Shown here: in pieces, positions 1 through 64,000 of the stretch
Layout of the letters: the number at the start of each line of letters is the position of its first letter
Position numbering within the stretch: position 1 is the first letter of the stretch
Origin: Sulfurirhabdus autotrophica
GTDB lineage: Bacteria; Pseudomonadota; Gammaproteobacteria; Burkholderiales; SMCO01
NCBI RefSeq assembly: GCF_004346685.1
Contig: NZ_SMCO01000007.1
Location: forward strand, 1-64,000
Reading direction: 5' to 3'
DNA: 64,000 nucleotides
The notes under the pieces: generated by a model
The model's database searches: none
Told to the model about the DNA's origin: nothing
Seen by the model: only the letters and a program-made list of their open reading frames with translations
Position numbers and translations under genes: made by a program

Positions 1-207
1 CCAAAGATACTGTCCGATCTTTGCTAGAGGGTGAGTGACTGTTGCAAAAAATCTACGCAACAGGCTTAAGGCCTAAGGTTGGGCACAGCATCCAGTCACT
101 CGATCTTGAGGTGCCCCTCAAGACTTACTGCACTTTTTTTGATAGTTCGTGCTTTTACACAATACCGTCAAATTTGATACAAAGGAATAATACAAGGTTG
201 GGCAAGC

Positions 208-483
208 GTGAGAATTCTTGATAAGACATTTAAGCAAACCTTATTCATAGGCTTTATGTTCTTTTGCTATGACTACTTCCTTTTAAATCTTCTATATGAT
301 ATTTCTCTTATGTGGGGCTCTAATAATAGTGGCTTTGAGGTTTATTACAATGCACTCACAAAAAAGCTATTAGCTCCTGAACATATTTTAATTGAACCAC
401 TAGTCGCGCTTCTGCTTGTTTCAGCTGGTGCCATTTTTGCGTTGCGTGTGCGGCGAATGAAAAATAATGTGGATGGTGTATAG
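208..483 (+). CDS. Small putative membrane protein, unknown
   Basis: A 91-residue ORF beginning with GTG. It has two hydrophobic stretches, around residues 10-32 and 58-80, and a basic C-terminus (RVRRMK), which suggests a two-helix inner membrane protein. No clear Shine-Dalgarno sequence precedes the start. I recognise no family. It lies inside the Tn7-like element, convergent with tniQ, and would be cargo. It may not be a real gene. Confidence 0.35.
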   Translation: MRILDKTFKQTLFIGFMFFCYDYFLLNLLYDISLMWGSNNSGFEVYYNALTKKLLAPEHILIEPLVALLLVSAGAIFALRVRRMKNNVDGV

Positions 484-655
484 AAATAAAAACCTCGGAG
501 CCAAGTCTAGAAACGTAGCATTCACACACGTTGTTAGCATTGATTTGCGTTATCTTTAGTGAATTTTTAAAATAGATCCTCCTTCAGCCCAGCCCAGAGT
601 TGAAAGTTATATCAGCCACTTTTTTGATGAAAAATTACATAAATATTCATAATTA

Positions 656-1843
656 TCAATTTGTTGAGTGTGTTTCTGGATTGAATAGCCAGTTACCTTC
701 CTTATGTCGGCTGACATACCAACGTCCCAGCCACCGGTTTACCTGATTCCTGCTTGCTGGAAGTCCGTTTTTTTCAAGAAACCGCTTAACGCTCTCTTTT
801 TCCTCAGCAGAAATCCTGGTATGTCGAGGGTCATGAGCCAATGCTGCAGCTGAAGCCACCCAATAGGGTAAAGGCGTCTGTTTTTTGTAGGAATCGATGT
901 ACGAGAAGGCAAGCTTGGCTTTTTTTGTTGCCCAGATAAATCTTTCCGGCCATTCCTGTAGCAGCCAGTATGCATGGCGTAAAAGATTTAAACGATCACC
1001 CAGCCGCAGCCCGCCAAAAGGATTTTGGCTTCCACTGTAGGTCACTCCAAGTGGCAGCTCTCCCAATTCACCGGCAATAACCTGACGAAGTTTAGAACTG
1101 TGCCCTTTTGACGCAACCAGGCGAATCAATGTATGTAGTCCCTTGAAAAAGCTCAATGCATACAATGATCCTATTTGATTGTCTTCGAACCAACCAGTTT
1201 CCAGTGCCGTTAGAATCTGTTTTTGCCATCCCATAAAAGCATCTGGGATGAGCTCATCCCGTTGGAGTGCTTTTTTGCTCCAGTTATATTCGCAAGTTGC
1301 GCAGAATGACGTGGGGATGCGTTCGGGTAGTAACGATTTGCCAAAATCGGACAGATGATAGGCTAGTGGTTGTTGACAACCAGGACAGGCATCAATAAGG
1401 AGCCGTCGATGTATGGGGCATGTAACGAGGTAGGCGACTTTCCACCACCGTCTGAAATAGGGAACGGTATCTGAACGCAGGCAGTCAGGGCAGAGCTGAA
1501 GCCCAAAACCGAATACCTTTTGCCCTCTGCGGCGACTAGTTAAAATTCCTTGTGCATTGCCATGTGGATCAATGTCTTCAAAAAGCGTGCCGAGATATCC
1601 TTTAAGCATGTGATTTACCAATGACTCGGGTGTGATCAGCGTCATCTTAGAGATATATGCCAATGCATCGTCTGGCAAGATCAAGTCAATATTGCGGCTC
1701 CAAGGGCTACCTGGATGCATCCAGAAACGACGGCGGAATGTGTAAAGTTTTTCAGCATTCAACCAGGCTAGCCGTATTAACCAGGAACTGAGAAGCTCAT
1801 CTGGAAGTGGCGGGCACCTGACTGGCAGTATTGGAGCCTTCAT
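656..1843 (-). CDS. tniQ: TniQ/TnsD-family target-site protein
   Basis: 395 residues from an ATG 19 bases after the tnsC stop. An upstream in-frame extension would overlap tnsC and is not needed. The protein has the family features: an N-terminal segment around DELLSSWLIRLAW, a zinc-finger region with CPDC, then CPIH, CPGC and CATC, and a basic C-terminal part. In Tn7-like transposons TniQ/TnsD binds the attachment site and recruits TnsC. Because this element sits in comM, this protein is the likely reader of the comM site (inference). It is the last gene of the transposition operon. Confidence 0.88.
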   Translation of the reverse strand: MKAPILPVRCPPLPDELLSSWLIRLAWLNAEKLYTFRRRFWMHPGSPWSRNIDLILPDDALAYISKMTLITPESLVNHMLKGYLGTLFEDIDPHGNAQGILTSRRRGQKVFGFGLQLCPDCLRSDTVPYFRRWWKVAYLVTCPIHRRLLIDACPGCQQPLAYHLSDFGKSLLPERIPTSFCATCEYNWSKKALQRDELIPDAFMGWQKQILTALETGWFEDNQIGSLYALSFFKGLHTLIRLVASKGHSSKLRQVIAGELGELPLGVTYSGSQNPFGGLRLGDRLNLLRHAYWLLQEWPERFIWATKKAKLAFSYIDSYKKQTPLPYWVASAAALAHDPRHTRISAEEKESVKRFLEKNGLPASRNQVNRWLGRWYVSRHKEGNWLFNPETHSTN

Positions 1844-1862
1844 CGACTCCGGTAGTAAACAA

Positions 1863-2750
1863 TCAGCGCTCGTATCGGTTTCGAAGGGAAGGGGGGTTCC
1901 AGCCGAGTGTTTTGAGATAGCCACGTTGAACCATTTCCTGTGTGATGGTTTCACCGCCTGCCAAAATGGCATCCTTGGCAAGCTTTTGGAGTAATTTCAT
2001 TAGTTCTCCTATAGTGCCTTCACTCTCTTCATGAAGCCGCTTTGCAATAATTGGGTCATGCAACTTACTTTTGTGCTTAAGGCCTAACTTGGGTTCAATC
2101 GTGGCGAGCAACCTCAGGTAGTCCTCATCCAATTCCCACTTGGGCAAAAATACGGGTTCAAAGCGGTTGGCTATTTGAGGATCTGACTGCAGGACGTTCA
2201 GTGTTTCAGGCGTGCCTGCCACAATGATGGGAATACTCAGTTCGTTGCCCAGATATTTAATTCCATTCAAAAAGCGACGCAGCCGCGTGCCGCTGCCGGC
2301 AAGCGTATTTTGGAATTCATCCAGAATGATCATGCGGGTTTCTAAATTGGTAAGTAACATCCGGATACGTTGCAATTTGGAGTCAGCCGTTTCTCGGGCA
2401 CCGGCAGTAGCAAAAAGCGAAGTTAGGATGTCAGCGTAAAGACGCCCCTCATTAGGCTCTGGCGGCGCTTGCAACATGAGGATGGGTAACGTTGGATGTT
2501 CCAGATAGGCTTCTTCAGTCGGTGTATGGCGACGGCAAAACGTTTTGAGCACCATGGTTTTGCCGTTGTTTGTCTCGCCGATAATGGCGAGATTGGGCAT
2601 CCGATGCATTTTCGGGTGATTAAATATGTCCTCCATCTGCTGAATGATGGCCTGCGCGCGAGGATAACCGATCCAGAATGGGCGCTTTATCGCCTGCACC
2701 CGACTCTCCGTAGAGAGTGTCGACTCGTTGTTTTCAATGTCTTGGGTCAT
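1863..2750 (-). CDS. tnsC: TnsC/TniB AAA+ ATPase transposition regulator
   Basis: 295 residues. Walker A is GETNNGKT (residues 58-65) and Walker B is IILDEF (about 141-146). This is the AAA+ ATPase that links target recognition (TniQ) to the transposase (TnsA/TnsB). Its ATG overlaps the tnsB stop (ATGA), which indicates translational coupling. The length is typical of the TniB type, shorter than TnsC of Tn7 itself. Confidence 0.92.
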   Translation of the reverse strand: MTQDIENNESTLSTESRVQAIKRPFWIGYPRAQAIIQQMEDIFNHPKMHRMPNLAIIGETNNGKTMVLKTFCRRHTPTEEAYLEHPTLPILMLQAPPEPNEGRLYADILTSLFATAGARETADSKLQRIRMLLTNLETRMIILDEFQNTLAGSGTRLRRFLNGIKYLGNELSIPIIVAGTPETLNVLQSDPQIANRFEPVFLPKWELDEDYLRLLATIEPKLGLKHKSKLHDPIIAKRLHEESEGTIGELMKLLQKLAKDAILAGGETITQEMVQRGYLKTLGWNPPSLRNRYER

Positions 2751-4612
2751 ATTTCTTCCACATCATCGAAGGGGCGGATATCATCTATATCCATGTCAAT
2801 CAGAGTGGATGGCGTTTGCGGTATAGCCTCTGAACTGGCCTGTTTATCCAGCGCAATGCGCCGTTGATATCGCTTGGCTTGAGATATCCGGGTGCGCTTG
2901 GTCTGAGTGCGTGCTTCATCTTCGATGCGCCGCATTTCGTCGAAGGCCGCAAAGATCACCTCTTGATTCTCGGCCTTTTTGCCTTGCTCTTTGAGATAAC
3001 GCTGGACGGCATGTAACTCCCATAGGCTGATCGCCGGGAAACGCGGATTTTGATAGGGAATTCGGAAGTGCTGTTTCACCTCTGGGTCAAAAAACAAGAG
3101 ATAACTGATATCCCTCGGATCGCGGCGAACAATGAACTTGCGCTTTGCCCGAATGCTTTCAGTGGCTTTAGCCCCGATCCATCGCGAAAGTACATCGGCC
3201 TGGTAAAAAATCCCATCCATGGAGATTCCATAAGGCTGGATGGTTCGCATTTCGAACGGAAGAAAGTCGATGTGCAGTTTTTCTTCATTGGTTGGTCCTG
3301 GCGGGTAGCCTGTGCCGGGATGTTGTTCATCCCCAACAATACCCTGTTCGTACTTGGTTATCGGGGGCATCTTCAAGTCACTATGGATCCGATGATGGTA
3401 GGCGCCAAGAACCAGACTGGCAAACCAAGTCTCAAACTCACCCAAAGTCATGGCTGCCTTACGCTCGGGATTATAGTTTCCCAAATCGGTAGATCGGGAG
3501 CGCGTTGTTCCTGGAAGCGCATGGATTTCTTTCATCAACGTGCCCATTAGGCGCTCAATGTGTCCGCCGTAGTTAGGTTGTTTGACTGGGCGGAATTGCA
3601 GGTCAATTCCATATTCCTGGCAAGCCATTTTGAGAGCGTTACCGCGGAACTCCTTGGCATTGTCCACGTGGATAATGCGCGGCAAGCCTCGGCAAGGCCA
3701 TGAATAAGATACCTCCAGTTCATTCAATCGCTTTTCTTTGGGTAGAATGGCGTTGGCAATGCACAAGGCTGTGCCCAGTGTGCCGGGCGGGTCAAAGGAG
3801 ATATAGTAACCGGCAACCATGCGGCTGAACACATCAATAGCGACAGTAATGTAAGGACGCTGAATTGGCAGACGATGCGTTTCATCGACAAGGATGATAT
3901 CTACCGTTGTATGGTCGATCTGCAAAACGGCATAAGGGAAATCGGCTCCAGGGAAAGATCCTCTAATCGGTTGAAAGCGTCTAGCGGATTTTTTGCCTTC
4001 CCTGCCGGTCGCAAGTATTGCTGGTGTAAGTTCTCGAATTCTGCGGCGAAATGTGCTGAGGTGCGGGGCAGCAATACCTTCTTTTCGACACTGACGCTGC
4101 ACCTCGCGGTAAGCTCGTGTGGGTGAAAGTCCTTGCTCCTGGAGAAATTCGTCACGAATGACCAATTTCATGATGGTTTCTGCCTGGTCGTCGGTACGAG
4201 GTTTCCCTTGATCATTACGTTCTCTCCGCAAGAGAGAAGAGACGATACCAGTTGATTCGAATCGCTCTAGCCAGCGATACACTGTGGCCGTATCTACACT
4301 GGCCTGTTTGGCTATTTCGCGTACTTGCGATTTTGTACGCTGTGACAGGCCGACTAATGGGGATATGAAGCGAAATCGCTCAATAGCGAGATTCCAGTCA
4401 TCTTCATCTAGTGCGACCAAATCAAGGCGCGGTGAAGGCGTTTGCAGGGTTATTGCATTTTTAAGGTCAAATAAAGAGCTTTTGGCTACTTCGCCTGACT
4501 CGATGTCGATCACTTCGAATTCGGTCATGCTTAATAGTCGGCGGACACAAAAACGGCGGCCTTCTCGCTCCATGATAGTACCGGGACGGATGACCGGCAT
4601 GACATCACTCAT
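2747..4612 (-). CDS. tnsB: TnsB/TniA DDE transposase
   Basis: 621 residues. N-terminal helix-turn-helix region (about 85-120) is followed by an RNase H-fold integrase core with the DDE triad: D233 in LQIDHTT, D317 in IIHVDNAKEF, E353 in GGHIERLMG. A Mu-type C-terminal beta domain and a basic, charged tail follow, where TnsB usually contacts TnsC. It binds the end repeats and joins the 3' ends to target. It overlaps both neighbours by 4 bases (ATGA). All catalytic residues are present. Confidence 0.93.
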   Translation of the reverse strand: MSDVMPVIRPGTIMEREGRRFCVRRLLSMTEFEVIDIESGEVAKSSLFDLKNAITLQTPSPRLDLVALDEDDWNLAIERFRFISPLVGLSQRTKSQVREIAKQASVDTATVYRWLERFESTGIVSSLLRRERNDQGKPRTDDQAETIMKLVIRDEFLQEQGLSPTRAYREVQRQCRKEGIAAPHLSTFRRRIRELTPAILATGREGKKSARRFQPIRGSFPGADFPYAVLQIDHTTVDIILVDETHRLPIQRPYITVAIDVFSRMVAGYYISFDPPGTLGTALCIANAILPKEKRLNELEVSYSWPCRGLPRIIHVDNAKEFRGNALKMACQEYGIDLQFRPVKQPNYGGHIERLMGTLMKEIHALPGTTRSRSTDLGNYNPERKAAMTLGEFETWFASLVLGAYHHRIHSDLKMPPITKYEQGIVGDEQHPGTGYPPGPTNEEKLHIDFLPFEMRTIQPYGISMDGIFYQADVLSRWIGAKATESIRAKRKFIVRRDPRDISYLLFFDPEVKQHFRIPYQNPRFPAISLWELHAVQRYLKEQGKKAENQEVIFAAFDEMRRIEDEARTQTKRTRISQAKRYQRRIALDKQASSEAIPQTPSTLIDMDIDDIRPFDDVEEI

Positions 4613-5379
4613 CGTTCCACCTGAATGTGATTGGCTTCCAAAATTTGAAGTATGCGCTTTCGATGCTCGCCGCCCATCATCATGGCAAGTTGGGTTCCGG
4701 TTTCCAGGCTCCAGATAGGAGACTGCATCGTCAACGGTTGCTTTAAATCCACACCAATTGCGTTGCAGCGTACTAAGTGCCAGATATAGGGCAAAAGTTC
4801 GGCGTGCCGGTTTTTATCTGAAGTGATCGTTTCCAATAATTGCTGAGGTGTTGTGCGCCCGAGATCGAAAAGAACGGATCGAATAGCGCCTTGAGCATTG
4901 CCTTGAGTAGGACGGTCTGCGAATCGGAAGCGTTCGTTACCATATTGCATCAGGAATTTGATGTTGCCGAGATATGGTGTGCGGATATACCGCTCAGTAA
5001 CAATACGGAAGCGGCACTCATATTCGCGACACCAATGAATTGCAGCTTTAAATTTAGGCTTTAATGTTGACCAGTCCTGCTTTAGAATGCTTTCTGGCTT
5101 AACTTCGAATAAAGTTGGTTTGAGATGGGGGTAATGATTCAGCATCGTAGCAGTATATTCAACCAACACGTCAGGTGTATACCGCCGCTGGCGACCTTCA
5201 TTTTTCCAGCGGATGGTAATAGGTTGACTGGCAAAGCGGCTCACCCCGCGATCAAATTCAAGCAACAGCAGGAAATCCTGTTCAAGCGAGGATTCAAATG
5301 CCTGGGCATGAGAACCTTTAGTCGTCGCCACACGACCGCTCAAGTAGCGGTGTCGAGGCGTAATATGTCTAGCGGGCAT
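4609..5379 (-). CDS. tnsA: TnsA endonuclease (5' strand cleavage)
   Basis: 256 residues from the ATG at 5379, chosen because GGAG lies 8 bases upstream; a longer reading frame to 5472 would run into the transposon end. The restriction-endonuclease-like core shows the acidic FESSLEQD helix, D70 in YTPDV and E92-x-K94 in FEVK, the expected catalytic set. With TnsB this makes a cut-and-paste transposase. It is the first gene of the operon and lies beside the right end, as in Tn7. Confidence 0.9.
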   Translation of the reverse strand: MPARHITPRHRYLSGRVATTKGSHAQAFESSLEQDFLLLLEFDRGVSRFASQPITIRWKNEGRQRRYTPDVLVEYTATMLNHYPHLKPTLFEVKPESILKQDWSTLKPKFKAAIHWCREYECRFRIVTERYIRTPYLGNIKFLMQYGNERFRFADRPTQGNAQGAIRSVLFDLGRTTPQQLLETITSDKNRHAELLPYIWHLVRCNAIGVDLKQPLTMQSPIWSLETGTQLAMMMGGEHRKRILQILEANHIQVER

Positions 5380-5451
5380 AATCGAGCTCCAGTCGAAAAA
5401 CTCGGCCAGCCCTGTGCGGATAATATCCATACTGGAAGTATAGCTGACTTG

Positions 5452-5500
5452 AGTCGCAATTTGTGTGAACATAGTCGCATTTATTTTGAAATCTCACACA
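5452..5500. repeat. Transposon right end with TnsB-site-like repeats
   Basis: AGTCGCAAT (5452-5460) and AGTCGCATT (5473-5481) are direct repeats 21 bases apart, matching the 20-22-bp spacing of TnsB-binding sites in Tn7-family ends. The tip ...TCACACA at about 5494-5500 gives TGTGTGA read inward, in line with the 5'-TGT tip of the family. comM coding sequence resumes at 5500/5501. The exact terminal base is uncertain by 1-2 bases. Confidence 0.65.
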
Positions 5501-5925
5501 AGGAAAGCGGGCGGTTTGATTTGCCCATTGCACTAGGGATTTTAGCTGCTTCCAAGCAAATTCCATCGGATAAGCTCGCTGATTATGAGTTTGCTGGTGA
5601 ATTGGCGCTGACTGGTGAATTGCGTCCGATTCGAGGGGCACTGGCGATGACTTACAAGGCATTTCGCTCAGGACGTGCTTTTATTCTGCCTGTTGAAAAT
5701 GCGCGAGAAGCCTCTTTGGTAACGGATGCACAAGTTTTTCCAGCGCAATCATTGCTACAGGTTTGTGCGCATTTATCCGGACAGGAAAAACTGCCTCGCC
5801 ACATCGAGCAATTAACAGCAACCAGCCAGGTTTATGCAGATTTCCGCGATGTAAAAGGGCAAGCTCACGTTAAACGGGCGTTGGAAGTTGCGGCAGCGGG
5901 TGGGCATAGTTTGTTGATGGTTGGG
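5500..5925 (+). pseudogene. comM: comM middle fragment
   Basis: The reading frame encodes KESGRFDLPIALGILAAS and continues through ELALTGELRPIRG to HSLLMVG, where the Walker A motif should follow. This is the part of ComM/YifB between the N-terminal domain and the ATPase domain. The first roughly 85-90 codons are missing and would lie left of the transposon, outside the window. The frame is open with no stop. The fragment runs out into foreign sequence at about 5925 and stops at 5976. ComM is a hexameric branch-migration helicase used in natural transformation. Confidence 0.9.
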
Positions 5926-5938
5926 TCAATTAGACCAA
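5912..5938 (+). other. attL of the serine-recombinase element in comM
   Basis: The core TGTTGATGGT (5912-5921), followed by TGGG, is repeated at 12959-12968. To its left is comM; to its right is element DNA ending the attP arm with AGACCAA (5932-5938). This arm mirrors TTGGTCT (12938-12944) at the other end. Confidence 0.72.
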
Positions 5939-6348
5939 TGCTTATTGGGTTGTATTCAGATGGTTCTGATAGATGAATATATATAATGGTATGTTTGAGG
6001 TGGTTGCTAAGTAACTCGTGTTACTCGTGATTGCTTAATAGTTGTTATTGTTGTGGATGATAAGAAGTAAAGAGGGCATTAGGATAAAACTAGACTCAAC
6101 TCATTATAACAATCATAGAACCACTTATAAGGCTCTAATGTATATCATTGCATACCCACAATAGTTATAATTCAAATTTGACCCCTTAGAGAGCTTCCTA
6201 TGGGTATCCCTATTATTACGATGATGGTCATGTATAACAAACCTCATTATTCGTACATGTATTGATGATGTGTACAGATATTGAAGTAATATGTACATGT
6301 GAGTGTAACGAATGCACTTGTAATAAATACATACCTGATGTGATATAA

Positions 6349-6400
6349 TTGTTCCACGGTGGATACCTTATGAACACTAGGGTGTAGAACCGTGGAACAA
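6349..6400. repeat. 12-bp perfect inverted repeat with alternative pairing
   Basis: TTGTTCCACGGT (6349-6360) and ACCGTGGAACAA (6389-6400) are exact reverse complements separated by 28 bases. The left arm also forms a local TCCAC-G-GTGGA palindrome (6353-6363), so two exclusive foldings exist. It is followed by a run of eight G. Confidence 0.75.
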
Positions 6401-6454
6401 AAGGGGGGGGTAAACCCTCACCTTTAGATAATGCTCCAGCCAAGGTTACATCTA

Positions 6455-6698
6455 TAGTAGTAACTAAGTTGTAACTTAAGTAGACGTTAAGTTATGCTTA
6501 AGTTGTAACTAAGGTAGTAACTAAGCTATGCTCAAGATGGAACTAAGGTAGACGTTAGGTTGTATAACTATCATGTGATCATGATAATACTTACCACCCA
6601 GTTATAACTTAAGCTGTGCTTAAAATGTAACTAAGGTTGTTAATACATCATGATGATCATAATAATATTAACCACCCAGTTATAACTTAAGCTGTGCT
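6455..6698. repeat. Iteron-like tandem repeats
   Basis: Repeats of about 11 bases, of forms such as TTGTAACTAAG, TAGTAACTAAG, TTATGCTTAAG and TTGTAACTTAAG, fill 6455-6570. A 28-base exact direct repeat starting ACCACCCAGTTATAACTTAA occurs at 6593-6620 and 6671-6698, within a larger imperfect unit of about 78 bases that also carries ATCATG/GATCAT palindromes. The layout resembles a plasmid or phage iteron origin or a partition site. Confidence 0.7.
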
Positions 6699-6919
6699 CT
6701 AGTCACTCCCTAGTGAAATATTTTAGTGGAAAATAGTGAGAGGGTATCGATAGGTAAGGATCGGCCTTATCCCCCCTATGGCCCCTCCCTGCGTCAAACA
6801 AAACACTTGATACCTGGTCATCCCTAAGAATCACCTAGCTTACAGAACAATATAATATCTCTACCAAGTCACAACCAGCCTAGATTAACCTCTAGTGTCC
6901 GATCAGGGTACACCTTAGC

Positions 6920-7016
6920 CTGATGTCAGGATGTCCCTTAAATTGTGTCAGTTATAAATTGTATTATTAATTACTTGACACATTAACAATATGGTCTTAG
7001 ACTTAAACCTGACACA
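6920..7016. promoter_or_regulatory. Candidate res site / operator of the resolvase
   Basis: TTGTGTCAG (6943-6951) and CTTGACACA (6974-6982) form an inverted pair, with a further CCTGACACA at 7008-7016 and GATGTCAGGATGTCC just before 6937. Dyads with TGTC/GACA half-sites next to a resolvase gene are what res subsites look like. The spacing does not match a textbook Tn3 res exactly. Confidence 0.4.
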
Positions 7017-7043
7017 TTTACCTACTTCAATGGGAAATACATC

Positions 7044-7670
7044 ATGGTTAAGAAAGACACAGATAAGCGTATAGGGCAGCTTGTTGGATACATCCGAGTA
7101 TCTACCTTAGATCAGAACACAAGTAGGCAGGAAGAGCAGCTACAAGGCTTTAATCTTGATGAGTTGTTTACTGATCATGCTAGTGGTAAAGACACTGAGA
7201 GGCCCCAACTCCAAGCAGCACTCAAGCACCTACGCAAGGGTGATACATTGATAGTTCATTCAATGGATCGACTTGCAAGAAACTTGGATGACTTGAGAAG
7301 ACTTGTTAAGGAGCAAACTGGTAAAGGTATTGCAGTCCAGTTCATCAAAGAAAGCCTCACCTTCACCGGTGATGACTCACCTATGTCCACGTTGCTCTTG
7401 TCAATGATGGGTGCGTTTGCTGAGTTTGAAAGATCATTGATTAAAGAACGACAGCGTGAAGGCATCGCCATTGCTAAGAAGGGTGGTAAGTATGCTGGAC
7501 GTAAGCCAACTTTAAACGCTGAGAAGGTTGCTGAGTTATTAGCCAAGGATGAAGCCAATGGTCAAAAGAATCGAGCTGGACTAGCTAGGGAGCTTGGTAT
7601 CTCAAGAGAGACATTGTATCAGTACATTAACAAAGCTAAAGAATCACCAGTGACAACTAAGACTGACTGA
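7044..7670 (+). CDS. Small serine resolvase/invertase
   Basis: 208 residues. N-terminal catalytic domain with GYIRVSTLDQ (nucleophile S20), then the LIVHSMDRLARN and FAEFERSLIKERQREG motifs and the GRKPTL linker. The C-terminal helix-turn-helix is around GLARELGISRETLYQYI. This is the Tn3/Hin-type resolvase family, used for multimer or cointegrate resolution or inversion. A candidate res site lies directly upstream. Its small size separates it from the large integrase of the same element. Resolvases of this kind are common on plasmids and phage-plasmids. Confidence 0.9.
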   Translation: MVKKDTDKRIGQLVGYIRVSTLDQNTSRQEEQLQGFNLDELFTDHASGKDTERPQLQAALKHLRKGDTLIVHSMDRLARNLDDLRRLVKEQTGKGIAVQFIKESLTFTGDDSPMSTLLLSMMGAFAEFERSLIKERQREGIAIAKKGGKYAGRKPTLNAEKVAELLAKDEANGQKNRAGLARELGISRETLYQYINKAKESPVTTKTD

Positions 7671-8179
7671 GCAGGATAATCTTTAATAGGTCAATGATTA
7701 TGGATACCACTAGGGTGCTTGTAACACTTGCTAGGAAGCCTCAGAACGCTCTATGATCGATTATCGTCAACTTAGGTAACCTACCCTACTATAATTCATC
7801 TTAAATTGATTATACGGTGTTATAGAGTGTTTTAGTAATATAGGGGGTAAAACCCCACCTATAGAACTGAGAGCCAGTTTTCATTTATGCCGATATAAAC
7901 TCACCCTAAGATAATAGTTAGTCACACACCCAGAATCACAGAATATTTAGCCCTTGAGATGCTAGAGTTAAAACCTAGTGGCAGCAAGGGTTTAGTAAAA
8001 AACATCTTCGATACTCCCATCCTAAGATGTACAAGAGTCAGTTTTGGTGAATGCCCTATAGTTTTCCTCCTTTTTCTACGGGGCATTCACCTGTCGATCA
8101 CGAGAGATAAGCCATCATTAAGAATGGCATTATAAAGTTTTATCTGGGTTGGCTAGTCATGTGGTGTACGTTACAATTT
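7671..8179. other. Noncoding stretch after the resolvase
   Basis: About 510 bases without a supported gene. It carries GGATACCACTAGGGTG (7702-7717) and GGGGGTAAAACCCCACCTATAG (two blocks within 7843-7864), which echo GGATACC...ACTAGGGTG (6361-6384) and GGGGGTAAACCC (near 6406) on the other side of the resolvase. It also contains the hairpin at 8046-8091. Confidence 0.55.
8046..8091. repeat. 11-bp perfect hairpin with pyrimidine-rich loop
   Basis: GGTGAATGCCC (8046-8056) pairs exactly with GGGCATTCACC (8081-8091). The 24-base loop contains TCCTCC followed by a T run, which could pair with a Shine-Dalgarno sequence. No T tract follows the right arm on the plus strand, so it is not a standard terminator. 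Confidence 0.6.
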
Positions 8180-8383
8180 TTAGTTCTGTACCAATGACTT
8201 AGACACACTCAGTGATCTTCCCAAGGCATATACCTTAGTTTCACCTAAGCCGTCCTTAGTTACCTCCCAAATACCACTAGGCTTGTAACCTGACTTTTCA
8301 AGCCATAGTTCACGTTTACCTATTCTCAAGTAGACGCCAGTAGCCAAAGTTTCAACAGTAATTCTCATAGCAGTTATCAACAT
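8180..8383 (-). CDS. Small protein of unknown function
   Basis: 67 residues from the ATG at 8383, chosen because GAGG sits 7 bases upstream; a longer frame to 8461 has no such site. The sequence is compact with alternating polar and hydrophobic residues (VYLRIGKRELWLEKSGYKPSG), suggesting a small beta-rich fold. No family is recognised. It is the only visible leftward gene between the resolvase and the recombinase, so it could be a regulator or an entry-exclusion-type gene, but nothing shows this. Confidence 0.55.
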   Translation of the reverse strand: MLITAMRITVETLATGVYLRIGKRELWLEKSGYKPSGIWEVTKDGLGETKVYALGRSLSVSKSLVQN

Positions 8384-8514
8384 TTTATTACCTCTTTCAG
8401 TTATTGGAGTTGTGAGTAAAACACATTCTATAAAATCATACAACACTTTGATATTACGCATTTATTACACATTAGGAATAGTCACATTATCGAATCTAAT
8501 TAAAGGAATTAAAC

Positions 8515-8829
8515 ATGGATTATATAGAAATCCCATTAGGCAATTATCACGAGCCTGTAATCATTGACGTTGAATCCCTATTACGGCTTAGGGCGGCCGG
8601 TGTCAGTGAAAACTGGTTTGTGAATGATGATGGAGCGAACAACCTGTATGTGCGAGTCAAGCACAACGGAAAAGTAGCTTCAGTTGCAAGGCTTATCACA
8701 AATGCACCAAAGGGATCGTGGGTAACCTTCGTAAACAATAACAAACTTGATTTGAGACTAAAAAATCTATGGATTATTGCCAAGAAAAAACCTTCATATT
8801 TCAAACACAATGAATTGATCATTAAATAA
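8515..8829 (+). CDS. HNH-like/phage DNA-binding protein, degenerate
   Basis: 104 residues with AAAGGA upstream. The part around SVARLITNAPKGSWVTFVNN, then LDLRLKNLW, matches the pattern of phage HNH proteins (RLI...P.G..V.H.NGN..D.R..NL), but the usual His of the nuclease centre is replaced (VTFVNN), so it is probably not an active nuclease. It is the first of three rightward genes (8515-10096) with similar AAGGA-type ribosome sites and small gaps. Confidence 0.6.
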   Translation: MDYIEIPLGNYHEPVIIDVESLLRLRAAGVSENWFVNDDGANNLYVRVKHNGKVASVARLITNAPKGSWVTFVNNNKLDLRLKNLWIIAKKKPSYFKHNELIIK

Positions 8830-8848
8830 GTAAAAAAAGGAATAACTA

Positions 8849-9232
8849 ATGAACACTAAAGATACAAAAGTAACAACTGGACGTAGGGCACTGGAAATAC
8901 CTGAGAAGACGATAACGGGCAACACTGAAGAATTACTACCATCAACAAGGAAAGAAGCATGGCTGATCGGTAGTAAATATTACTACACAGGTAAACTTTG
9001 TAAGCATGAGCATAGTAGCAAGAGGATCGCTGCTAGTGGAGCCTGTTATAAGTGTCAACTACAAGCAGGTCGTATCCAATCAAAAAGAAGGCATCAGCAC
9101 TATAAGATGGCTATGAAGGCCTTAGAGTCCATTGGTGCAGCTCTGACGAGTATTGATGCCAGTAGCAATCTGGCGGCTACCTTAGCAATGGCCTTAGCTA
9201 AAACCCCACGTAACCTAAACATAACCAAGTAA
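8849..9232 (+). CDS. Phage-type zinc-ribbon protein
   Basis: 127 residues with AAGGA upstream. The centre has KYYYTGKLCKHEHSSKR followed by SGACYKCQ, a C-x2-H...C-x2-C pattern seen in small phage proteins that resemble the N-terminus of recombination endonuclease VII-like or HNH proteins. The rest is basic, then an alanine-rich helix. Zinc and nucleic-acid binding are likely; the biological role is unknown. It lies between the HNH-like gene and the acidic scaffold-like gene. Confidence 0.6.
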   Translation: MNTKDTKVTTGRRALEIPEKTITGNTEELLPSTRKEAWLIGSKYYYTGKLCKHEHSSKRIAASGACYKCQLQAGRIQSKRRHQHYKMAMKALESIGAALTSIDASSNLAATLAMALAKTPRNLNITK

Positions 9233-9250
9233 TAAAGGATTAATAAATTT

Positions 9251-10096
9251 ATGAATGATGCAAATGTAGATAGTAATAACAATTCTGAAACCACAGATAA
9301 CCACAGTATGAGCCTCACGTCAGACGGTGGTTTAAAGATGGAGAGCACGAATAGTTATACCACCGTGAATGCTAATGATTTTAAACGGGAAGGCGATGGG
9401 ATCCTCTCGACAGCGCGAACCCCTTTCGGCAATCCAGCTACCACCCTTACAAAAGATTCGATAATTACCCATGAGGGAATGGATATGTCACTTCAGACAG
9501 CCCACAAGTTGGGGTTAGTAAGTCTGAAGAACGGTGAGTATTCTGAAGCCAGTGAGCAACCTAGCTCTACTCAGGATGAACCTGAGCAAGATATGAGTGA
9601 AAGTATGGGTGATAAGGTGGAAGCTCAACTAACAGAACTAGCCAATATGATCCCAGTTGATTTTCAAACCCGTGTTGCTGAATCAATGATCAGTAATGGA
9701 AAGATTGACTATCAAAACATGGGTCAAACCTTAGGCATTAACTCGGTTGAGCTTCAGCAGCGTGTTGGAGTAGCTGAGCAAGCCTTCAGAAATCAGGCCG
9801 ACAAGGTGTTAATGAGTGCTGGAATTGGTAAAGAAGACCTGCAAGGATTTGTGCAGTGGGCTACTTCCAATAAAGGCGAAGAGTTCAAAAGAACCCAGAG
9901 AGAGCAAGTTTATGGGCGGGATACACGAGGATACCAAGCGTTGGCTAGAGCTTATCTGAATGCCAATGCTCCTGCTGTGTCTTCTATCCCTGAGAGCTAC
10001 AAGCCAAGAACATTAAGAGATGGCACTACGCTAGTAACGTTACCAGGTTATCCTGAGATGAAGCTTCAGGTCGCCACAAAGTTAGGCCTCATATAA
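9251..10096 (+). CDS. Acidic protein with internal repeat, possibly phage scaffold-like
   Basis: 281 residues with AAGGA upstream. The N-terminus (1-50) is Asn/Ser/Thr-rich and looks disordered, followed by an acidic linker and a helical Gln/Glu-rich middle. A short motif occurs twice: GMDMSLQTAHKLGLV near residue 80 and YPEMKLQVATKLGLI at the C-terminus. Acidic, helical, Gln-rich proteins of this size are often phage scaffolds, and such LQTA..LGL motifs occur in phage structural proteins, but this is a weak match. A structured terminator follows. Confidence 0.5.
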   Translation: MNDANVDSNNNSETTDNHSMSLTSDGGLKMESTNSYTTVNANDFKREGDGILSTARTPFGNPATTLTKDSIITHEGMDMSLQTAHKLGLVSLKNGEYSEASEQPSSTQDEPEQDMSESMGDKVEAQLTELANMIPVDFQTRVAESMISNGKIDYQNMGQTLGINSVELQQRVGVAEQAFRNQADKVLMSAGIGKEDLQGFVQWATSNKGEEFKRTQREQVYGRDTRGYQALARAYLNANAPAVSSIPESYKPRTLRDGTTLVTLPGYPEMKLQVATKLGLI

Positions 10097-10133
10097 TTTC
10101 AAAGCATTAATATTCAAGTAGTAATTATTGTTT

Positions 10134-10263
10134 GTGTTACTCGCGTTAACACTCCGGTTTTACCCAAGCCCAACTAAAGTCAACAATAGCCCGACAAGAG
10201 ATACTGAGGTGTCTCTACTAGGATAACTATTGCCTAGCCTTAGTTGGACTTGGGATTTTTTTT
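10134..10263 (+). terminator. Strong structured terminator or small RNA
   Basis: CCCAAGCCCAACTAA (10163-10177) pairs with TTAGTTGGACTTGGG (10240-10254) with one mismatch and is followed by T8 (10256-10263). Inside it, CAATAG pairs with CTATTG (10227-10232), and AGAGATAC (10197-10204) pairs with GTGTCTCT (10209-10216) with one G-U. A further small hairpin, GTGTTA/TAACAC, lies at 10134-10152. The internal branching is more than a terminator needs. Confidence 0.65.
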
Positions 10264-10286
10264 AGAGTTAAAAGGAAAATTTAAAG

Positions 10287-10463
10287 ATGACTAAGCATCA
10301 AGCTGTTACATGGTGGATGAGTCAACTCAGCTTACAACTTCATGATTTCATGGAGAGTCCACTAGGTGGTTCTAAGGCTGGTTTACTTGAGTTAATTCAT
10401 CAATATGAAAATGCTGTTAAGGATAAGCAGATAGTACCGCCTAAGTTTGGCAGGGAGAGGTGA
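10287..10463 (+). CDS. Small 58-residue protein, unknown
   Basis: A frame starting ATG ACT AAG CAT, with AAAGGAAAATTTAAAG upstream as a plausible ribosome site, and ending TGA in an ATGA overlap with the ParB-like gene. The protein starts MTKHQAVTWWMSQLSLQLHD and is amphipathic. Its tight coupling to the next gene supports it being real. No family is recognised. Confidence 0.6.
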   Translation: MTKHQAVTWWMSQLSLQLHDFMESPLGGSKAGLLELIHQYENAVKDKQIVPPKFGRER

Positions 10464-11164
10464 TGAAGGATAATAAATTAGATCGCCAGTTGATCCCAAT
10501 AGACTTGATTACTAGGGATACTGAGTTGCAGGTTAGAAACAAGATGGATACACCAACGATCAGGAAGTACGCTGTAGCCATGCGTAGCGGTGCTGAGTTC
10601 CCACCGATTAGCTTAGCCATGGTGGACGGTACGTATCTATTGTTGGACGGCTGGCATAGGCTAGCTGCTGCACGTGAGCTAGGGGAATACCATATAACAG
10701 CTTTGGTCAAACCCATGACTCGTGAAGTTGCAACATGGGAAGCTGCCAAAGCTAACCTAACGCATGGGTTGCCACTTAAGGCCACTGAGAAGTTATCTGT
10801 TTTTAAGTTGTATATGAAGAGTAAGCAAAATGTAGATGGTTATAAGTTGAAATCATATAGAAAGATTGAAATTGAGTTAGCTGGTCTAGTCCCAAGAGTT
10901 ACGTTGACTCGGTGGGTGCTTAAGTATTACCCCGCTACAGCTAAACGTATGGGTCAAGTTAAGGGCTATGGTTCTGAGGTCGCTACTGCTCCCGATATTG
11001 ATCATGAGCCTAGCCACTTGGGACAGGCTAGACAAGCCCTCAGTGACGGATTGAATCTTTATCTGATGTTGGATAATCCAACGAACAGAGGTGAGCTAAT
11101 CAAGATGACTGAGGATGCTCTAAAGGAGATGAAACAGAGAGAATATGTTAAGTCTATTTTCTGA
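10463..11164 (+). CDS. ParB/Srx-like DNA-binding protein
   Basis: 233 residues from ATG at 10463; a GTG one codon earlier is possible. The N-terminus has the ParB-N pattern: PIDLITRDTELQVR, then EFPPISLAMVDGTYLLLDGWHRLAAARELG, where a GxHR-like box (GWHR) takes the place of the nucleotide-binding motif. The middle part may hold a helix-turn-helix. Such proteins serve in partition, regulation or phage functions. It could bind the repeat field at 6455-6698 or the repeats right after it at 11165-11263. No ParA partner is present. Confidence 0.75.
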   Translation: MKDNKLDRQLIPIDLITRDTELQVRNKMDTPTIRKYAVAMRSGAEFPPISLAMVDGTYLLLDGWHRLAAARELGEYHITALVKPMTREVATWEAAKANLTHGLPLKATEKLSVFKLYMKSKQNVDGYKLKSYRKIEIELAGLVPRVTLTRWVLKYYPATAKRMGQVKGYGSEVATAPDIDHEPSHLGQARQALSDGLNLYLMLDNPTNRGELIKMTEDALKEMKQREYVKSIF

Positions 11165-11263
11165 GTTGGAACTAGGGGTTGGAACTAGGGTAAATAAAAA
11201 GTGGGACAGTAGGTAAACCATTGGTGGGCTTGGGTTTCAACTAGGGTTTGGTAAAGTGGGACA
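11165..11263. repeat. Tandem 13-mer and paired AAGTGGGACA repeats
   Basis: GTTGGAACTAGGG occurs twice head to tail (11165-11177, 11178-11190), with a third variant GTTTCAACTAGGG (11234-11246). AAGTGGGACA occurs at 11199-11208 and 11254-11263. They lie between the ParB-like gene and the recombinase 3' end. A protein-binding site such as parS or an operator is a reasonable guess. Confidence 0.65.
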
Positions 11264-11373
11264 CCTACAGTGCGACAAAGGGGTTATGATGGTAGATAAA
11301 TAAAGGGATTGGAGAACATTGCTTAAAAACGTGAACATATTTGAATTACTACCTCACCTCACCCCCTACTTAG

Positions 11374-12903
11374 CTATTCAGCCTCAGGCCATAGATAGTC
11401 ATATGGTACAGATATAACATGATCCGTATCTTTCCAGTAGTAATCTAGTTCTAGGTTATCATAGTTAATAACAACCTTAGAAAACAATGAGAGTAACACT
11501 GCGTTAAATCTCTGGGTGTCGATAGGGTCTTCATTGGATGCTTCTATAAGGTCACCTAAGCGTTTATCCAGCAATGTATTGTCCATGGACTGTAAAGTTG
11601 ATATCAATCGATCTAGTTCTTTCTTAGCGTCTTCAATAGAGGATTCAACCTCATTAATTCTCGTTAATACTGAGGGCGAGCCTCCCTTCTGAGCAATATC
11701 CAAAAGGTTTTCAATGCTTTCCTGACCAACACCAATCTCAATTTCACATTGGTTAATCTTTTCTCTTATCTCAGTTTCATTAGTGTTGAAGCTGGGCTTA
11801 TTTTCAGCAAGATCAGCAACAGAATTGATTACTGAATCATTAACCTTCTCAAAGTTAACAGTTTTATAGGTGCAGCCATTCCCAGTTTTAGCTTTGGTGC
11901 AAAGGTAGTATTGCCACTTGTTACCCTTGTTAACTCTGGTCATTGTTGAGCCACACAAAGGACACTTCGCTAAGTGGCTAAGTAAGTTATGGATGGATGG
12001 TTTGCCACCAACAGGCTTGTTTTCACGAGTTCTACTCTGTTTAATCCCCTGAGCTACTTGAAATGTATCTTCATCCACAACAGCAGGGTAGTAGTTGTCT
12101 ATTGAATCAAGTGGGACTCTGACTATCTTTCCCTCAATATATTGATTGTGATGGGGTGTAAATTCTCCGATACAGGCTCTATTCGTTAGTATCTTGAATA
12201 CATAGCTGGAGTGCCATTGCTTACCCCTGCCAAACACAGGAATATTGTCTGTATTCAGATCACGAGCAATAATATGTTTTCCCTTCCCCTTCCCATACTC
12301 ACTGAAGATACGTTTAACAACTTCAGCCCTCTCTGGTATCAACTCGATTGTGCTTGTCTTCTTATTGAGTACCATCCATTGAGGAATCATGGCTGTTAAT
12401 GGTTTCTCTAATGCTGTAATTCTTTTACCTTTCCAAGCCTCAGAGAGCCTCCTTGCTTTAGTCTTAGATTCTTCGTGCGCTCTGGACATAATCAACAACG
12501 ATCCTAGCAGCCCAAAAGCATCATCATCCATAACTTCTTCGGTGTATTGCTTCCCATCAATCAGGGTTACTACGGCCACTCCTGCCTCTATGATTTCCTC
12601 AAGTACTCTCAAGGCTTTCCTTGGTTTCTCACGGCTTAACCTATCCAGTGATTCAACAAGCAGGTAATCCCCACTCTTAACGATTCCAGCTTCGATAGCC
12701 TCCAGAAATAAGGCGAGGCCACCAGTATCCTTGTTCTTGCCGCGATAAGCTGAGATGCCTAAGTCGTCAAAAGTTAACGACTCGTCTAACTCCAGGTTAT
12801 GCCTCAGTGTATAATCCTTGGCTAACTGTGTTTGTCGTCTGAGGCTGTCGCCTTTTAACTGTTCAGGTGTAGAAAATCTTAGATAAGAATATGCTTTTGC
12901 CAC
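11374..12903 (-). CDS. Large serine recombinase (integrase)
   Basis: 509 residues. The N-terminal resolvase domain has YSYLRFSTPEQ (nucleophile S11) and SLDRLSREKP. A recombinase domain follows (about 170-270, including GKHIIARDLNTDNIP), then a zinc ribbon with CPLCGSTM and paired cysteines in YYLC...GCTYK (about 305-345), and a coiled-coil segment (about 375-445). This is the phiC31/TP901-1 class, which integrates DNA between short attP and attB without host factors. The gene starts about 55 bases from attR and reads inward. It is the evident integrase of the 7-kb element; all key residues are present. Confidence 0.93.
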   Translation of the reverse strand: MAKAYSYLRFSTPEQLKGDSLRRQTQLAKDYTLRHNLELDESLTFDDLGISAYRGKNKDTGGLALFLEAIEAGIVKSGDYLLVESLDRLSREKPRKALRVLEEIIEAGVAVVTLIDGKQYTEEVMDDDAFGLLGSLLIMSRAHEESKTKARRLSEAWKGKRITALEKPLTAMIPQWMVLNKKTSTIELIPERAEVVKRIFSEYGKGKGKHIIARDLNTDNIPVFGRGKQWHSSYVFKILTNRACIGEFTPHHNQYIEGKIVRVPLDSIDNYYPAVVDEDTFQVAQGIKQSRTRENKPVGGKPSIHNLLSHLAKCPLCGSTMTRVNKGNKWQYYLCTKAKTGNGCTYKTVNFEKVNDSVINSVADLAENKPSFNTNETEIREKINQCEIEIGVGQESIENLLDIAQKGGSPSVLTRINEVESSIEDAKKELDRLISTLQSMDNTLLDKRLGDLIEASNEDPIDTQRFNAVLLSLFSKVVINYDNLELDYYWKDTDHVISVPYDYLWPEAE

Positions 12904-12937
12904 TGGAGTTCCCCTTTGTTAGCCATAATGATAACCC

Positions 12938-12968
12938 TTGGTCTTATAGTCTACAACATGTTGATGGT
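12938..12968 (+). other. attR of the serine-recombinase element in comM
   Basis: The element arm TTGGTCT (12938-12944) lies 14 bases before the core TGTTGATGGT (12959-12968), which is followed by A then GGG and comM coding for PPGTGKS. Joining the element sides of attL and attR gives a 48-bp attP with an outer inverted repeat, TTGGTCT/AGACCAA. Confidence 0.72.
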
Positions 12969-13818
12969 AGGGCCGCCGGGCACCGGTAAATCCATGTTAG
13001 CCACGCGCTTCCCGGGAATATTGCCCTCCATGAGCGAAGAGGAAGCGCTTGAATCCGCCGCTTTGCATTCCATTGGGAGTGGTGGATTCAAGACGGAATT
13101 GTGGCGGAGACGGCCTTATCGGGCGCCACATCATACTGCTTCTGCTGTGGCACTGGTTGGGGGTGGAAGCAATCCCCGGCCAGGAGAAATATCGCTGGCC
13201 CACCATGGGGTGTTGTTTCTGGATGAACTTCCCGAGTTTGATCGAAAAGTGCTGGAAGTGTTGCGTGAACCACTGGAGTCCGGGCAAATTAACATTTCAA
13301 GAGCGGCACGCCAAGTTGAATTCCCGGCCAAATTTCAGTTGATCGCTGCGATGAATCCTTGTCCCTGCGGTTATCTGGGGCACTCAAATGGTAAATGCAG
13401 TTGCACGCCTGATCAGGTGCAGCGTTACCGGTCAAAAATCTCGGGGCCGGTTCTGGATCGTATTGATATTCAGATCGAAGTGCCAGCGTTACCACAGGAA
13501 GAATTAACCGCGCAGGCCCAAGGGGAGTTTTCTGAGGCTATCCACGCGCGCGTAGAAATAACGCATCAAACGCAAAAAGATCGCCAGGGTAAGGCAAACG
13601 CACGGCTGTCAACGCAGGAAATAGATCAATGGTGTGTCCCTGATGAAGCAGGCGAAGCTATGTTGAAACAGGCAATTGCGCGGCTTAACCTGTCTGCCAG
13701 GGCTTATCACAGAATTTTGAAAATCGCGCGTACCATCGCAGATATGGCAGGTGCGCAGTCGATTGCTGGGGCGCACATTGCTGAGGCTATCCAGTATCGG
13801 CGCTTTGATCGCAATTAA
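12959..13818 (+). pseudogene. comM: comM 3' fragment (ATPase and C-terminal domains)
   Basis: In frame from LMVGPPGTGKSMLATRFPG (Walker A) through RPYRAPHHTASAVALVGGG and FLDELPEF (Walker B) to the normal C-terminal RAYHRILKIARTIADMAG. No stop or frameshift is seen, so this portion has not decayed. It is separated from the preceding codons by the 7-kb element. An in-frame start at 12916 lies in element DNA and might allow expression of a truncated protein, but the N-terminal domain would be missing. Confidence 0.92.
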
Positions 13819-13843
13819 ATGAACTCTTTATAATTGAAGGCTT

Positions 13844-15067
13844 GTGACTACTCATAGCACTTCCAGTTATCGTCATCGGCGAACTCTGACCTTGTTGCTC
13901 GCAGGTCTGGCTACCTTGGGTCCCTTTTCGATCGATACCTATATGCCATCGTTCCCGGCAATCGGGGCGAGTTTACATATTTCCCCGTTGCAGTTACAGC
14001 AAACCCTGAGCGTCTATCTCATTTCGTTTGCAGTGATGATGCTGTTTCATGGCCCTTTTTCCGATTCTTTCGGCAGGCGGCCAATTATTCTGGTTTCGTT
14101 ACTGGTGTTTGTGCTGGCTTCCATAGGTTGTGTTTTTTCATATGATATCAATCATCTGTTGATTTTTCGTGGCATACAGGGCATGTCGGCAGGTGCAGGG
14201 ATGGTGGTGGGGCGGGCAATGATTCGGGATTTATTTGCCGGACATGAAGCGCAAAAGCTGATGTCGCAAGTCACCATGATTTTCGGGATTTCACCGGCTG
14301 TTGCCCCTGTTATTGGCGGGTGGTTGCATGTCTGGTTTGGGTGGCATTCGGTATTCGTATTTTTGGCCCTTTTTGGTTTGATTCTTTTTGCATTTTGTTT
14401 TCGCTATTTGCCGGAAACGTTACCCGAAATTGGTCGCCAGCCGTTTGCAGCCAAACCCTTATTAAAAAACTATCGGATGGTACTGAGTAATCGGCAATTT
14501 TTATTTTTAGCGGGGACGGTGTCCTTCAATTTTGCCGGTTTCTTTTTATATATTGCTTCAGCTCCGGTGTTTGTTATTCAGCATTTGAAGCTGGCGGAGA
14601 ATCAGTTTGCGTGGCTGTTTATTCCGGCGGTATCAGGCATGATTATTGGCGCATTCCTGTCAGGTAAAGTGGCAGGCCGAATTTCTGCGCAGGAAACGAT
14701 AAAATACGCTTTCATGTTACTCATTACAGCGGCTGGATTGAATCTGGGTTATAACCTGGTATTTCCACCTTCTCTGCCATGGGCTGTTTTGCCAGTCTTG
14801 CTTTATGGTTTGGGAATGTCCCTGGCTATGCCCACAATTTCCTTGTTGGCACTGGATTTGTACCCACTTAATCGTGGATTAGTTTCTTCAATGCAAGGCT
14901 TTGCTCAAACCATGCTGAATGCTGGCGTAGCGGGGCTGGCTTCACCTTTTCTGTCTTTTTCCATGGTTGCGTTAGCAGCCGGAATGGGCGCATTCTTGTT
15001 GCTGGGCTTGTTCAGTTGGGTGAATTACCTCAAAGTAAAAGGGCAGGAGGCGCTATGCACGAATTAG
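13844..15067 (+). CDS. Bcr/CflA-family drug efflux MFS transporter
   Basis: 407 residues, GTG start with GAAGG close upstream. Twelve hydrophobic segments. The family hallmark near the N-terminus is FSIDTYMPSFPAI in TM1, and the MFS motif DSFGRRP follows TM2, with a conserved MIFGISPAVAPVIGGW segment in TM5. This 12-TM drug:H+ antiporter subfamily exports compounds such as bicyclomycin or chloramphenicol; the true substrate here is unknown. It follows comM by 25 bases and overlaps the next gene by 13 bases. Confidence 0.9.
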   Translation: MTTHSTSSYRHRRTLTLLLAGLATLGPFSIDTYMPSFPAIGASLHISPLQLQQTLSVYLISFAVMMLFHGPFSDSFGRRPIILVSLLVFVLASIGCVFSYDINHLLIFRGIQGMSAGAGMVVGRAMIRDLFAGHEAQKLMSQVTMIFGISPAVAPVIGGWLHVWFGWHSVFVFLALFGLILFAFCFRYLPETLPEIGRQPFAAKPLLKNYRMVLSNRQFLFLAGTVSFNFAGFFLYIASAPVFVIQHLKLAENQFAWLFIPAVSGMIIGAFLSGKVAGRISAQETIKYAFMLLITAAGLNLGYNLVFPPSLPWAVLPVLLYGLGMSLAMPTISLLALDLYPLNRGLVSSMQGFAQTMLNAGVAGLASPFLSFSMVALAAGMGAFLLLGLFSWVNYLKVKGQEALCTN

Positions 15068-16086
15068 AGAGCTGGAAAGAAGAGAAGCGTTCTGCTTATC
15101 TTTACCGCGTAGTGTCAGATGTTGAATCAGGCACTGCCCGACAGGTATTGTTTCTGGAGTTGGCAAAGGCAGCGGATGAGCAGACGGAGTTGTGGGTAAA
15201 AGAAGCCGCTAAAAGAGGGCGCGAGTTTCCCTTGGTGCTGAAGCTGGATTTGCGTACAAAAATTGTCGCCTGGCTGGTTAGAAAGCTTGGAGTACGTGCT
15301 ATGCGGAGCGTGCTTGCAGCGATGAAAGTGCGTGGTATGTCGCTTTATTCAAAAGCAGAACCGGGGCATGCATTGCCAACCAGTCTGGCAGAAGTAGGCA
15401 GACGGCATAGAGGAGTTGGAGGTGGAAATCTGCGCGCAGCGGTATTTGGCGTAAATGATGGTCTGGTTTCTACCGCCAGTCTGGTGTTGGGCGTTGCAGG
15501 TGCTGCTGCCAGTAATGCGGTTATTTTGCTTACCGGGATAGCAGGGTTATTGGCAGGTGCATTTTCCATGGCAGCGGGGGAGTATCTTTCTGTACGTTCT
15601 CAGCGGGAAATGTTTGAATATCAGATTGGACTTGAGCGGGCCGAACTGGAACAGTATCCACAAGAGGAAGCCGCCGAACTGGTTTTAATATTTAAAGCGA
15701 AGGGATTGTCTCAGGAAGAGGCAGACCACTTGGCTCAAAAAATCATTGCAGATCCCGATCGGGCCCTGGATACGCTGGCTCGTGAGGAACTGGGTTTGAA
15801 CCCGGATGAATTAGGTTCACCCTGGGGGGCAGCTGGATTTTCTTTTGCCTCTTTCGCAGCGGGGGGGGCAATCCCCATTTTGCCATTTTTGTTTGGAAGT
15901 GGAGAGAAAAGCCTTTTCATCGCAATTGGTATGACAGGCGTTGCATTATATGCAGTTGGTGCTGTATTAAGTTTATTTACCGGACGAAATGCCTGGACAG
16001 GGGGGCTGCGTATGCTGCTTATTGGCAGTGCCGCAGGCGCTGCAACCTATCTTATTGGCAAGCTATTGGGAGTGTCGTTGGGTTAA
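15055..16086 (+). CDS. VIT1/CCC1-family Fe/Mn transporter
   Basis: 343 residues from the ATG at 15055, which has AGGAGG upstream inside the end of the MFS gene. The N-terminal 130 residues are helical and charged, like the ferritin/rubrerythrin-related domain of the bacterial subgroup. The C-terminal VIT domain begins with NLRAAVFGVNDGLVSTASLVLG, contains GAFSMAAGEYLSVRSQRE and the acidic stretch that forms the metal cytoplasmic domain, and ends with three hydrophobic segments. It is expected to move Fe2+ or Mn2+ out of the cytoplasm. Confidence 0.88.
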   Translation: MHELESWKEEKRSAYLYRVVSDVESGTARQVLFLELAKAADEQTELWVKEAAKRGREFPLVLKLDLRTKIVAWLVRKLGVRAMRSVLAAMKVRGMSLYSKAEPGHALPTSLAEVGRRHRGVGGGNLRAAVFGVNDGLVSTASLVLGVAGAAASNAVILLTGIAGLLAGAFSMAAGEYLSVRSQREMFEYQIGLERAELEQYPQEEAAELVLIFKAKGLSQEEADHLAQKIIADPDRALDTLAREELGLNPDELGSPWGAAGFSFASFAAGGAIPILPFLFGSGEKSLFIAIGMTGVALYAVGAVLSLFTGRNAWTGGLRMLLIGSAAGAATYLIGKLLGVSLG

Positions 16087-16101
16087 TGGGTTTGGATCAG
16101 A

Positions 16102-16491
16102 TCAGCACGTAGAAACAGATGATTCTGCTCGCAGTGATTTTTCCAGCCCTTGGTGAAAGTGATCAATAAAATCCCGGATAGAATCAGCAAAATCAGAATC
16201 TGGTGTGGCCTGATTAATGCTGCAATGGAGTGTGGTGACATCATGCCGGGTTGTGATGGTCCATTGCAGAGCATTGGGGCAGCTAACCAGCGCATAACGC
16301 ATACCATTTTTAACCGGGTATGCTTCAACTTGAAACACGCCCCAGACGCAGATGATTTCACCCCGCCGTCCGTTTTTTTCACTAATAATTTCGTAAACAT
16401 CGCTACACAGCTGAGGCAAATTGCTAATCGTGCACTGTTGCAGAATCTGCTGCTCAGCCATTGTTGGCACGATAATATGGAACCACTCCAT
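16102..16491 (-). CDS. Conserved hypothetical protein
   Basis: 129 residues. The ATG at 16491 has AAGG 8 bases upstream; MAEQQ ten residues on is a possible alternative. No signal peptide or membrane segment. The middle has a beta-rich stretch (GEIICVWGVFQVEAYPVKNGMRYALVSCPNALQWTI in two parts) with two Cys. I recognise no family. It lies convergent to the VIT gene and 34 bases downstream of the rhodanese gene, so it may share its transcript. Confidence 0.7.
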   Translation of the reverse strand: MEWFHIIVPTMAEQQILQQCTISNLPQLCSDVYEIISEKNGRRGEIICVWGVFQVEAYPVKNGMRYALVSCPNALQWTITTRHDVTTLHCSINQATPDSDFADSIRDFIDHFHQGLEKSLRAESSVSTC

Positions 16492-16525
16492 TAATTAGCC
16501 TTTAGCGCGTTATTAATCACATTGA

Positions 16526-16918
16526 TCAAGTTTGTCCCCATGGGAGATTGTCGTGACGCCAGCCGTTGGTCAAATTGCGGTGGTGTTGTTCATTCAGATC
16601 ACCTTCAAAGCCATGGAGCACATTATATACTTCTTTCAACCCGGCTTTTTCAAGTGCTTCACCTGCATCAATTGATCGACGTCCGGATCGACAAATGAGA
16701 ACGACAGGCCGATTAATGCTGGCCGCGGTTTTTACATGGGAAACAAAGTGAGGATTGATTTCCCAGTCTGGCGCATCAACCCATGGAATGAGGATGGATC
16801 CTTCCGGGTGTCCGACGAACAGGTATTCCATTTCGCTGCGGACATCAATAAACACTGCTTCAGGTTTAGACTGAAGTAGTTCGAAAGCCTGCTTAGGTGT
16901 CAGATGCTGCATAATCAC
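16526..16918 (-). CDS. Rhodanese-like sulfurtransferase domain protein
   Basis: 130 residues, single rhodanese domain. It has the entry motif AVFIDVRSEMEYLFVGHPEGS and the active-site loop CRSGRRS, with the persulfide-forming Cys and the basic loop typical of thiosulfate or polysulfide sulfurtransferases. Cytoplasmic, with no signal peptide. The loop is complete, so catalysis is possible. It is divergent from metH with 88 bases between them. The sulfur donor and acceptor cannot be read from the sequence. Confidence 0.9.
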   Translation of the reverse strand: MIMQHLTPKQAFELLQSKPEAVFIDVRSEMEYLFVGHPEGSILIPWVDAPDWEINPHFVSHVKTAASINRPVVLICRSGRRSIDAGEALEKAGLKEVYNVLHGFEGDLNEQHHRNLTNGWRHDNLPWGQT

Positions 16919-17006
16919 TCCAGTCAGCTGCTGGCCGTGTGTAGAAAAGGTAGTGTCTTATCATGTTATTATATGCCAAATTTATTGATATCAAGAATAC
17001 ATTGAA

Positions 17007-20000
17007 ATGAAAACAAATAATCGTACTGATTTGATCGAAAACCTGTTAAAAAAACGCATCCTGATCCTGGATGGCGCCATGGGTACCATGATTCAGCGAT
17101 ATAAACTGGAAGAAGCCGACTATCGAGGCGAGCGTTTTGCTGACTTTGCTCATGACTTGAAGGGTAACAATGATTTGCTGGTGCTGACCCAACCGCAAAT
17201 CATTCGGGCTATTCATGCCGCCTATCTGGAGGCAGGTGCCGATATTCTGGAAACGAATACGTTCAATGCCACCTCCATTGCCATGGCGGATTACCACATG
17301 GAAGATCTGGTCTATGAGCTAAACGTAGAAGCGGCCAGACTGGCACGTGAGGTGGCGGATGAGTTTGAGGCAAAAGAGCCGAATAAGCCTCGTTTTGTGG
17401 CGGGTGTATTAGGTCCGACCAATCGTACGGCCAGCATTTCACCCGATGTAAATGATCCGGGTTTTCGCAATGTGAATTTTGATCAGTTAGTGGTGGCTTA
17501 CACTGAAGCAATAAAAGGTCTGCTTGACGGTGGCGCAGACATTCTGATGGTTGAAACCATTTTCGATACGTTGAATGCAAAAGCCGCATTGTTTGCCATT
17601 GAAAAATATTTCGATGATCATGGTTTTCGTATGCCGATCATGATTTCCGGCACGATCACGGATGCCTCTGGAAGGACCCTTTCAGGTCAGACTACAGAAG
17701 CCTTCTGGAATTCCCTCTCACATGTGCGGCCACTCTCAATAGGGTTGAATTGCGCGTTGGGAGCAAATGAATTGCGTCAGTATGTAGAAGAACTATCTAA
17801 CAAGGCTGATGTGTATGTAAGTGCTCACCCTAATGCAGGTTTGCCTAACCAGTTTGGTGAGTACGATGAAACACCGGAAGCAATGGCAGCTGAAATAGGT
17901 GATTGGGCAGCCGCCGGCATGCTGAACATTATCGGAGGCTGTTGCGGCACTTCACCTGCTCATATTAAAGCGATTGCAGAGGCAGTTAGCGCTTACCCTC
18001 CGCGTCAGATCCCCGCAATTGAAAAGAAATGCCGTTTGGCCGGACTTGAACCGTTTAATATTGGTGAGGACTCACTATTTGTCAACGTGGGGGAACGTAC
18101 CAATGTGACCGGTTCGAAAATGTTCGCACGTCTGATTATAAATGGCGAATACGATAAAGCCCTGGATGTTGCCCGTCAGCAGGTAGAAAACGGCGCGCAG
18201 ATTATCGACATCAACATGGATGAAGCCATGCTCGATTCTGAAGCGGCAATGGTGAAATTCCTTAGCCTGATCGCGTCCGAGCCGGATATCTCCAAAGTGC
18301 CGATCATGATTGATTCAAGCAAATGGTCTGTTATTGAAGCAGGTTTGAAGTGCATTCAAGGTAAAGGCATCGTCAACTCTATCAGTATGAAAGAGGGTGA
18401 GGCAGACTTTATCGAGAAGGCGAAACTGGTTCGTCGCTATGGCGCTGCGGCCATAGTCATGGCTTTCGATGAGCAGGGTCAGGCGGATACCAAAGAGCGT
18501 AAAGTGGAAATTTGTACCCGTGCTTACAAAATTCTGACCGAGCAGCTGGATTTTCCCCCGGAAGACATTATTTTCGATCCGAATATTTTTGCAGTGGCGA
18601 CAGGTATCGAGGAACATAACAATTACGCAGTTGACTTCATTGAAGGTACACGCGCCATCAAGCAAACCTTGCCATTTGTCAAGGTAAGCGGGGGTGTTTC
18701 CAATGTGTCTTTCTCCTTCCGGGGTAATGAACCGGTACGTGAGGCTATTCATACCGCTTTTCTTTATCACGCCATTGAGGCGGGTATGGATATGGGAATC
18801 GTGAATGCAGGCCAATTGGGTGTTTATGAAGATATCCCCAAAGATTTGCTGGCGCTGGTGGAAGACGTATTGCTGAATCGGCGGCCGGATTCAACCGAAC
18901 GTCTGGTCGAATTTGCTGAATCTTTTAAAGGTCAGACAAAAGAACAGATAGAAGACCTGTCATGGCGCGAAACTGATGTGGGCGCTCGCTTAACCCATTC
19001 GTTAGTCAGGGGAATCACTACCTACATCATTGAAGATACCGAAGAGGCGCGGCAAAAAGCCGAACGCCCCATCCATGTGATTGAAGGCCCATTGATGGAT
19101 GGCATGAATGTGGTGGGGGATTTATTCGGAGCCGGCAAGATGTTCCTGCCCCAAGTGGTGAAGTCTGCTCGCGTCATGAAGCAAGCCGTGGCTCATCTGG
19201 TGCCGTATATCGAAGAAGAAAAACTTCGTAGCGGCGAAGCTATCAAGGCCAAGGGCAAGATCATCATGGCCACGGTTAAGGGTGATGTGCATGATATCGG
19301 TAAAAATATTGTAGGGGTCGTGCTGCAATGTAATAACTATGATGTGGTGGATCTCGGTGTCATGGTGCCGGCGGCTAAAATTTTGCAAACTGCGATTGAT
19401 GAAAAAGCCGATATTATCGGGCTGTCTGGGCTGATTACGCCTTCGCTGGAAGAAATGGCCCATGTTGCCAAGGAAATGGAGCGGTTAGGGATGAAGTTGC
19501 CACTGCTGATTGGTGGTGCCACCACTTCACTCGCCCATACGGCAGTAAAAATCGAACCTAACTATAGCGGACCAACAATCTATGTGAAGGATGCCTCGCG
19601 TTCTGTGGGTGTGTGTACTAACTTACTTAGCCCTGAGTTGCGTGTTGACTATATTGAAAGTGTTAAACAGGACTATACGCAAGTCCGTGACAGACATAAG
19701 AACAAAAAATCTGCTTCAAAAAGATTCACTCTGGCAGAAGCACGTGCAAATGCATTAAAGACAGACTGGGCAAGCTATACACCTCCGGTACCTGCTTTTA
19801 TTGGTCTGAAAGTATTCAAGGATTACTCACTGGCTGAAATTGCCAAACACATTGATTGGACACCATTCTTTCAGGCGTGGGAACTTCATGGAAGATACCC
19901 CAAAATTCTTCAGGATGAAGTGGTTGGCGTTGAGGCAACCAAGTTATTCGCAGATGCCAAAGCCATGCTGAAAAGCATTGTTGAAGAAAAGTGGTTGCAA

Positions 20001-20705
20001 GCCAGTGGTGTGATTGGTTTGTTCCCGGCCAATCGGGTTGGTGACGATATTGAAATATATGAAGATGAAACGCGTAGTCAGGTAAAAATGACGTACCACA
20101 GCTTGCGTCAGCAAATGGAAAAACCACCTGGCCGCCCGAACATGTGTCTGGCGGACATTGTCGCGCCAAAAGAAACCGGTATAAAAGATTATGTTGGCGC
20201 CTTTGCCGTGACCACGGGTATTGGTATTGATGCGCGCGTGGCTGAATTTGAAAAAAATCATGATGACTATAACGCCATTATGCTGAAAGCCCTTGCAGAT
20301 CGGTTAGCGGAAGCTTTTGCTGAATTGATGCATGAACGTGTCCGCCGTGAATTCTGGGGTTATGCGAAAGATGAGCATCTGAGCAACGAAGATCTGATCG
20401 AAGAAAAATACCGTGGAATTCGCCCTGCTCCCGGCTACCCGGCCTGTCCTGATCATACAGAAAAAGGCCCGTTGTTTGATTTGTTGCAGGCACCGGAAAA
20501 TGCGGGCATCACCATAACGGAAAGTTTTGCCATGCTGCCCACTGCTGCAGTGAGTGGCTTCTATTTTTCACATCCTGAATCCAGCTATTTCGCGGTGGCT
20601 AAAGTTGAAAAGGATCAGGTAGAAGACTACGCCAAACGTAAAGGGTGGGATCTGGAAACAGCAGAGCGCTGGCTGGCTCCCAATCTGGGGTATGACACAA
20701 ACTAA
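17007..20705 (+). CDS. metH: Cobalamin-dependent methionine synthase
   Basis: 1232 residues, close to the 1227 of E. coli MetH. Modules in order: homocysteine-binding barrel (to about 330, with zinc ligands in GGCCGTS), methyltetrahydrofolate-binding barrel (about 350-620, [11 protein letters not shown]), the B12 cap and Rossmann domain (about 650-890, [11 protein letters not shown] giving the cobalt-ligating His near 760), and the AdoMet activation domain (about 900-1230, [15 protein letters not shown]). It transfers a methyl group from 5-methyl-THF to homocysteine. All modules are present. There is no room for a large riboswitch in the 88-base upstream gap. Confidence 0.98.
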
Positions 20706-20712
20706 AGCCAAC

Positions 20713-20759
20713 TAACCCTGTGGCACTATCCATTGGAACTGGAAAGCACCACAGGGTTA
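20713..20759. terminator. Hairpin after metH
   Basis: TAACCCTGTGG (20713-20723) and CCACAGGGTTA (20749-20759) are exact complements with a 25-base loop. No T tract follows on the plus strand. It may end the metH transcript or stabilise its 3' end. Confidence 0.45.
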
Positions 20760-20799
20760 AAACAGAAGATAACTAGTATCGTTTGTCGGGAATGTCAGC

Positions 20800-21909
20800 A
20801 TGGTTAAGCGCAATCAGTTGGCCGGTATTATTAGGCTGTTTTTTTTAGTACTTGCCTTGCAAGGCACGGCGCAAGCAGCGCAAATATCTGATGACTATTT
20901 GAAAGGATATCTGACATCCATTCTGGAGCGGTCGTTGAACTGGGAGCGAGGTAGTTACGCCCTGGATGTGCAGCAGGGAACTGCAACACTGACGCTACCC
21001 GAGGGAAGTTCAGCCAGACAAGCCCAGGCCAGAGAAGAGTTACGCGACATTGATGGGTTGCAGGGGCTGAATTTTGTAAATGACAAGCCAGAAGCCCAAA
21101 TGCCTGTAAAGACCAAGAGATTGTATAAAGCGCTTGCAGTCACGCAGAGCAAGGTTCCTTTGCCAACAGGCGATCTCTTTCGCCCGCTCATTGCCGACCC
21201 TAAACAACCTCAGTTTTTTGTCAGCTATCGACGTTATGACATTTCCGGAACGACCATTAATACCGGAGCAGTTGGATTTGGCGAGAGTTTTGGTTTTTAC
21301 CGGTTGCAAGGTGAAAAACCGGGTGATGGTTTGCAAATAAGCTTGTCTGGTGGGTTGTTCGCCCAGTTCGATCTGGATGCACCATCCAGCGATCTCGTTA
21401 ACGCGGATTACATCATCGGGTTGCCCATAACGTATCGTCGAGGCGATTATTCTGCAAGAGTTCGCCTTTACCACCAAAGTTCTCATCTAGGTGATGAATA
21501 TCTTCTGCGTGTGAAACCTGAACGGGTTAATCTGAGTTACGAAGCCGTGGAAGTCATCACCTCAAAGAAATGGGATAACTGGCGGGCCTATTTTGGTGGC
21601 GAATATCTGCTGCACCGGGAGCCTGCGAATCTGGATCGGATCAGTTTGCATGGCGGAGGAGAATATATCGGCTCTACAAACTACTGGGGCATTGGCCGTT
21701 TTGTGGCTGGTCTGGATCTCAAAAGCTTTCAGGAGCATGGCTGGTCAATTGATACCAGTCTCAAAGCAGGATTCGAGGTTGGACAGCCAGATCCAGGCGG
21801 TCGCCGCATGCGCCTGATGGCAGAAGTATTCAGTGGTTACGCGCCCCATGGGCAGTTTTATAACGAGCGCATCAATTATTATGGACTGGGAATGTATTTT
21901 GGCTTCTAA
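20800..21909 (+). CDS. DUF1207-family putative outer membrane protein
   Basis: 369 residues. Signal peptide with hydrophobic core around IIRLFFLVLALQGTAQA, then a small alpha/beta region (about 28-100) resembling a BON-like or periplasmic fold. From about 125 comes the DUF1207 part: LFRPLIADPKQPQFFVSYRRY, then many alternating amphipathic strands ending YYGLGMYFGF with a C-terminal Phe. This points to an outer membrane beta-barrel. Function unknown. It follows metH by about 95 bases and precedes srkA by 18 bases. Confidence 0.8.
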   Translation: MVKRNQLAGIIRLFFLVLALQGTAQAAQISDDYLKGYLTSILERSLNWERGSYALDVQQGTATLTLPEGSSARQAQAREELRDIDGLQGLNFVNDKPEAQMPVKTKRLYKALAVTQSKVPLPTGDLFRPLIADPKQPQFFVSYRRYDISGTTINTGAVGFGESFGFYRLQGEKPGDGLQISLSGGLFAQFDLDAPSSDLVNADYIIGLPITYRRGDYSARVRLYHQSSHLGDEYLLRVKPERVNLSYEAVEVITSKKWDNWRAYFGGEYLLHREPANLDRISLHGGGEYIGSTNYWGIGRFVAGLDLKSFQEHGWSIDTSLKAGFEVGQPDPGGRRMRLMAEVFSGYAPHGQFYNERINYYGLGMYFGF

Positions 21910-21927
21910 CTATGTTGAGCAACCGTT

Positions 21928-22923
21928 TTGAGTACTGAAGTTACGTATCAGGATTTAACTCCGGACCGTCTGCTGGATGCGGTGGAAAGTGTGGGCTACC
22001 GATGCGACGGAAGGCTGCTTGCCTTGAACAGCTTCGAAAACCGTGTCTATCAGATTGGAATTGACGAGAGCGAACCCGTTGTGGCCAAGTTTTATCGCAT
22101 TGGTCGCTGGTCTGACGAAGCGATTATTGAAGACCATGCTTTCACATTAGAACTGGCTGAGCGCGAAATTCCCGTTGTAGCGCCACTTGTGGATGCAAAT
22201 GGAAACACGCTGCATCAGTTTGAGGGATTTCGGTTTGCATTGTACCCGCGCAGGCCGGGTAGGGCTCCGGAACTGGATCATCCCGATACCTTGAAATGGA
22301 TGGGGCGCTTTATTGCGCGTATACATGCCGTGGGAGCGATTTCGCCGTTTGTGCATCGCCCTGCGCTGGATATTGGAAGCTACGGCGATGAGCCCTTGCG
22401 GTTTCTGCTGAAAAATCAATTTATTCCGATGGATTTGGAGCCGGCATACCGTAGCGTCGTGGAAGATATTCTTCAGCGCGTTCGCGCCGCCTATGCCAGG
22501 GCTGGCAAGATTGAGAATATTCGTTTGCATTGTGACTGCCACCCCGGCAATATTTTATGGACGGATGCGGGCCCGCATTTTGTGGATTTTGACGATAGCC
22601 GCATGGGTCCAGCCATACAGGATATCTGGATGCTGCTTTCAGGCGACAGAGCCAGCCAGAATGCCCAACTGTTGCACGTTATGGAAGGGTATAAAGAATT
22701 TTGTGATTTTAATCCGGCAGAGCTGCACCTGCTGGAAGCGCTGCGCACCCTGCGCATGATCCATTATTCAGGCTGGTTGGCTAAAAGATGGGAAGACCCA
22801 GCCTTTCCGGTGGCTTTCCCTTGGTTTAATACACAACATTACTGGCAGGATCAGATACTGGGCCTGCGTGAACAGGCGGCTCTGCTGGATGAGCCGCCTT
22901 TGGTATTGAAGAGTCACTACTGA
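21928..22923 (+). CDS. srkA: Stress response kinase A (YihE/SrkA)
   Basis: 331 residues, TTG start; E. coli SrkA has 328. The kinase-like fold is shown by NSFENRVYQIG near the N-terminus, the catalytic loop HCDCHPGNILW and the metal-binding FVDFDDSRMGPAIQDIWMLL. These are near-identical in pattern to SrkA, a Ser/Thr kinase that counters Cpx/MazF-linked cell death under envelope or oxidative stress. Its start is only 18 bases from the DUF1207 gene, so co-transcription is likely. Confidence 0.93.
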   Translation: MSTEVTYQDLTPDRLLDAVESVGYRCDGRLLALNSFENRVYQIGIDESEPVVAKFYRIGRWSDEAIIEDHAFTLELAEREIPVVAPLVDANGNTLHQFEGFRFALYPRRPGRAPELDHPDTLKWMGRFIARIHAVGAISPFVHRPALDIGSYGDEPLRFLLKNQFIPMDLEPAYRSVVEDILQRVRAAYARAGKIENIRLHCDCHPGNILWTDAGPHFVDFDDSRMGPAIQDIWMLLSGDRASQNAQLLHVMEGYKEFCDFNPAELHLLEALRTLRMIHYSGWLAKRWEDPAFPVAFPWFNTQHYWQDQILGLREQAALLDEPPLVLKSHY

Positions 22924-22946
22924 TTTTTTACCGAAGTCAGTCCTAG

Positions 22947-23759
22947 TTATGCTTGTTCTGACAGGCGCACAATGTATTGCCCGGATTTTTCTTCCCGTTC
23001 AAGCTCTAAAAACTGCCGGGCCTGAGCCTCTTCCAGCAGTTTATTGAAAGAACTGAAACCATAGTAGGATTCGCTAAATCCCGGCTGGCGTCGTTTTAGT
23101 GCCTGTTTGATCATGGAACCCCAGATTTTTTCACCCTCATTTCGCTCTGCAGTCAGGGCTGAAATAGTTTCTGTAATAAGATCGATGGCTTCCTGCTTTT
23201 TTTCTTCCACTTTCTTTACGTTTTTAACCGCAGTTGCGGGTTTGGCCGCCGCTTTCTTTTGAGTTTGTTTTTTTGCTTCCTGTTCGCGAACCAGATCATC
23301 GTAGAAGATGAATTCGTCACAGTTAGCAATTAGCAGGTCTGAAGTAGAATTTTTGACACCAACCCCGATCACGATTTTATTGTTTTCCCGCAGTTTGCTG
23401 ACTAGTGGCGAGAAGTCCGAGTCACCGCTGATAATGACGAAAGTTTTCACATGGGACTTTGTGTAACATAAGTCCAGCGCATCAACCACCAGGCGAATAT
23501 CGGCAGAATTTTTTCCTGATTGACGAACATGGGGGATTTCAATCAGTTCAAAAGAAGCCTCGTGCATAGGCGCTTTGAAATCCTTGTAACGATCCCAGTC
23601 GCAATACGCTTTTTTGACGACAATACTGCCTTTTAATAACAGTCGCTCAAGTACTTTTTTGATGTCGAACTGGGCGTATTTTGCATCCCGAACACCCAGC
23701 GCTACGTTTTCGAAATCGCAAAACAGGGCCATGTTGTTGGTTTCATTTAGTTCTGCCAT
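22947..23759 (-). CDS. NYN/PIN-like ribonuclease with OST-HTH domain
   Basis: 270 residues from the ATG at 23759 (GGGAG upstream). The NYN domain (about 8-150) has the acidic residues in MALFCDFENV, DALDLCY and IISGDSDFSPLV, expected to bind metal. A charged Lys/Ala linker follows (about 160-195). The C-terminal 75 residues (GEKIWGSMIKQALKRRQPGF onward, ending QYIVRLSEQ) look like an OST-HTH/LOTUS RNA-binding module. Such proteins are thought to cleave or bind RNA. It is convergent with srkA. Confidence 0.87.
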   Translation of the reverse strand: MAELNETNNMALFCDFENVALGVRDAKYAQFDIKKVLERLLLKGSIVVKKAYCDWDRYKDFKAPMHEASFELIEIPHVRQSGKNSADIRLVVDALDLCYTKSHVKTFVIISGDSDFSPLVSKLRENNKIVIGVGVKNSTSDLLIANCDEFIFYDDLVREQEAKKQTQKKAAAKPATAVKNVKKVEEKKQEAIDLITETISALTAERNEGEKIWGSMIKQALKRRQPGFSESYYGFSSFNKLLEEAQARQFLELEREEKSGQYIVRLSEQA

Positions 23760-23950
23760 TTTGTCTCCCATGGTGGTGAATTGAAGGAAATGTCCAAAAA
23801 AAACCAAACCTCGGACTTGAAGACCAGACTTGAATGTTAGGCCAACCTGACCTATTAAGTATATATGAGCTTTAATTTTGCTTGGTATGGCGAATGGTAA
23901 TACAGGTAAAAACATGTTTCGCTTTTTTCAATGTAGGAGAGGAGAAGAAA

Positions 23951-24316
23951 ATGCTGGATATCAATAAAATGACGGCCAATGAAGAGGTACTTCATTATGA
24001 TCCTGAATTGCGTATGGATGATCTTCCGGATTGGTCTGACGACATTGCCGCAAAACTGGCTGCCAAGGAGGACATCAAACTGACTGCTGAACATCTGGAA
24101 GTACTTCACCTGCTACGCGACCACTATCGATTACATGGACACGATATGACCGGCACCAAAATGCTGAGAGCGCTGGAGGAACCTTTTGGTGCGCGTGGCG
24201 GCAGAAAATATCTATTTCAACTATTTCCCGCAGGGCCAATCAATCAGGGGAGCCGACTCGCTGGTTTGCCCCCTCCTCCGTACAGTAAAGATAATTCATT
24301 CGGCAGCGTTGAGTGA
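23951..24316 (+). CDS. DsrC/TusE-family protein lacking the redox cysteines
   Basis: 121 residues from the ATG with GGAGAGGAG upstream. The family fold is clear: DWSDDIAAKLAAKEDIKLTAEHLEVL, LRDHYRLHG and GGRKYLFQLFPAGP. In DsrC the C-terminal arm carries two Cys, and in TusE one; here the arm reads GPINQGSRLAGLPPPPYSKDNS and contains no Cys at all. It therefore cannot relay sulfur by the known mechanism. A regulatory or binding role, as suggested for Cys-less family members, fits better. It stands alone, without dsrAB or tusBCD nearby. Confidence 0.88.
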   Translation: MLDINKMTANEEVLHYDPELRMDDLPDWSDDIAAKLAAKEDIKLTAEHLEVLHLLRDHYRLHGHDMTGTKMLRALEEPFGARGGRKYLFQLFPAGPINQGSRLAGLPPPPYSKDNSFGSVE

Positions 24317-24411
24317 GTTCACTGATTTTCTGGTACACATAGTAACAAACTGCTCTAGGCGACTGGATAGTTTTCGGCGACAATACGCCATTAACTATCC
24401 AGGAGTCTTTC

Positions 24412-25326
24412 ATGCAACCCGCTGATCTAAACGCACTCAATCAACGCTTTTCCATATCTGGTCAATTGGTATTCAAGGAAGGCCCTGGAGGTTTGATTGT
24501 TGCCGAGATTGCCAATGCGCATGCGGAAGCTGTTATCGCGTTGCAAGGCGCGCATGTCATGACCTATCAGCCGCGTGGTCAGGAGCCTGTATTGTGGCTA
24601 TCGAAATTTGCCAAATTTGCGCCAGGTAAATCCATTCGAGGCGGTGTGCCGGTATGCTGGCCATGGTTTGGACCGCACCCTTCAGAAGCGAGCTACCCTG
24701 CCCATGGATATGCGCGAACGGTAATGTGGGATGTGCTGGAAACGGCTGCTGTAAATGAGGGTGATACGCAAATTAAATTTGGCTTGGCGGAAACAGAAAC
24801 GACCCGTGCGCAATGGCCACATGCCTCTCCTGTTCTGCTGATTGTGACAATTGGCAAGGCACTGAGCGTTGAGTTGGTGACAAGCAATAATGGTAGTACG
24901 CCTTTGGTGATTGGCGAGGCGCTTCATACCTATTTTAACATCAGCGATGTGGCTGATATGGCGATTCTTGGACTGGAAAAGACTGACTACCTGGATAAAG
25001 TAGCAGATTTTGCCAGCAAACATCAAGAAGGCGCGATACAGATTGAAAGCGAAGTAGACCGTGTTTATCTGAATACGGAGGCAGATTGTTTGATTGAAGA
25101 TCGCGGATTCAAGCGCAGAATTCGTATTGCTAAAAAGGGTAGTCGTTCCACAGTAGTCTGGAATCCATGGACTGAAAAAGCGGACAAAATGGGTGATTTT
25201 GGTCCTGAAGGACACCGAGAAATGGTCTGTGTAGAAACGGCGAATGCACTTGAAAATGTCGTGACGCTAGCGCCTGGTGAGCGCCATAGTATGCTGGCTG
25301 TCATCAGTACAGAATCTTTGGACTGA
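24412..25326 (+). CDS. D-hexose-6-phosphate mutarotase (YeaD-like)
   Basis: 304 residues, aldose 1-epimerase fold. Features: GAHVMTYQPRGQEPVLWLS, KSIRGGVPVCWPWFGPHP, HGYARTVMWDV (catalytic His), a second His in GEALHTYFNISDV, and the general-base Glu region MVCVETAN. It interconverts alpha and beta glucose-6-phosphate. ATG with GGAG upstream. It precedes the cold-shock gene by 219 bases and is not obviously in an operon. Confidence 0.92.
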   Translation: MQPADLNALNQRFSISGQLVFKEGPGGLIVAEIANAHAEAVIALQGAHVMTYQPRGQEPVLWLSKFAKFAPGKSIRGGVPVCWPWFGPHPSEASYPAHGYARTVMWDVLETAAVNEGDTQIKFGLAETETTRAQWPHASPVLLIVTIGKALSVELVTSNNGSTPLVIGEALHTYFNISDVADMAILGLEKTDYLDKVADFASKHQEGAIQIESEVDRVYLNTEADCLIEDRGFKRRIRIAKKGSRSTVVWNPWTEKADKMGDFGPEGHREMVCVETANALENVVTLAPGERHSMLAVISTESLD

Positions 25327-25545
25327 TTAAATTGAATAGGTTGAATCCTTGTTTATACGTACGTTGAGGCCAAGATAAAGGGCTGCAGGTAGGTAAATAA
25401 TAGTTGACTTAACAGGCTAATAAGCGTAAAAAGCCATTTGATGTTTGGTTTCAAGTTCTATGTAGTATTGGTTTTAGCCTTTCGCAGCCTTGAGATTTAA
25501 ACATTTTACGGGATTTTCCCGATTTTCAATCTTGAGGGTTACACA
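25327..25545 (+). promoter_or_regulatory. Long leader upstream of the cold-shock gene
   Basis: 219 noncoding bases. ACGGGATTTTCCCG (25508-25521) is a small perfect inverted repeat close to the start codon, and GAGGGT precedes the ATG. Long structured leaders are typical of cspA-type genes and act as temperature-sensitive RNA. The promoter cannot be placed with confidence. Confidence 0.35.
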
Positions 25546-25749
25546 ATGGCAATGGGCACAGTTAAGTGGTTTAACGATTCTAAGGGTTTTGGATTCATTA
25601 CCCCTGATGATGGTGGTGAAGATCTGTTCGCACACTTCTCCGCAATTCAGATGGGTGGTTTCAAGACCCTGAAAGAAGGCCAGAAAGTAAGTTTTGAAGT
25701 TACGCAAGGTCCTAAGGGCAAGCAAGCTTCAAACATCCAAGCGCCTTAA
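25546..25749 (+). CDS. Cold-shock protein, CspA family
   Basis: 67 residues, one cold-shock OB-fold domain. The RNA-binding motifs are intact: KGFGFI (RNP1) and DLFAHF (RNP2), after the N-terminal KWFNDSKG. It binds single-stranded RNA or DNA and melts RNA structure. Monocistronic, with a strong terminator 22 bases after the stop. Whether it is cold-induced or constitutive cannot be told from sequence. Confidence 0.97.
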
Positions 25750-25770
25750 GCAACGCTAGGAACACTTTGA

Positions 25771-25798
25771 AAGCCACCGCGAATGCGGTGGCTTTTTT
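25771..25798 (+). terminator. Rho-independent terminator of the csp gene
   Basis: GCCACCGC (25773-25780), loop GAAT, GCGGTGGC (25785-25792), then T6. Flanking AA/TT extends the stem. Confidence 0.95.
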
Positions 25799-25832
25799 AT
25801 TTGGTTGATGTTGCCAAAAAAACTTAAGCGAT

Positions 25833-26096
25833 TTATAGCGCAGGTTGTTCAGTTGTGATTGCAGCTTTCATCACACTTAACGCATCATTAATGGTTTCTT
25901 CTGACGCTTCATTCAAACATTCGGCCAGCATTTCTGCGGCTTCGTAGGTTTCTTCCGGCAGTACTTCCGGGTCTAGTTCAGCAATAAACACTGCAGCGGA
26001 GCCGGCAATACGCAATAGTGCCTGACGTTCTCGCATCAGCATTTCCAGTTCACCACGCAGCATGGCGATTTCTTCGTTTTTGAGATTGAGCGACAT
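25833..26096 (-). CDS. Small helical acidic protein, unknown
   Basis: 87 residues, rich in Glu, Ala and Leu. The first half (LKNEEIAMLRGELEMLMRER) looks like a short coiled coil, then more helix with many acidic residues. No Cys, signal peptide or membrane segment. I recognise no family. It stands alone, convergent with the cold-shock gene, and 237 bases from the divergent thioredoxin-like gene. Confidence 0.6.
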   Translation of the reverse strand: MSLNLKNEEIAMLRGELEMLMRERQALLRIAGSAAVFIAELDPEVLPEETYEAAEMLAECLNEASEETINDALSVMKAAITTEQPAL

Positions 26097-26333
26097 ATGT
26101 TAAATCCTGAGTGCAATTCTGAGTGACAATGAAGTTGTTAATATGAAGGAACTGACGTGATCTGGCAACTTTCATTTATTACATTGAGTTCCTGGCGTGA
26201 AAGTCCAATAATTATACGGTGTAATAAAGCAGGGATCTATGAGGTTGCGACGGCAAGAGCAAACAGTTTGCAAAAATGCCTTGCATGGATCCAGTCTGCC
26301 TGAAGTTTTAATAGCTAATTCAGGAAAATCAAA

Positions 26334-26993
26334 GTGGAAACAACTCAACAATCCGCACTCCCGAAAATATTGCTGATGCTGGCAGAAGGATGCCCTCATT
26401 GCCCATCCGTGTTGAATCATCTTTGCCTGATGGTAAAAAACGGCGAAATTGGTCAGCTTCAGATCGTTAATATTGGCGTAGAACCGGAACTGGCAAAAAC
26501 ACTCAATGTAAAAACCGTGCCTTGGGTGCGAATTGGAGAATATGAACTGGAAGGGCTGCTTTCTCTGGGGGAACTCCGTCGTTGGGTAGATTTTGGCGGC
26601 AGTGATTTGGGCACAAAAACGTATTTCTACGAAATGCTGAAATCAGGTAAGCGGGACAAGGTTGAACGCATGATCAAGCAAAATTCCCAATACGCGAAAC
26701 TGCTGGTTGATTTATTACTGGATGAAAATGCCAGTATGGCTGTGCGTATTGGAATCGGGGCAGTGCTTGAAGAGTTTCAAGGCACAGGATTAACCGAATG
26801 CATGATCCCTGGTCTGGGTGAAATGCTGCAAAATCCAAGCCGATTAAACCGGGCCGACGCTTGTCATTTTCTTACTTTAATTGGCAGCAACGAGGTTATC
26901 CCGTACTTAAGAAAAGCATTGAATGATGATGATGCTGAGGTTCGGGAAACGGCTCAGGAAGCTTTGGAAGAGAGGGGAAAACAGGGTAATTGA
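26334..26993 (+). CDS. Thioredoxin-fold protein with HEAT-like repeats
   Basis: 219 residues, GTG start with AGGAAA upstream. Residues 10-85 form a thioredoxin-like fold with CPHC in LMLAEGCPHCPSVLNHL and a cis-Pro-like VKTVPWVRIG. Residues 95-215 are helical repeats (MAVRIGIGAVLEEFQG; NDDDAEVRETAQEALEERG) of HEAT type. The pairing suggests a redox or Fe-S/cofactor-linked adaptor. No signal peptide, so probably cytoplasmic. It lies upstream of the HTH-ferredoxin reductase gene. Confidence 0.78.
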   Translation: METTQQSALPKILLMLAEGCPHCPSVLNHLCLMVKNGEIGQLQIVNIGVEPELAKTLNVKTVPWVRIGEYELEGLLSLGELRRWVDFGGSDLGTKTYFYEMLKSGKRDKVERMIKQNSQYAKLLVDLLLDENASMAVRIGIGAVLEEFQGTGLTECMIPGLGEMLQNPSRLNRADACHFLTLIGSNEVIPYLRKALNDDDAEVRETAQEALEERGKQGN

Positions 26994-27111
26994 CGGTTAC
27001 TCTTGTTTAATGGGCTGATTCATCCTAAGATTTTACCTGTTGGTTAAAACATAATAACAATTAAGCACTCTACAGCTGCTTATGCAAGCTGCCTTGTAAT
27101 CAAGGAGGGGT

Positions 27112-28584
27112 ATGTCACAGTTATTGCCATTGTCCAGAGCCGCGCGTCTTCTAGGTGTTTCTCGCGGGGCGCTGCAAAAAAGAATTCAGGATGGCGGTTT
27201 GCCATCATTTGACGGGATGGTAGCCACAAAGGATTTGCTGCTCGCCTATCCCGACACCAAGTTTGAAGAAGATCTGGTTATTGAACGTCTCGAGCAAATT
27301 AAGGAAGAGGCATTCGCCAAGCGTGTCCGCGAACGTGCATTACCAAATAAAGAAGTGCTCGCCGCCCGGCTTTATGAACAAAGTAGAGAGCTGGCCGATG
27401 TGCGAACCCATTTGCAGCAATATCATTCGATTGTTGTTCGTACACAAGATCGTTTGCGAGTCATTCTGGAGACTGGTGCTCCGGATACACCGTCTGAGTT
27501 TGAAGAGCTTTCAGGTTGGCTGAATCAACAACTGGAGGAAGTTTTGGATACTAAAGCGCCCGATACGCTAGATGTGATGGATGACTACCTTCGCGTTGTT
27601 TCTGCGCATGTTATTTTACAACCCAGCCGGCATGAGTTCTTTGTTGATGGTGCAGATACCATACTGGAAGCCGCTCTGCGCTCAGGATTGGCGCTCAACT
27701 ATGGCTGTAGCAGCGGAAACTGTGGCTTATGCAAGGCCAGAATTGTTTCCGGGCAATCCAAGAAAGTGCGTCATCATGATTATGTGCTGAGTGAAGCGGA
27801 AAAAAATATGGGATATGCACTGATGTGCTCCCATACTGCGGTCACTGATCTCATAGTCGAAGCATTGGAAGCATCGCGTCCGGGTGATATTCCTGTTCAG
27901 GAAATACAGGCCAGAGTGAAACTGCTCGAACCGTTGACGGATAAAGTTATGCGATTGCGAGTGCAAACGCCTCGGACTAACCGCTTGCGATTTTTGGCAG
28001 GGCAAAGCGTGAAACTCAGTGTCGGTGAAATCGGGGGAGAGGCCTATTCAGTGGCAAGTTGCCCCTGTGATGACAGAAATCTGGAATTTCACATTCGCAA
28101 TTTGCCCCATGATGCATTCGCTCAGCGGGTTTTTAAAGGGCTTAAAAGTGGCGATACTGTTACAGTAGAAGGCCCTTTTGGTGACTTTGTCATGCACGAC
28201 GAATCACTTCGTTCTCCATTGCTGATTGCCTGCAATAGTGGTTTTGCACCGATAAAAAGTTTAATTGAACACACTATGGCGATCGATACAGTAGAAGATA
28301 TCTATTTATATCGGATGGCTACTTTTACCGGAGGCCACTATCAGTCCAATATTTGCCGTTCCTGGGCGGATGCACTGGACAATTTTCATTACACAGAAGT
28401 ATCAGCAGATGCATTAAGTGATGAGAGTATCAGTGAGATGCTGGAAAAAATAGGGCATGATCATCCGGATTTATCTGCGTTTGATGTTTATTTAGCCGGA
28501 CCTGAAGTGTTTGTGAGCCAAGTGAGAGAATGGCTGCAAGAACAAGGAATACCTAAAGATCAGCTGCTTTGTGCCGTTGTATAG
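27112..28584 (+). CDS. HTH / 2Fe-2S ferredoxin / flavin reductase fusion
   Basis: 490 residues, AAGGAGGGG upstream. N-terminus: LSRAARLLGVSRGALQKRIQDGGL, an excisionase/MerR-like helix-turn-helix. Residues 50-155 are helical and probably coiled coil. Then comes a plant-type 2Fe-2S domain with C199, C204, C207 and C239, followed by an FNR-type FAD/NAD(P) module (PFGDFVMHD; LIACNSGFAPIKSLIEH; VYLAGPEVFV). The reductase half resembles CDP-6-deoxy-glucoseen or phenol hydroxylase reductases. A DNA-binding domain on such an enzyme suggests redox-sensing control of genes; this is inference. No oxygenase partner is nearby. Confidence 0.85.
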   Translation: MSQLLPLSRAARLLGVSRGALQKRIQDGGLPSFDGMVATKDLLLAYPDTKFEEDLVIERLEQIKEEAFAKRVRERALPNKEVLAARLYEQSRELADVRTHLQQYHSIVVRTQDRLRVILETGAPDTPSEFEELSGWLNQQLEEVLDTKAPDTLDVMDDYLRVVSAHVILQPSRHEFFVDGADTILEAALRSGLALNYGCSSGNCGLCKARIVSGQSKKVRHHDYVLSEAEKNMGYALMCSHTAVTDLIVEALEASRPGDIPVQEIQARVKLLEPLTDKVMRLRVQTPRTNRLRFLAGQSVKLSVGEIGGEAYSVASCPCDDRNLEFHIRNLPHDAFAQRVFKGLKSGDTVTVEGPFGDFVMHDESLRSPLLIACNSGFAPIKSLIEHTMAIDTVEDIYLYRMATFTGGHYQSNICRSWADALDNFHYTEVSADALSDESISEMLEKIGHDHPDLSAFDVYLAGPEVFVSQVREWLQEQGIPKDQLLCAVV

Positions 28585-28671
28585 CTTAGCGAGCATTTTG
28601 TCTTGCCAGGGCATTGTTGTCCGCAATTTCATGTTATGTGATTGCCAAATATTGACACAATTGGAGCAACG

Positions 28672-29520
28672 ATGATTCTTCGCGCAGTGTCTCACATTTG
28701 TATGTTTGTGTTCATTGTTTTTGGGGCTTTCCCCTTGCAGACATTAGCCTCGGATACATTGCAGTTTGGCGTTCTCAATCACCGGTCCGTCATTCTTACT
28801 GCACAATTATGGAATCCAATTTTACATTATGTAAGTGAGAAAAGCGGTGTGCCCTTGTCCTTGAAAATGGGTAAGACGGCGGCTGAAACAACGAAAATGA
28901 CCGTAAACGGTGAGTTTGATTTCGTCTATACCAACCATCTTTTTACGCCCGATCGGAATAAATTGGGTTATAAGGTGATCGCGCGCCTTAATACTCAGGG
29001 CATCATGGGGCAGGTTGTAACCCTGGAAGCTTCCTCGATCAAAGCCCTTGCAGATCTTGAAGGCAAGGAAGTGGCATTTCCAACACCTGATGGCTTTACG
29101 GGCTATTGGGTGCCGATGGATGGATTATTAAGGGCAGGTATACACGTTAAACCTGTTTTCACAGGTAATCAGGAATCATCCATGGCGCGCCTGATGATGG
29201 GGGCTGTCGCTGCAGCCGGCGTGAATAGTCAGGTCATGGAAAACTATGCGAGGCGTGAAAAAATCAAGTATCGAATCTTGTATACGTCTGAGGCCTATCT
29301 TAATTTGCCAGTAATGGCTAACCCCCGCATTTCGCATGATAAGGTCGAAAAAGTGCGGCAGGCGTTGATACTGATGGCAAAGGATACCGAAGGAAAGAAA
29401 ATTCTTCAAACTGCGTCTGATATGCTGCAAAGCGAGCAAACGCTTGGCTTTGTATCGGCAGAAAACAAGGATTACGATAATTATCGTCACTTTTATCAAC
29501 ACACACTGGTCCGAGAATAA
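28672..29520 (+). CDS. PhnD-like periplasmic binding protein
   Basis: 282 residues from the ATG with GGAG upstream. Signal peptide core HICMFVFIVFGAFPLQTLA. The mature part has the phosphonate-binding-protein pattern: LQFGVLNHRSVILTAQLWNP, a Tyr/Asn ligand region (FDFVYTNHLF), GKEVAFPTPDGFTGYW and VAAAGVNSQVMENYARR. It is followed after 3 bases by the GGDEF-EAL protein and no permease or ATPase is near, so it probably senses a ligand for that protein instead of serving transport (inference). Confidence 0.87.
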   Translation: MILRAVSHICMFVFIVFGAFPLQTLASDTLQFGVLNHRSVILTAQLWNPILHYVSEKSGVPLSLKMGKTAAETTKMTVNGEFDFVYTNHLFTPDRNKLGYKVIARLNTQGIMGQVVTLEASSIKALADLEGKEVAFPTPDGFTGYWVPMDGLLRAGIHVKPVFTGNQESSMARLMMGAVAAAGVNSQVMENYARREKIKYRILYTSEAYLNLPVMANPRISHDKVEKVRQALILMAKDTEGKKILQTASDMLQSEQTLGFVSAENKDYDNYRHFYQHTLVRE

Positions 29521-29523
29521 CTG

Positions 29524-32500
29524 ATGCGCTTGAAGGCCGGAGTCAAACAATATTGGCGCAGAATGGGATTGCGCGTTCGTTTGTTGTTGCCCATTGCTTT
29601 GATTCTTGTTTCTGCGGGAAGTGTGCGGTCTTACTATTTGGTTGCAGAAGAAAGGGAAGCTGCAATATCCAATTACCAGGACGAGTTAAGTGAGTTGCAC
29701 CTGTATTTAACGCCGCTACTGGTCGAACAATCCATTATTGGGGACTATGCCGCAATAAAACAAACATTGAGCCTGCAAACCAAAGCGCGCGTCAATCTTG
29801 ATTCCATTCGGTGGCATTATCTCAATAATACGCTCATACTTAATGACCCCACGCCGACTCCGCTGGAAGCCCCCGCCTGGTTTGTTCGGTTTGTCGGCAT
29901 TGCCCCTGTAACTTCTGCTTCCCCAATAACATACGGCAGTGAGAATTACGGTGAGCTGCAGCTTGATACTACCCCTGTTCCAGCGATCAATAAAATATGG
30001 ACTCGCTTTACCAGTCAGGTAAAGACTATTTTCGTGGTAATTATTTGTATTTTTATTCTGATTAGCCTCGTGTTACATGGCAATTTGGCTACTCTGCGAC
30101 AGTTATCATCTGCTGCAGATCGCTTCAAGCGTGGAGATCGGAAGGTACGTGTGCAGGTGCGTGGCGCTGCTGAAATCAATGCTGCCGTAACCGCATTTAA
30201 CGATATGGCAGAAGAAGTAGAGCAGTTGCTGCAGTCGAAGCAGGAAAGCCATCATGCATTGCAGGAGCAGTTGCATTTTATGCAGCAACTGTTGGCCGTA
30301 TTGCCAATACCTATTTTTGTAAAAGATGTGGATGAACGCTATCTAAGCTTCAATGCAGCATGGGAAAAACTGTTCGGAATTTCTGGAAAAAGTCTGCTGA
30401 ATAAGCGTTTGGTGGATTTGTACCCGGATTCGCCTGATATTGCAAAAGCGCATCGGGAGAAGGATCTGGCATTAATGGAACAGCCAGGCAAGCAAATTTA
30501 TGAGATTTCAATTCCTGTAAGCGGTGGCGAATGGCGGGATACGATTTACTATAAAGCCACTTTTACCAATATAGACGGCAGTCTTGCGGGCATTATCGGT
30601 GCCATAGTAGATATAACTGAACGTAAGCAGGCGGAGTCGCTGCTGTTTGCGGAAAAGGAACGTGCCGAGATTACTTTCTCCTCTATAGGTGATGCGGTCA
30701 TTTCGACTGATACAAAGGGGCGGGTAGAAGCAATCAATCCGGCCGCTGAGAAGCTGACAGGGTGGAAGGCTGCTGAAGCGAAGGGGCAGTTGCTGGAAGC
30801 CGTATTCCCTATTGTTAACGAAACAACGAAAACACCCGTGGCAAGTTTAATGCAACAGATCATTGTTGAAGGCAAGGCCGTGAGCGCAAGAAATATTATG
30901 CTGCAGGCAAGAAATGGCGAGGAAATAGCCATTGAGAATTCGGCAGCGCCGATTCGAGACCGCAAAGGTAATATTCTGGGCTGTGTACTGGTATTTCATG
31001 ATGTCAGCGAAAAACGGCAACTGTTAGAGCAAATTACTTGGCAGGCTGGCCATGATACTTTGACCAGCCTGCCCAATCGGGTATTGCTTGCGGACCGGTT
31101 GATACGCGCCCTTTCCAATGCACACCGGCAAAATCGGTTGCTGGCAGTGTGTCTGCTGGATCTGGATGAATTTAAACCGGTGAATGATCGTCACGGTCAC
31201 GAGCAGGGGGACCGTCTATTGATCGAAGTGGCAGAACGACTTGAGAAGGCAGTTCGAGGTGGGGATACTGTGGCTCGTCTGGGTGGGGACGAATTCGTAT
31301 TGCTGATTAGCGACCTGAACGATATGGATGCAATGGAAGCGGCGCTGGAGCGTGTTTTAACCGCCGTTTCTGAGCCGTATCTGATCAACGAAGAACCCGT
31401 AAAAATTTCTGCCAGCATTGGTGTGGCTGTTTATCCGCTGGATGATGCGGATTCTGATACGTTGTTGCGACACGCAGATCAGGCAATGTATCAAGCCAAG
31501 CAGGCTGGTCGAAATCGATTTCAATTGTTTGATGCCGACCAGGATATGCAGCAGCAAACCCGTAATCAGGAGCTGGACAAGATCCGTCAGGCATTGCACC
31601 GCAATGAACTGCGGTTGTTTTATCAGCCTAAAGTCAACATGCGTACTGGGCGGGTAGTTGGCATGGAGGCGTTGTTGCGCTGGCACCACCCGGATCGCGG
31701 ATTGATCGGGCCAATGGCGTTTTTACCTTTGGCAGAACAATCTGACATGATTGTGCAAATAGGTGAATGGGTGCTGCATGAAGCCATGCGGCAGATGCAG
31801 GAATGGTTGCGTCAGGGAGAGGTTTGGCCAGTAAGTGTGAATATCGCTGCGCGGCATTTTCAACGACCTGATTTTGTCAGTCTGATAGAGAAAGCTTTGT
31901 CACTTTACCCTGAAGTGCCACCACAATATCTGGAATTGGAAATTCTGGAATCCGCAGCGTTGGGTGATATCCAGCATGTGCATTCTGTTATCACTGAGTG
32001 CCAGAAAATGGGGGTAAATTTCGCGCTGGATGACTTTGGCACGGGTTATTCTTCCTTGACTTATCTGAAACGACTCCCGGCAAATATCATTAAAATCGAT
32101 CAATCTTTTGTTCGAGACATGCTGGATGATCAGGAAGATCTTGCTTTGGTGGAAGCGGTCATCAGTTTGTCCAAAGTGTTTAATCGAGGGGTCATTGCTG
32201 AAGGGGTTGAAACAGTCGAGCACGGTGTATTGCTGTTGCGGTTAGGGTGTGATGAGGCACAAGGGTACGGTATAGCCCGGCCAATGCCGCCAGCAGAAGT
32301 TCTGAATTGGGTTGAGCAATATAAGCCGGACCCCAGCTGGGCACAATGGGCGGATATCAGTTGGGAGCTGTCTGATTTTCCACTGATAGTGGCGCAATAT
32401 GAGCACATCAAGTGGATTGACCAGGTCGTAATGTCGGTGGAAGACCTGCCGCTATTGTTAATGGAAGGGGAAATCGCAGATCAGCATGTGTGTCGTTTTG

Positions 32501-32730
32501 GGCAATGGTATGACCGGCAAGGAAAGGAAAGATATGGCCACTTGACTGAATTCTCGGAACTTGAAGCACTCCATACCAGGGTGCATGCAATTGGGGCTGA
32601 AATTGTTCGTCTGAATCATGAAAGCGAAAGTGAAAAACCCAGAGACTTGGCCAAGGAGCTTTTATTATTAAAAGATCAGATGGTGAAAAAACTGGAAACC
32701 ATACAATTAGCTGTCACTAGGACGCTTTAG
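29524..32730 (+). CDS. PAS-GGDEF-EAL c-di-GMP enzyme with HAMP and C-terminal CZB domain
   Basis: 1068 residues. TM helices around 18-40 and 160-182 flank a periplasmic sensor. HAMP follows (about 185-240), then PAS (about 255-375), PAS (about 385-500), GGDEF with RLGGDEFVLL, and EAL with MEALLRWHHPD and DDFGTGYSSL. The last 110 residues match a CZB zinc-binding domain: H in EHIKWIDQV, C in DQHVCRFGQWY, and H-x3-H in LHTRVHAIG. Both GGDEF and EAL motifs look active, so it may make or degrade c-di-GMP. It is cotranscribed with the PhnD-like gene. Confidence 0.92.
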   Translation: MRLKAGVKQYWRRMGLRVRLLLPIALILVSAGSVRSYYLVAEEREAAISNYQDELSELHLYLTPLLVEQSIIGDYAAIKQTLSLQTKARVNLDSIRWHYLNNTLILNDPTPTPLEAPAWFVRFVGIAPVTSASPITYGSENYGELQLDTTPVPAINKIWTRFTSQVKTIFVVIICIFILISLVLHGNLATLRQLSSAADRFKRGDRKVRVQVRGAAEINAAVTAFNDMAEEVEQLLQSKQESHHALQEQLHFMQQLLAVLPIPIFVKDVDERYLSFNAAWEKLFGISGKSLLNKRLVDLYPDSPDIAKAHREKDLALMEQPGKQIYEISIPVSGGEWRDTIYYKATFTNIDGSLAGIIGAIVDITERKQAESLLFAEKERAEITFSSIGDAVISTDTKGRVEAINPAAEKLTGWKAAEAKGQLLEAVFPIVNETTKTPVASLMQQIIVEGKAVSARNIMLQARNGEEIAIENSAAPIRDRKGNILGCVLVFHDVSEKRQLLEQITWQAGHDTLTSLPNRVLLADRLIRALSNAHRQNRLLAVCLLDLDEFKPVNDRHGHEQGDRLLIEVAERLEKAVRGGDTVARLGGDEFVLLISDLNDMDAMEAALERVLTAVSEPYLINEEPVKISASIGVAVYPLDDADSDTLLRHADQAMYQAKQAGRNRFQLFDADQDMQQQTRNQELDKIRQALHRNELRLFYQPKVNMRTGRVVGMEALLRWHHPDRGLIGPMAFLPLAEQSDMIVQIGEWVLHEAMRQMQEWLRQGEVWPVSVNIAARHFQRPDFVSLIEKALSLYPEVPPQYLELEILESAALGDIQHVHSVITECQKMGVNFALDDFGTGYSSLTYLKRLPANIIKIDQSFVRDMLDDQEDLALVEAVISLSKVFNRGVIAEGVETVEHGVLLLRLGCDEAQGYGIARPMPPAEVLNWVEQYKPDPSWAQWADISWELSDFPLIVAQYEHIKWIDQVVMSVEDLPLLLMEGEIADQHVCRFGQWYDRQGKERYGHLTEFSELEALHTRVHAIGAEIVRLNHESESEKPRDLAKELLLLKDQMVKKLETIQLAVTRTL

Positions 32731-32842
32731 TAAGGTTTGAGTTCAGATGTTTATGAGATAAGCAGTGGACTGATGGCTGGTGTTATTTCCAATGATTTTG
32801 CTGATGGATAAATTATGGCAGAGTCGTTGCAACTTCCTAAGT

Positions 32843-33595
32843 TCAGGAAGGTAAGCTGAAGTATATGGCCTCTTGTAAAGCATCCCGGGCTATGTCGTAA
32901 TCAGGCCGCAATTCGATTGCTTTGCTAAAAGAAGCGATAGCCTCTTTTAATAGTTCTGCACCCATATAAGCTAAACCGATATTGAAATAAAGCTCGTGAT
33001 TGTCTGGAGACAAGGCAATTGCTTCAGTATAGCAATTGACGGCCACATCAAAGCTGCCTATGCCATGGCAAATGATGCCAAGATTAACCCATCCAGGATA
33101 AAAATCCGGGTTGAGCGTGAGACCTCTCTGGTAGGCAAAAGCGGCATTAGTGTTGTCACCCTGGTTTTGTAAAGCGACACCCAAACCAAAAAAAGGAGAG
33201 GGAAACAGCGGGTTGGCGGCAATGGCTTTTTTGAAATGTTCGCAAGCTTCCGTAAATTTTTCCTGTTGATTCAACAGGGTGCCTAAATTACTGTGTGCTT
33301 CGGGAAAACGCGGCGTAATTTCTATAGCGGTATTGTAATGAGCAATGGCGTCTTCGATCTTGTCGAGGGCATCATAGGCACGGGCAATATTGTAGTGGCA
33401 AATTGCGGCGCGCTTTCCTTTGCTGGATGCATTACTACCAAAGAGGTCTTTTGCTTTGAGAAAGCTATCCAGTGCTTCTGTATATTTTCCCAGATCATAG
33501 AGCGCATTTCCTTCATCAATGAAGGATGAGATAGCTTGCGATTCCAGTTTTTGCGCCGTGGCGATAGCCCCGGCACTAGTGTGTTTGTTTTTCAT
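32843..33595 (-). CDS. TPR repeat protein
   Basis: 250 residues, cytoplasmic. About six tetratricopeptide repeats, e.g. ALYDLGKYTEALDSFLKAKDLF, ARAYDALDKIEDAIAHYNTAIEI, then HSNLGTLLNQQEKFTEACEHF and later units ending near YFSLPS. No catalytic domain is present, so it is a protein-binding scaffold with an unknown partner. It is convergent with the GGDEF-EAL gene and downstream of the second diguanylate cyclase on the same strand. Confidence 0.88.
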   Translation of the reverse strand: MKNKHTSAGAIATAQKLESQAISSFIDEGNALYDLGKYTEALDSFLKAKDLFGSNASSKGKRAAICHYNIARAYDALDKIEDAIAHYNTAIEITPRFPEAHSNLGTLLNQQEKFTEACEHFKKAIAANPLFPSPFFGLGVALQNQGDNTNAAFAYQRGLTLNPDFYPGWVNLGIICHGIGSFDVAVNCYTEAIALSPDNHELYFNIGLAYMGAELLKEAIASFSKAIELRPDYDIARDALQEAIYFSLPS

Positions 33596-33736
33596 GAAAC
33601 AACTAGCGGCTTATTTTCAGATTACTTTAATGAAAATTAGCGAGATTGAAGTACAATTTTCAGCTGCAGTAATAGATAGGATCAAGTGGCGTAAATTTAC
33701 GGCTATATTGGCGTTCGGTATGGGTTCTAATCTCGA

Positions 33737-34666
33737 TTATTCAGCCGCCAATTTAAAACAATTCCTTCCTGCATCTTTCGCAGCGTAAAGGGCCGCGTCT
33801 GCTCTTAAAGTGAGTGCGTGGCCATTCTCATTTGGTTTGAGTTGGGCTATTCCGGCACTAAAAGTGATCTTGATTGACTTGTCGTTATAAATTAAGGGAG
33901 ATTTTTGGATAACCTGTTTCAAGCGGTTGAGCACAAATTCTGCCCCTTTAGTATCTGAATCCGGCAGAATAAGCAAAAATTCCTCCCCGCCATAACGAAC
34001 CAGCACATCACTCTCCCGTAAAACCGATTTGGCAACCATGGTTAAGTGCAGCAGCAGCTTGTCACCCGCATCATGCCCATAGTCGTCGTTAATTTTTTTA
34101 AAGTGATCAATGTCGATCATAGTGACGCTTAGGCGAGCGCCTGTTCGTATTGAAAGCGCGACTTCACGGGCTAGTATCTTGTCCATAGCACGGCGATTCT
34201 GAGCGCCAGTCAAGGGGTCTTCGTTCAACTGAAGACGCGTTTCTTGAAGCTCTGCATTTAAACTATCCAGTGATAGTTTTGTGGCGAGTAATTCATTTCG
34301 CGAGCTTTCTACTGTGCCAAATATCGCATTCGCTTTTTCAACAATGTTGGCAAGAATTTTCAACATTTCCTGTTTTTCTTGCGCGGCACTTAAATCATCA
34401 ATGGAATGACGTATTTCCTGATTCTGTTTTCCTATTTCAGAGGCGCAGTTTGCGGTTGTATGGGTGATGGAATCCAGCGATGTCCGCACCAATAGCATAA
34501 TTTCTAAACAGGGATTGTCTGCCTGGCTAAGTTTTTCGGGGGGTGTTTCACCAGATATTTTATAGTAATGCATTGAATAATTTTCGGGTGTAGGGGTTAA
34601 GCCTAACTCGGTTAAATGCAATAGCGTTGCACGTGCAAGTTCAGATACAGGTTTTGATGAGGCCAT
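33737..34666 (-). CDS. Cytoplasmic diguanylate cyclase (GGDEF)
   Basis: 309 residues. The N-terminal 150 residues are helical without membrane segments (start MASSKPVSELARATLLHLTE, then a coiled coil around 100-145). The GGDEF domain follows: NEDPLTGAQNRRAMD, DIDHFKKINDDYGHDAGD and the active site RYGGEEFLLILPD. It makes c-di-GMP from GTP. No RxxD inhibitory site is obvious before GGEEF. It lies divergent from mpl, separated by about 160 bases, and close to another c-di-GMP gene. Confidence 0.93.
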   Translation of the reverse strand: MASSKPVSELARATLLHLTELGLTPTPENYSMHYYKISGETPPEKLSQADNPCLEIMLLVRTSLDSITHTTANCASEIGKQNQEIRHSIDDLSAAQEKQEMLKILANIVEKANAIFGTVESSRNELLATKLSLDSLNAELQETRLQLNEDPLTGAQNRRAMDKILAREVALSIRTGARLSVTMIDIDHFKKINDDYGHDAGDKLLLHLTMVAKSVLRESDVLVRYGGEEFLLILPDSDTKGAEFVLNRLKQVIQKSPLIYNDKSIKITFSAGIAQLKPNENGHALTLRADAALYAAKDAGRNCFKLAAE

Positions 34667-34825
34667 AAACTAAAGAGAATAAAATGTGAGGGTTTTATTG
34701 GATTGTATATTAATTCAATAATTATCGTCGATGATAATACTGATAAAATGCAGCTTGTTAAAGCAAGTGGTATAACTGGTTGCTGTAAGGGTTTTTTAGT
34801 TTTTTCACCGGAAATCGATTTAAGT

Positions 34826-36175
34826 ATGCATATTCATATTCTCGGAATCTGCGGTACCTTCATGGGAGGTATTGCAGTATTGGCCAAACAGGCAGGTCAC
34901 AAAGTGACTGGCTGTGATGCCAATGTTTACCCACCTATGAGTACCCAGTTGGAAGCGCAGGGTATTGTGTTGGTGGAAGGATTCAGTCCGGATCAAATCA
35001 AGCTGGAGCCGGATGTTTTTGTCATCGGCAATGTGGTTTCCCGTGGCAATCCGCTGATGGAGGAAATTCTTAATCGCGGCTTACCTTATATCTCCGGACC
35101 TCAATGGCTGGCAGAAAATGTGTTGCGGGATAAATGGGTACTGGCTGTGGCGGGCACCCATGGTAAAACTACCACCAGTGCCATGCTCGCTTGGGCGTTG
35201 GAGTGCGGGGGGCTGAATCCGGGGTTTTTAGTTGGGGGTGTCCCCCAGAATTTCGGTGTGTCTGCACGCTTGACTGATTCTCCGTTTTTTGTGGTTGAAG
35301 CAGACGAATACGACACAGCGTTTTTCGATAAGCGTTCCAAGTTTGTTCATTATCGCCCGCGAACAGCTATTCTTAATAATCTGGAATTTGATCATGCCGA
35401 TATTTTTCAGGACCTGGCCGCGATTGAAACGCAATTTCATCATTTGGTGCGTACAGTGCCGGGTAATGGGCTGGTTCTGGTGAATGGTTTTGAAGAAAGC
35501 CTTAAACGTGTATTGGCGCGGGGATGCTGGACGCCGGTGGAACAACTATCCGCAGTCGATGGCTGGGAGGCATCAGAGCAATCTGCTGAAGGGCAGTTTG
35601 CAGTCAGCTTCAAAGGTGAAAAACAGGGTGATCTGAAATGGCCATTGTTAGGCGCACATAACCGCCATAATGCGCTGGCCGCAATCGGGGCCGCTCGCCA
35701 TGCTGGTGTGCCGGCCAAAGTTGGGATCGAAGCGTTAAGTCAGTTTGTTAATGTAAAACGGCGCATGGAAATGAGAGGTGTTGTAAACAACATCACGGTT
35801 TACGATGATTTTGCCCATCACCCTACAGCCATCGAAACAACCTTGTGTGGCCTGCGAACCAAGGTGGGCAATGCACGTATTCTGGCTGTATTGGAGCCGC
35901 GCTCCAATACCATGAAAATGGGCGTAATGAAGGATACACTGGCCGCCAGTCTGGCAGCAGCAGATCGGGTGTTTTGCTATGGTGAGAATCTTGGCTGGGA
36001 TGTAGCTACCGCGCTCAAGCCATTAGGTGACAAGTCCGTTATTTTGAATGATTTGTCCAAGTTGGTGGAAGCGATAGCGGCTACCGCACAACCGGGAGAC
36101 CATATTCTTGTGATGAGTAATGGGGGGTTTGGTGGGATTCACGAAAAATTACTTAAGGCACTGGGTAACCAGTAA
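34826..36175 (+). CDS. mpl: UDP-MurNAc:L-Ala-gamma-D-Glu-mDAP ligase
   Basis: 449 residues from MHIHILGICGTFMGG, the standard Mpl start; an upstream in-frame TTG at 34703 would add a stretch not found in the family. Mur ligase features: VAGTHGKTTTSAMLAWALE (ATP loop), EADEYDTAFFDKRSKFVHY, NLEFDHADIF, and YDDFAHHPTAIETTL. It recycles murein tripeptide released during wall turnover by joining it to UDP-MurNAc. Confidence 0.96.
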   Translation: MHIHILGICGTFMGGIAVLAKQAGHKVTGCDANVYPPMSTQLEAQGIVLVEGFSPDQIKLEPDVFVIGNVVSRGNPLMEEILNRGLPYISGPQWLAENVLRDKWVLAVAGTHGKTTTSAMLAWALECGGLNPGFLVGGVPQNFGVSARLTDSPFFVVEADEYDTAFFDKRSKFVHYRPRTAILNNLEFDHADIFQDLAAIETQFHHLVRTVPGNGLVLVNGFEESLKRVLARGCWTPVEQLSAVDGWEASEQSAEGQFAVSFKGEKQGDLKWPLLGAHNRHNALAAIGAARHAGVPAKVGIEALSQFVNVKRRMEMRGVVNNITVYDDFAHHPTAIETTLCGLRTKVGNARILAVLEPRSNTMKMGVMKDTLAASLAAADRVFCYGENLGWDVATALKPLGDKSVILNDLSKLVEAIAATAQPGDHILVMSNGGFGGIHEKLLKALGNQ

Positions 36176-36179
36176 AGTC

Positions 36180-36217
36180 AGATACGGTCATTGAGGGGGA
36201 GCTTAATCACCGTATCT
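36180..36217. terminator. Hairpin between convergent genes
   Basis: AGATACGGT (36180-36188) and ACCGTATCT (36209-36217) are exact complements with a 20-base loop, placed between the ends of mpl and the leftward secreted-protein gene. No long T tract on either side. Confidence 0.5.
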
Positions 36218-36228
36218 GGGGTGGTTAA

Positions 36229-36885
36229 TTAAAAGCCAGTGGCAAGGCCATTCACAAAAAAATCTACTTGAGGGGTATTGGATATCACCTTGTAACCCAT
36301 CAGTTTCAGGTCTTTTTTGTCGAAGATACCGTTTCCATCCATATCTATGACGATATCTGGCGCAGTGCCTTCTATGACAGCCACAAACAGGTGCGATGGC
36401 GTTTTTTCTCCGACTGTACCGAATGAATCAGGTGCACCAATAATCCAGGTAGACCAGATTTCTGTGCTGGTAGCACTTTGGTTGGTAACCGTATTGATGT
36501 TGAACAAATTTGAAAGATTGTGCCCCGGGCCGGCGCCGATTTTTGTGGAACTCAGCAGCACTACCAGGCCAGGGAAGTGATCGCGGTTAGTGCCCAGGCT
36601 GAAAGAGCCTGGAAACGGGCCCGCATTCTGCAAGGGACCAGGGCCTGTTAGCTCAGGTGTGACGCCAGTAGATGCCAAATCTGTGTTAAACCCAATAGAA
36701 AGGTCAACCAAAAAAGCCCGGCTGCCAATGCCTGCCAGATCGCCTTTGCCAGGGGCAAATATTTTGATAGAAGCTGACTTATCATCATCCCCTCGGTTAT
36801 CTGCATGCGCAGGGCTGAAAATAACGGATGTGGCCAGAATGGCGAATGGAATTATGGTTATCCATTTGTTTAGCTTGATTGACAT
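36229..36885 (-). CDS. Secreted protein with dockerin-like calcium loop
   Basis: 218 residues. Signal peptide: KLNKWITIIPFAILATSVIF ending SPAHA. The mature part is rich in Gly, Asn and Thr with predicted beta strands. Near the C-terminus DMDGNGIFDKKDLKLMGY has the D-x-D-x-N/D-G-x-x-D spacing of a calcium-binding loop. No Cys. I recognise no family. An exported, possibly extracellular, structural or binding protein is likely. Monocistronic. Confidence 0.65.
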   Translation of the reverse strand: MSIKLNKWITIIPFAILATSVIFSPAHADNRGDDDKSASIKIFAPGKGDLAGIGSRAFLVDLSIGFNTDLASTGVTPELTGPGPLQNAGPFPGSFSLGTNRDHFPGLVVLLSSTKIGAGPGHNLSNLFNINTVTNQSATSTEIWSTWIIGAPDSFGTVGEKTPSHLFVAVIEGTAPDIVIDMDGNGIFDKKDLKLMGYKVISNTPQVDFFVNGLATGF

Positions 36886-37085
36886 ATCGTTGACTCCTCA
36901 TTGAGTTAGGGTAAGCCTGAATCAGGCTTGATTGGCAAGGCAGACTGATGCTTTGTCTATACAGGTAAACGCGGAGGGCGCTGATTTATTCCCAAGAGTG
37001 AAAAAATCCCAAACATGAGGTGCGGGACGCATTTACTCTTAATATTGGCAAAATGTTTTAAATTTCCAAAGCGCTGAAGAATGGG

Positions 37086-37652
37086 GTGGCAATGATTATT
37101 TATATACACGGTTTTAATAGCTCATCCGCCTCTTTAAAGAGCAGCTTGCTCAAGAAGGAAATGGCGCGTCTAGGTCAAGCCAGCGAATTTGTGTCACCAG
37201 ATTTGCCGTATGAGCCGGCCAAGGCAATTCGTATCTTGCAGAATCTCATTGAAGCTCATAGCGCAAAGGATGAAGTGAAGCTGGTTGGCAGTTCTTTAGG
37301 TGGTTACTATGCGACATATCTTGCAGAAAATTATGGCCTCAAGGCGGTGTTGGTGAATCCGGCAGTAAAACCCTATGGTTTGCTGCAGGACTACCAGGGG
37401 CCGCAAAGTAATATTTATACAGGGGAAGAATATGTGTTGACCCAGGCACATATGGAGCAACTTATATCGCTGGAAGTGGAACCGATTACCCTGCCCGCGC
37501 GTTATTTACTCATGGTACAAACGGGCGATGAAGTGCTGGATTATCGGCTGGCACTTGAAAAATACCTTGGCGCCCACCAAATAGTGGTATCAGGTGGAGA
37601 CCACGGATTTCAGCATTTTTCCGAATATATTCCACGTATTCTTGCTTTTTGA
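37086..37652 (+). CDS. yqiA: YqiA-family alpha/beta hydrolase
   Basis: 188 residues from GTG; the ATG two codons on may be the true start. The fold shows IIYIHGFNSSSASLKS at the first strand, the nucleophile elbow GSSLGGYYATYL, a Asp in LMVQTGDEVLDY and the His in GGDHGFQHF. This is the small esterase family that includes E. coli YqiA. The stop overlaps the region upstream of the RNB gene, 68 bases before its start, so they are probably cotranscribed. Confidence 0.9.
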   Translation: MAMIIYIHGFNSSSASLKSSLLKKEMARLGQASEFVSPDLPYEPAKAIRILQNLIEAHSAKDEVKLVGSSLGGYYATYLAENYGLKAVLVNPAVKPYGLLQDYQGPQSNIYTGEEYVLTQAHMEQLISLEVEPITLPARYLLMVQTGDEVLDYRLALEKYLGAHQIVVSGGDHGFQHFSEYIPRILAF

Positions 37653-37720
37653 CGGGTGATCTTTTTCACTCAGGTATAATAGGCAGTTTATTTCAAATCG
37701 AAGTCAGGTTTTCAGGCCAT

Positions 37721-39565
37721 ATGAATGTTTTTTATGAGGAAGACGGCGGGTTTAAAGTGGGCGCCGTTCTTGCCGACAACACTACTTCGCTCCAGGTTGA
37801 AGCGCCGCACGGCAAACGCAGCAAAATTAAAGCAGGTACAGTTCTGCTCAAATTCGAGAAGCCTGCACTGAGCGAGTTCATGGAACAAGCTCAGCACGTT
37901 GCAGATGAGCTGGATGCTGATTTTTTATGGGAATGCAGTAATCAGGACGAGTTCGGATTTGCGGATCTCGGCCTGGAATATTTTGGCCACGCCCCCAGTA
38001 CGGTAGAAGCCGCAGGCTTGCTGATCAAGCTGCATGGCTCGCCCATGCATTTCTATAAAAAAGGGAAGGGCCACTACAAAGCCGCACCGGAAGAATCTTT
38101 GAAAGCCGCGCTTGCCAGCGTGGAGCGCAAGCGTTTGCAAGCATTGCAACAGGCGGAATATACAGCGCAACTAACCGGGTTTTCTTGCCCGGAAGCACTC
38201 TTGCCGCAAATCAATATGCTGCTGTATCGGCCGGATAAAAATACCATCGAGTACAAGGCCCTGGAACAGGCTTGTCATGATACGGGGTTGACGCCACCCA
38301 AGCTGCTGGAAAAATGTGGTGCGATTCCCTCTTCTCATGATTATCATTTCAACGCATTTCTGTTCGAGCATTTCCCCAAAGGAATTGAATTTGGTGAAAT
38401 TGGTGAATTTGATATTCCGCAGGATCTGCCGGAAAGCAATGTTTCCGCATTCAGTATTGACGATGCAACGACAACTGAAATCGATGATGCCTTTTCCCTG
38501 ATTCATTTGCCCAATGGCAACTGGCAAGTCGGTATTCATATTGCCGCGCCAGCACTGGGGTTTGGTCCTGGCTCCCGGTTGGATGAAATTGCCCTTGAGC
38601 GTTTGTCTACTGTGTATATGCCCGGTAATAAAATCACCATGCTGCCAGATGCGCTGGTGAATGCGTATACGCTGGAAGCGACAAAATCATGCCCCGCTCT
38701 TTCCATGTACCTGGAAATAGAGTCAGCTGATTATTCAGTTGTGTCATCGGTGACGCGCATTGAACGCGTCAAGATTGCGGCAAATTTACGGCATGACACG
38801 CTGGAACCATTATTTAATGAAGATACTTTGGCTCGCGGCGGACCAGATTACCCGTTCAAGAAAGAGCTGGGTATTCTCTGGGAGCTGGCAAATCGGCTTG
38901 AAATCGGGCGAGGCAAGCAAGGCAGTAACATCGGTACGGATTACAGCTTTGTGGTTAAAGATGATCGCATAGCAATTACTGACCGGAAACGGGGTAATCC
39001 TATAGATAAAGTTGTGTCCGAACTGATGATTTATGTCAACTCTCGCTGGGCCAAGATGTTATCTGAAAAGGGCGTAGCTGGGGTTTTTCGTTCGCAATTT
39101 AACGGTAAGGTACGTTTAAGCACGACACCGGGCAAACATATCGGGCTGGGCGTGGATCAATATGCCTGGGCCAGTTCACCGTTGCGCCGTTCCATGGATT
39201 TGCTGAATCAGCGCCAATTGATTGCTTTGGTACGTGGCGAACCCGCCCCATACGCTTCAAACAGCGAGGTGCTGCTCGGCGCGGTGAGCGATTTCGAATT
39301 AGCGAGTGAAGCCTACAATAGTTTCCAGCGAAATATGGAACGGTACTGGTGCTTGCGTTATGTATTGCAAGAAGGTATCAATGAGGCGAGTGCGACCGTG
39401 CTGAAAGAAAATCTCATCCGGCTCGATACACTGCCGCTGGTGACGCGTGTTCCTTCCATGCCGGAATTACCACCTGGTACACAAGTTCAGGTAGCGCTTT
39501 CCAATGTTGAATTGCTTGATTTGGCATTTGGGTGCGAATTCAAGCATCGGATCGAGTTGCAATGA
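37721..39565 (+). CDS. RNB-domain exoribonuclease (RNase II/R family)
   Basis: 614 residues from MNVFYEEDGGFKVG; an upstream in-frame start at 37649 overlaps yqiA and is not supported. The RNB catalytic domain begins near 245: SAFSIDDATTTEIDDAFSL carries the Asp cluster that binds Mg, and SPLRRSMDLLNQRQL comes later. The N-terminal part lacks clear cold-shock domains and the C-terminal S1 part is short, so it belongs to the shorter RNB subgroup found in betaproteobacteria, not classic RNase R. It degrades RNA 3' to 5'. Confidence 0.9.
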   Translation: MNVFYEEDGGFKVGAVLADNTTSLQVEAPHGKRSKIKAGTVLLKFEKPALSEFMEQAQHVADELDADFLWECSNQDEFGFADLGLEYFGHAPSTVEAAGLLIKLHGSPMHFYKKGKGHYKAAPEESLKAALASVERKRLQALQQAEYTAQLTGFSCPEALLPQINMLLYRPDKNTIEYKALEQACHDTGLTPPKLLEKCGAIPSSHDYHFNAFLFEHFPKGIEFGEIGEFDIPQDLPESNVSAFSIDDATTTEIDDAFSLIHLPNGNWQVGIHIAAPALGFGPGSRLDEIALERLSTVYMPGNKITMLPDALVNAYTLEATKSCPALSMYLEIESADYSVVSSVTRIERVKIAANLRHDTLEPLFNEDTLARGGPDYPFKKELGILWELANRLEIGRGKQGSNIGTDYSFVVKDDRIAITDRKRGNPIDKVVSELMIYVNSRWAKMLSEKGVAGVFRSQFNGKVRLSTTPGKHIGLGVDQYAWASSPLRRSMDLLNQRQLIALVRGEPAPYASNSEVLLGAVSDFELASEAYNSFQRNMERYWCLRYVLQEGINEASATVLKENLIRLDTLPLVTRVPSMPELPPGTQVQVALSNVELLDLAFGCEFKHRIELQ

Positions 39566-39625
39566 CAAATGCGTGAAGATTGCTTACACTGCACCAAGTA
39601 TTCATTAAAAGGATGACCCCGTCAC

Positions 39626-40531
39626 GTGAGCTTTGTGACCTCATTTCAGCGTAATTTTTTAAGATTCGACTATGCAACCCAGCTGACCATTGCTGTGAGC
39701 CTGTCGGTAGTGTTGCATGGTATTTTTCTATTTGGGGTCAATTTCAAAATACCGGACCCTAAAAAGTTTGACAGCGCCAATTCGCCGATGGAAGTAGTGC
39801 TGGTGAATAGTAAATCCGCTACCAAACCAACCCATGCGGATGCCCTCGCGCAAGCCAATCTGGATGGAGGTGGCAATACTGATCTGGATCGCCGCGCTAA
39901 AAGTCCTTTGCCGGTTTTAAGCAAACAGCAGCCTCAGCCGGAAGAAGCACAGAAAGCGCAACAGGTTCAGGCGCTGGAGCAACAGGCGCAAAAATTGATG
40001 ATGCAGGTTAAGTCCACATTCAGCCAGGATCAAACAGAAGAACCGCAACAGAAACCCACTGAAAAATCAGTTGCGCCAAATGCAACGCAGATGGCAGCAA
40101 AAGCGCTGGAAATGGCCAGACTGGAAGCGCAGGTTTCCAAAGATTGGGATTCATATCAAAAACGGCCTAAACGTATGTTCGTTGGTGCCAGAACAAAAGA
40201 ATACAGTTTTGCGCGTTATGTCGAGGACTGGCGCATCAAGGTAGAAAGAGTGGGTAACCTCAATTACCCTGAAGAAGCCAAACAGCAAAAACTGTATGGC
40301 AGCCTGCAGTTGACCGTTTCTATCAAAGCCGATGGCAGTCTGGAAAATGTGGAAATAAACCGTTCATCTGGCCATATAACGCTTGATCAGGCGGCAGTGC
40401 GTATTGTGCGGCTAGCAGCCCCTTATGCTCCTTTCACGGAAGAGATACGTCAAAAAGTCGATATTCTCAGCATCACCCGCACATGGATTTTTGCGCGCGG
40501 CGACCAGTTGTCCAGCATGGGTGCCGAGTAA
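39626..40531 (+). CDS. TonB-family energy transducer
   Basis: 301 residues, GTG start. One N-terminal transmembrane helix (LTIAVSLSVVLHGIFLFGV), a Gln/Pro/Lys-rich periplasmic linker (about 85-165), and a C-terminal TonB domain (YPEEAKQQKLYGSLQLTVSI; AAVRIVRLAAPYAPF). It passes proton-motive energy to outer membrane receptors. No exbBD lies beside it. The length and order match the TonB-C proteins of related betaproteobacteria. Confidence 0.92.
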   Translation: MSFVTSFQRNFLRFDYATQLTIAVSLSVVLHGIFLFGVNFKIPDPKKFDSANSPMEVVLVNSKSATKPTHADALAQANLDGGGNTDLDRRAKSPLPVLSKQQPQPEEAQKAQQVQALEQQAQKLMMQVKSTFSQDQTEEPQQKPTEKSVAPNATQMAAKALEMARLEAQVSKDWDSYQKRPKRMFVGARTKEYSFARYVEDWRIKVERVGNLNYPEEAKQQKLYGSLQLTVSIKADGSLENVEINRSSGHITLDQAAVRIVRLAAPYAPFTEEIRQKVDILSITRTWIFARGDQLSSMGAE

Positions 40532-40553
40532 CGATTCCTTCTAAGGTCATAAA

Positions 40554-40580
40554 TTGCATAGAGAAAATTTATGATATAAT
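40554..40580 (+). promoter_or_regulatory. Probable fbp promoter (extended -10)
   Basis: TTGCAT (40554-40559), a 15-base spacer, then TGA-TATAAT with the -10 at 40575-40580. A second TATAAT lies at 40591-40596 after a T run. Either would give a leader of about 150-170 bases before fbp. Confidence 0.5.
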
Positions 40581-40757
40581 CGCTTTTTTTTATAATCCTG
40601 AAATCATCAGTTGCACGCAGTAGATGCGTTTGTCTCAGCCCTGTGCCGTGAGGGGCGTCCAATACGACTCGTGTCATGCGTTAAGTAATAGCCCAATTCA
40701 ACTGTCGGTCCCAGGGTTAGCGTATATATTTTATTTTTTTAGGCTTAGGAATTTATC

Positions 40758-41765
40758 ATGCATAACGGCACTACCATTACGCAATTCATTATTGAAGAAC
40801 AACGCCATATCGCCGGCGCGACCGGTGATTTCACCTCGCTACTGAATGATATTGTTACAGCTTGTAAAGTGATTTCCAATGCGGTGAATAAAGGCGCCTT
40901 GATTGGTGTTATGGGCAGTGCCCAGTCTGAAAACATCCAGGGCGAAACGCAGAAAGAACTGGATGTGATCACCAACGAAATTTTCATCAAGTCCAACGAG
41001 TGGGCGGGTCACCTGGCTGCGATGGCTTCCGAAGAAATGGAAGAAATCTACCCCATCCCGGCACAATACCCACGTGGTAAATACCTGTTGGTGTTTGATC
41101 CACTGGATGGTTCCAGTAACGTGGATGTGAACATCTCCGTTGGTACTATTTTCTCTATCTTGCGTTGCCCGGGTGATGGTACCAATGCAACTGCCGAGTC
41201 TTTCCTGCAGCCAGGTACCGAGCAAGTGTGTGCTGGCTATGCGCTCTACGGTTCATCCACCATGCTGGTGCTGACTACCGGCCATGGTGTTAACGGCTTT
41301 ACTCTGGATCGTGATATTGGTGAGTTTGTGCTTACTCACCCTAAAATGACCATTCCTGAAGATACCAAAGAGTTTGCAATCAACGCATCCAACCAGCGTT
41401 TCTGGGAAGCGCCTGTTCAGCGTTATGTTGAAGAGTGCCTGGCAGGTAAAACCGGTCCTCGTGGTAAAGACTTCAACATGCGTTGGGTAGCTTCCATGGT
41501 GGCTGAAGTGCATCGTATTCTGACCCGTGGTGGTATCTTCATGTATCCAAAAGATACTAAAGACCCTGCCAAGGCAGGTAAATTACGCTTGATGTACGAA
41601 GCCAACCCAATGTCCTTTATCGTTGAACAGGCAGGTGGTGCAAGCTGGACCGGTCGTGAACGTATTATGGAACTGAAACCTGAAGGCCTGCATCAGCGTG
41701 TGCCAGTGTTACTGGGTTCAAAAAATGAAGTTGAAACAGTTGTTTCTTATCACAAGCAGGCTTAA
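40758..41765 (+). CDS. fbp: Fructose-1,6-bisphosphatase class I
   Basis: 335 residues, matching the class I family. Motifs: the metal site [20 protein letters not shown] and the Glu residues before it ([10 protein letters not shown]); [17 protein letters not shown] and [13 protein letters not shown] near the substrate pocket. It removes the C1 phosphate in gluconeogenesis and the Calvin cycle. The codons are visibly biased to common ones (GGT, CGT), as in a highly expressed gene. It is flanked by a good promoter and an 18-bp terminator stem. Confidence 0.97.
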
Positions 41766-41808
41766 GGGCAAGTATTTGTAAATAGCGCTTAACCACCTGT
41801 AATATTCA

Positions 41809-41855
41809 TAAAGGCGCCCAGTCATTGATTAAGAATGACTGGGCGCCTTTATTTA
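41809..41855 (+). terminator. fbp terminator
   Basis: TAAAGGCGCCCAGTCATT (41809-41826) and AATGACTGGGCGCCTTTA (41834-41851) are exact complements around a 7-base loop, then TTTA. Confidence 0.9.
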
Positions 41856-41963
41856 TGGTGTTGCGGAAAATGTACCACGAAAATGCTAGATGAAATTTCC
41901 CTTTATAGAATGGAATACTTTGAATAAATTACAAAAATCTTCTATATTACAAATAGTTTATGA

Positions 41964-42044
41964 TATACTTAATTAGTAGATTCATAAATTCTAATATTGT
42001 GGTTGCATAGAGGGCCTCTTAAAAATGGAGGCCCTCTTTTATTT
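41964..42044 (+). ncRNA. Candidate small RNA between fbp and the LIV-type gene
   Basis: An extended -10, TGATATACT (TATACT at 41964-41969), is followed about 40 bases later by a strong terminator (42009-42044). This would give a transcript of about 65 bases with no ORF. It may instead be a promoter plus attenuator for the gene at 42154. Confidence 0.35.
42009..42044 (+). terminator. Rho-independent terminator
   Basis: AGAGGGCCTC (42009-42018) and GAGGCCCTCT (42028-42037) are exact complements with a 9-base loop, then TTTATTTT. The upstream transcript it ends is unclear, since fbp has its own terminator 160 bases before. Confidence 0.85.
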
Positions 42045-42153
42045 TGCTATTCGTAGTCCTGCTGCTTGCGTTTCCGGTTGAAGTTTCAACTTGTTGTACT
42101 GAGCTGTCAGCGAGTGGACTAATTTTTGTTTACAAGATTATACGAGATTAGAT

Positions 42154-43296
42154 ATGAACTATTTAAATATGTTGAGCCGAATTGGGATAGCAAGTCTGGC
42201 ACTTGCGTTGAGCGTTACAGCAAAAGCAGAAACGGGTGTAACCGATCATTCGATTGTTTTAGGTCAATCCGTGGTTTTGAGTGGTCCTTCAGCGGAGCTG
42301 GGACAAGAAATGCGCGATGGTGCTAAAGCCTATTTCGATTATGTTAATTCACAAGGTGGTGTGAATGGCCGAAAAATCGAACTGAAAACACTGGATGACG
42401 GCTATGAGCCGGCACGAGCAGTAGAAAACACGAAAAAACTGATTGCAGAAGAAAACGTATTTGCCTTGTTTGGCTATGTTGGTACGCCAACCAGTAAAGC
42501 TGCGCTGCCCGTTTTTACCGAAGGCAAAGTGCCATTTTTTGGCGCATTTACGGGCGCGGAATTATTGCGTGATCCAGTTAATCGTTATGTATTTAACGTC
42601 CGCGCCAGTTACTACGATGAAACTGAAAAAATCGTCAATCATCTGACCAAACTGGGTTTGACTAAAATAGCGATTTTTTATCAGAATGATGCTTATGGTC
42701 AGGCTGGTCTGGCTGGTGTCGAGCGCGCGTTAAAAAAACGCAATATGAGTCTTGCTGGTTCCGGTACGGTAGAGCGAAATTCAGTCAACGTGACTGCAGC
42801 GGTAAAATCAATCAGCGCTGCCAAGCCGCAAGCGATCATCATGATCAGCGTGTATAAATCTGAAACTGAATTCGTCAAGCAGATGAAAGCGGCTATTGGG
42901 TACACGCAATATTATACGATATCATTTGTTGGAAGTCGTTCCCTGGCACGCGAATTAGGGCCAGATGCTGCCGGTGTTTCAATCTCTCAAGTAGTGCCGA
43001 TGCCGTTTGATGAGAAAGTTCTGGTAGTGAAGGAATATCATAAGATAATGAAAAAGTTCGCACCGCAAAGCCCTATCGGTTTTACAAGTCTGGAAGGCTT
43101 TATTGCAGCGAATGCTTTTGTAGAGGGTTTGAAGCGGGCAGGTAGCAATCTGACCCGTGAAAGACTGGTAGAGGCATTAGAAAAAATGGATACTGATATA
43201 GGTGGTTTCCGTGTTCGCTTTAGTCCGACAAGCCATAGTGGTTCAAAGTTTACGGATCTAACCGTGATTACAAAGGAAGGCACTTTCAGAAACTGA
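42154..43296 (+). CDS. LIV-type ABC transporter substrate-binding protein (orphan)
   Basis: 380 residues. Signal peptide around MLSRIGIASLALALSVTAKA. The mature part is the branched-chain amino acid/amide binding fold: IVLGQSVVLSGPSAELGQEMRDG, NGRKIELKTLDDGYEP, FALFGYVGTPTS and ENVFA. No permease or ATPase gene is beside it, and it has its own terminator stem. It may feed a transporter elsewhere or a sensor. The ligand is unknown. Confidence 0.88.
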   Translation: MNYLNMLSRIGIASLALALSVTAKAETGVTDHSIVLGQSVVLSGPSAELGQEMRDGAKAYFDYVNSQGGVNGRKIELKTLDDGYEPARAVENTKKLIAEENVFALFGYVGTPTSKAALPVFTEGKVPFFGAFTGAELLRDPVNRYVFNVRASYYDETEKIVNHLTKLGLTKIAIFYQNDAYGQAGLAGVERALKKRNMSLAGSGTVERNSVNVTAAVKSISAAKPQAIIMISVYKSETEFVKQMKAAIGYTQYYTISFVGSRSLARELGPDAAGVSISQVVPMPFDEKVLVVKEYHKIMKKFAPQSPIGFTSLEGFIAANAFVEGLKRAGSNLTRERLVEALEKMDTDIGGFRVRFSPTSHSGSKFTDLTVITKEGTFRN

Positions 43297-43302
43297 TCGT
43301 AA

Positions 43303-43343
43303 TTCAGGGCGCACCTGCAATGTATAACCAGGTGCGCCCTGAA
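43303..43343. terminator. 15-bp perfect hairpin after the binding-protein gene
   Basis: TTCAGGGCGCACCTG (43303-43317) and CAGGTGCGCCCTGAA (43329-43343) are exact complements with an 11-base loop. No T tract follows, but position right after the stop (43296) suggests termination or 3' end protection. Confidence 0.65.
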
Positions 43344-43612
43344 CTTACCAAACCATCTTTCCTATTCTGTTTTAAATTCCAGGCACGATCATCTATCAGC
43401 ACTAAGGCACCGGCAATATTCTTAGCAATACTAGATCTGGGATGCTGGGAAATATTGAATCCATGCTATGAGTAAGATAGGATTACTTTTTTAGCTGGCT
43501 ATATAAAAAGCTAAATCTGGTATTTACATCGTACTTTCCAAGCAATAATTCATTAATGCTGCATTGGCATTCGCCCATAATTATTAAAATTCGAAAAAAG
43601 GAGAAGCAGAGC

Positions 43613-44527
43613 ATGAAAGTGTCCTCCATATTAGAAACAATAGGCCATACGCCGCATGTCAGAATTAATCGTTTATTTAACAAAAACATTGAAGTATGGA
43701 TGAAGCTGGAGCGCGCCAATCCAGGTGGCAGTATTAAAGATCGTATTGCGTTGGAAATGATTGAAGAGGCGGAGCGAACCGGTAAAATCAACGCAGGGAC
43801 TACGATTATCGAGCCTACATCCGGGAATACGGGTATAGGCTTGGCAATGGTGGCGGCAGCCAAGGGATATAAATTAATTTTGACCATGCCCAAGTCTATG
43901 TCAATTGAACGTCGCCGTTACATGACCGCATTGGGTGCCAAACTGGAATTGACCCCGCCGGAAAAAGGGATGGGTGGCGCAATTGAACGTGCGACAGAAA
44001 TGGTAAAAGAAATTGAAAATGCCTGGATGCCTCAGCAGTTTGAAAACCCGGCAAATGCAGAGGCGCATCGCAAAACAACCGCACAGGAAATACTGGATGA
44101 CTTTCCAGAAGGTATTGATTATTTGATAACCGGTGTCGGGACGGGTGGCCACATCACGGGTTGTGCTGAAATACTGAAAGCAAAGTTTCCAAAACTTCAG
44201 GTTTTTGCCGTAGAACCAACAGAATCAGCCGTATTGAGTGGTGGAGAAAAAGGGCCGCATGCATTGCAGGGGATAGGCGCAGGCTTTGTACCAAAAGTTT
44301 TGAACCGGTCGATACTGGATGGCGTAATCACTGTGGACGCTAAAGATGCGTTTAATTTTGCCAACCGTTGTGTGCGAGAAGAGGGGATTTTTATTGGTAT
44401 CTCCAGTGGTGCTTCTCTGGCTGCAATCAACAACAAATTGAGAGAAATTCCAGAAGACAGTCGCGTGCTGACTTTTTGCTATGACACGGGTGAACGTTAC
44501 CTTTCCGTAGAAGGTTTGTTTGGATGA
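43613..44527 (+). CDS. cysK: Cysteine synthase A
   Basis: 304 residues from the ATG with AGGAG upstream. PLP fold type II: Lys in [14 protein letters not shown] (Schiff base), the [11 protein letters not shown] substrate loop, [10 protein letters not shown] phosphate loop and the C-terminal ISSGAS. It makes L-cysteine from O-acetylserine and sulfide. Length and motifs fit CysK more than CysM. It precedes yqgE by about 90 bases and is probably its own unit. Confidence 0.93.
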
Positions 44528-44617
44528 GTTTATCTTAATGTGAGTACTTTGCGACTGAGGCAAACAGTCAGATGGGGGGTGCAGTAAGCTCACTATTGGA
44601 TTAATGTATGCCATAAT

Positions 44618-45184
44618 ATGAACATGCAAAACGTGAATCTGACAGATCATTTCCTTATCGCCATGCCGAACATGGCAGATTCTTATTTCGCCAAAACCCT
44701 CACTTATATCTGTGAGCATAATGAGGAAGGGGCATTGGGAGTAGTAATCAACCAGCCCATTGATATGACGTTGCAAGCTTTGTTTGAGCAGATTGAAATA
44801 GAGTTGCAGCCAGAAGAACTGAAAGAGTTTAAAGTCAATTATGGTGGCCCGGTGCAAATGGATCGGGGTTTTGTGCTGCACCAGCCGGTTGGCGAATGGC
44901 AGTCTACCTTGGCAATGAACAATAATCTGGGTTTGACCACATCCAAAGATATTCTGCACGCTGTCGGCCGGGGGGAAGGACCAGAAAAAATACTGGTCAC
45001 GCTCGGCTATGCAGGATGGGGGCCGGGGCAACTGGAGCAGGAGCTTGCCCAAAATGCATGGCTCACTGTTAAAGCATCGTCCCATGTTATCTTCGATTTG
45101 CCTCATGAAGAACGGTTGCAGGCGGCAATGGATATTTTGGGTATCAACCCGGCATTTTTGTCAGAAGATGCGGGACATGCTTAA
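44618..45184 (+). CDS. yqgE: YqgE/AlgH (UPF0301) protein
   Basis: 188 residues. Family start [40 protein letters not shown], then [14 protein letters not shown] and [21 protein letters not shown] conserved cytoplasmic protein of unclear function that is almost always next to ruvX, as here (44 bases). It starts the yqgE-ruvX-pyrR-pyrB-pyrC' run. Confidence 0.95.
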
Positions 45185-45227
45185 TGTCGTGAATCAAATC
45201 ATCACTGTAAATCGCAATTTGAGTTGA

Positions 45228-45686
45228 ATGAATCCAGAATCAGGCAAGTCAGACCTTCCGATCACCTACCCGTCCGTTGGCAGCGTACTGTCCTTCGATT
45301 TTGGTGAAAAGCGAATCGGTGTAGCATTGGGTGAATTATCTATAGGTATGGCACACCCCCTCGCGACTATCAGCGAAGAAAGCAACGAAAAACGCTTCAC
45401 GTCAATTGCTGCGCTGATCAAGGAGTGGCAGCCTGTCTTGCTGGTGGTGGGGTTGCCAGCACATATGGATGGCACGGAACATGCCCTGTCCGCATTGTGT
45501 CGCAAGTTTGCCAGACGGCTGGAGGCACGTTTTAATATAAAAACCACACTGGTTGACGAACGATTGACATCCGTTGAAGCGGAACAAACCTTGAAAGATC
45601 TCGGGGTGCGGGGAAAAAAACAAAAGCCGATGCTGGATCAGGTAGCGGCGCAGCATATTTTACAAACTTTTCTGGATGGACAATAA
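45228..45686 (+). CDS. ruvX: RuvX/YqgF Holliday junction resolvase-like
   Basis: 152 residues. RNase H-like fold: SVLSFDFGEKRIGVALGE with the first catalytic Asp, then VVGLPAHMDGTEH, and DERLTSVEAEQTLKDLG with the later acidic residues. YqgF acts in 16S rRNA 5' end maturation and possibly recombination. Its last codons overlap the pyrR reading frame by 11 bases. Confidence 0.95.
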   Translation: MNPESGKSDLPITYPSVGSVLSFDFGEKRIGVALGELSIGMAHPLATISEESNEKRFTSIAALIKEWQPVLLVVGLPAHMDGTEHALSALCRKFARRLEARFNIKTTLVDERLTSVEAEQTLKDLGVRGKKQKPMLDQVAAQHILQTFLDGQ

Positions 45687-46197
45687 CATGCAACTACCTG
45701 ATGTGGAGGTGCTGACGCAGGAACTTGCGCAGAAAGTTAAGCCTCATCTCACAACCAACAGCGCCCTGGTGGGAATCCATACAGGGGGCGTCTGGCTGGC
45801 ACAGGCTTTGCACACAAAGCTTGGTGCCGATATACCACTAGGCATGCTGGATATTTCATTTTATCGCGATGATTTCAGTAAAGAAGGATTGCATCCTGAA
45901 GTGAAACCTTCTGACATGCCCTTTGATGTGACTGGCCGTGATGTAATTCTGGTAGATGATGTACTGTACACCGGGCGAACCGTTCGCGCTGCCATTAATG
46001 AGCTGTTTGATTACGGGCGGCCAGCGAGTGTTCAGCTTGTAGTGCTGGTAGACAGGGGCGGACGTGAGCTGCCTTTCTCCGCGCAGTTTGTCGGGTTCAG
46101 TTTGCCGTTGGAAGAAGGCCAAAATATCCAGTTAATGCAGGATGAACATGGCAAACTGACTTTAGAACTGAAAGAAGTGGTTGCTTCTACCAGTTGA
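45676..46197 (+). CDS. pyrR: PyrR regulator / uracil phosphoribosyltransferase
   Basis: 173 residues from the first ATG; the ATG at 45688 is a possible alternative start. PRTase fold with the PRPP loop VILVDDVLYTGRTVRAAINEL and GIHTGGVWLAQAL. In Gram-positives PyrR binds pyr mRNA; in proteobacteria the UPRT activity is the surer role. It overlaps ruvX and is 83 bases before pyrB. TATAAT at 46240-46245 may give pyrB a second promoter. Confidence 0.94.
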   Translation: MDNNMQLPDVEVLTQELAQKVKPHLTTNSALVGIHTGGVWLAQALHTKLGADIPLGMLDISFYRDDFSKEGLHPEVKPSDMPFDVTGRDVILVDDVLYTGRTVRAAINELFDYGRPASVQLVVLVDRGGRELPFSAQFVGFSLPLEEGQNIQLMQDEHGKLTLELKEVVASTS

Positions 46198-46280
46198 AAA
46201 GAGAATTTTCTCTAATGGCGCGCAAGTTGCGCGATCAGTTATAATGTTGCCCACTTACACATACCGCCGGAAGCAAGCCT

Positions 46281-47237
46281 ATGCTCAATAACCCGCAAAT
46301 CAATAAAAACGGTGAACTGCAGCATTTGCTGTCAATTGAAGGGCTTCCGGTAGAAATAGTCCGGCACATACTGGATACCGCAGAACCGTTTGTTTCTGTT
46401 GCAGAACGAGAAGTGAAGAAAGTACCGCTGCTACGCGGCAAAGCCATTTTCAACCTGTTCTTCGAACCCAGTACCCGTACCCGTACTACATTTGAAATTG
46501 CCGCAAAGCGCTTGTCAGCAGACGTGATCAACCTGAATATCAGCGCCTCCTCCCAATCCAAAGGGGAAACTCTGCTGGATACGGTTGATAATCTGGCCGC
46601 CATGCAGGCCGATATGTTTATTGTACGCCACGCGCAATCGGGCGCTGCCCACCTGATTGCACGCCATGTGGCGCCACATATACATGTGGTCAATGCCGGG
46701 GATGGTCGTCATGCACATCCTACGCAAGGCCTTCTGGATGTGTTTACCATACGCAAGTTCAAAAAAGAATTCACCAATCTGCGTGTGGCGATTGTCGGTG
46801 ATGTCATGCACTCCCGCGTTGCTCGCTCGCAGATACATGCCCTTAATATTCTGGGCGTACCCGAAGTGCGTGTCATCGCTCCCAAAACCTTGTTGCCCAC
46901 TGGCGTAGAACAGCTGGGAGTGCATGTTTACAATGACATGACTAAAGGCTTGAAGGACGTGGATGTAGTGATCATGCTACGGCTTCAGAATGAGCGCATG
47001 CGCGGAGCGCTACTGCCCAGCGCGCAAGAGTATTTTAAATATTATGGCCTGACGGCAGAAAAACTGGCGTATGCCAAACCCGATGCAATTGTAATGCACC
47101 CCGGGCCGATGAACCGGGGTGTCGAAATTGATTCAACCGTGGCGGATGGCGCGCAGTCGGTTATTTTGCCGCAAGTGACTTACGGAATTGCAGTGAGGAT
47201 GGCGGTAATGAGTATTTTGGTGGGAGCTGGATCATAA
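46281..47237 (+). CDS. pyrB: Aspartate carbamoyltransferase catalytic subunit
   Basis: 318 residues. Carbamoyl-phosphate site [32 protein letters not shown] with the mobile-loop Lys, [12 protein letters not shown] and the [12 protein letters not shown]-terminal site. It makes carbamoyl-aspartate in pyrimidine synthesis. No pyrI is present; this is the class A type that needs a PyrC-like partner. Its last base is the first base of the pyrC' ATG. Confidence 0.96.
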
Positions 47238-48517
47238 TGAAAATCCACATCAAAGGTGGCCGCGTAGTGGATCCCAAAAATGGTATCGATACCATACAGG
47301 ATGTTTTTATAGCAGCAGGGAAAATTGTTGCCACTGGCAATGCACCCGAAGGTTTTCATGCAAACCGCGTGGTTGAAGCAACAGGTCTGGTTGTTTCACC
47401 GGGGCTGGTCGATTTATCTGCCCGTTTGCGTGAACCCGGCTTTGAATACAAGGCAACCCTCTCCAGCGAAATGGCAGCGGCAGTGGCTGGCGGTGTGACC
47501 AGTCTGGTTTGCCCGCCCGATACTGATCCGCCTTTGGATGAACCGGGCCTGGTACAAATGTTAAAGCACCGGGCTAAAGGGTTGAATCAGGCACGGGTGT
47601 TCCCTTTAGGCGCTTTAACGCAAAAGCTGGCTGGAACGCAGTTGACAGAAATGGCTGAGCTCCATGATGCGGGCTGCATTGCATTTTCTCATGGCGATGT
47701 TGCGCTGAACGATACTTTAGTGATGATGCGGGCAATGGAATATGCCGCAACCTTCGGTTACACCGTCTGGTTGCGCCCTCAGGATGCATTGTTATCCAAA
47801 ATCGGAGTGGCCCATGATGGCGAGGTAGCCACGCGACTGGGGCTGCCTTCTATTCCTTCCTGTGCGGAAACCATTGCGCTCTCAACTATATTGCTATTGG
47901 CTAAACAAACCGGCGCTAAAGTGCATATTTGTCGTCTTTCAAGCAGTGAAGCCATTGATATGGTGCGCACGGCAAAAAAACAGGGTATGGATATCAGTTG
48001 CGATATTGGTGTGCATCATGCTCACTTGAGTGAAATGGATATTGGTTTTTTTGATTCCAACTGCCGGTTAATCCCTCCATTGCGAAGCCTGCGCGACAAA
48101 GATGCGATACGTAACGGATTAAAAGATGGCACCATTGATGTCGTGTGTTCCGATCACACGCCAGTGGACGATGATGCCAAGATTCTACCCTTTGCGGAAG
48201 CTGAACCCGGTGCTACCGGGTTGGAATTGTTACTGCCATTGACCCTTAAATGGGCAACAGAAATGAAAATCCCGCTGGTGCAAGCATTGGCAAAAGTGAC
48301 CGTTGAACCTGCCAAGGTATTGGGTATTGATAATGGTCACCTGGGCGTTGGGCAAGCAGCCGATATATGTATTTTCGACCCGGAAGTGTATTGGAAGATC
48401 GAGCCAAAGGCGCTCAAAAGCCAGGGGAAAAATACCCCGTTCCTGGGAATGGAGTTGCAAGGGAAAGTGCGCTATACATTGGTAGAAGGGCATGTTGTGT
48501 ACGAGAGTACGCACTAG
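47237..48517 (+). CDS. pyrC': Dihydroorotase-like PyrC' (probably non-catalytic)
   Basis: 426 residues with the amidohydrolase/DHOase fold. The metal-binding HxH that follows VD in active type I enzymes is here DLSAR (59-63), with no His. The next site CMPNT is altered to CPPDT, and the carboxylated-Lys/His region reads WLRPQDALLSK. The late Asp in SDHTPV is kept. So it lacks key zinc ligands and is most like the inactive PyrC' (PyrX) that scaffolds PyrB in Pseudomonas. A true pyrC should exist elsewhere. Confidence 0.88.
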   Translation: MKIHIKGGRVVDPKNGIDTIQDVFIAAGKIVATGNAPEGFHANRVVEATGLVVSPGLVDLSARLREPGFEYKATLSSEMAAAVAGGVTSLVCPPDTDPPLDEPGLVQMLKHRAKGLNQARVFPLGALTQKLAGTQLTEMAELHDAGCIAFSHGDVALNDTLVMMRAMEYAATFGYTVWLRPQDALLSKIGVAHDGEVATRLGLPSIPSCAETIALSTILLLAKQTGAKVHICRLSSSEAIDMVRTAKKQGMDISCDIGVHHAHLSEMDIGFFDSNCRLIPPLRSLRDKDAIRNGLKDGTIDVVCSDHTPVDDDAKILPFAEAEPGATGLELLLPLTLKWATEMKIPLVQALAKVTVEPAKVLGIDNGHLGVGQAADICIFDPEVYWKIEPKALKSQGKNTPFLGMELQGKVRYTLVEGHVVYESTH

Positions 48518-48548
48518 GAGTTAATCTGAAAAAGGCAGGTGATTAACC

Positions 48549-48668
48549 TGCAGAGGCGCTGAGACGCAGAGAACAGCAAAGCTTATTATTCTAAACATTT
48601 ACCAAATGGTGGATAAATAGAATATCGAGGACTATCTGTTTTCCTCCGCGCCTCAGCGCCTCTGCGGT
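48549..48668. repeat. Imperfect long inverted repeat (MITE-like)
   Basis: GCAGAGGCGCTGAGACGC (48550-48567) and its near-complement in GCGCCTCAGCGCCTCTGC (about 48648-48665) differ at one of 18 positions. The AT-rich spacer is about 80 bases. This GAGGCGC(T/A)GAG-type sequence is of a style often found as a dispersed intergenic repeat. It lies between pyrC' and yrdA. Confidence 0.6.
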
Positions 48669-48682
48669 TGGATTGAATCAGT

Positions 48683-49222
48683 TTAAACGCCGTAACTTTT
48701 ATATAGCTTAATATAATGCTCAGCCGAGTAATTAAAATAGGCAATCTCATCAGCGGTGAGTGCCCGCAGTTGTTTAACCGGTCTGCCAAGATACAGATAA
48801 CCGCTTTGCAACACTTTGCCTTCTGGCACTAAACTCCCCGCTCCAACCAGTACCTGAGGTTCCAGAACGGCTTTATCCATGATAATGGAGCCCATCCCAA
48901 CCAGACATTCGTCGTGAATAGTACAGCCATGCAATATTACACTATGGCCGATAGTGACTCGGCTGCCGATAATGAGCGGAGCGCCTTCCGGGTTTTGGGG
49001 TGTTTTATGACTGACATGCAGCATGCTCAGGTCTTGAATATTGGTCCCACTGCCTATATTTATACTATTAACATCCCCTCTGATCACTGCATTACACCAG
49101 ATTGAGCAATGCTCAGCGATGGATACTTCACCAATAATCTGTGCGCTGTGATGCACAAAAGTGCCAGCTGCAATTTCAGGTGAACTGCCATGGTGAGGGG
49201 TGATATTGGAAGTGCTGTGCAT
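48683..49222 (-). CDS. Gamma carbonic anhydrase-like hexapeptide protein
   Basis: 179 residues. Left-handed beta helix hexapeptides (IGEVSIAEHCSIWCNAVIRG, IGSGTNIQDLSMLHV). The three zinc His are visible: HVSHKT gives one, and GHSVILHGC two. This is the YrdA/CaiE/PaaY-like group; enzymatic CO2 hydration is not certain for all members. Divergent from prlC by 66 bases. Confidence 0.9.
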   Translation of the reverse strand: MHSTSNITPHHGSSPEIAAGTFVHHSAQIIGEVSIAEHCSIWCNAVIRGDVNSINIGSGTNIQDLSMLHVSHKTPQNPEGAPLIIGSRVTIGHSVILHGCTIHDECLVGMGSIIMDKAVLEPQVLVGAGSLVPEGKVLQSGYLYLGRPVKQLRALTADEIAYFNYSAEHYIKLYKSYGV

Positions 49223-49288
49223 GAATACAACTCCTGTTAAGTCATCATAGTATAATGAATTTTTACGCCTAACTGAAAGCCAACAATC

Positions 49289-51313
49289 ATGAACCCATTA
49301 CTCGATTTTTCCGGTCTGCCGCGTTTTAACGAAGTAAAACCTGAACTCGTCAGCCCCGCCATAGAAGCGCTGCTGAAAGAAAATCGTGCGCTGATTGAAC
49401 GCCTGCTGGCAGAAGATAGCGCGCCGAGCTGGGAAAGTTTTGTTGGCCCGATGGAAGACGCCAATGAGCATTTATCCCGAGCATGGGGTCAGGTTTCTCA
49501 CCTTAATGCAGTGGTAAACAGCCCGGAATTGCGTGAAGTCTACAATGAAAATCTCCCCAAAATTACGCAGTATTATGCAGAACTGTCGCAAAATCAGGGG
49601 CTTTACGAGAAATTCAAGCAAATTAAAGCATCCCGTGAATACATGGTGCTGACGCCAGCACAGAAAAAGATTGTAGAAAATGAGTTGCGAGACTTTCGCC
49701 TGGGCGGCGCGGAATTAGCAGATGATCAGAAAGAACGCTTCATGCAGATTCAGGAAGAGCTATCTCAGTTATCCAGTAAATTTGAAGAAAATTTGCTGGA
49801 TACCACCAATGGTTACTCGCTGATCATGGATGACAAGGCAGAACTGGCAGGCTTGCCGGATGATGCCTTGGAAGCCGCTCAGGAAGCCGCAGCCAGCGAT
49901 AATCAAACCGGCTGGAAATTTACCCTGCACGGTCCATCCTATATGCCGGTGATGCAATACGCAGAAAACCGCGAACTGCGGGAAATATTGTATCGGGCCT
50001 ATGTAACCCGTGCTTCCGAGTTTGGAAATCCGGATTGGGACAACACGGAACTGATCAACAAGATTTTGAAATTGCGTCAGGAAGCAGCCCATATGCTGGG
50101 ATTTGCCAACTATGCGGAAATTTCCCTCGCCGCCAAAATGGCCGAAACCCCCAAGCAGGTGCTGGATTTTCTCAATGATTTAGGGAAAAAAGCCAAGCCT
50201 TATGCTGAACGTGATTTAGAGGAACTGCAGCAGTTCGCCCGTGAAGAGCTGGGTATGGAAAAACTGGCTGCATGGGACATTGGTTTCGCCAGCGAAAAAT
50301 TGCGCCTGAAGCGTTACGCTTTCTCTGATCAGGAAGTGAAACAGTATTTCCCGGAAACGGTGGTCATGCCGGGCATGTTCAAAGTAGTGGAAACCATTTA
50401 CGGGTTGTCAATCAACCCCTCAAAAGCCCCTGTCTGGCACCCTGATGTGAAGTTTTTTGATATCACGGATAAAACCGGTCAACTGGTCGGTCAGTTTTAT
50501 GTCGATCTGTATGCCCGCATGAACAAACGTGGCGGCGCCTGGATGGATGATGTGATTACGCGCCGGCGTAAAGCGAAAGAAATTCAAACCCCGGTGGCGT
50601 ACCTCAACTGCAATTTCTCTGCACCAGTAGGTGGCAGACCGGCACTATTTACCCACGATGAAGTCATTACCTTGTTCCATGAGTTCGGCCACGGTTTGCA
50701 TCATCTGTTAACCAAAGTAGAAGACCTGGGTGTTTCCGGCATTAATGGTGTGGAGTGGGATGCGGTAGAACTACCCAGCCAGTTTATGGAAAACTTCTGC
50801 TGGGAATGGAATGTGCTCAAGCACATGACCAAACACGTCGAAACCGGTGAGCCGTTACCACGGGAATTGTTTGACAAAATGCTGGCTGCCAAAAACTTCC
50901 AGAGCGGTTTACAAACCATGCGCCAGATCGAGTTTTCGCTTTTCGACATGCACATGCATTACGACTACACACCCGGTGGCGATAAATCCGTACTGGATTT
51001 GATCAATGAAATTCGCCAGCAGGTTGCCGTCATCATTCCCCCGGAATTTAATCGCTTCCCTAATAATTTCTCCCATATATTTGCGGGTGGTTACGCGGCT
51101 GGCTATTACAGCTACAAATGGGCAGAAGTGCTCTCTGCGGATGCTTATAGTCTGTTTGAAGAAAACGGTGTGTTAAGTGAAGAAGTTGGGCACCGTTTCT
51201 GGAGTGAAATTCTGGGTGTGGGGGGTAGTCGTTCTGCACTGGAGTCTTTTGTCGCGTTTATGGGACGGGAGCCGTCGATCGATGCGTTGCTGCGCCATAA
51301 TGGGATGAGTTGA
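49289..51313 (+). CDS. prlC: Oligopeptidase A (M3 family)
   Basis: 674 residues, similar in size to E. coli PrlC. The zinc site HEFGHGLHH (HExxH) lies in TLFHEFGHGLHHLLT, with the third ligand in GVEWDAVELPSQFMENF. It cleaves short peptides such as signal peptide remnants. ATG start, no signal peptide. A degraded copy of its last 85 codons lies at 52140-52415. Confidence 0.96.
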   Translation: MNPLLDFSGLPRFNEVKPELVSPAIEALLKENRALIERLLAEDSAPSWESFVGPMEDANEHLSRAWGQVSHLNAVVNSPELREVYNENLPKITQYYAELSQNQGLYEKFKQIKASREYMVLTPAQKKIVENELRDFRLGGAELADDQKERFMQIQEELSQLSSKFEENLLDTTNGYSLIMDDKAELAGLPDDALEAAQEAAASDNQTGWKFTLHGPSYMPVMQYAENRELREILYRAYVTRASEFGNPDWDNTELINKILKLRQEAAHMLGFANYAEISLAAKMAETPKQVLDFLNDLGKKAKPYAERDLEELQQFAREELGMEKLAAWDIGFASEKLRLKRYAFSDQEVKQYFPETVVMPGMFKVVETIYGLSINPSKAPVWHPDVKFFDITDKTGQLVGQFYVDLYARMNKRGGAWMDDVITRRRKAKEIQTPVAYLNCNFSAPVGGRPALFTHDEVITLFHEFGHGLHHLLTKVEDLGVSGINGVEWDAVELPSQFMENFCWEWNVLKHMTKHVETGEPLPRELFDKMLAAKNFQSGLQTMRQIEFSLFDMHMHYDYTPGGDKSVLDLINEIRQQVAVIIPPEFNRFPNNFSHIFAGGYAAGYYSYKWAEVLSADAYSLFEENGVLSEEVGHRFWSEILGVGGSRSALESFVAFMGREPSIDALLRHNGMS

Positions 51314-51327
51314 TTCTATCAGGTGTA

Positions 51328-51359
51328 ATATGCCTGTTTCATCTGTTAAACAGGCATAT
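51328..51359. terminator. 12-bp perfect hairpin after prlC
   Basis: ATATGCCTGTTT (51328-51339) and AAACAGGCATAT (51348-51359) are exact complements with an 8-base loop, 15 bases after the prlC stop. No T tract. Confidence 0.55.
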
Positions 51360-51432
51360 GCTAGAATTAAGGCGCTTGATCGATTACAAGATTAGGGATT
51401 GGTTGTATTATTGGCACGCAAAGTCCTTTGCT

Positions 51433-51936
51433 TTAATAAAAAGCATCATTCTTCCTTGCCCTGCGCTCTGCTATTGCCTTTTGTTGCTCTTGGGGAGTAA
51501 TTGGCGTATCCAATATTTTGTTTTCTTCGATGACTTTCGGATCCCTACATCGGACACCGTGATTGGCCTCACAATCCGCGATTAGTTTTTTTTCCTGCTG
51601 CTTACGAAATTGGTCAGCATCTTCATGACTACTATTACTGCTAGCTTGAGTACTGGGTGCTTGGCTATCACGCCTGCGCTCAAGGTCTTGAACCACCTTT
51701 TTTTCGTTCAAAACGCGGCGGTGAGCTTCCGCCGAAGACTCGCTGGAGATTCCTGCATTGATCTGTAGAGTCTTACCTCCGGAGGTGCATGGGGTTGCTT
51801 GATAGGTTGTTTTTCCGTTTACCACACATTTGAAAACTTCCGCAGCATATACATGTTGAAACCAAGTTGCGGACAGGAAGATTACTGCAAGGGCTTTCAG
51901 TACTTGCATGGTGTCTACAGTGGTGTTTCGACTCAT
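51433..51936 (-). CDS. DUF4124-domain periplasmic protein
   Basis: 167 residues; ATG with AAGGA 11 bases upstream, or the ATG nine codons on. Signal peptide LKALAVIFLSATWFQHVYAA. The DUF4124 part follows: EVFKCVVNGKTTYQATPCTSGGK. The rest is charged with a helical stretch (EAHRRVLNEKKVVQDLERRR). A second Cys pair (DCEANHGVRC) is in the tail. Such proteins are common small periplasmic proteins of unknown role. It sits in the small island between prlC and ovoB. Confidence 0.75.
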   Translation of the reverse strand: MSRNTTVDTMQVLKALAVIFLSATWFQHVYAAEVFKCVVNGKTTYQATPCTSGGKTLQINAGISSESSAEAHRRVLNEKKVVQDLERRRDSQAPSTQASSNSSHEDADQFRKQQEKKLIADCEANHGVRCRDPKVIEENKILDTPITPQEQQKAIAERRARKNDAFY

Positions 51937-52134
51937 GGTTCGTTTAATCCTTCTTCAGAGTAGCTTCGCAAATAGAGAATCGGTAATGCCCACACCGAAT
52001 ATTGGTTTACCGAAATGTCGGCTTACAGTGAAACATTCTGCGCGACGGTTGATAAAAAATCAATTTACGCGGGATATTAGTATCCTTGTTATAGGGTTTC
52101 CTGCATAAACAAAATATTTCCTGGAGAATCCATG

Positions 52135-52415
52135 TGACGAGGCGATCCAATATTTAACCGCTTCCCCAATAATTTATCCCCTAACTTAGTGGGTGATTAC
52201 GCAGGGAGCAATTACAGCTACAAGTGGGCAGACTATAGCCTGTTTGAAGAAAATAGTGTGTTAAGTGAAGAAGTAGGATAGCGTTTTTGGAGTGAAATAC
52301 TAGGTGTGGGTGGAAGCCGTTCAGCACTGGAGTTATTTGTCGCGTATATGGGATGGGAACCGTCGATCGATGCGTTGTTGCGGCATAATGGGATGAGCTG
52401 ATTCTATCTGATATA
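52135..52415 (+). pseudogene. Decayed chimeric remnant: ovoB tail plus prlC 3' end
   Basis: 52162-52402 aligns to the last part of prlC (51070-51313) with many changes: a stop (GGATAG for GGGCAC), an 18-base deletion and several substitutions; the match runs past the stop into GATTCTATC. The left edge, 52135-52161, matches 54051-54077 (inside ovoB, same orientation on the plus strand) at 24 of 27 bases. The join lies at the shared ATTTAACCGC. It codes for nothing functional. Confidence 0.85.
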
Positions 52416-52677
52416 GTCTTCTTATCTATAGACAGCAGTGTGCCAAAACCTGTCGTTTGGATCTTCATTCGTTAGCAGCTAGTCCGTAATAGCTTGATTG
52501 AAAACAGTGGCGTATTATTCAGGTGCATCATATGCAAAAAAAATAATGCCAAATCGTACAAGCAAGTGTGCGACTTCGCTCTTTCCTGTCATTGCTCTAG
52601 GCAGTAAGACCGCACAGTGCCCGTCACCTCTACCTTGAAGTTGTAAGAATCTTGTTTTCACAGCCGGATAAATAGAA

Positions 52678-53925
52678 ATGACGAAAAAGATGACCACAGA
52701 CGAGTTTAAGTTGAAGGCATCGGAAGTACATGGTAAGCGCTATGACTATTCTGAGTCGGTCATAATTAACACAAAAACAAAGGTAAAAATTGTTTGCCAG
52801 GAACATGGTCTTTTTGAGCAAACCCCAGCTAACCATTTACAGGGTATGGGTTGCTTGCTTTGCGGCTTCAAGAACGCAGGGCAATATCACAAGAAGGACA
52901 CCAAATCATTCATCGAAGAAGCTAAGGCCATACACAGTGACTTTTATGACTACTCTCTATCACAATACAAAGGCGCTAGAGAAAAAATAACTATCATATG
53001 TCCTAAGCACGGTAATTTTGAGCAAGTTGCCCATGTTCATTTGCGAAATAGTGTTGGCGCAGGGTGTGAACGCTGTTCTTATGAGAAACGAGGCGAGCAT
53101 TCAAGAATGCCCTTTGAGGAGTTTCGGTGCCGTGCGAATGAAGTTCATGAAGGTTTTTATGACTATTCTGCTGCCGAGAAGGAATTCGCCAGCACAACCG
53201 ATAAAATCACGATCATATGCACACTCCATGGACCATTTCTTCAGACCCCTAGCGGACATCTTGCCGGAAGGGGGTGTTCGGCCTGTAGTGCCTCTCGACT
53301 ATCCTATAAATTCATAAAATCAAATGACGCGTTTATTCGTGACGCTAGAAAAGTTCATGGAGACAAATACGACTATTCAAAGGTTGAGTACGCCGGCGCG
53401 TTCATAGGTGTTGAAATAAGCTGTCCGCTCGATGGTGTTTTTGTGCAGAGTCCGACTAGTCACCTAAGTGGAATAGGATGCCCGAAATGTAGTCGGCGAA
53501 ATCAAGGGGCGCCGAGGAACTTGACTCGCGCACTACGAGGTGAGTTTGACGACGGCAAAGAAGCGTTCGTCTATGTTGTTAGCTTTAAGCTGCCTTGTAC
53601 TAACTTATTTCTGTACAAAATTGGCAGTGGGACCGGTAGTCGAATGAAAACGGTGATTAACGAAATAAAGCGTGTTGGAGGGTACGACCCAACAATTAGC
53701 CACTGCCTTTTCTCCAGCACAGGGGAAGCCATTGTGTTTGAGCACTTAGCTCATGAACAAGTGCGTCACCATCAATTCATCGTCCCAATTGAATTCAAGT
53801 TTCATGGCCATTCAGAAGTATTTGTGAAATCACCGATTCTTGATGCCCTTGAGAATCACCCTACTCTAACGATATTCCGATCAGGCAAACGGTGGGACCC
53901 AAGGGTTACAAATAGCAGCAAATGA
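52678..53925 (+). CDS. Four DUF723-like repeats with GIY-YIG-like C-terminus
   Basis: 415 residues. Four similar units of about 60-70 residues (about 6-62, 72-130, 143-203, 215-275) with the pattern FxxxAxxVHGxxYDYS...KITIICPxHGxFxQ...HLxGxGCxxC; each has a Cys, a CxxC-like pair and His that could bind zinc. From about 285 comes EAFVYVVSFKLPCTNLFLYKIGSG, which resembles the start of GIY-YIG-type (MUG113/T5orf172-like) domains, ending with an acidic/basic mix. Such proteins are known from phages and mobile DNA. It is alone, next to the prlC/ovoB scar. Function unknown; DNA binding or cleavage is a guess. Confidence 0.75.
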   Translation: MTKKMTTDEFKLKASEVHGKRYDYSESVIINTKTKVKIVCQEHGLFEQTPANHLQGMGCLLCGFKNAGQYHKKDTKSFIEEAKAIHSDFYDYSLSQYKGAREKITIICPKHGNFEQVAHVHLRNSVGAGCERCSYEKRGEHSRMPFEEFRCRANEVHEGFYDYSAAEKEFASTTDKITIICTLHGPFLQTPSGHLAGRGCSACSASRLSYKFIKSNDAFIRDARKVHGDKYDYSKVEYAGAFIGVEISCPLDGVFVQSPTSHLSGIGCPKCSRRNQGAPRNLTRALRGEFDDGKEAFVYVVSFKLPCTNLFLYKIGSGTGSRMKTVINEIKRVGGYDPTISHCLFSSTGEAIVFEHLAHEQVRHHQFIVPIEFKFHGHSEVFVKSPILDALENHPTLTIFRSGKRWDPRVTNSSK

Positions 53926-53998
53926 CCGCTTTGCTCTGACCTTTAGGTCGGCTTGGGGTCGAACTTTGTCTTTCGCGAATGGTTAAGTTGAGAGAATT

Positions 53999-55168
53999 TT
54001 ATTTGTTTTTCATCGCTTGAGTAATCCGTTCCAAAGCATCAATGACAATATGACGGGGCGCCCCAATATTTAACCGCATAAATCCGCTCCCCCCTTCACC
54101 AAAGACCGTTCCAGGGTTCATACCCACCTTGGCCCCATGGACGAAGAAATCCTTTAACGCTTGATCATTCAACCCCATTGCCCGGCAATCCAGCCATAAC
54201 AGATAGGTACCTTCAGGCTGAATGAGCTTTATCTCTGGGAGTTTTTTAGCTAGATAATCGCTGACGAAGTTTTTGGTGTCGTTGAGATAGTCCAGCAGAC
54301 TATCCAGCCAAGCCTCGCCTTCGCGGTAGGCTGCTTCAAATGCCGTAATGCTGAAGGGGTTGGAATGGCCCAGATGCAGGGTGTCGAATACGGTTCTGAT
54401 GGCAGAGCGGTGTTCCGGGTTTGGCACGATCAGACTGGATAGCCCAAGGCCGGGGATGTTGAAGGTTTTACTAGGTGCGACGGCGCTAATCAGGTTATCG
54501 GCTTCTTCTGCCAATGTTGCCAGAACAGTGTGACGCTGATCGGGGTATACCAGATCAGCATGAATTTCGTCAGACAAAACCATCATATTGTATTGCCGCG
54601 CAATGCGTAAAATTTCTTTAAGATCTTCTTTGTTCCAGACGCGACCTACTGGATTGTGTGGTGAGCACAGCAGCAAGAGGCGTGCTCCATCTGCGGCGCA
54701 CTGTTCGAGATGAGAGAAATCAATGGAATAACGCCCATTGTTTAATAGCAGAGGGTTCTGGACTAATTGTCGCCCAGTTGTAGTGACGGCAGAGAAAAAG
54801 GGGAAATAGACCGGGGGCTGTACGATTACTTTTTCGTTTGGCTGGGTAAATGCCAATACTGCAGCATGCAACGAAGGTACTACACCGGGTGACATGATGA
54901 TCCATTCCCGCTGGATATCCCATCCATGGCGTTTTTTCATCCAGTTGATCAGCGCATCGTAAAGGCTGTCTGGATAGAAGGTGTAGCCATAAACTGGGTG
55001 AGCGGCGCGTACTTCCAGGGCGCGGGTGATGGCTTCTGGTGCAGCAAAGTCCATGTCTGCCACCCAAAGGGGTAGGACGTCCTGTGTGCCAAAATAGCCT
55101 TTGCGCCCATCATGTTTGACGGAAGCGGTGCCTTCGCGCGGGATGACTTTGTCAAAATCGAAGCTCAC
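53999..55168 (-). CDS. ovoB: PLP-dependent C-S lyase, probable OvoB
   Basis: 389 residues from a GTG that overlaps the ovoA stop (GTGA). Fold type I aminotransferase, PatB/MalY-like: PLPLWVADMDF-type motif LPLWVADMDFAAPEAI, CSPHNPVGRVW, the PLP Lys in VAPSKTFNIPGLGLS and the Arg in NIGAPRH. By context it cleaves the sulfoxide made by OvoA to give a mercaptohistidine for ovothiol. An ordinary cystathionine beta-lyase is possible, but the coupling to ovoA argues for OvoB. Confidence 0.87.
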   Translation of the reverse strand: MSFDFDKVIPREGTASVKHDGRKGYFGTQDVLPLWVADMDFAAPEAITRALEVRAAHPVYGYTFYPDSLYDALINWMKKRHGWDIQREWIIMSPGVVPSLHAAVLAFTQPNEKVIVQPPVYFPFFSAVTTTGRQLVQNPLLLNNGRYSIDFSHLEQCAADGARLLLLCSPHNPVGRVWNKEDLKEILRIARQYNMMVLSDEIHADLVYPDQRHTVLATLAEEADNLISAVAPSKTFNIPGLGLSSLIVPNPEHRSAIRTVFDTLHLGHSNPFSITAFEAAYREGEAWLDSLLDYLNDTKNFVSDYLAKKLPEIKLIQPEGTYLLWLDCRAMGLNDQALKDFFVHGAKVGMNPGTVFGEGGSGFMRLNIGAPRHIVIDALERITQAMKNK

Positions 55169-57276
55169 GCAATCCGTTCCCAAATAGTGGCTTCGGACAA
55201 GGTGTGCTGGAATTTTCGTTTGGTTTCGCGAATGACGAAGGGCACTGCCAACGGGCCTTGAACCAGGTGAAAATGTTTGCCGAGGATGGCTTTGAGGCCA
55301 TCCAGTGTGCTGAAATTTTCGCCATCTTTTTTGAATCCACCTATCCATTGCTCTTTTTTGGTATGTTCTTCCAGCCAGGTGTAGGGAGAGGTGAGTAACA
55401 ATATGCCGCCCATATTCAGCCGTTCATGTACAGCACTCAGGAATTTCGATGGGCTGTAAAGCCGGTCTATCAGGTTGGCAGCAAGTATCAGATCATAACC
55501 GGTGAACTGGGGTTTGAGATTGCAGGCATCTCCCTGGAAAAATGTCACTTTGTTTCTCACTTCGTTCAGACCCAGATCGACCAGTTTGCGTTCTTTGTAA
55601 CTGACCAGTTCTCCCTCATCGGCCAGGGTGTAGCGCAGTACGCCTTGTTCAGCAAGTTTGACGCCCATGCCAATGAAGCGCGCAGAAAAGTCGATTCCGG
55701 TGACCTGATCAAAATGCTTTGCCAGTTCAAACGTGGCGCGCCCTGCTGCGCAACCCAAATCCAATGCCGTGCGGGCGGGTTTGTTGCCCATAGCCTGAAT
55801 GGCAAGATGTGCCAAGGCTTCAGAGAAATTCTGGATGCCAAAATATTCATCGCCATAATGAAACTCTGCATACTCGGAAAGCAGTTTGTCGGTTTCGTAG
55901 TGTGAGGTATTCACTGTGGCAGGCGTCTCTGAGACAACGTAGCGAAAACCGGCATGCTGGAAAAAATGACGGCGAAAAGCGTAACGGGCACTGTATTGGG
56001 ACTCGTTTCCGCAGGAAATCCACGATCCGCCTTTCATGATATTATGCCGGCCATCAAAAGTGGGGGTGGTGAAATCGTCGTAAAGCGGATGTACCTCAAA
56101 ACCCTCAAAGGGGTAAATCGGCGTTTCAGTCCATTGCCAGACATTGCCCACTACATCATATAGTTCACCATGGCTAAATTCGGTAATGGGGCATGAAGAA
56201 GCGTAGCGATCAAGATGAATATTGGCCGTAGCTTTCTGGTCAGCCGGAATGGCGTTTAAGCCTGAAATATCATACAGGCGATACCATTCGTCTTCCGTTG
56301 GCAAGCGCACCGGATGGCCGGTCTGCTGTTTTTTCCAATTACAGAAAGCTTTGGCTTCGTGATAGTTTACCTCAACCGGCCAGTCCCATGGCATGGCAAC
56401 GACTTCTGTCATCAGGCGCAATTGCCACTCGTGGCCATAAGCAATCCAGAAAGTGGGGTGTGCTGCATGGGTATAGTTTTTCCAGGACAGACCTTCTTCT
56501 TCCCAGAAGGCATCGTTTGTGTAGCCTTTAGCTTCAACAAAATCCAGAAACTCCTGATTGCTCACCAGATAACGGCTGACCTGAAAATCGGGTATTTCTG
56601 CCGTGTGCAGTCCGTATTCATTATCCCAGCCATAAAATGCATCGGATTTTTGATTATCTAGATGAACGATGCCTTCAGGTATATGTACCAGATTATTTTC
56701 GGGCGCAGTACCGGATTTTTGGCAGGCTTCCCACAATGAATGGGGTTCGACAAATTGCAGTGCATGCTGGCGGATTAGTACGGATGAAGTTTCAAGATGA
56801 ATGCGCTCGTGTTCGATCCCCATGATGATCGGCCACCATGGGTTTTCCCAGTTTATGGGTAGCGTTAACGGAGTGGTCTGAATGACGGTATCGACAGTTT
56901 GACGTATGGCATTTCGGTAAGTCATAACCTGATGGACAGTAGGCCATTCGTAGCGGGTTTCGCTCAGATCATCCCAGCTCATTTCGTCCACACCTACGGC
57001 AAAAATAGACTCAAATTCAGGGTTAACCCGATCCTTCACCAATCCAGCCAGAAGCAGTTTATTGATGAAAAAGGTGGCGGTGTGGCCGAGGTAAAATATC
57101 AGGGGATGTCGGAGGGGCGTGGCTTTCTTGTAATAAGCTTCGTCACTGGTGAGGACTTCAAACAGTTTTTCGTAAAGGTCGAATGTGCTGTGGAAGTATT
57201 CACGTATTTCCTGCCGTTTCTGTTCGGGATCGCCGTTATTCAGTTTTGGGGTGCGGTTAATCAGATTGCGCAACAT
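55165..57276 (-). CDS. ovoA: 5-histidylcysteine sulfoxide synthase/methyltransferase OvoA
   Basis: 703 residues. N-terminal DinB-like region with iron-ligand His: H65 in FYLGHTATFF, and H156, H160 in GIEHERIHLETSS. A FGE-sulfatase-like middle domain (about 195-450, VRLPTEDEWYRL, NVWQWTETPIYPF, MKGGSWISCGN, RYAFRRHFF). The C-terminal 240 residues are an AdoMet methyltransferase (ALDLGCAAGRATFELAKHF). It joins cysteine to histidine and then N-methylates the product. Full length. Confidence 0.95.
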   Translation of the reverse strand: MLRNLINRTPKLNNGDPEQKRQEIREYFHSTFDLYEKLFEVLTSDEAYYKKATPLRHPLIFYLGHTATFFINKLLLAGLVKDRVNPEFESIFAVGVDEMSWDDLSETRYEWPTVHQVMTYRNAIRQTVDTVIQTTPLTLPINWENPWWPIIMGIEHERIHLETSSVLIRQHALQFVEPHSLWEACQKSGTAPENNLVHIPEGIVHLDNQKSDAFYGWDNEYGLHTAEIPDFQVSRYLVSNQEFLDFVEAKGYTNDAFWEEEGLSWKNYTHAAHPTFWIAYGHEWQLRLMTEVVAMPWDWPVEVNYHEAKAFCNWKKQQTGHPVRLPTEDEWYRLYDISGLNAIPADQKATANIHLDRYASSCPITEFSHGELYDVVGNVWQWTETPIYPFEGFEVHPLYDDFTTPTFDGRHNIMKGGSWISCGNESQYSARYAFRRHFFQHAGFRYVVSETPATVNTSHYETDKLLSEYAEFHYGDEYFGIQNFSEALAHLAIQAMGNKPARTALDLGCAAGRATFELAKHFDQVTGIDFSARFIGMGVKLAEQGVLRYTLADEGELVSYKERKLVDLGLNEVRNKVTFFQGDACNLKPQFTGYDLILAANLIDRLYSPSKFLSAVHERLNMGGILLLTSPYTWLEEHTKKEQWIGGFKKDGENFSTLDGLKAILGKHFHLVQGPLAVPFVIRETKRKFQHTLSEATIWERIA

Positions 57277-57688
57277 ACTTTCTACTCTTAATATGTGACC
57301 AGTTAAAATTTTATACCGGATTTTCTTGCAGAATGATTAGTCGTTAAAATTACTTTTTCCTTACATGGGAGAAAGCATTTACTGGTTCTTTCCGGATGAA
57401 TTTGCCATGTTAGCACGCTCTACCGCTTGGGGCGGTTTTCCAATGCATTTATTCGAAGCAGCGCCCAGACAACTCAAAATTTAATTTTAGCACCAGAAAA
57501 AACGGTTAATTACTTGTGTAATGAGACCGTGTGAGCATGCCGCTATTCCATTAATTGTAAAGATTTTGTATTTCATTATGTTGGTTGTCATGACAGCTGA
57601 ATAGTGTTGTGCTATAAATAAGTTTATCTGAACCAGTCAGGGGCAATCGATTGCCTCTGATTCTCTGTTCGGCAATATGGAGGTCGCA
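57277..57688. other. Intergenic region with a long palindrome
   Basis: About 410 bases between divergent ovoA and a small periplasmic gene. It contains a near-perfect 24-base palindrome at 57637-57660 (arms with GGCAAT/ATTGCC around CG). A 39-codon frame at 57365-57484 lacks a ribosome site. No other gene is supported. Confidence 0.55.
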
Positions 57689-58036
57689 ATGCGTATTACA
57701 ATTGTTTATTCTACTTTCACTGCAGCTGTACTGCTCGCTTACTCTCAGATTGGTCTTGCTGATAATGCTTCCGTCAAGATCACTTCTCCATCGGAGGGTG
57801 CCACACTGGACGCCATGGCTCAGAACAAGGTGGCCTATGAAGTCGTACCCGGTCCCAAGGGGGACCATGTTCACCTTTATGTGGATAATAAGGAAGTGGC
57901 TATTCTGCGTCAGCTAAAGGGCAGCTACACAATGGAAACGCTGGCAACGGGCAAGCATGATATTTGTGTCAAGGTTGTAAATAAAGGTCATACGCCTATT
58001 GGCGTGGAACAGTGTGTCAAAGTGACTGTCAACTAA
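57689..58036 (+). CDS. Small periplasmic protein, unknown
   Basis: 115 residues from the ATG with GGAGG upstream. Signal peptide MRITIVYSTFTAAVLLAY to QIGLA. The mature part is beta-rich with an Ig-like or DUF4399-like pattern: KITSPSEGATLDAM, KGDHVHLYVDNKEV, LATGKHDICVKVV. Two Cys, near each other in sequence, could form a disulfide. It is 5 bases from the next membrane gene, so they likely form a pair. Confidence 0.72.
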   Translation: MRITIVYSTFTAAVLLAYSQIGLADNASVKITSPSEGATLDAMAQNKVAYEVVPGPKGDHVHLYVDNKEVAILRQLKGSYTMETLATGKHDICVKVVNKGHTPIGVEQCVKVTVN

Positions 58037-58041
58037 CATCG

Positions 58042-58455
58042 GTGGATCTGCAAAATCTGGCCTATACGGCCATACAGATAGTACATAATTTTGGCGCTGC
58101 GGCTGTAGTTGGCAGCGGCGTGTTTGCGCTATGGTCAGGACCTTGGCAAGCAGCGGCACGTAAACCACTGGCATGGGTAATGCTGGCAGGGTGGGTAGCG
58201 CAAGCTGCCAGTGGCGGCGCTTTTGGCGGAGTCAGCTGGGTTTATTACGGGCAGTTTCCGGATATTCATGGTGTTGCTATCATTGCGCTGTCGATCAAAG
58301 TAGCATGCGCTGCTGCGGGTATTCTGCTCGCCGCAGCATACATTAATAAGGGCAGTAACTGGAGCGAAAGCGCGCAGCAGAATACCTGGCGTATTCTTGC
58401 TGTGCTGGCCATCATTGCGCTGACTGCTGCTGCATTTTTGAGGTGGTTTTCCTGA
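58042..58455 (+). CDS. Small four-helix membrane protein
   Basis: 137 residues from GTG at 58042. About four transmembrane helices (IVHNFGAAAVVGSGVFALW, AWVMLAGWVAQAASGGAFG, GVAIIALSIKVACAAAGILL, AVLAIIALTAAAF). One His lies in the first helix. No family is recognised with confidence; CopD-like or a heme-related small membrane protein are options. It follows the periplasmic protein by 5 bases and is convergent with the gene at 58472. Confidence 0.7.
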   Translation: MDLQNLAYTAIQIVHNFGAAAVVGSGVFALWSGPWQAAARKPLAWVMLAGWVAQAASGGAFGGVSWVYYGQFPDIHGVAIIALSIKVACAAAGILLAAAYINKGSNWSESAQQNTWRILAVLAIIALTAAAFLRWFS

Positions 58456-58471
58456 AATGTGATTCAGTATT

Positions 58472-58825
58472 TCAGGGTAAGTGAGTGAAGTGCGCGCCCT
58501 GATTCGCTTCCAGTTTCTCGCGATATTGCCTGCTTAGTGCATTGAATCTAGGAGTGGGGCCAATATCTTCATAGATAGGATCATCCTGTTCATCACGTGC
58601 AATTTCCTTGCTGCCCTGTACATAGGGCATGGCACGTTCAAGTTCATTCAACGCTGCGGTCAGTAATTCTGTGATGATTTCTGTTTCACTTCGTAAGGGA
58701 TACATTTCAGTCAGTGCGGCAATTTTTGCAGCATCACGTAGCGGTAGATGAATGCGGTATTCTCTCGCGGTTAAATGACCGCCTCCTGCGCGTTCCCATT
58801 CCCTGACAAGGTCGGCTATTTGCAT
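58472..58825 (-). CDS. Conserved small protein ('pili tip component'-type)
   Basis: 117 residues. It resembles a small conserved family: REYRIHLPLRDAAKIAALTEMYP, RSETEIITELLTAALNELE, PYVQGSKEIARDEQDDPIYEDIGPTP. Members are sometimes annotated 'type 1 pili tip component', but no pilus gene is nearby and the real role is unclear. No signal peptide, so cytoplasmic. AGGAGG-type site precedes the ATG. Confidence 0.75.
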   Translation of the reverse strand: MQIADLVREWERAGGGHLTAREYRIHLPLRDAAKIAALTEMYPLRSETEIITELLTAALNELERAMPYVQGSKEIARDEQDDPIYEDIGPTPRFNALSRQYREKLEANQGAHFTHLP

Positions 58826-59124
58826 CGTTTTCCTCCTATAGTTTTTAGCATTTATTGGCTATGAAAATTTGTGGAAGTAGCTTCATCATTGCCCTAGTCG
58901 GTCAATGAATTTCATGAAATGGTAGTGTGAATAAGAATTCATTGATTTTAAATATAGCATCTGACTGAAAAACGACCATATTTTGAATTACATTAAATGG
59001 TTATCTTGTTCCTTTGAAAAGATGCATTTTAGCGATAAAGAAAATTTGGTCTATAGTGAAATGAGCGCTGCTTAAAGCTCGTCCAGTTGCAAATTCCAGC
59101 TTTATTTTTAGGAGGGTAATTTCG

Positions 59125-60144
59125 ATGCAAGTTTCTGCTATGGAGCAGACAATTTTAGATTTGACTGCCCCGGCCAAAGGCATTCTTGCAGCAGATGAAA
59201 GCACCGGCACGATGGAGAAGCGTTTGAAAAATGTCGGTGTGCAGTCCACCAAGGAAACGCGGCGCAGTTACAGGGAGTCCTTGTTTACGTCACCAGGGCT
59301 GAACAATTATATAAGCGGCGTGATTTTATTTGAAGAAACACTCAATCAGCGCAGTGAATCTGACGTACCTTTGCCGCAATTATTGTCTGCGCAGGGCATT
59401 GTGCCAGGGATCAAAGTGGATAAAGGCACTCAGGCACTTTCAAATTTTCCCGGTGACAAATGGACACAAGGCCTGGATGGTCTTTCTGAGCGACTTGCAG
59501 GATATAAGGAGTTGGGTGCATGTTTTGCAAAATGGCGTGCGGTATTTACGATAGGCGACGGTATTCCTTCATACCCTGTTATATCGGTTAATGCGGAAAG
59601 CCTGGCTCGTTATGCTGCTATCTGTCAGTCGCTCGATATAGTGCCAATTGTAGAGCCGGAAGTACTGATGGACGGAAACCATACTATCGAGCGCTGTGCC
59701 AGTGTGACAGAGCAGGTGCTGGAAACAGTTTTCCACTGCCTGCACAAGCATCGTGTGGTGCTCGAACATATGTTGTTAAAACCCAATATGGTTCTTCCAG
59801 GCAAAGACTGCTCACAGCAAGCAACACCGGAGGAAATTGCAGTAGCAACGTTGCGGTGTTTCTGCCGAACGATACCTGTCGCCGTGCCGGGGATCAATTT
59901 TCTTTCCGGCGGGCAAAGCGATGAAGCCGCCACGGCTAATCTTAACGCGATCAATGTCTGCGCAGGGCAAAAGCCTTGGCAACTAAGCTTTTCTTATGGC
60001 CGGGCATTACAGGCCCCTGCGCTAAAGGCATGGCATGGCGAAGCGGCAAATCAAAAAGCAGGCCAGCAAGCATTGCTGAAACGCGCACGCCTGAATAGCC
60101 TTGCGCGACAGGGAAAGTATCATACAAACATGGAAAACGAATAG
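59125..60144 (+). CDS. fbaB: Class I fructose-bisphosphate aldolase
   Basis: 339 residues, the animal/plant-like class I form. Schiff-base Lys in LLKPNMVLPG, the second Lys in AKWRAVF, and the N-terminal AKGILAADESTGTMEKR; the C-terminal FSYGRALQAPALKAW is complete. AGGAGGG site upstream. It reversibly splits fructose-1,6-bisphosphate without a metal, and it pairs with fbp elsewhere in this window. The C-terminal Tyr-ending tail of eukaryotic enzymes is missing. Confidence 0.95.
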   Translation: MQVSAMEQTILDLTAPAKGILAADESTGTMEKRLKNVGVQSTKETRRSYRESLFTSPGLNNYISGVILFEETLNQRSESDVPLPQLLSAQGIVPGIKVDKGTQALSNFPGDKWTQGLDGLSERLAGYKELGACFAKWRAVFTIGDGIPSYPVISVNAESLARYAAICQSLDIVPIVEPEVLMDGNHTIERCASVTEQVLETVFHCLHKHRVVLEHMLLKPNMVLPGKDCSQQATPEEIAVATLRCFCRTIPVAVPGINFLSGGQSDEAATANLNAINVCAGQKPWQLSFSYGRALQAPALKAWHGEAANQKAGQQALLKRARLNSLARQGKYHTNMENE

Positions 60145-60167
60145 GGTGAATCACATCGTTTGTTAGC

Positions 60168-60195
60168 GAAACCGCAAAACGGGCTTTGCGGTTTC
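60168..60195 (+). terminator. Hairpin between fba and the ferritin-like gene
   Basis: GAAACCGCAAA (60168-60178) and TTTGCGGTTTC (60185-60195) are exact complements with a 6-base loop, directly before the next ribosome site. It may end fba or regulate the next gene. Confidence 0.6.
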
Positions 60196-60215
60196 TACCT
60201 GTAAAGGAGAAGATA

Positions 60216-60674
60216 ATGGCAGAATTGGATAAAGAAGCCGTGATCGGCGTACTTAACAAAATACTGGAATCGGAACTGGCAGGCGTAGTGCGCTATACGC
60301 ATTATTCCCTGCTGATTTATGGCTATAATCGCATCCCGATTGTGAGCTGGCTACGCGGACAAGCAGATGAAAGTCTGCTGCATGCGCAACGTGCCGGTGA
60401 ACTGGTTACCCATCTTGGTGGACATCCCTCGTTAGCGATCGGGCCATTGCTGGAAACCCATAAACATAATATTGGTGACATTCTGCATGAATCGCTTGAG
60501 CATGAGCGTAACGCGCTGGCGGAATACAAACATCTGCTTGAACTGACGAAAGACCGTTCAGTGATGCTGGAAGAGTATGCCAGGGAATTGATTTCTCTCG
60601 AGGAGTTGCACGCAGGGGATGTGGATAAAATGTTACGCAAGCCAGGGGATATTGCTGTATTTTCGACCCCTTGA
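60216..60674 (+). CDS. Ferritin-like (bacterioferritin-type) protein
   Basis: 152 residues from the ATG with AAGGAGA upstream. Four-helix ferritin-like fold with the diiron ligands expected for bacterioferritin: ILESELAGVVRYTHY, WLRGQADESLLHAQRAGE, LEHERNALAEYKHLLEL and LISLEELHAGDVDKML. A Met for heme is not clear. It may store iron or act as an oxidative-stress ferritin. It lies 72 bases after fba, behind a hairpin. Confidence 0.88.
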   Translation: MAELDKEAVIGVLNKILESELAGVVRYTHYSLLIYGYNRIPIVSWLRGQADESLLHAQRAGELVTHLGGHPSLAIGPLLETHKHNIGDILHESLEHERNALAEYKHLLELTKDRSVMLEEYARELISLEELHAGDVDKMLRKPGDIAVFSTP

Positions 60675-60799
60675 GAAGAGTCAAACTTGTCAATTGATGT
60701 ACTCGATGCCCCCTATCCAGAGTTTGCAAGTTGTCTTTGGCCCCTGTTTTTGCGTGTCTGCAGCCAGTAATCTTCTAATCTAATGAGTTTTTATATCCT

Positions 60800-60839
60800 C
60801 ATCATTCTCGTGGCAGCCATAACTGTTGCGAGAATGATG
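60800..60839. terminator. 11-bp perfect hairpin
   Basis: CATCATTCTCG (60800-60810) and CGAGAATGATG (60829-60839) are exact complements with an 18-base loop, followed by TTT. It lies between the ferritin-like gene and the DUF4124 gene. Confidence 0.6.
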
Positions 60840-60897
60840 TTTGATTTCTGCGGCTTGCGATATACTAACAAAAACAACTGAAAGGATAGCTAATCTC

Positions 60898-61443
60898 ATG
60901 AAATCTCGTCTTTTGTCAGGATTATTGTTGTGCCTGTGCACTTCTATGGTGATAGCAGGTAATTTTTACCGCTGGGTGGATGCCGAAGGTAAAGTGCATT
61001 ACACCGATGAGCCACCGCCTGCTTCGGCTAAAAGCGTTCAGGAAAAAAAATTAAGTGGGAATGTCATTGAGATGGACAAGTCTTCCTACGCTACACAAGT
61101 GGCAGTAAAGCGCTTTCCGGTTGTGCTTTACACATCCGATTGTGGCGCTGGCTGTAATAAGGCGCGTGAACTTTTAGTCAATCGAGGTGTTCCTTACACC
61201 ACTAAAAATATCACAACAGCAGCTGAGGGTGAGGCACTGAAAAAGTTGGTTGGTGCACTTGAAGTGCCAGTGCTTGTTGTTGGAAGCAGTGCCACAATAA
61301 AAGGATTTGAAGCGGGGGCATGGAACGCTGCGTTGGACGATGCAGGTTATCCTAAGGCGAGTGCTTCTCGATTACCTGCCACACCCAAAACAACAGCGGC
61401 CGAAAAGAAAGCAGAGGTTAAACCTGCCCCTGCAGCTAAATAA
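60898..61443 (+). CDS. DUF4124-glutaredoxin protein
   Basis: 181 residues from the ATG with AAGGATAG upstream. Signal peptide RLLSGLLLCLCTSMVIAG. DUF4124: FYRWVDAEGKVHYTDEPPP. A glutaredoxin-like domain follows with VVLYTSDCGAGCNKARELLV, i.e. C-x3-C instead of CPYC, and the cis-Pro in ALEVPVLVVGS. The tail is Ala/Lys/Pro-rich. A periplasmic disulfide or glutathione-linked role is likely. Confidence 0.88.
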   Translation: MKSRLLSGLLLCLCTSMVIAGNFYRWVDAEGKVHYTDEPPPASAKSVQEKKLSGNVIEMDKSSYATQVAVKRFPVVLYTSDCGAGCNKARELLVNRGVPYTTKNITTAAEGEALKKLVGALEVPVLVVGSSATIKGFEAGAWNAALDDAGYPKASASRLPATPKTTAAEKKAEVKPAPAAK

Positions 61444-62559
61444 TTACGGGTAAAAAATATACAGGCGATAACCTACCGCTTTTAAATCGTGGGTATCCAG
61501 ATAAAGTTTCACGGTCACTTCACTGCCCGCTTTCATGCCTTTTGCAATATCTGCTTTGCTTATTTTGGGAGGTAGATAGTCAGCGGGGGCAAATGCGCGC
61601 CGTGCAGTGACGGTATCTTCTGTATTTGTTAGCGATAATTCCAGGCGTGGGTAATCTTGCGGAAACTTTGCCCGGTTGCGTAACACAGCGTTCAGTACCA
61701 CTACCGTAGGCCGAGTGGGATCTGCCTGAAGTTCGGACGATTCTATGCTGATATTATCTGAATACTTAAGTAAATCATGCTTCCCCGGACAATCAAGGTG
61801 ATTGCATAGTACAACCAGTTCAGCACCCATTTCAGTTAAAAACTGCGAGGTGGCACCATGTATGCCATAGCTGTTGTTATTGAAATTGTCGCCTGCAAAA
61901 TAAGCCAGGTTGTAACGAAAGAAAACAGGTTGCGCAATGGCTGTCAGGATCAGTAACAGCGAGCCAATTACCCAGGGCCATACCCGTTTTTTTCTCTGAA
62001 TAATCAATTCATCGTGTTCAAATTCGGATGTCACTTCCGCGACAGGACTTTCCCAGTCTGCATCGGATTCACTGATCAGGGTTTGCGGGAGTGTTTGTTC
62101 AAGAGGCGCAGGCCCAGTTTGCAGGGGTGCTGGTTCTGGTGCTATTTCAGGCTCTGAAGCAGGTTCAAATATTGACTCAGTTGTCGCTTCTGGAACTGGT
62201 TCATGTTCTGGTTCTTCGAAAGGTGCATATTCTGCATCAGTTTCTGGTTTCGGTATTTCAAAATAGGTAACTTGTTCCAGAGGTTCCAGATAAATTTCAA
62301 ATGACTCTTTTACTGCGCCAATTTCACTTTTTTCAAAAGCTGTTTCTGGAATGGGAGCGCTTTCCGGTTCAGGTGAGATTTCAACTGGTTTTTGGGGCAC
62401 TGAAGATGCGGTGCTGCTGCGCGGGGCCAGGCTTTCAAATGCATTGAACACGCGGGCGCAACGACCGCACCGCACATCCCCTTCATGGGCGTTGAGTTGC
62501 TCAGTAGAAACCCGGAACGTGGTTTTGCAACTCGGGCAGGTAGTAATCATATCGCCCAT
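61444..62559 (-). CDS. Zinc-ribbon (MJ0042) and DUF3426 membrane protein
   Basis: 371 residues; the ATG three codons on (62550) is a possible start. N-terminal zinc ribbon TTCPSCKTTFRV...VRCGRCARVF. A long acidic, Pro/Glu-rich linker (about 50-180) is followed by one transmembrane helix (VWPWVIGSLLLILTAIAQPV) and a C-terminal DUF3426 domain (about 245-371, VVVLNAVLRNRAKFPQDYP). It is a common companion of prmA in betaproteobacteria. Function unknown. Confidence 0.92.
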   Translation of the reverse strand: MGDMITTCPSCKTTFRVSTEQLNAHEGDVRCGRCARVFNAFESLAPRSSTASSVPQKPVEISPEPESAPIPETAFEKSEIGAVKESFEIYLEPLEQVTYFEIPKPETDAEYAPFEEPEHEPVPEATTESIFEPASEPEIAPEPAPLQTGPAPLEQTLPQTLISESDADWESPVAEVTSEFEHDELIIQRKKRVWPWVIGSLLLILTAIAQPVFFRYNLAYFAGDNFNNNSYGIHGATSQFLTEMGAELVVLCNHLDCPGKHDLLKYSDNISIESSELQADPTRPTVVVLNAVLRNRAKFPQDYPRLELSLTNTEDTVTARRAFAPADYLPPKISKADIAKGMKAGSEVTVKLYLDTHDLKAVGYRLYIFYP

Positions 62560-62565
62560 ATCAGA

Positions 62566-63456
62566 TTACCTTTTTATTCCAGCAAGTCTTACCCAGCCTT
62601 CATCCTGCCCGCTTACTGCCATCTCAAACCATTCCTGGTAAATAGCGAGAACATCCTGTGCCTGCTCAACAAGAATACCGGATAAGACGATGTGGCCGCC
62701 GCCACGAACGGAAGATGCTAATGCGGGAGCCAACACTTTTAATGGGTTGGTTAAAATGTTTGCAACCAGAATATCTGCCTTGAACGAAGGTGCAGCACCA
62801 GGCAAAAAGAATTCAGCGTCAACTTGATTTTGAGTGGCGTTGTCGTTGCTTGCCTGGATAGCCTGGGGGTCAATATCGACACCAACTGCCCGTCCTGCTC
62901 CCAGTTTCATCGCAGCGATGGCCAGAATGCCTGAACCGCAGCCGTAATCCAGCACGCTTTCTCCCCCTTTGATGTTTTCATCCAGCCATTGCAAACACAA
63001 ACGCGTAGTGGGGTGGCTACCGGTACCAAAGGCAAGGCCCGGGTCCAGCACCAGATTAATGGCATCCTGTGCGGGCGCTGTGTGCCATGTGGGGACAATC
63101 CACAACCTGGGTGAAATTGGAATGGGATCGAATTGGGCCTGAGTCAAACGTACCCAGTCCTGTTCCTCTAAGTGATCTATGATGTAAGGTGGAATTTTTT
63201 CCAGGTGAGAAGCTTGTGCAGCAGCAGCCATAATGGCTGGCACATCGGCGTCAGTCGGAAACAGGGCGTTAACAATACTGCTCTGCCACAAACCGGCTTC
63301 AGGCTCACCCGGTTCACCAAAAATCGGCTTTTCCTGTTCAGTACCTGCTTCGGCATCTTCTATACTGGCTGACAGCGCACCTAAGTCCATCAAAATATCG
63401 CTTAGAATTTCCGCTGTCAGCTCGTCTGCTTGTATGTTGACTGATTGCCAGGCCAT
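62566..63456 (-). CDS. prmA: Ribosomal protein L11 methyltransferase
   Basis: 296 residues. AdoMet site VLDYGCGSGILAIAAMKLGA, FGTGSHPTTRLCLQWL before it and the catalytic ADILVANILTNPLKVLAPAL. The N-terminal substrate-binding domain is present. It trimethylates L11. It is between accC and the zinc-ribbon gene, 50 bases after accC, the usual order. Confidence 0.96.
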   Translation of the reverse strand: MAWQSVNIQADELTAEILSDILMDLGALSASIEDAEAGTEQEKPIFGEPGEPEAGLWQSSIVNALFPTDADVPAIMAAAAQASHLEKIPPYIIDHLEEQDWVRLTQAQFDPIPISPRLWIVPTWHTAPAQDAINLVLDPGLAFGTGSHPTTRLCLQWLDENIKGGESVLDYGCGSGILAIAAMKLGAGRAVGVDIDPQAIQASNDNATQNQVDAEFFLPGAAPSFKADILVANILTNPLKVLAPALASSVRGGGHIVLSGILVEQAQDVLAIYQEWFEMAVSGQDEGWVRLAGIKR

Positions 63457-63506
63457 TTTCAGTTTGCTCCGCTGGCTATACAGTTAAGAATGGATGAACG
63501 AATTGA

Positions 63507-64000
63507 TCAGGGCTTTTTAAGGTCAGCAATCTTCTTTTCCAGATAATGAATGCTCGCGCCACCTTGCAGAAAAGCCGCATCGTGCATCAGATCCTGATGC
63601 AGCGGAATATTGGTCATGATACCTTCTACCACTGTTTCAGAAAGTGCAGTCCTCATTCGCGCGATAGCTTGCTCTCGCGTGTCACCATGGGCAATGAGCT
63701 TGCCAATCATCGAATCGTAGTGCGGAGGAACAAAATAATTGTGGTAAACATGGGAATCAACACGGATACCAGGGCCGCCTGGCGTATGGTACTGGGTGAT
63801 TCGTCCAGGAGAGGGTACAAAGGTATAAGGATTTTCTGCGTTGATACGGCATTCAATCGCATGCCCTTTAAAGGTGATTTCCTTTTGCTTGAAGCGCAGC
63901 TTTTCGCCGGCAGCAATGCGAATCTGTTCTTGCACAATATCCACGCCGGTAATTTGTTCAGTGACCGGGTGCTCTACTTGAACCCGTGTGTTCATTTCAA
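63507..64000 (-). CDS. accC: Acetyl-CoA carboxylase biotin carboxylase, C-terminal part
   Basis: Only the last about 164 residues are in the window; the gene begins to the right. Visible: [21 protein letters not shown] with the catalytic Glu/Asn/Arg region, then [37 protein letters not shown] and the normal C-terminus. The subunit carboxylates biotin on AccB with ATP and bicarbonate. It heads the accC-prmA-DUF3426 run. Confidence 0.95.

Follow-up and report, generated by a model that had tools for sequence, protein, structure and literature searches.

Domain layout of the fusion gene and its surroundings

One gene of the window (the whole 64,000-nt stretch of DNA that was analysed) encodes a 490-aa fusion of an HTH-type fold with a [2Fe-2S] ferredoxin-reductase-type module (Table 1). 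A Pfam scan of this protein returned Fer2 (aa 169-241, E 9.6e-12), FAD_binding_6 (aa 273-359, E 1.2e-8), and NAD_binding_1 (aa 371-472, 23.2 bits against a cutoff of 22), and the reductase module is therefore solid. By sequence and fold, the C-terminal two-thirds of the protein belong to the BenC group of ferredoxin reductases; the overall BenC-type fold is present, as indicated by the Foldseek match of the reductase part to 1krh_A (E 6.5e-25). The four Fe-S cysteines reported in the earlier note (C199, C204, C207, and C239, with X4-X2-X31 spacing) are borne out by the alignment, where each of them is conserved in 90 of 90 fusion homologues. Helices at residues 55-74, 80-120, and 127-145 connect the HTH to Fer2 in the full-length predicted model (71 sequences, mean pLDDT 85.0, pTM 0.67), whose residues 51-80 are of low confidence.

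Table 1. Features of the fusion gene and of its neighbours, in window coordinates
Feature	Position	Strand	Basis or remark
490-aa fusion ORF: wHTH, helices, Fer2, and pseudo-ferredoxin-reductase	27112..28584	+	Single gene, ATG start
Predicted winged HTH (wHTH), excisionase/MerR type, aa 1-50; short wing SFDGMV with acidic D34	27112..27261	+	Predicted structure, alignment, charge comparison
Strongly kept N-terminal stretch around IKExAFxKRxxER, aa 62-75	27295..27336	+	Alignments
Long helices, predicted linker/dimer region, aa 80-160	27349..27591	+	Secondary structure of predicted model
Plant-type [2Fe-2S] domain, aa 165-250; Cys codons at 27706, 27721, 27730, and 27826	27604..27861	+	Pfam, alignment
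FAD-binding-type barrel, flavin motif degraded, aa 263-360	27898..28191	+	Pfam, alignment, fold
Glu310, site of the RxYS Arg	28039..28041	+	Alignment
Cys317-Pro-Cys319 (CPC) dithiol	28060..28068	+	Alignment
NAD-binding-type domain, aa 371-486; glycine signature degraded (CNSG, 28231-28242); YxCG Cys site is Ala462	28222..28569	+	Pfam, alignment
Thioredoxin (CPHC) + HEAT protein, candidate partner	26334..26993	+	Thioredoxin_3 and HEAT_2, both over Pfam cutoff
87-aa protein, recurs near the fusion (8/78 loci)	25833..26096	-	Neighbourhood count
DsrC-family paralogue without cysteines, 2.8 kb upstream of the fusion	23951..24316	+	Pfam, sequence

At the N terminus, profile matches were sub-threshold for HTH_17 (aa 10-33, 15.5 bits, cutoff 27) and HTH_8 (16.9 bits, cutoff 22) in Pfam and for the "excise" family in NCBIfam (14.7, cutoff 28.8), and a profile search of PDB sequences gave nothing usable, its best match (E 0.0046) being a designed helical protein. 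When residues 1-112 were modelled with AlphaFold (49 sequences, mean pLDDT 81.5, pTM 0.42), the predicted structure aligned over 46-49 residues with phage Pukovnik Xis and BldC at a Z of about 6 (6.1 over 46-47 residues, rmsd 1.4-1.6), within the range below 8 in which similarity can reflect a common arrangement. MerR proteins, CbpM, BldC, RacA, and Xis were the top Foldseek matches, none of them with E up to 0.001. Because of the middling Z and these Foldseek values, we place moderate weight on the assignment of the N terminus to a wHTH fold of the MerR/excisionase type; it is the predicted structure that supports the excisionase-like HTH put forward in the earlier note.

Residues R18 and Q22, both in the predicted second (recognition) helix, are kept in all 90 fusion homologues and, like the wHTH fold, speak for DNA binding. 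Two features speak against it. Wing position 34 is equally invariant in character, being Asp or Glu in every homologue, so that the wing is acidic there and not basic as in a DNA-contacting wing. In addition, residues 1-52 carry a median net charge of 0 in the wHTH family versus +2 in 18 MerR_1/HTH_17 controls, which were drawn from 4 of 5 MerR_1 and 15 of 27 HTH_17 loci of the own and related genomes after one of the 19 had been dropped because of stops in frame. A scan for sigma-70 promoters and terminators at 26100-28800 yielded hits at shuffle level only.

Degenerate reductase motifs and the Cys-Pro-Cys pair

The N-terminal profile identified 107 ORFs in the fetched loci, of which 103 had at least 400 aa; removal of identical C termini left 90 nonredundant fusions, window protein included, for a joint alignment with 30 comparison reductases. 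Passages of a study on ThnY define RxYS as the flavin motif and GGXGXXP as the NAD(P)H signature (PMC3771892). The complete flavin motif, R-x-[YF]-[ST], occurs in none of the 90 fusions versus 25 of the 30 comparison reductases. Its Arg alone persists in two fusions (L054 and L065, with Leu-Pro replacing Tyr-Ser) compared with 27 of the 30, and the Ser site is occupied by Pro in 71 of the fusions and by Ser in 29 of the comparison proteins. The NAD signature is partly eroded: position 375 is Asp in 62 and Gly in 15 of the 90 fusions, against Gly in 28 of 30 comparison reductases, and Gly377 and Pro380 are kept in 86 and 88 fusions, respectively. At the Cys site of YxCG (462), 85 fusions have Ala, whereas 27 comparison reductases have Cys.

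Cys317 and Cys319 are present in all 90 fusions, and the residue between them is Pro in 89. Only two of the 30 comparison reductases have a Cys-x-Cys at this place (L143 and L144), and both are split members of the same clade. As read from these alignments, the family appears to be one of pseudo-reductases with a dithiol beside the former flavin site, and the fusion protein is unlikely to act as an NAD(P)H-dependent flavin reductase. The invariant dithiol is missing from the earlier note, as is the link to reverse-Dsr sulfur oxidation documented below, which is the strongest clue.

A tree of 96 reductase domains placed 52 fused or split CPC proteins on one side of a branch with support of 100/99, and all 52 have Cys-Pro-Cys. 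All 33 fused members group together with the HTH-less protein L143 (96/80), which is the sister of the window protein (99/94) and thus looks like a case of HTH loss. The L143 gene (7532-8512, genome G049) has a thioredoxin-HEAT neighbour, and a full fusion lies elsewhere in the same genome.

Distribution of fused and split forms and association with dsrA

Profile searches detected the N-terminal domain in 69 of 399 genomes of the order, across 15 numbered genome families; in a phylum set of 200 genomes, it was found in the own genome and as two weak matches (E 2.6e-9 and 1.4e-8). The fusion is recurrent: a scan of named genomes with one short pattern, which is no census, gave 77 loci under titles including Sulfuricella, Gallionella, Sideroxydans, and Rhodocyclaceae. 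Full-length homologues aligned from six other genomes share 44-53% identity with the window protein. Since many genomes share this very combination of N-terminal domain and reductase, the fusion is not due to chance.

At class level, the N-terminal domain is also encoded on its own, in proteins of ~140-180 aa. Five gammaproteobacterial loci (L156, L158, L160, L162, and L166) have such an HTH gene directly beside a separate CPC reductase gene, the adjacency in L160 being deduced from gene coordinates. The genomes searched for split forms, and the dsrA-less ones searched for related reductases, were hand-picked. Among 14 with a stand-alone HTH, 10 encode a CPC reductase somewhere and four do not (G454, G590, G500, and G506; E up to 1e-30), and among 14 dsrA genomes without the HTH gene, a CPC reductase was found in one (G144) at the same threshold. 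Of 55 class genomes that lack both dsrA and the HTH gene, 19 have a related reductase (E up to 1e-25) and none has a CPC, with G436 too short to tell. In L155, L159, L168, L169, and L170, stand-alone HTH genes follow a gene for a conserved 136-aa type protein (n4); in four of the five, they also follow genes for a protein of a 111-aa type (n7) and for a large protein that by eye looks oxidoreductase-like (n2).

Within the order, dsrA is present in 69 of 69 genomes with the fusion gene versus 18 of 330 others (Fisher 6e-61, a value that overstates the independent evidence because the genomes share ancestry), and none of the 312 genomes without dsrA has the fusion gene. These counts rest on dsrA matches at E <1e-80 (87 genomes); relaxing the threshold to E 0.001 gives matches in 217 of the 399 genomes, many of which are weak. 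In G014, G160, and G260, dsrA is fragmented and under the curated cutoff, and the strict cutoff gives 84 genomes and 66 of 69. At class level, dsrA occurs in 52 of 57 HTH genomes, a count that leaves out the weak hits in G474, G490, G526, G661, and G668 (E 1.9e-5 to 2.5e-4); 51 genomes have dsrA alone, and 213 have neither. The five HTH genomes of the class without a dsrA match all carry a full fusion with CPC, and three of them are assemblies 72-81% complete. As 18 genomes of the order and 51 of the class possess dsrA without the fusion gene, the latter is not essential to the pathway everywhere.

The earlier note had suggested a search for conserved gene neighbours, and these were found. Of 78 loci (the window and the 77 above), 21 have DsrC-family genes near the fusion, true DsrC included, and 15 have a thioredoxin-HEAT gene, on the opposite strand in 14 of them. 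The window neighbour that had been taken for a thioredoxin-HEAT protein is confirmed as such by its Pfam matches. Across a hand-picked sample (40 of the 69 fusion genomes, 17 of the 18 dsrA-only genomes, and 23 others), thioredoxin-HEAT matches at E <1e-30 were obtained in 26 of the 40 fusion genomes, in two of the 17 dsrA-only ones, and in none of the 23 without dsrA, leaving uncounted matches of ~1e-12 to 1e-14 that involve mainly the HEAT part (G020, G149, and G186). DsrC paralogues with few or no cysteines are recurrent neighbours of the fusion. A regulatory role is presumed for DsrC proteins that lack cysteines.

Genes of dsr type other than the DsrC family occur in the fetched flank of 22 of the 78 loci, L108 having only a DsrN-like gene; the other 56 show none, some of the flanks being short. 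By NCBIfam, the locus representatives of DsrK, DsrB, and DsrO score over the curated cutoff, those of DsrM, DsrP, and DsrJ have these families as best matches below cutoff, and the DsrN-like one is a CobB-type synthase; the DsrL-like cluster was named without a profile. Locus L066 shows the order dsrM, K, L-like, J, O, P, N-like, DUF4202, cysG, and fusion, and a cysG-type gene lies directly upstream of the fusion on the same strand in 10 of 77 loci. Passages of the Dsr literature (PMC11406059 and PMC3397948) do not name the fusion gene.

In the own genome, the dsr cluster resides on another contig than the fusion gene of the window. There, a DUF6967-like/Cas6-like/Cys-less DsrC/c53/TauD-like block (L214, C6, record 49276-53003), whose genes were named by similarity to proteins profile-scanned elsewhere, is divergent to dsrA. 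In L037, the corresponding block of DUF6967, Cas6, Cys-less DsrC, c53, and TauD genes runs directly into the fusion gene. The block is complete in these two cases and present in parts in L049 and L061; the Cas6-type protein in it is unexplained.

Dyad searches upstream of the fusion genes and of dsrA revealed no conserved operator for the fusion protein. Upstream of the 90 fusion genes, any dyad (5+5 bases, spacers of 0-14) was common to at most four sequences, and the maxima in 20 shuffles were 3 or 4. Upstream of dsrA, TACCC-N5-GGGTA was shared by 4 of 20 fusion genomes, against a shuffle maximum of 2. When scored, however, the dsrA dyad was equally good in 17 dsrA genomes without the fusion and in 20 with it (Mann-Whitney p 0.79), and we therefore do not credit it to the fusion protein; perhaps it is the site of another regulator. 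A dyad near TACyCC-N4/5-GGGTAG is found in many genomes with or without the fusion gene (L214-L233 and L234-L250), ~125-305 bases upstream of dsrA, with distances measured to the beginning of the dsrA profile match rather than to a verified start codon.

Candidate functions and comparison with known systems

The enzyme part looks switched off, and the gene is nearly restricted to reverse-Dsr sulfur oxidisers; the fusion protein is thus probably a sensor or relay for this pathway and not an ordinary enzyme. We favour a switch for Dsr-based sulfur oxidation that responds to redox state or sulfane sulfur, a reading to which we assign somewhat less than an even chance. The [2Fe-2S] cluster, the CPC pair, or both would receive electrons or persulfide sulfur from the Dsr system, possibly by way of the thioredoxin-HEAT protein, for which thiol exchange with the CPC is a guess. 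The resulting change in the pseudo-reductase may alter the wHTH via the helical linker, and the wHTH would in turn control transcription or a partner protein, much as has been proposed for ThnY, except that here a single chain would include the regulatory domain. In its fullest form, the proposal is that of an undescribed one-chain regulator of the reverse-Dsr pathway, in which a dead ferredoxin reductase serves as the sensor, the [2Fe-2S] cluster and Cys-Pro-Cys read redox state or sulfane sulfur and drive the wHTH, and two adjacent genes do the same elsewhere; this we advance tentatively, as the less probable side of the question.

Several findings argue for the switch, namely, the loss of motifs with the Fe-S cysteines intact and a new invariant CPC, the co-occurrence with dsrA together with dsr-type genes in 22 of 78 flanks, and the Dsr-linked block that is divergent to dsrA in the own genome and ends at the fusion in L037. 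The adjacent split pairs of HTH and CPC reductase, the wHTH fold, and the ThnY precedent point in the same direction. Against it we count the missing operator, the low charge of the wHTH, its acidic wing, and HTH profiles below cutoff, as well as the 56 flanks without dsr-type genes beyond DsrC and the dsrA genomes without the fusion. The fold match to CbpM also weighs against a switch, since it implies that such a fold can serve protein contact, and the ThnY precedent is itself imperfect: ThnY keeps FAD and RxYS, and the fusion family has no complete flavin motif.

The main rival, possible though doubtful and poorly distinguished from the switch by the present data, is that the protein relays rather than regulates. 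Its cluster and CPC would carry electrons or persulfide and, along with the thioredoxin-HEAT protein, act upon a protein of the Dsr pathway, and the wHTH and helices would be only a dimerization or docking module, as in CbpM. The invariance of the Fe-S cysteines and of Cys-x-Cys suits such a carrier, as do the enrichment of thioredoxin-HEAT genes in fusion genomes over both dsrA-only and dsrA-less ones, the position of the HTH-less L143 gene beside one of them, and the acidic wing, low charge, and CbpM match of the wHTH. However, a stand-alone HTH without any detected CPC reductase in 4 of the 14 genomes tested suggests that the HTH has a role of its own, and the strict conservation of R18 and Q22 in the predicted recognition helix also counts against this alternative. 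A factor for assembly of the Dsr system, e.g., for siroheme or Fe-S cluster insertion, is improbable: it would account for the cysG-type gene directly upstream of the fusion and for the Mrp/ApbC (NUBPL-type) and DsrN-like genes in the cysG-type clusters, but among 19 gene maps cysG or Mrp appeared only in those of the L063/L066/L071 type. The working flavin reductase of the earlier note, binding DNA and sensing NAD(P)H, is very unlikely and is rejected as the main reading because of the flavin and NAD motif losses (R-x-[YF]-[ST] in none of the fusions, Gly375 in 15, and the YxCG Cys changed to Ala in 85), although domain order, Pfam matches, and the closest solved structures, reductases such as BenC, would suit it.

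To our knowledge, little is known outside Allochromatium about how sulfur supply and redox state tune Dsr-based sulfur oxidation. A conserved protein that follows dsrA this closely and has an Fe-S cluster, a new dithiol, and an HTH would offer a direct handle on this tuning and would clearly exemplify the conversion of a flavoenzyme scaffold into a sensor; its split and fused forms make both halves testable apart. Our literature search, with most subscription journals outside its scope, found no paper on a protein combining an HTH with a CPC pseudo-reductase.

Four known systems come closest. CbpM resembles the HTH and helices through a weak fold match (PDB 3ucs), but that structure was solved in complex with a J-domain and the match has no reductase part. 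BenC and the carbazole and toluene oxygenase reductases share the fold and domain order of approximately aa 165-490, with 21-24% identity in the fold matches; the fusion differs from them in its degraded flavin and NAD motifs, its CPC, and its N-terminal wHTH and helices. SoxR, whose structures are among the fold matches, likewise combines a MerR-type wHTH and a [2Fe-2S] cluster on one chain. The SoxR cluster is bound in a short C-terminal stretch, whereas the fusion has a full plant-type ferredoxin domain (Fer2-type motif) with a reductase scaffold, an acidic wing, and no SoxR-type C-terminal motif. The fourth is ThnY of Sphingomonas macrogolitabida, described in passages of PMC3771892 as a BenC-like [2Fe-2S] iron-sulfur flavoprotein in which the first two Gly of GGXGXXP are Asn. 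According to the same passages, it is very inefficient with pyridine nucleotides, retains Arg137 and Tyr139 of RxYS, and is proposed to act on the activator ThnR through contact, and variants in its Fe-S and NAD domains alter regulation (PMC3771892). ThnY and the fusion are alike in their plant-type [2Fe-2S], FAD-type, and NAD-type domains and degraded NAD glycine signature, and the role proposed for the fusion is, as in ThnY, regulatory rather than obviously catalytic. ThnY, as far as those passages go, keeps RxYS and FAD and acts on a separate LysR-type protein, ThnR, in tetralin catabolism; the fusion, in contrast, has a broken flavin motif, has gained the CPC, and has its predicted wHTH fused or encoded by an adjacent gene. 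Ferredoxin-reductase-like redox regulators are already known, and what is new here is the link of a putative regulator of this type to the reverse-Dsr pathway.
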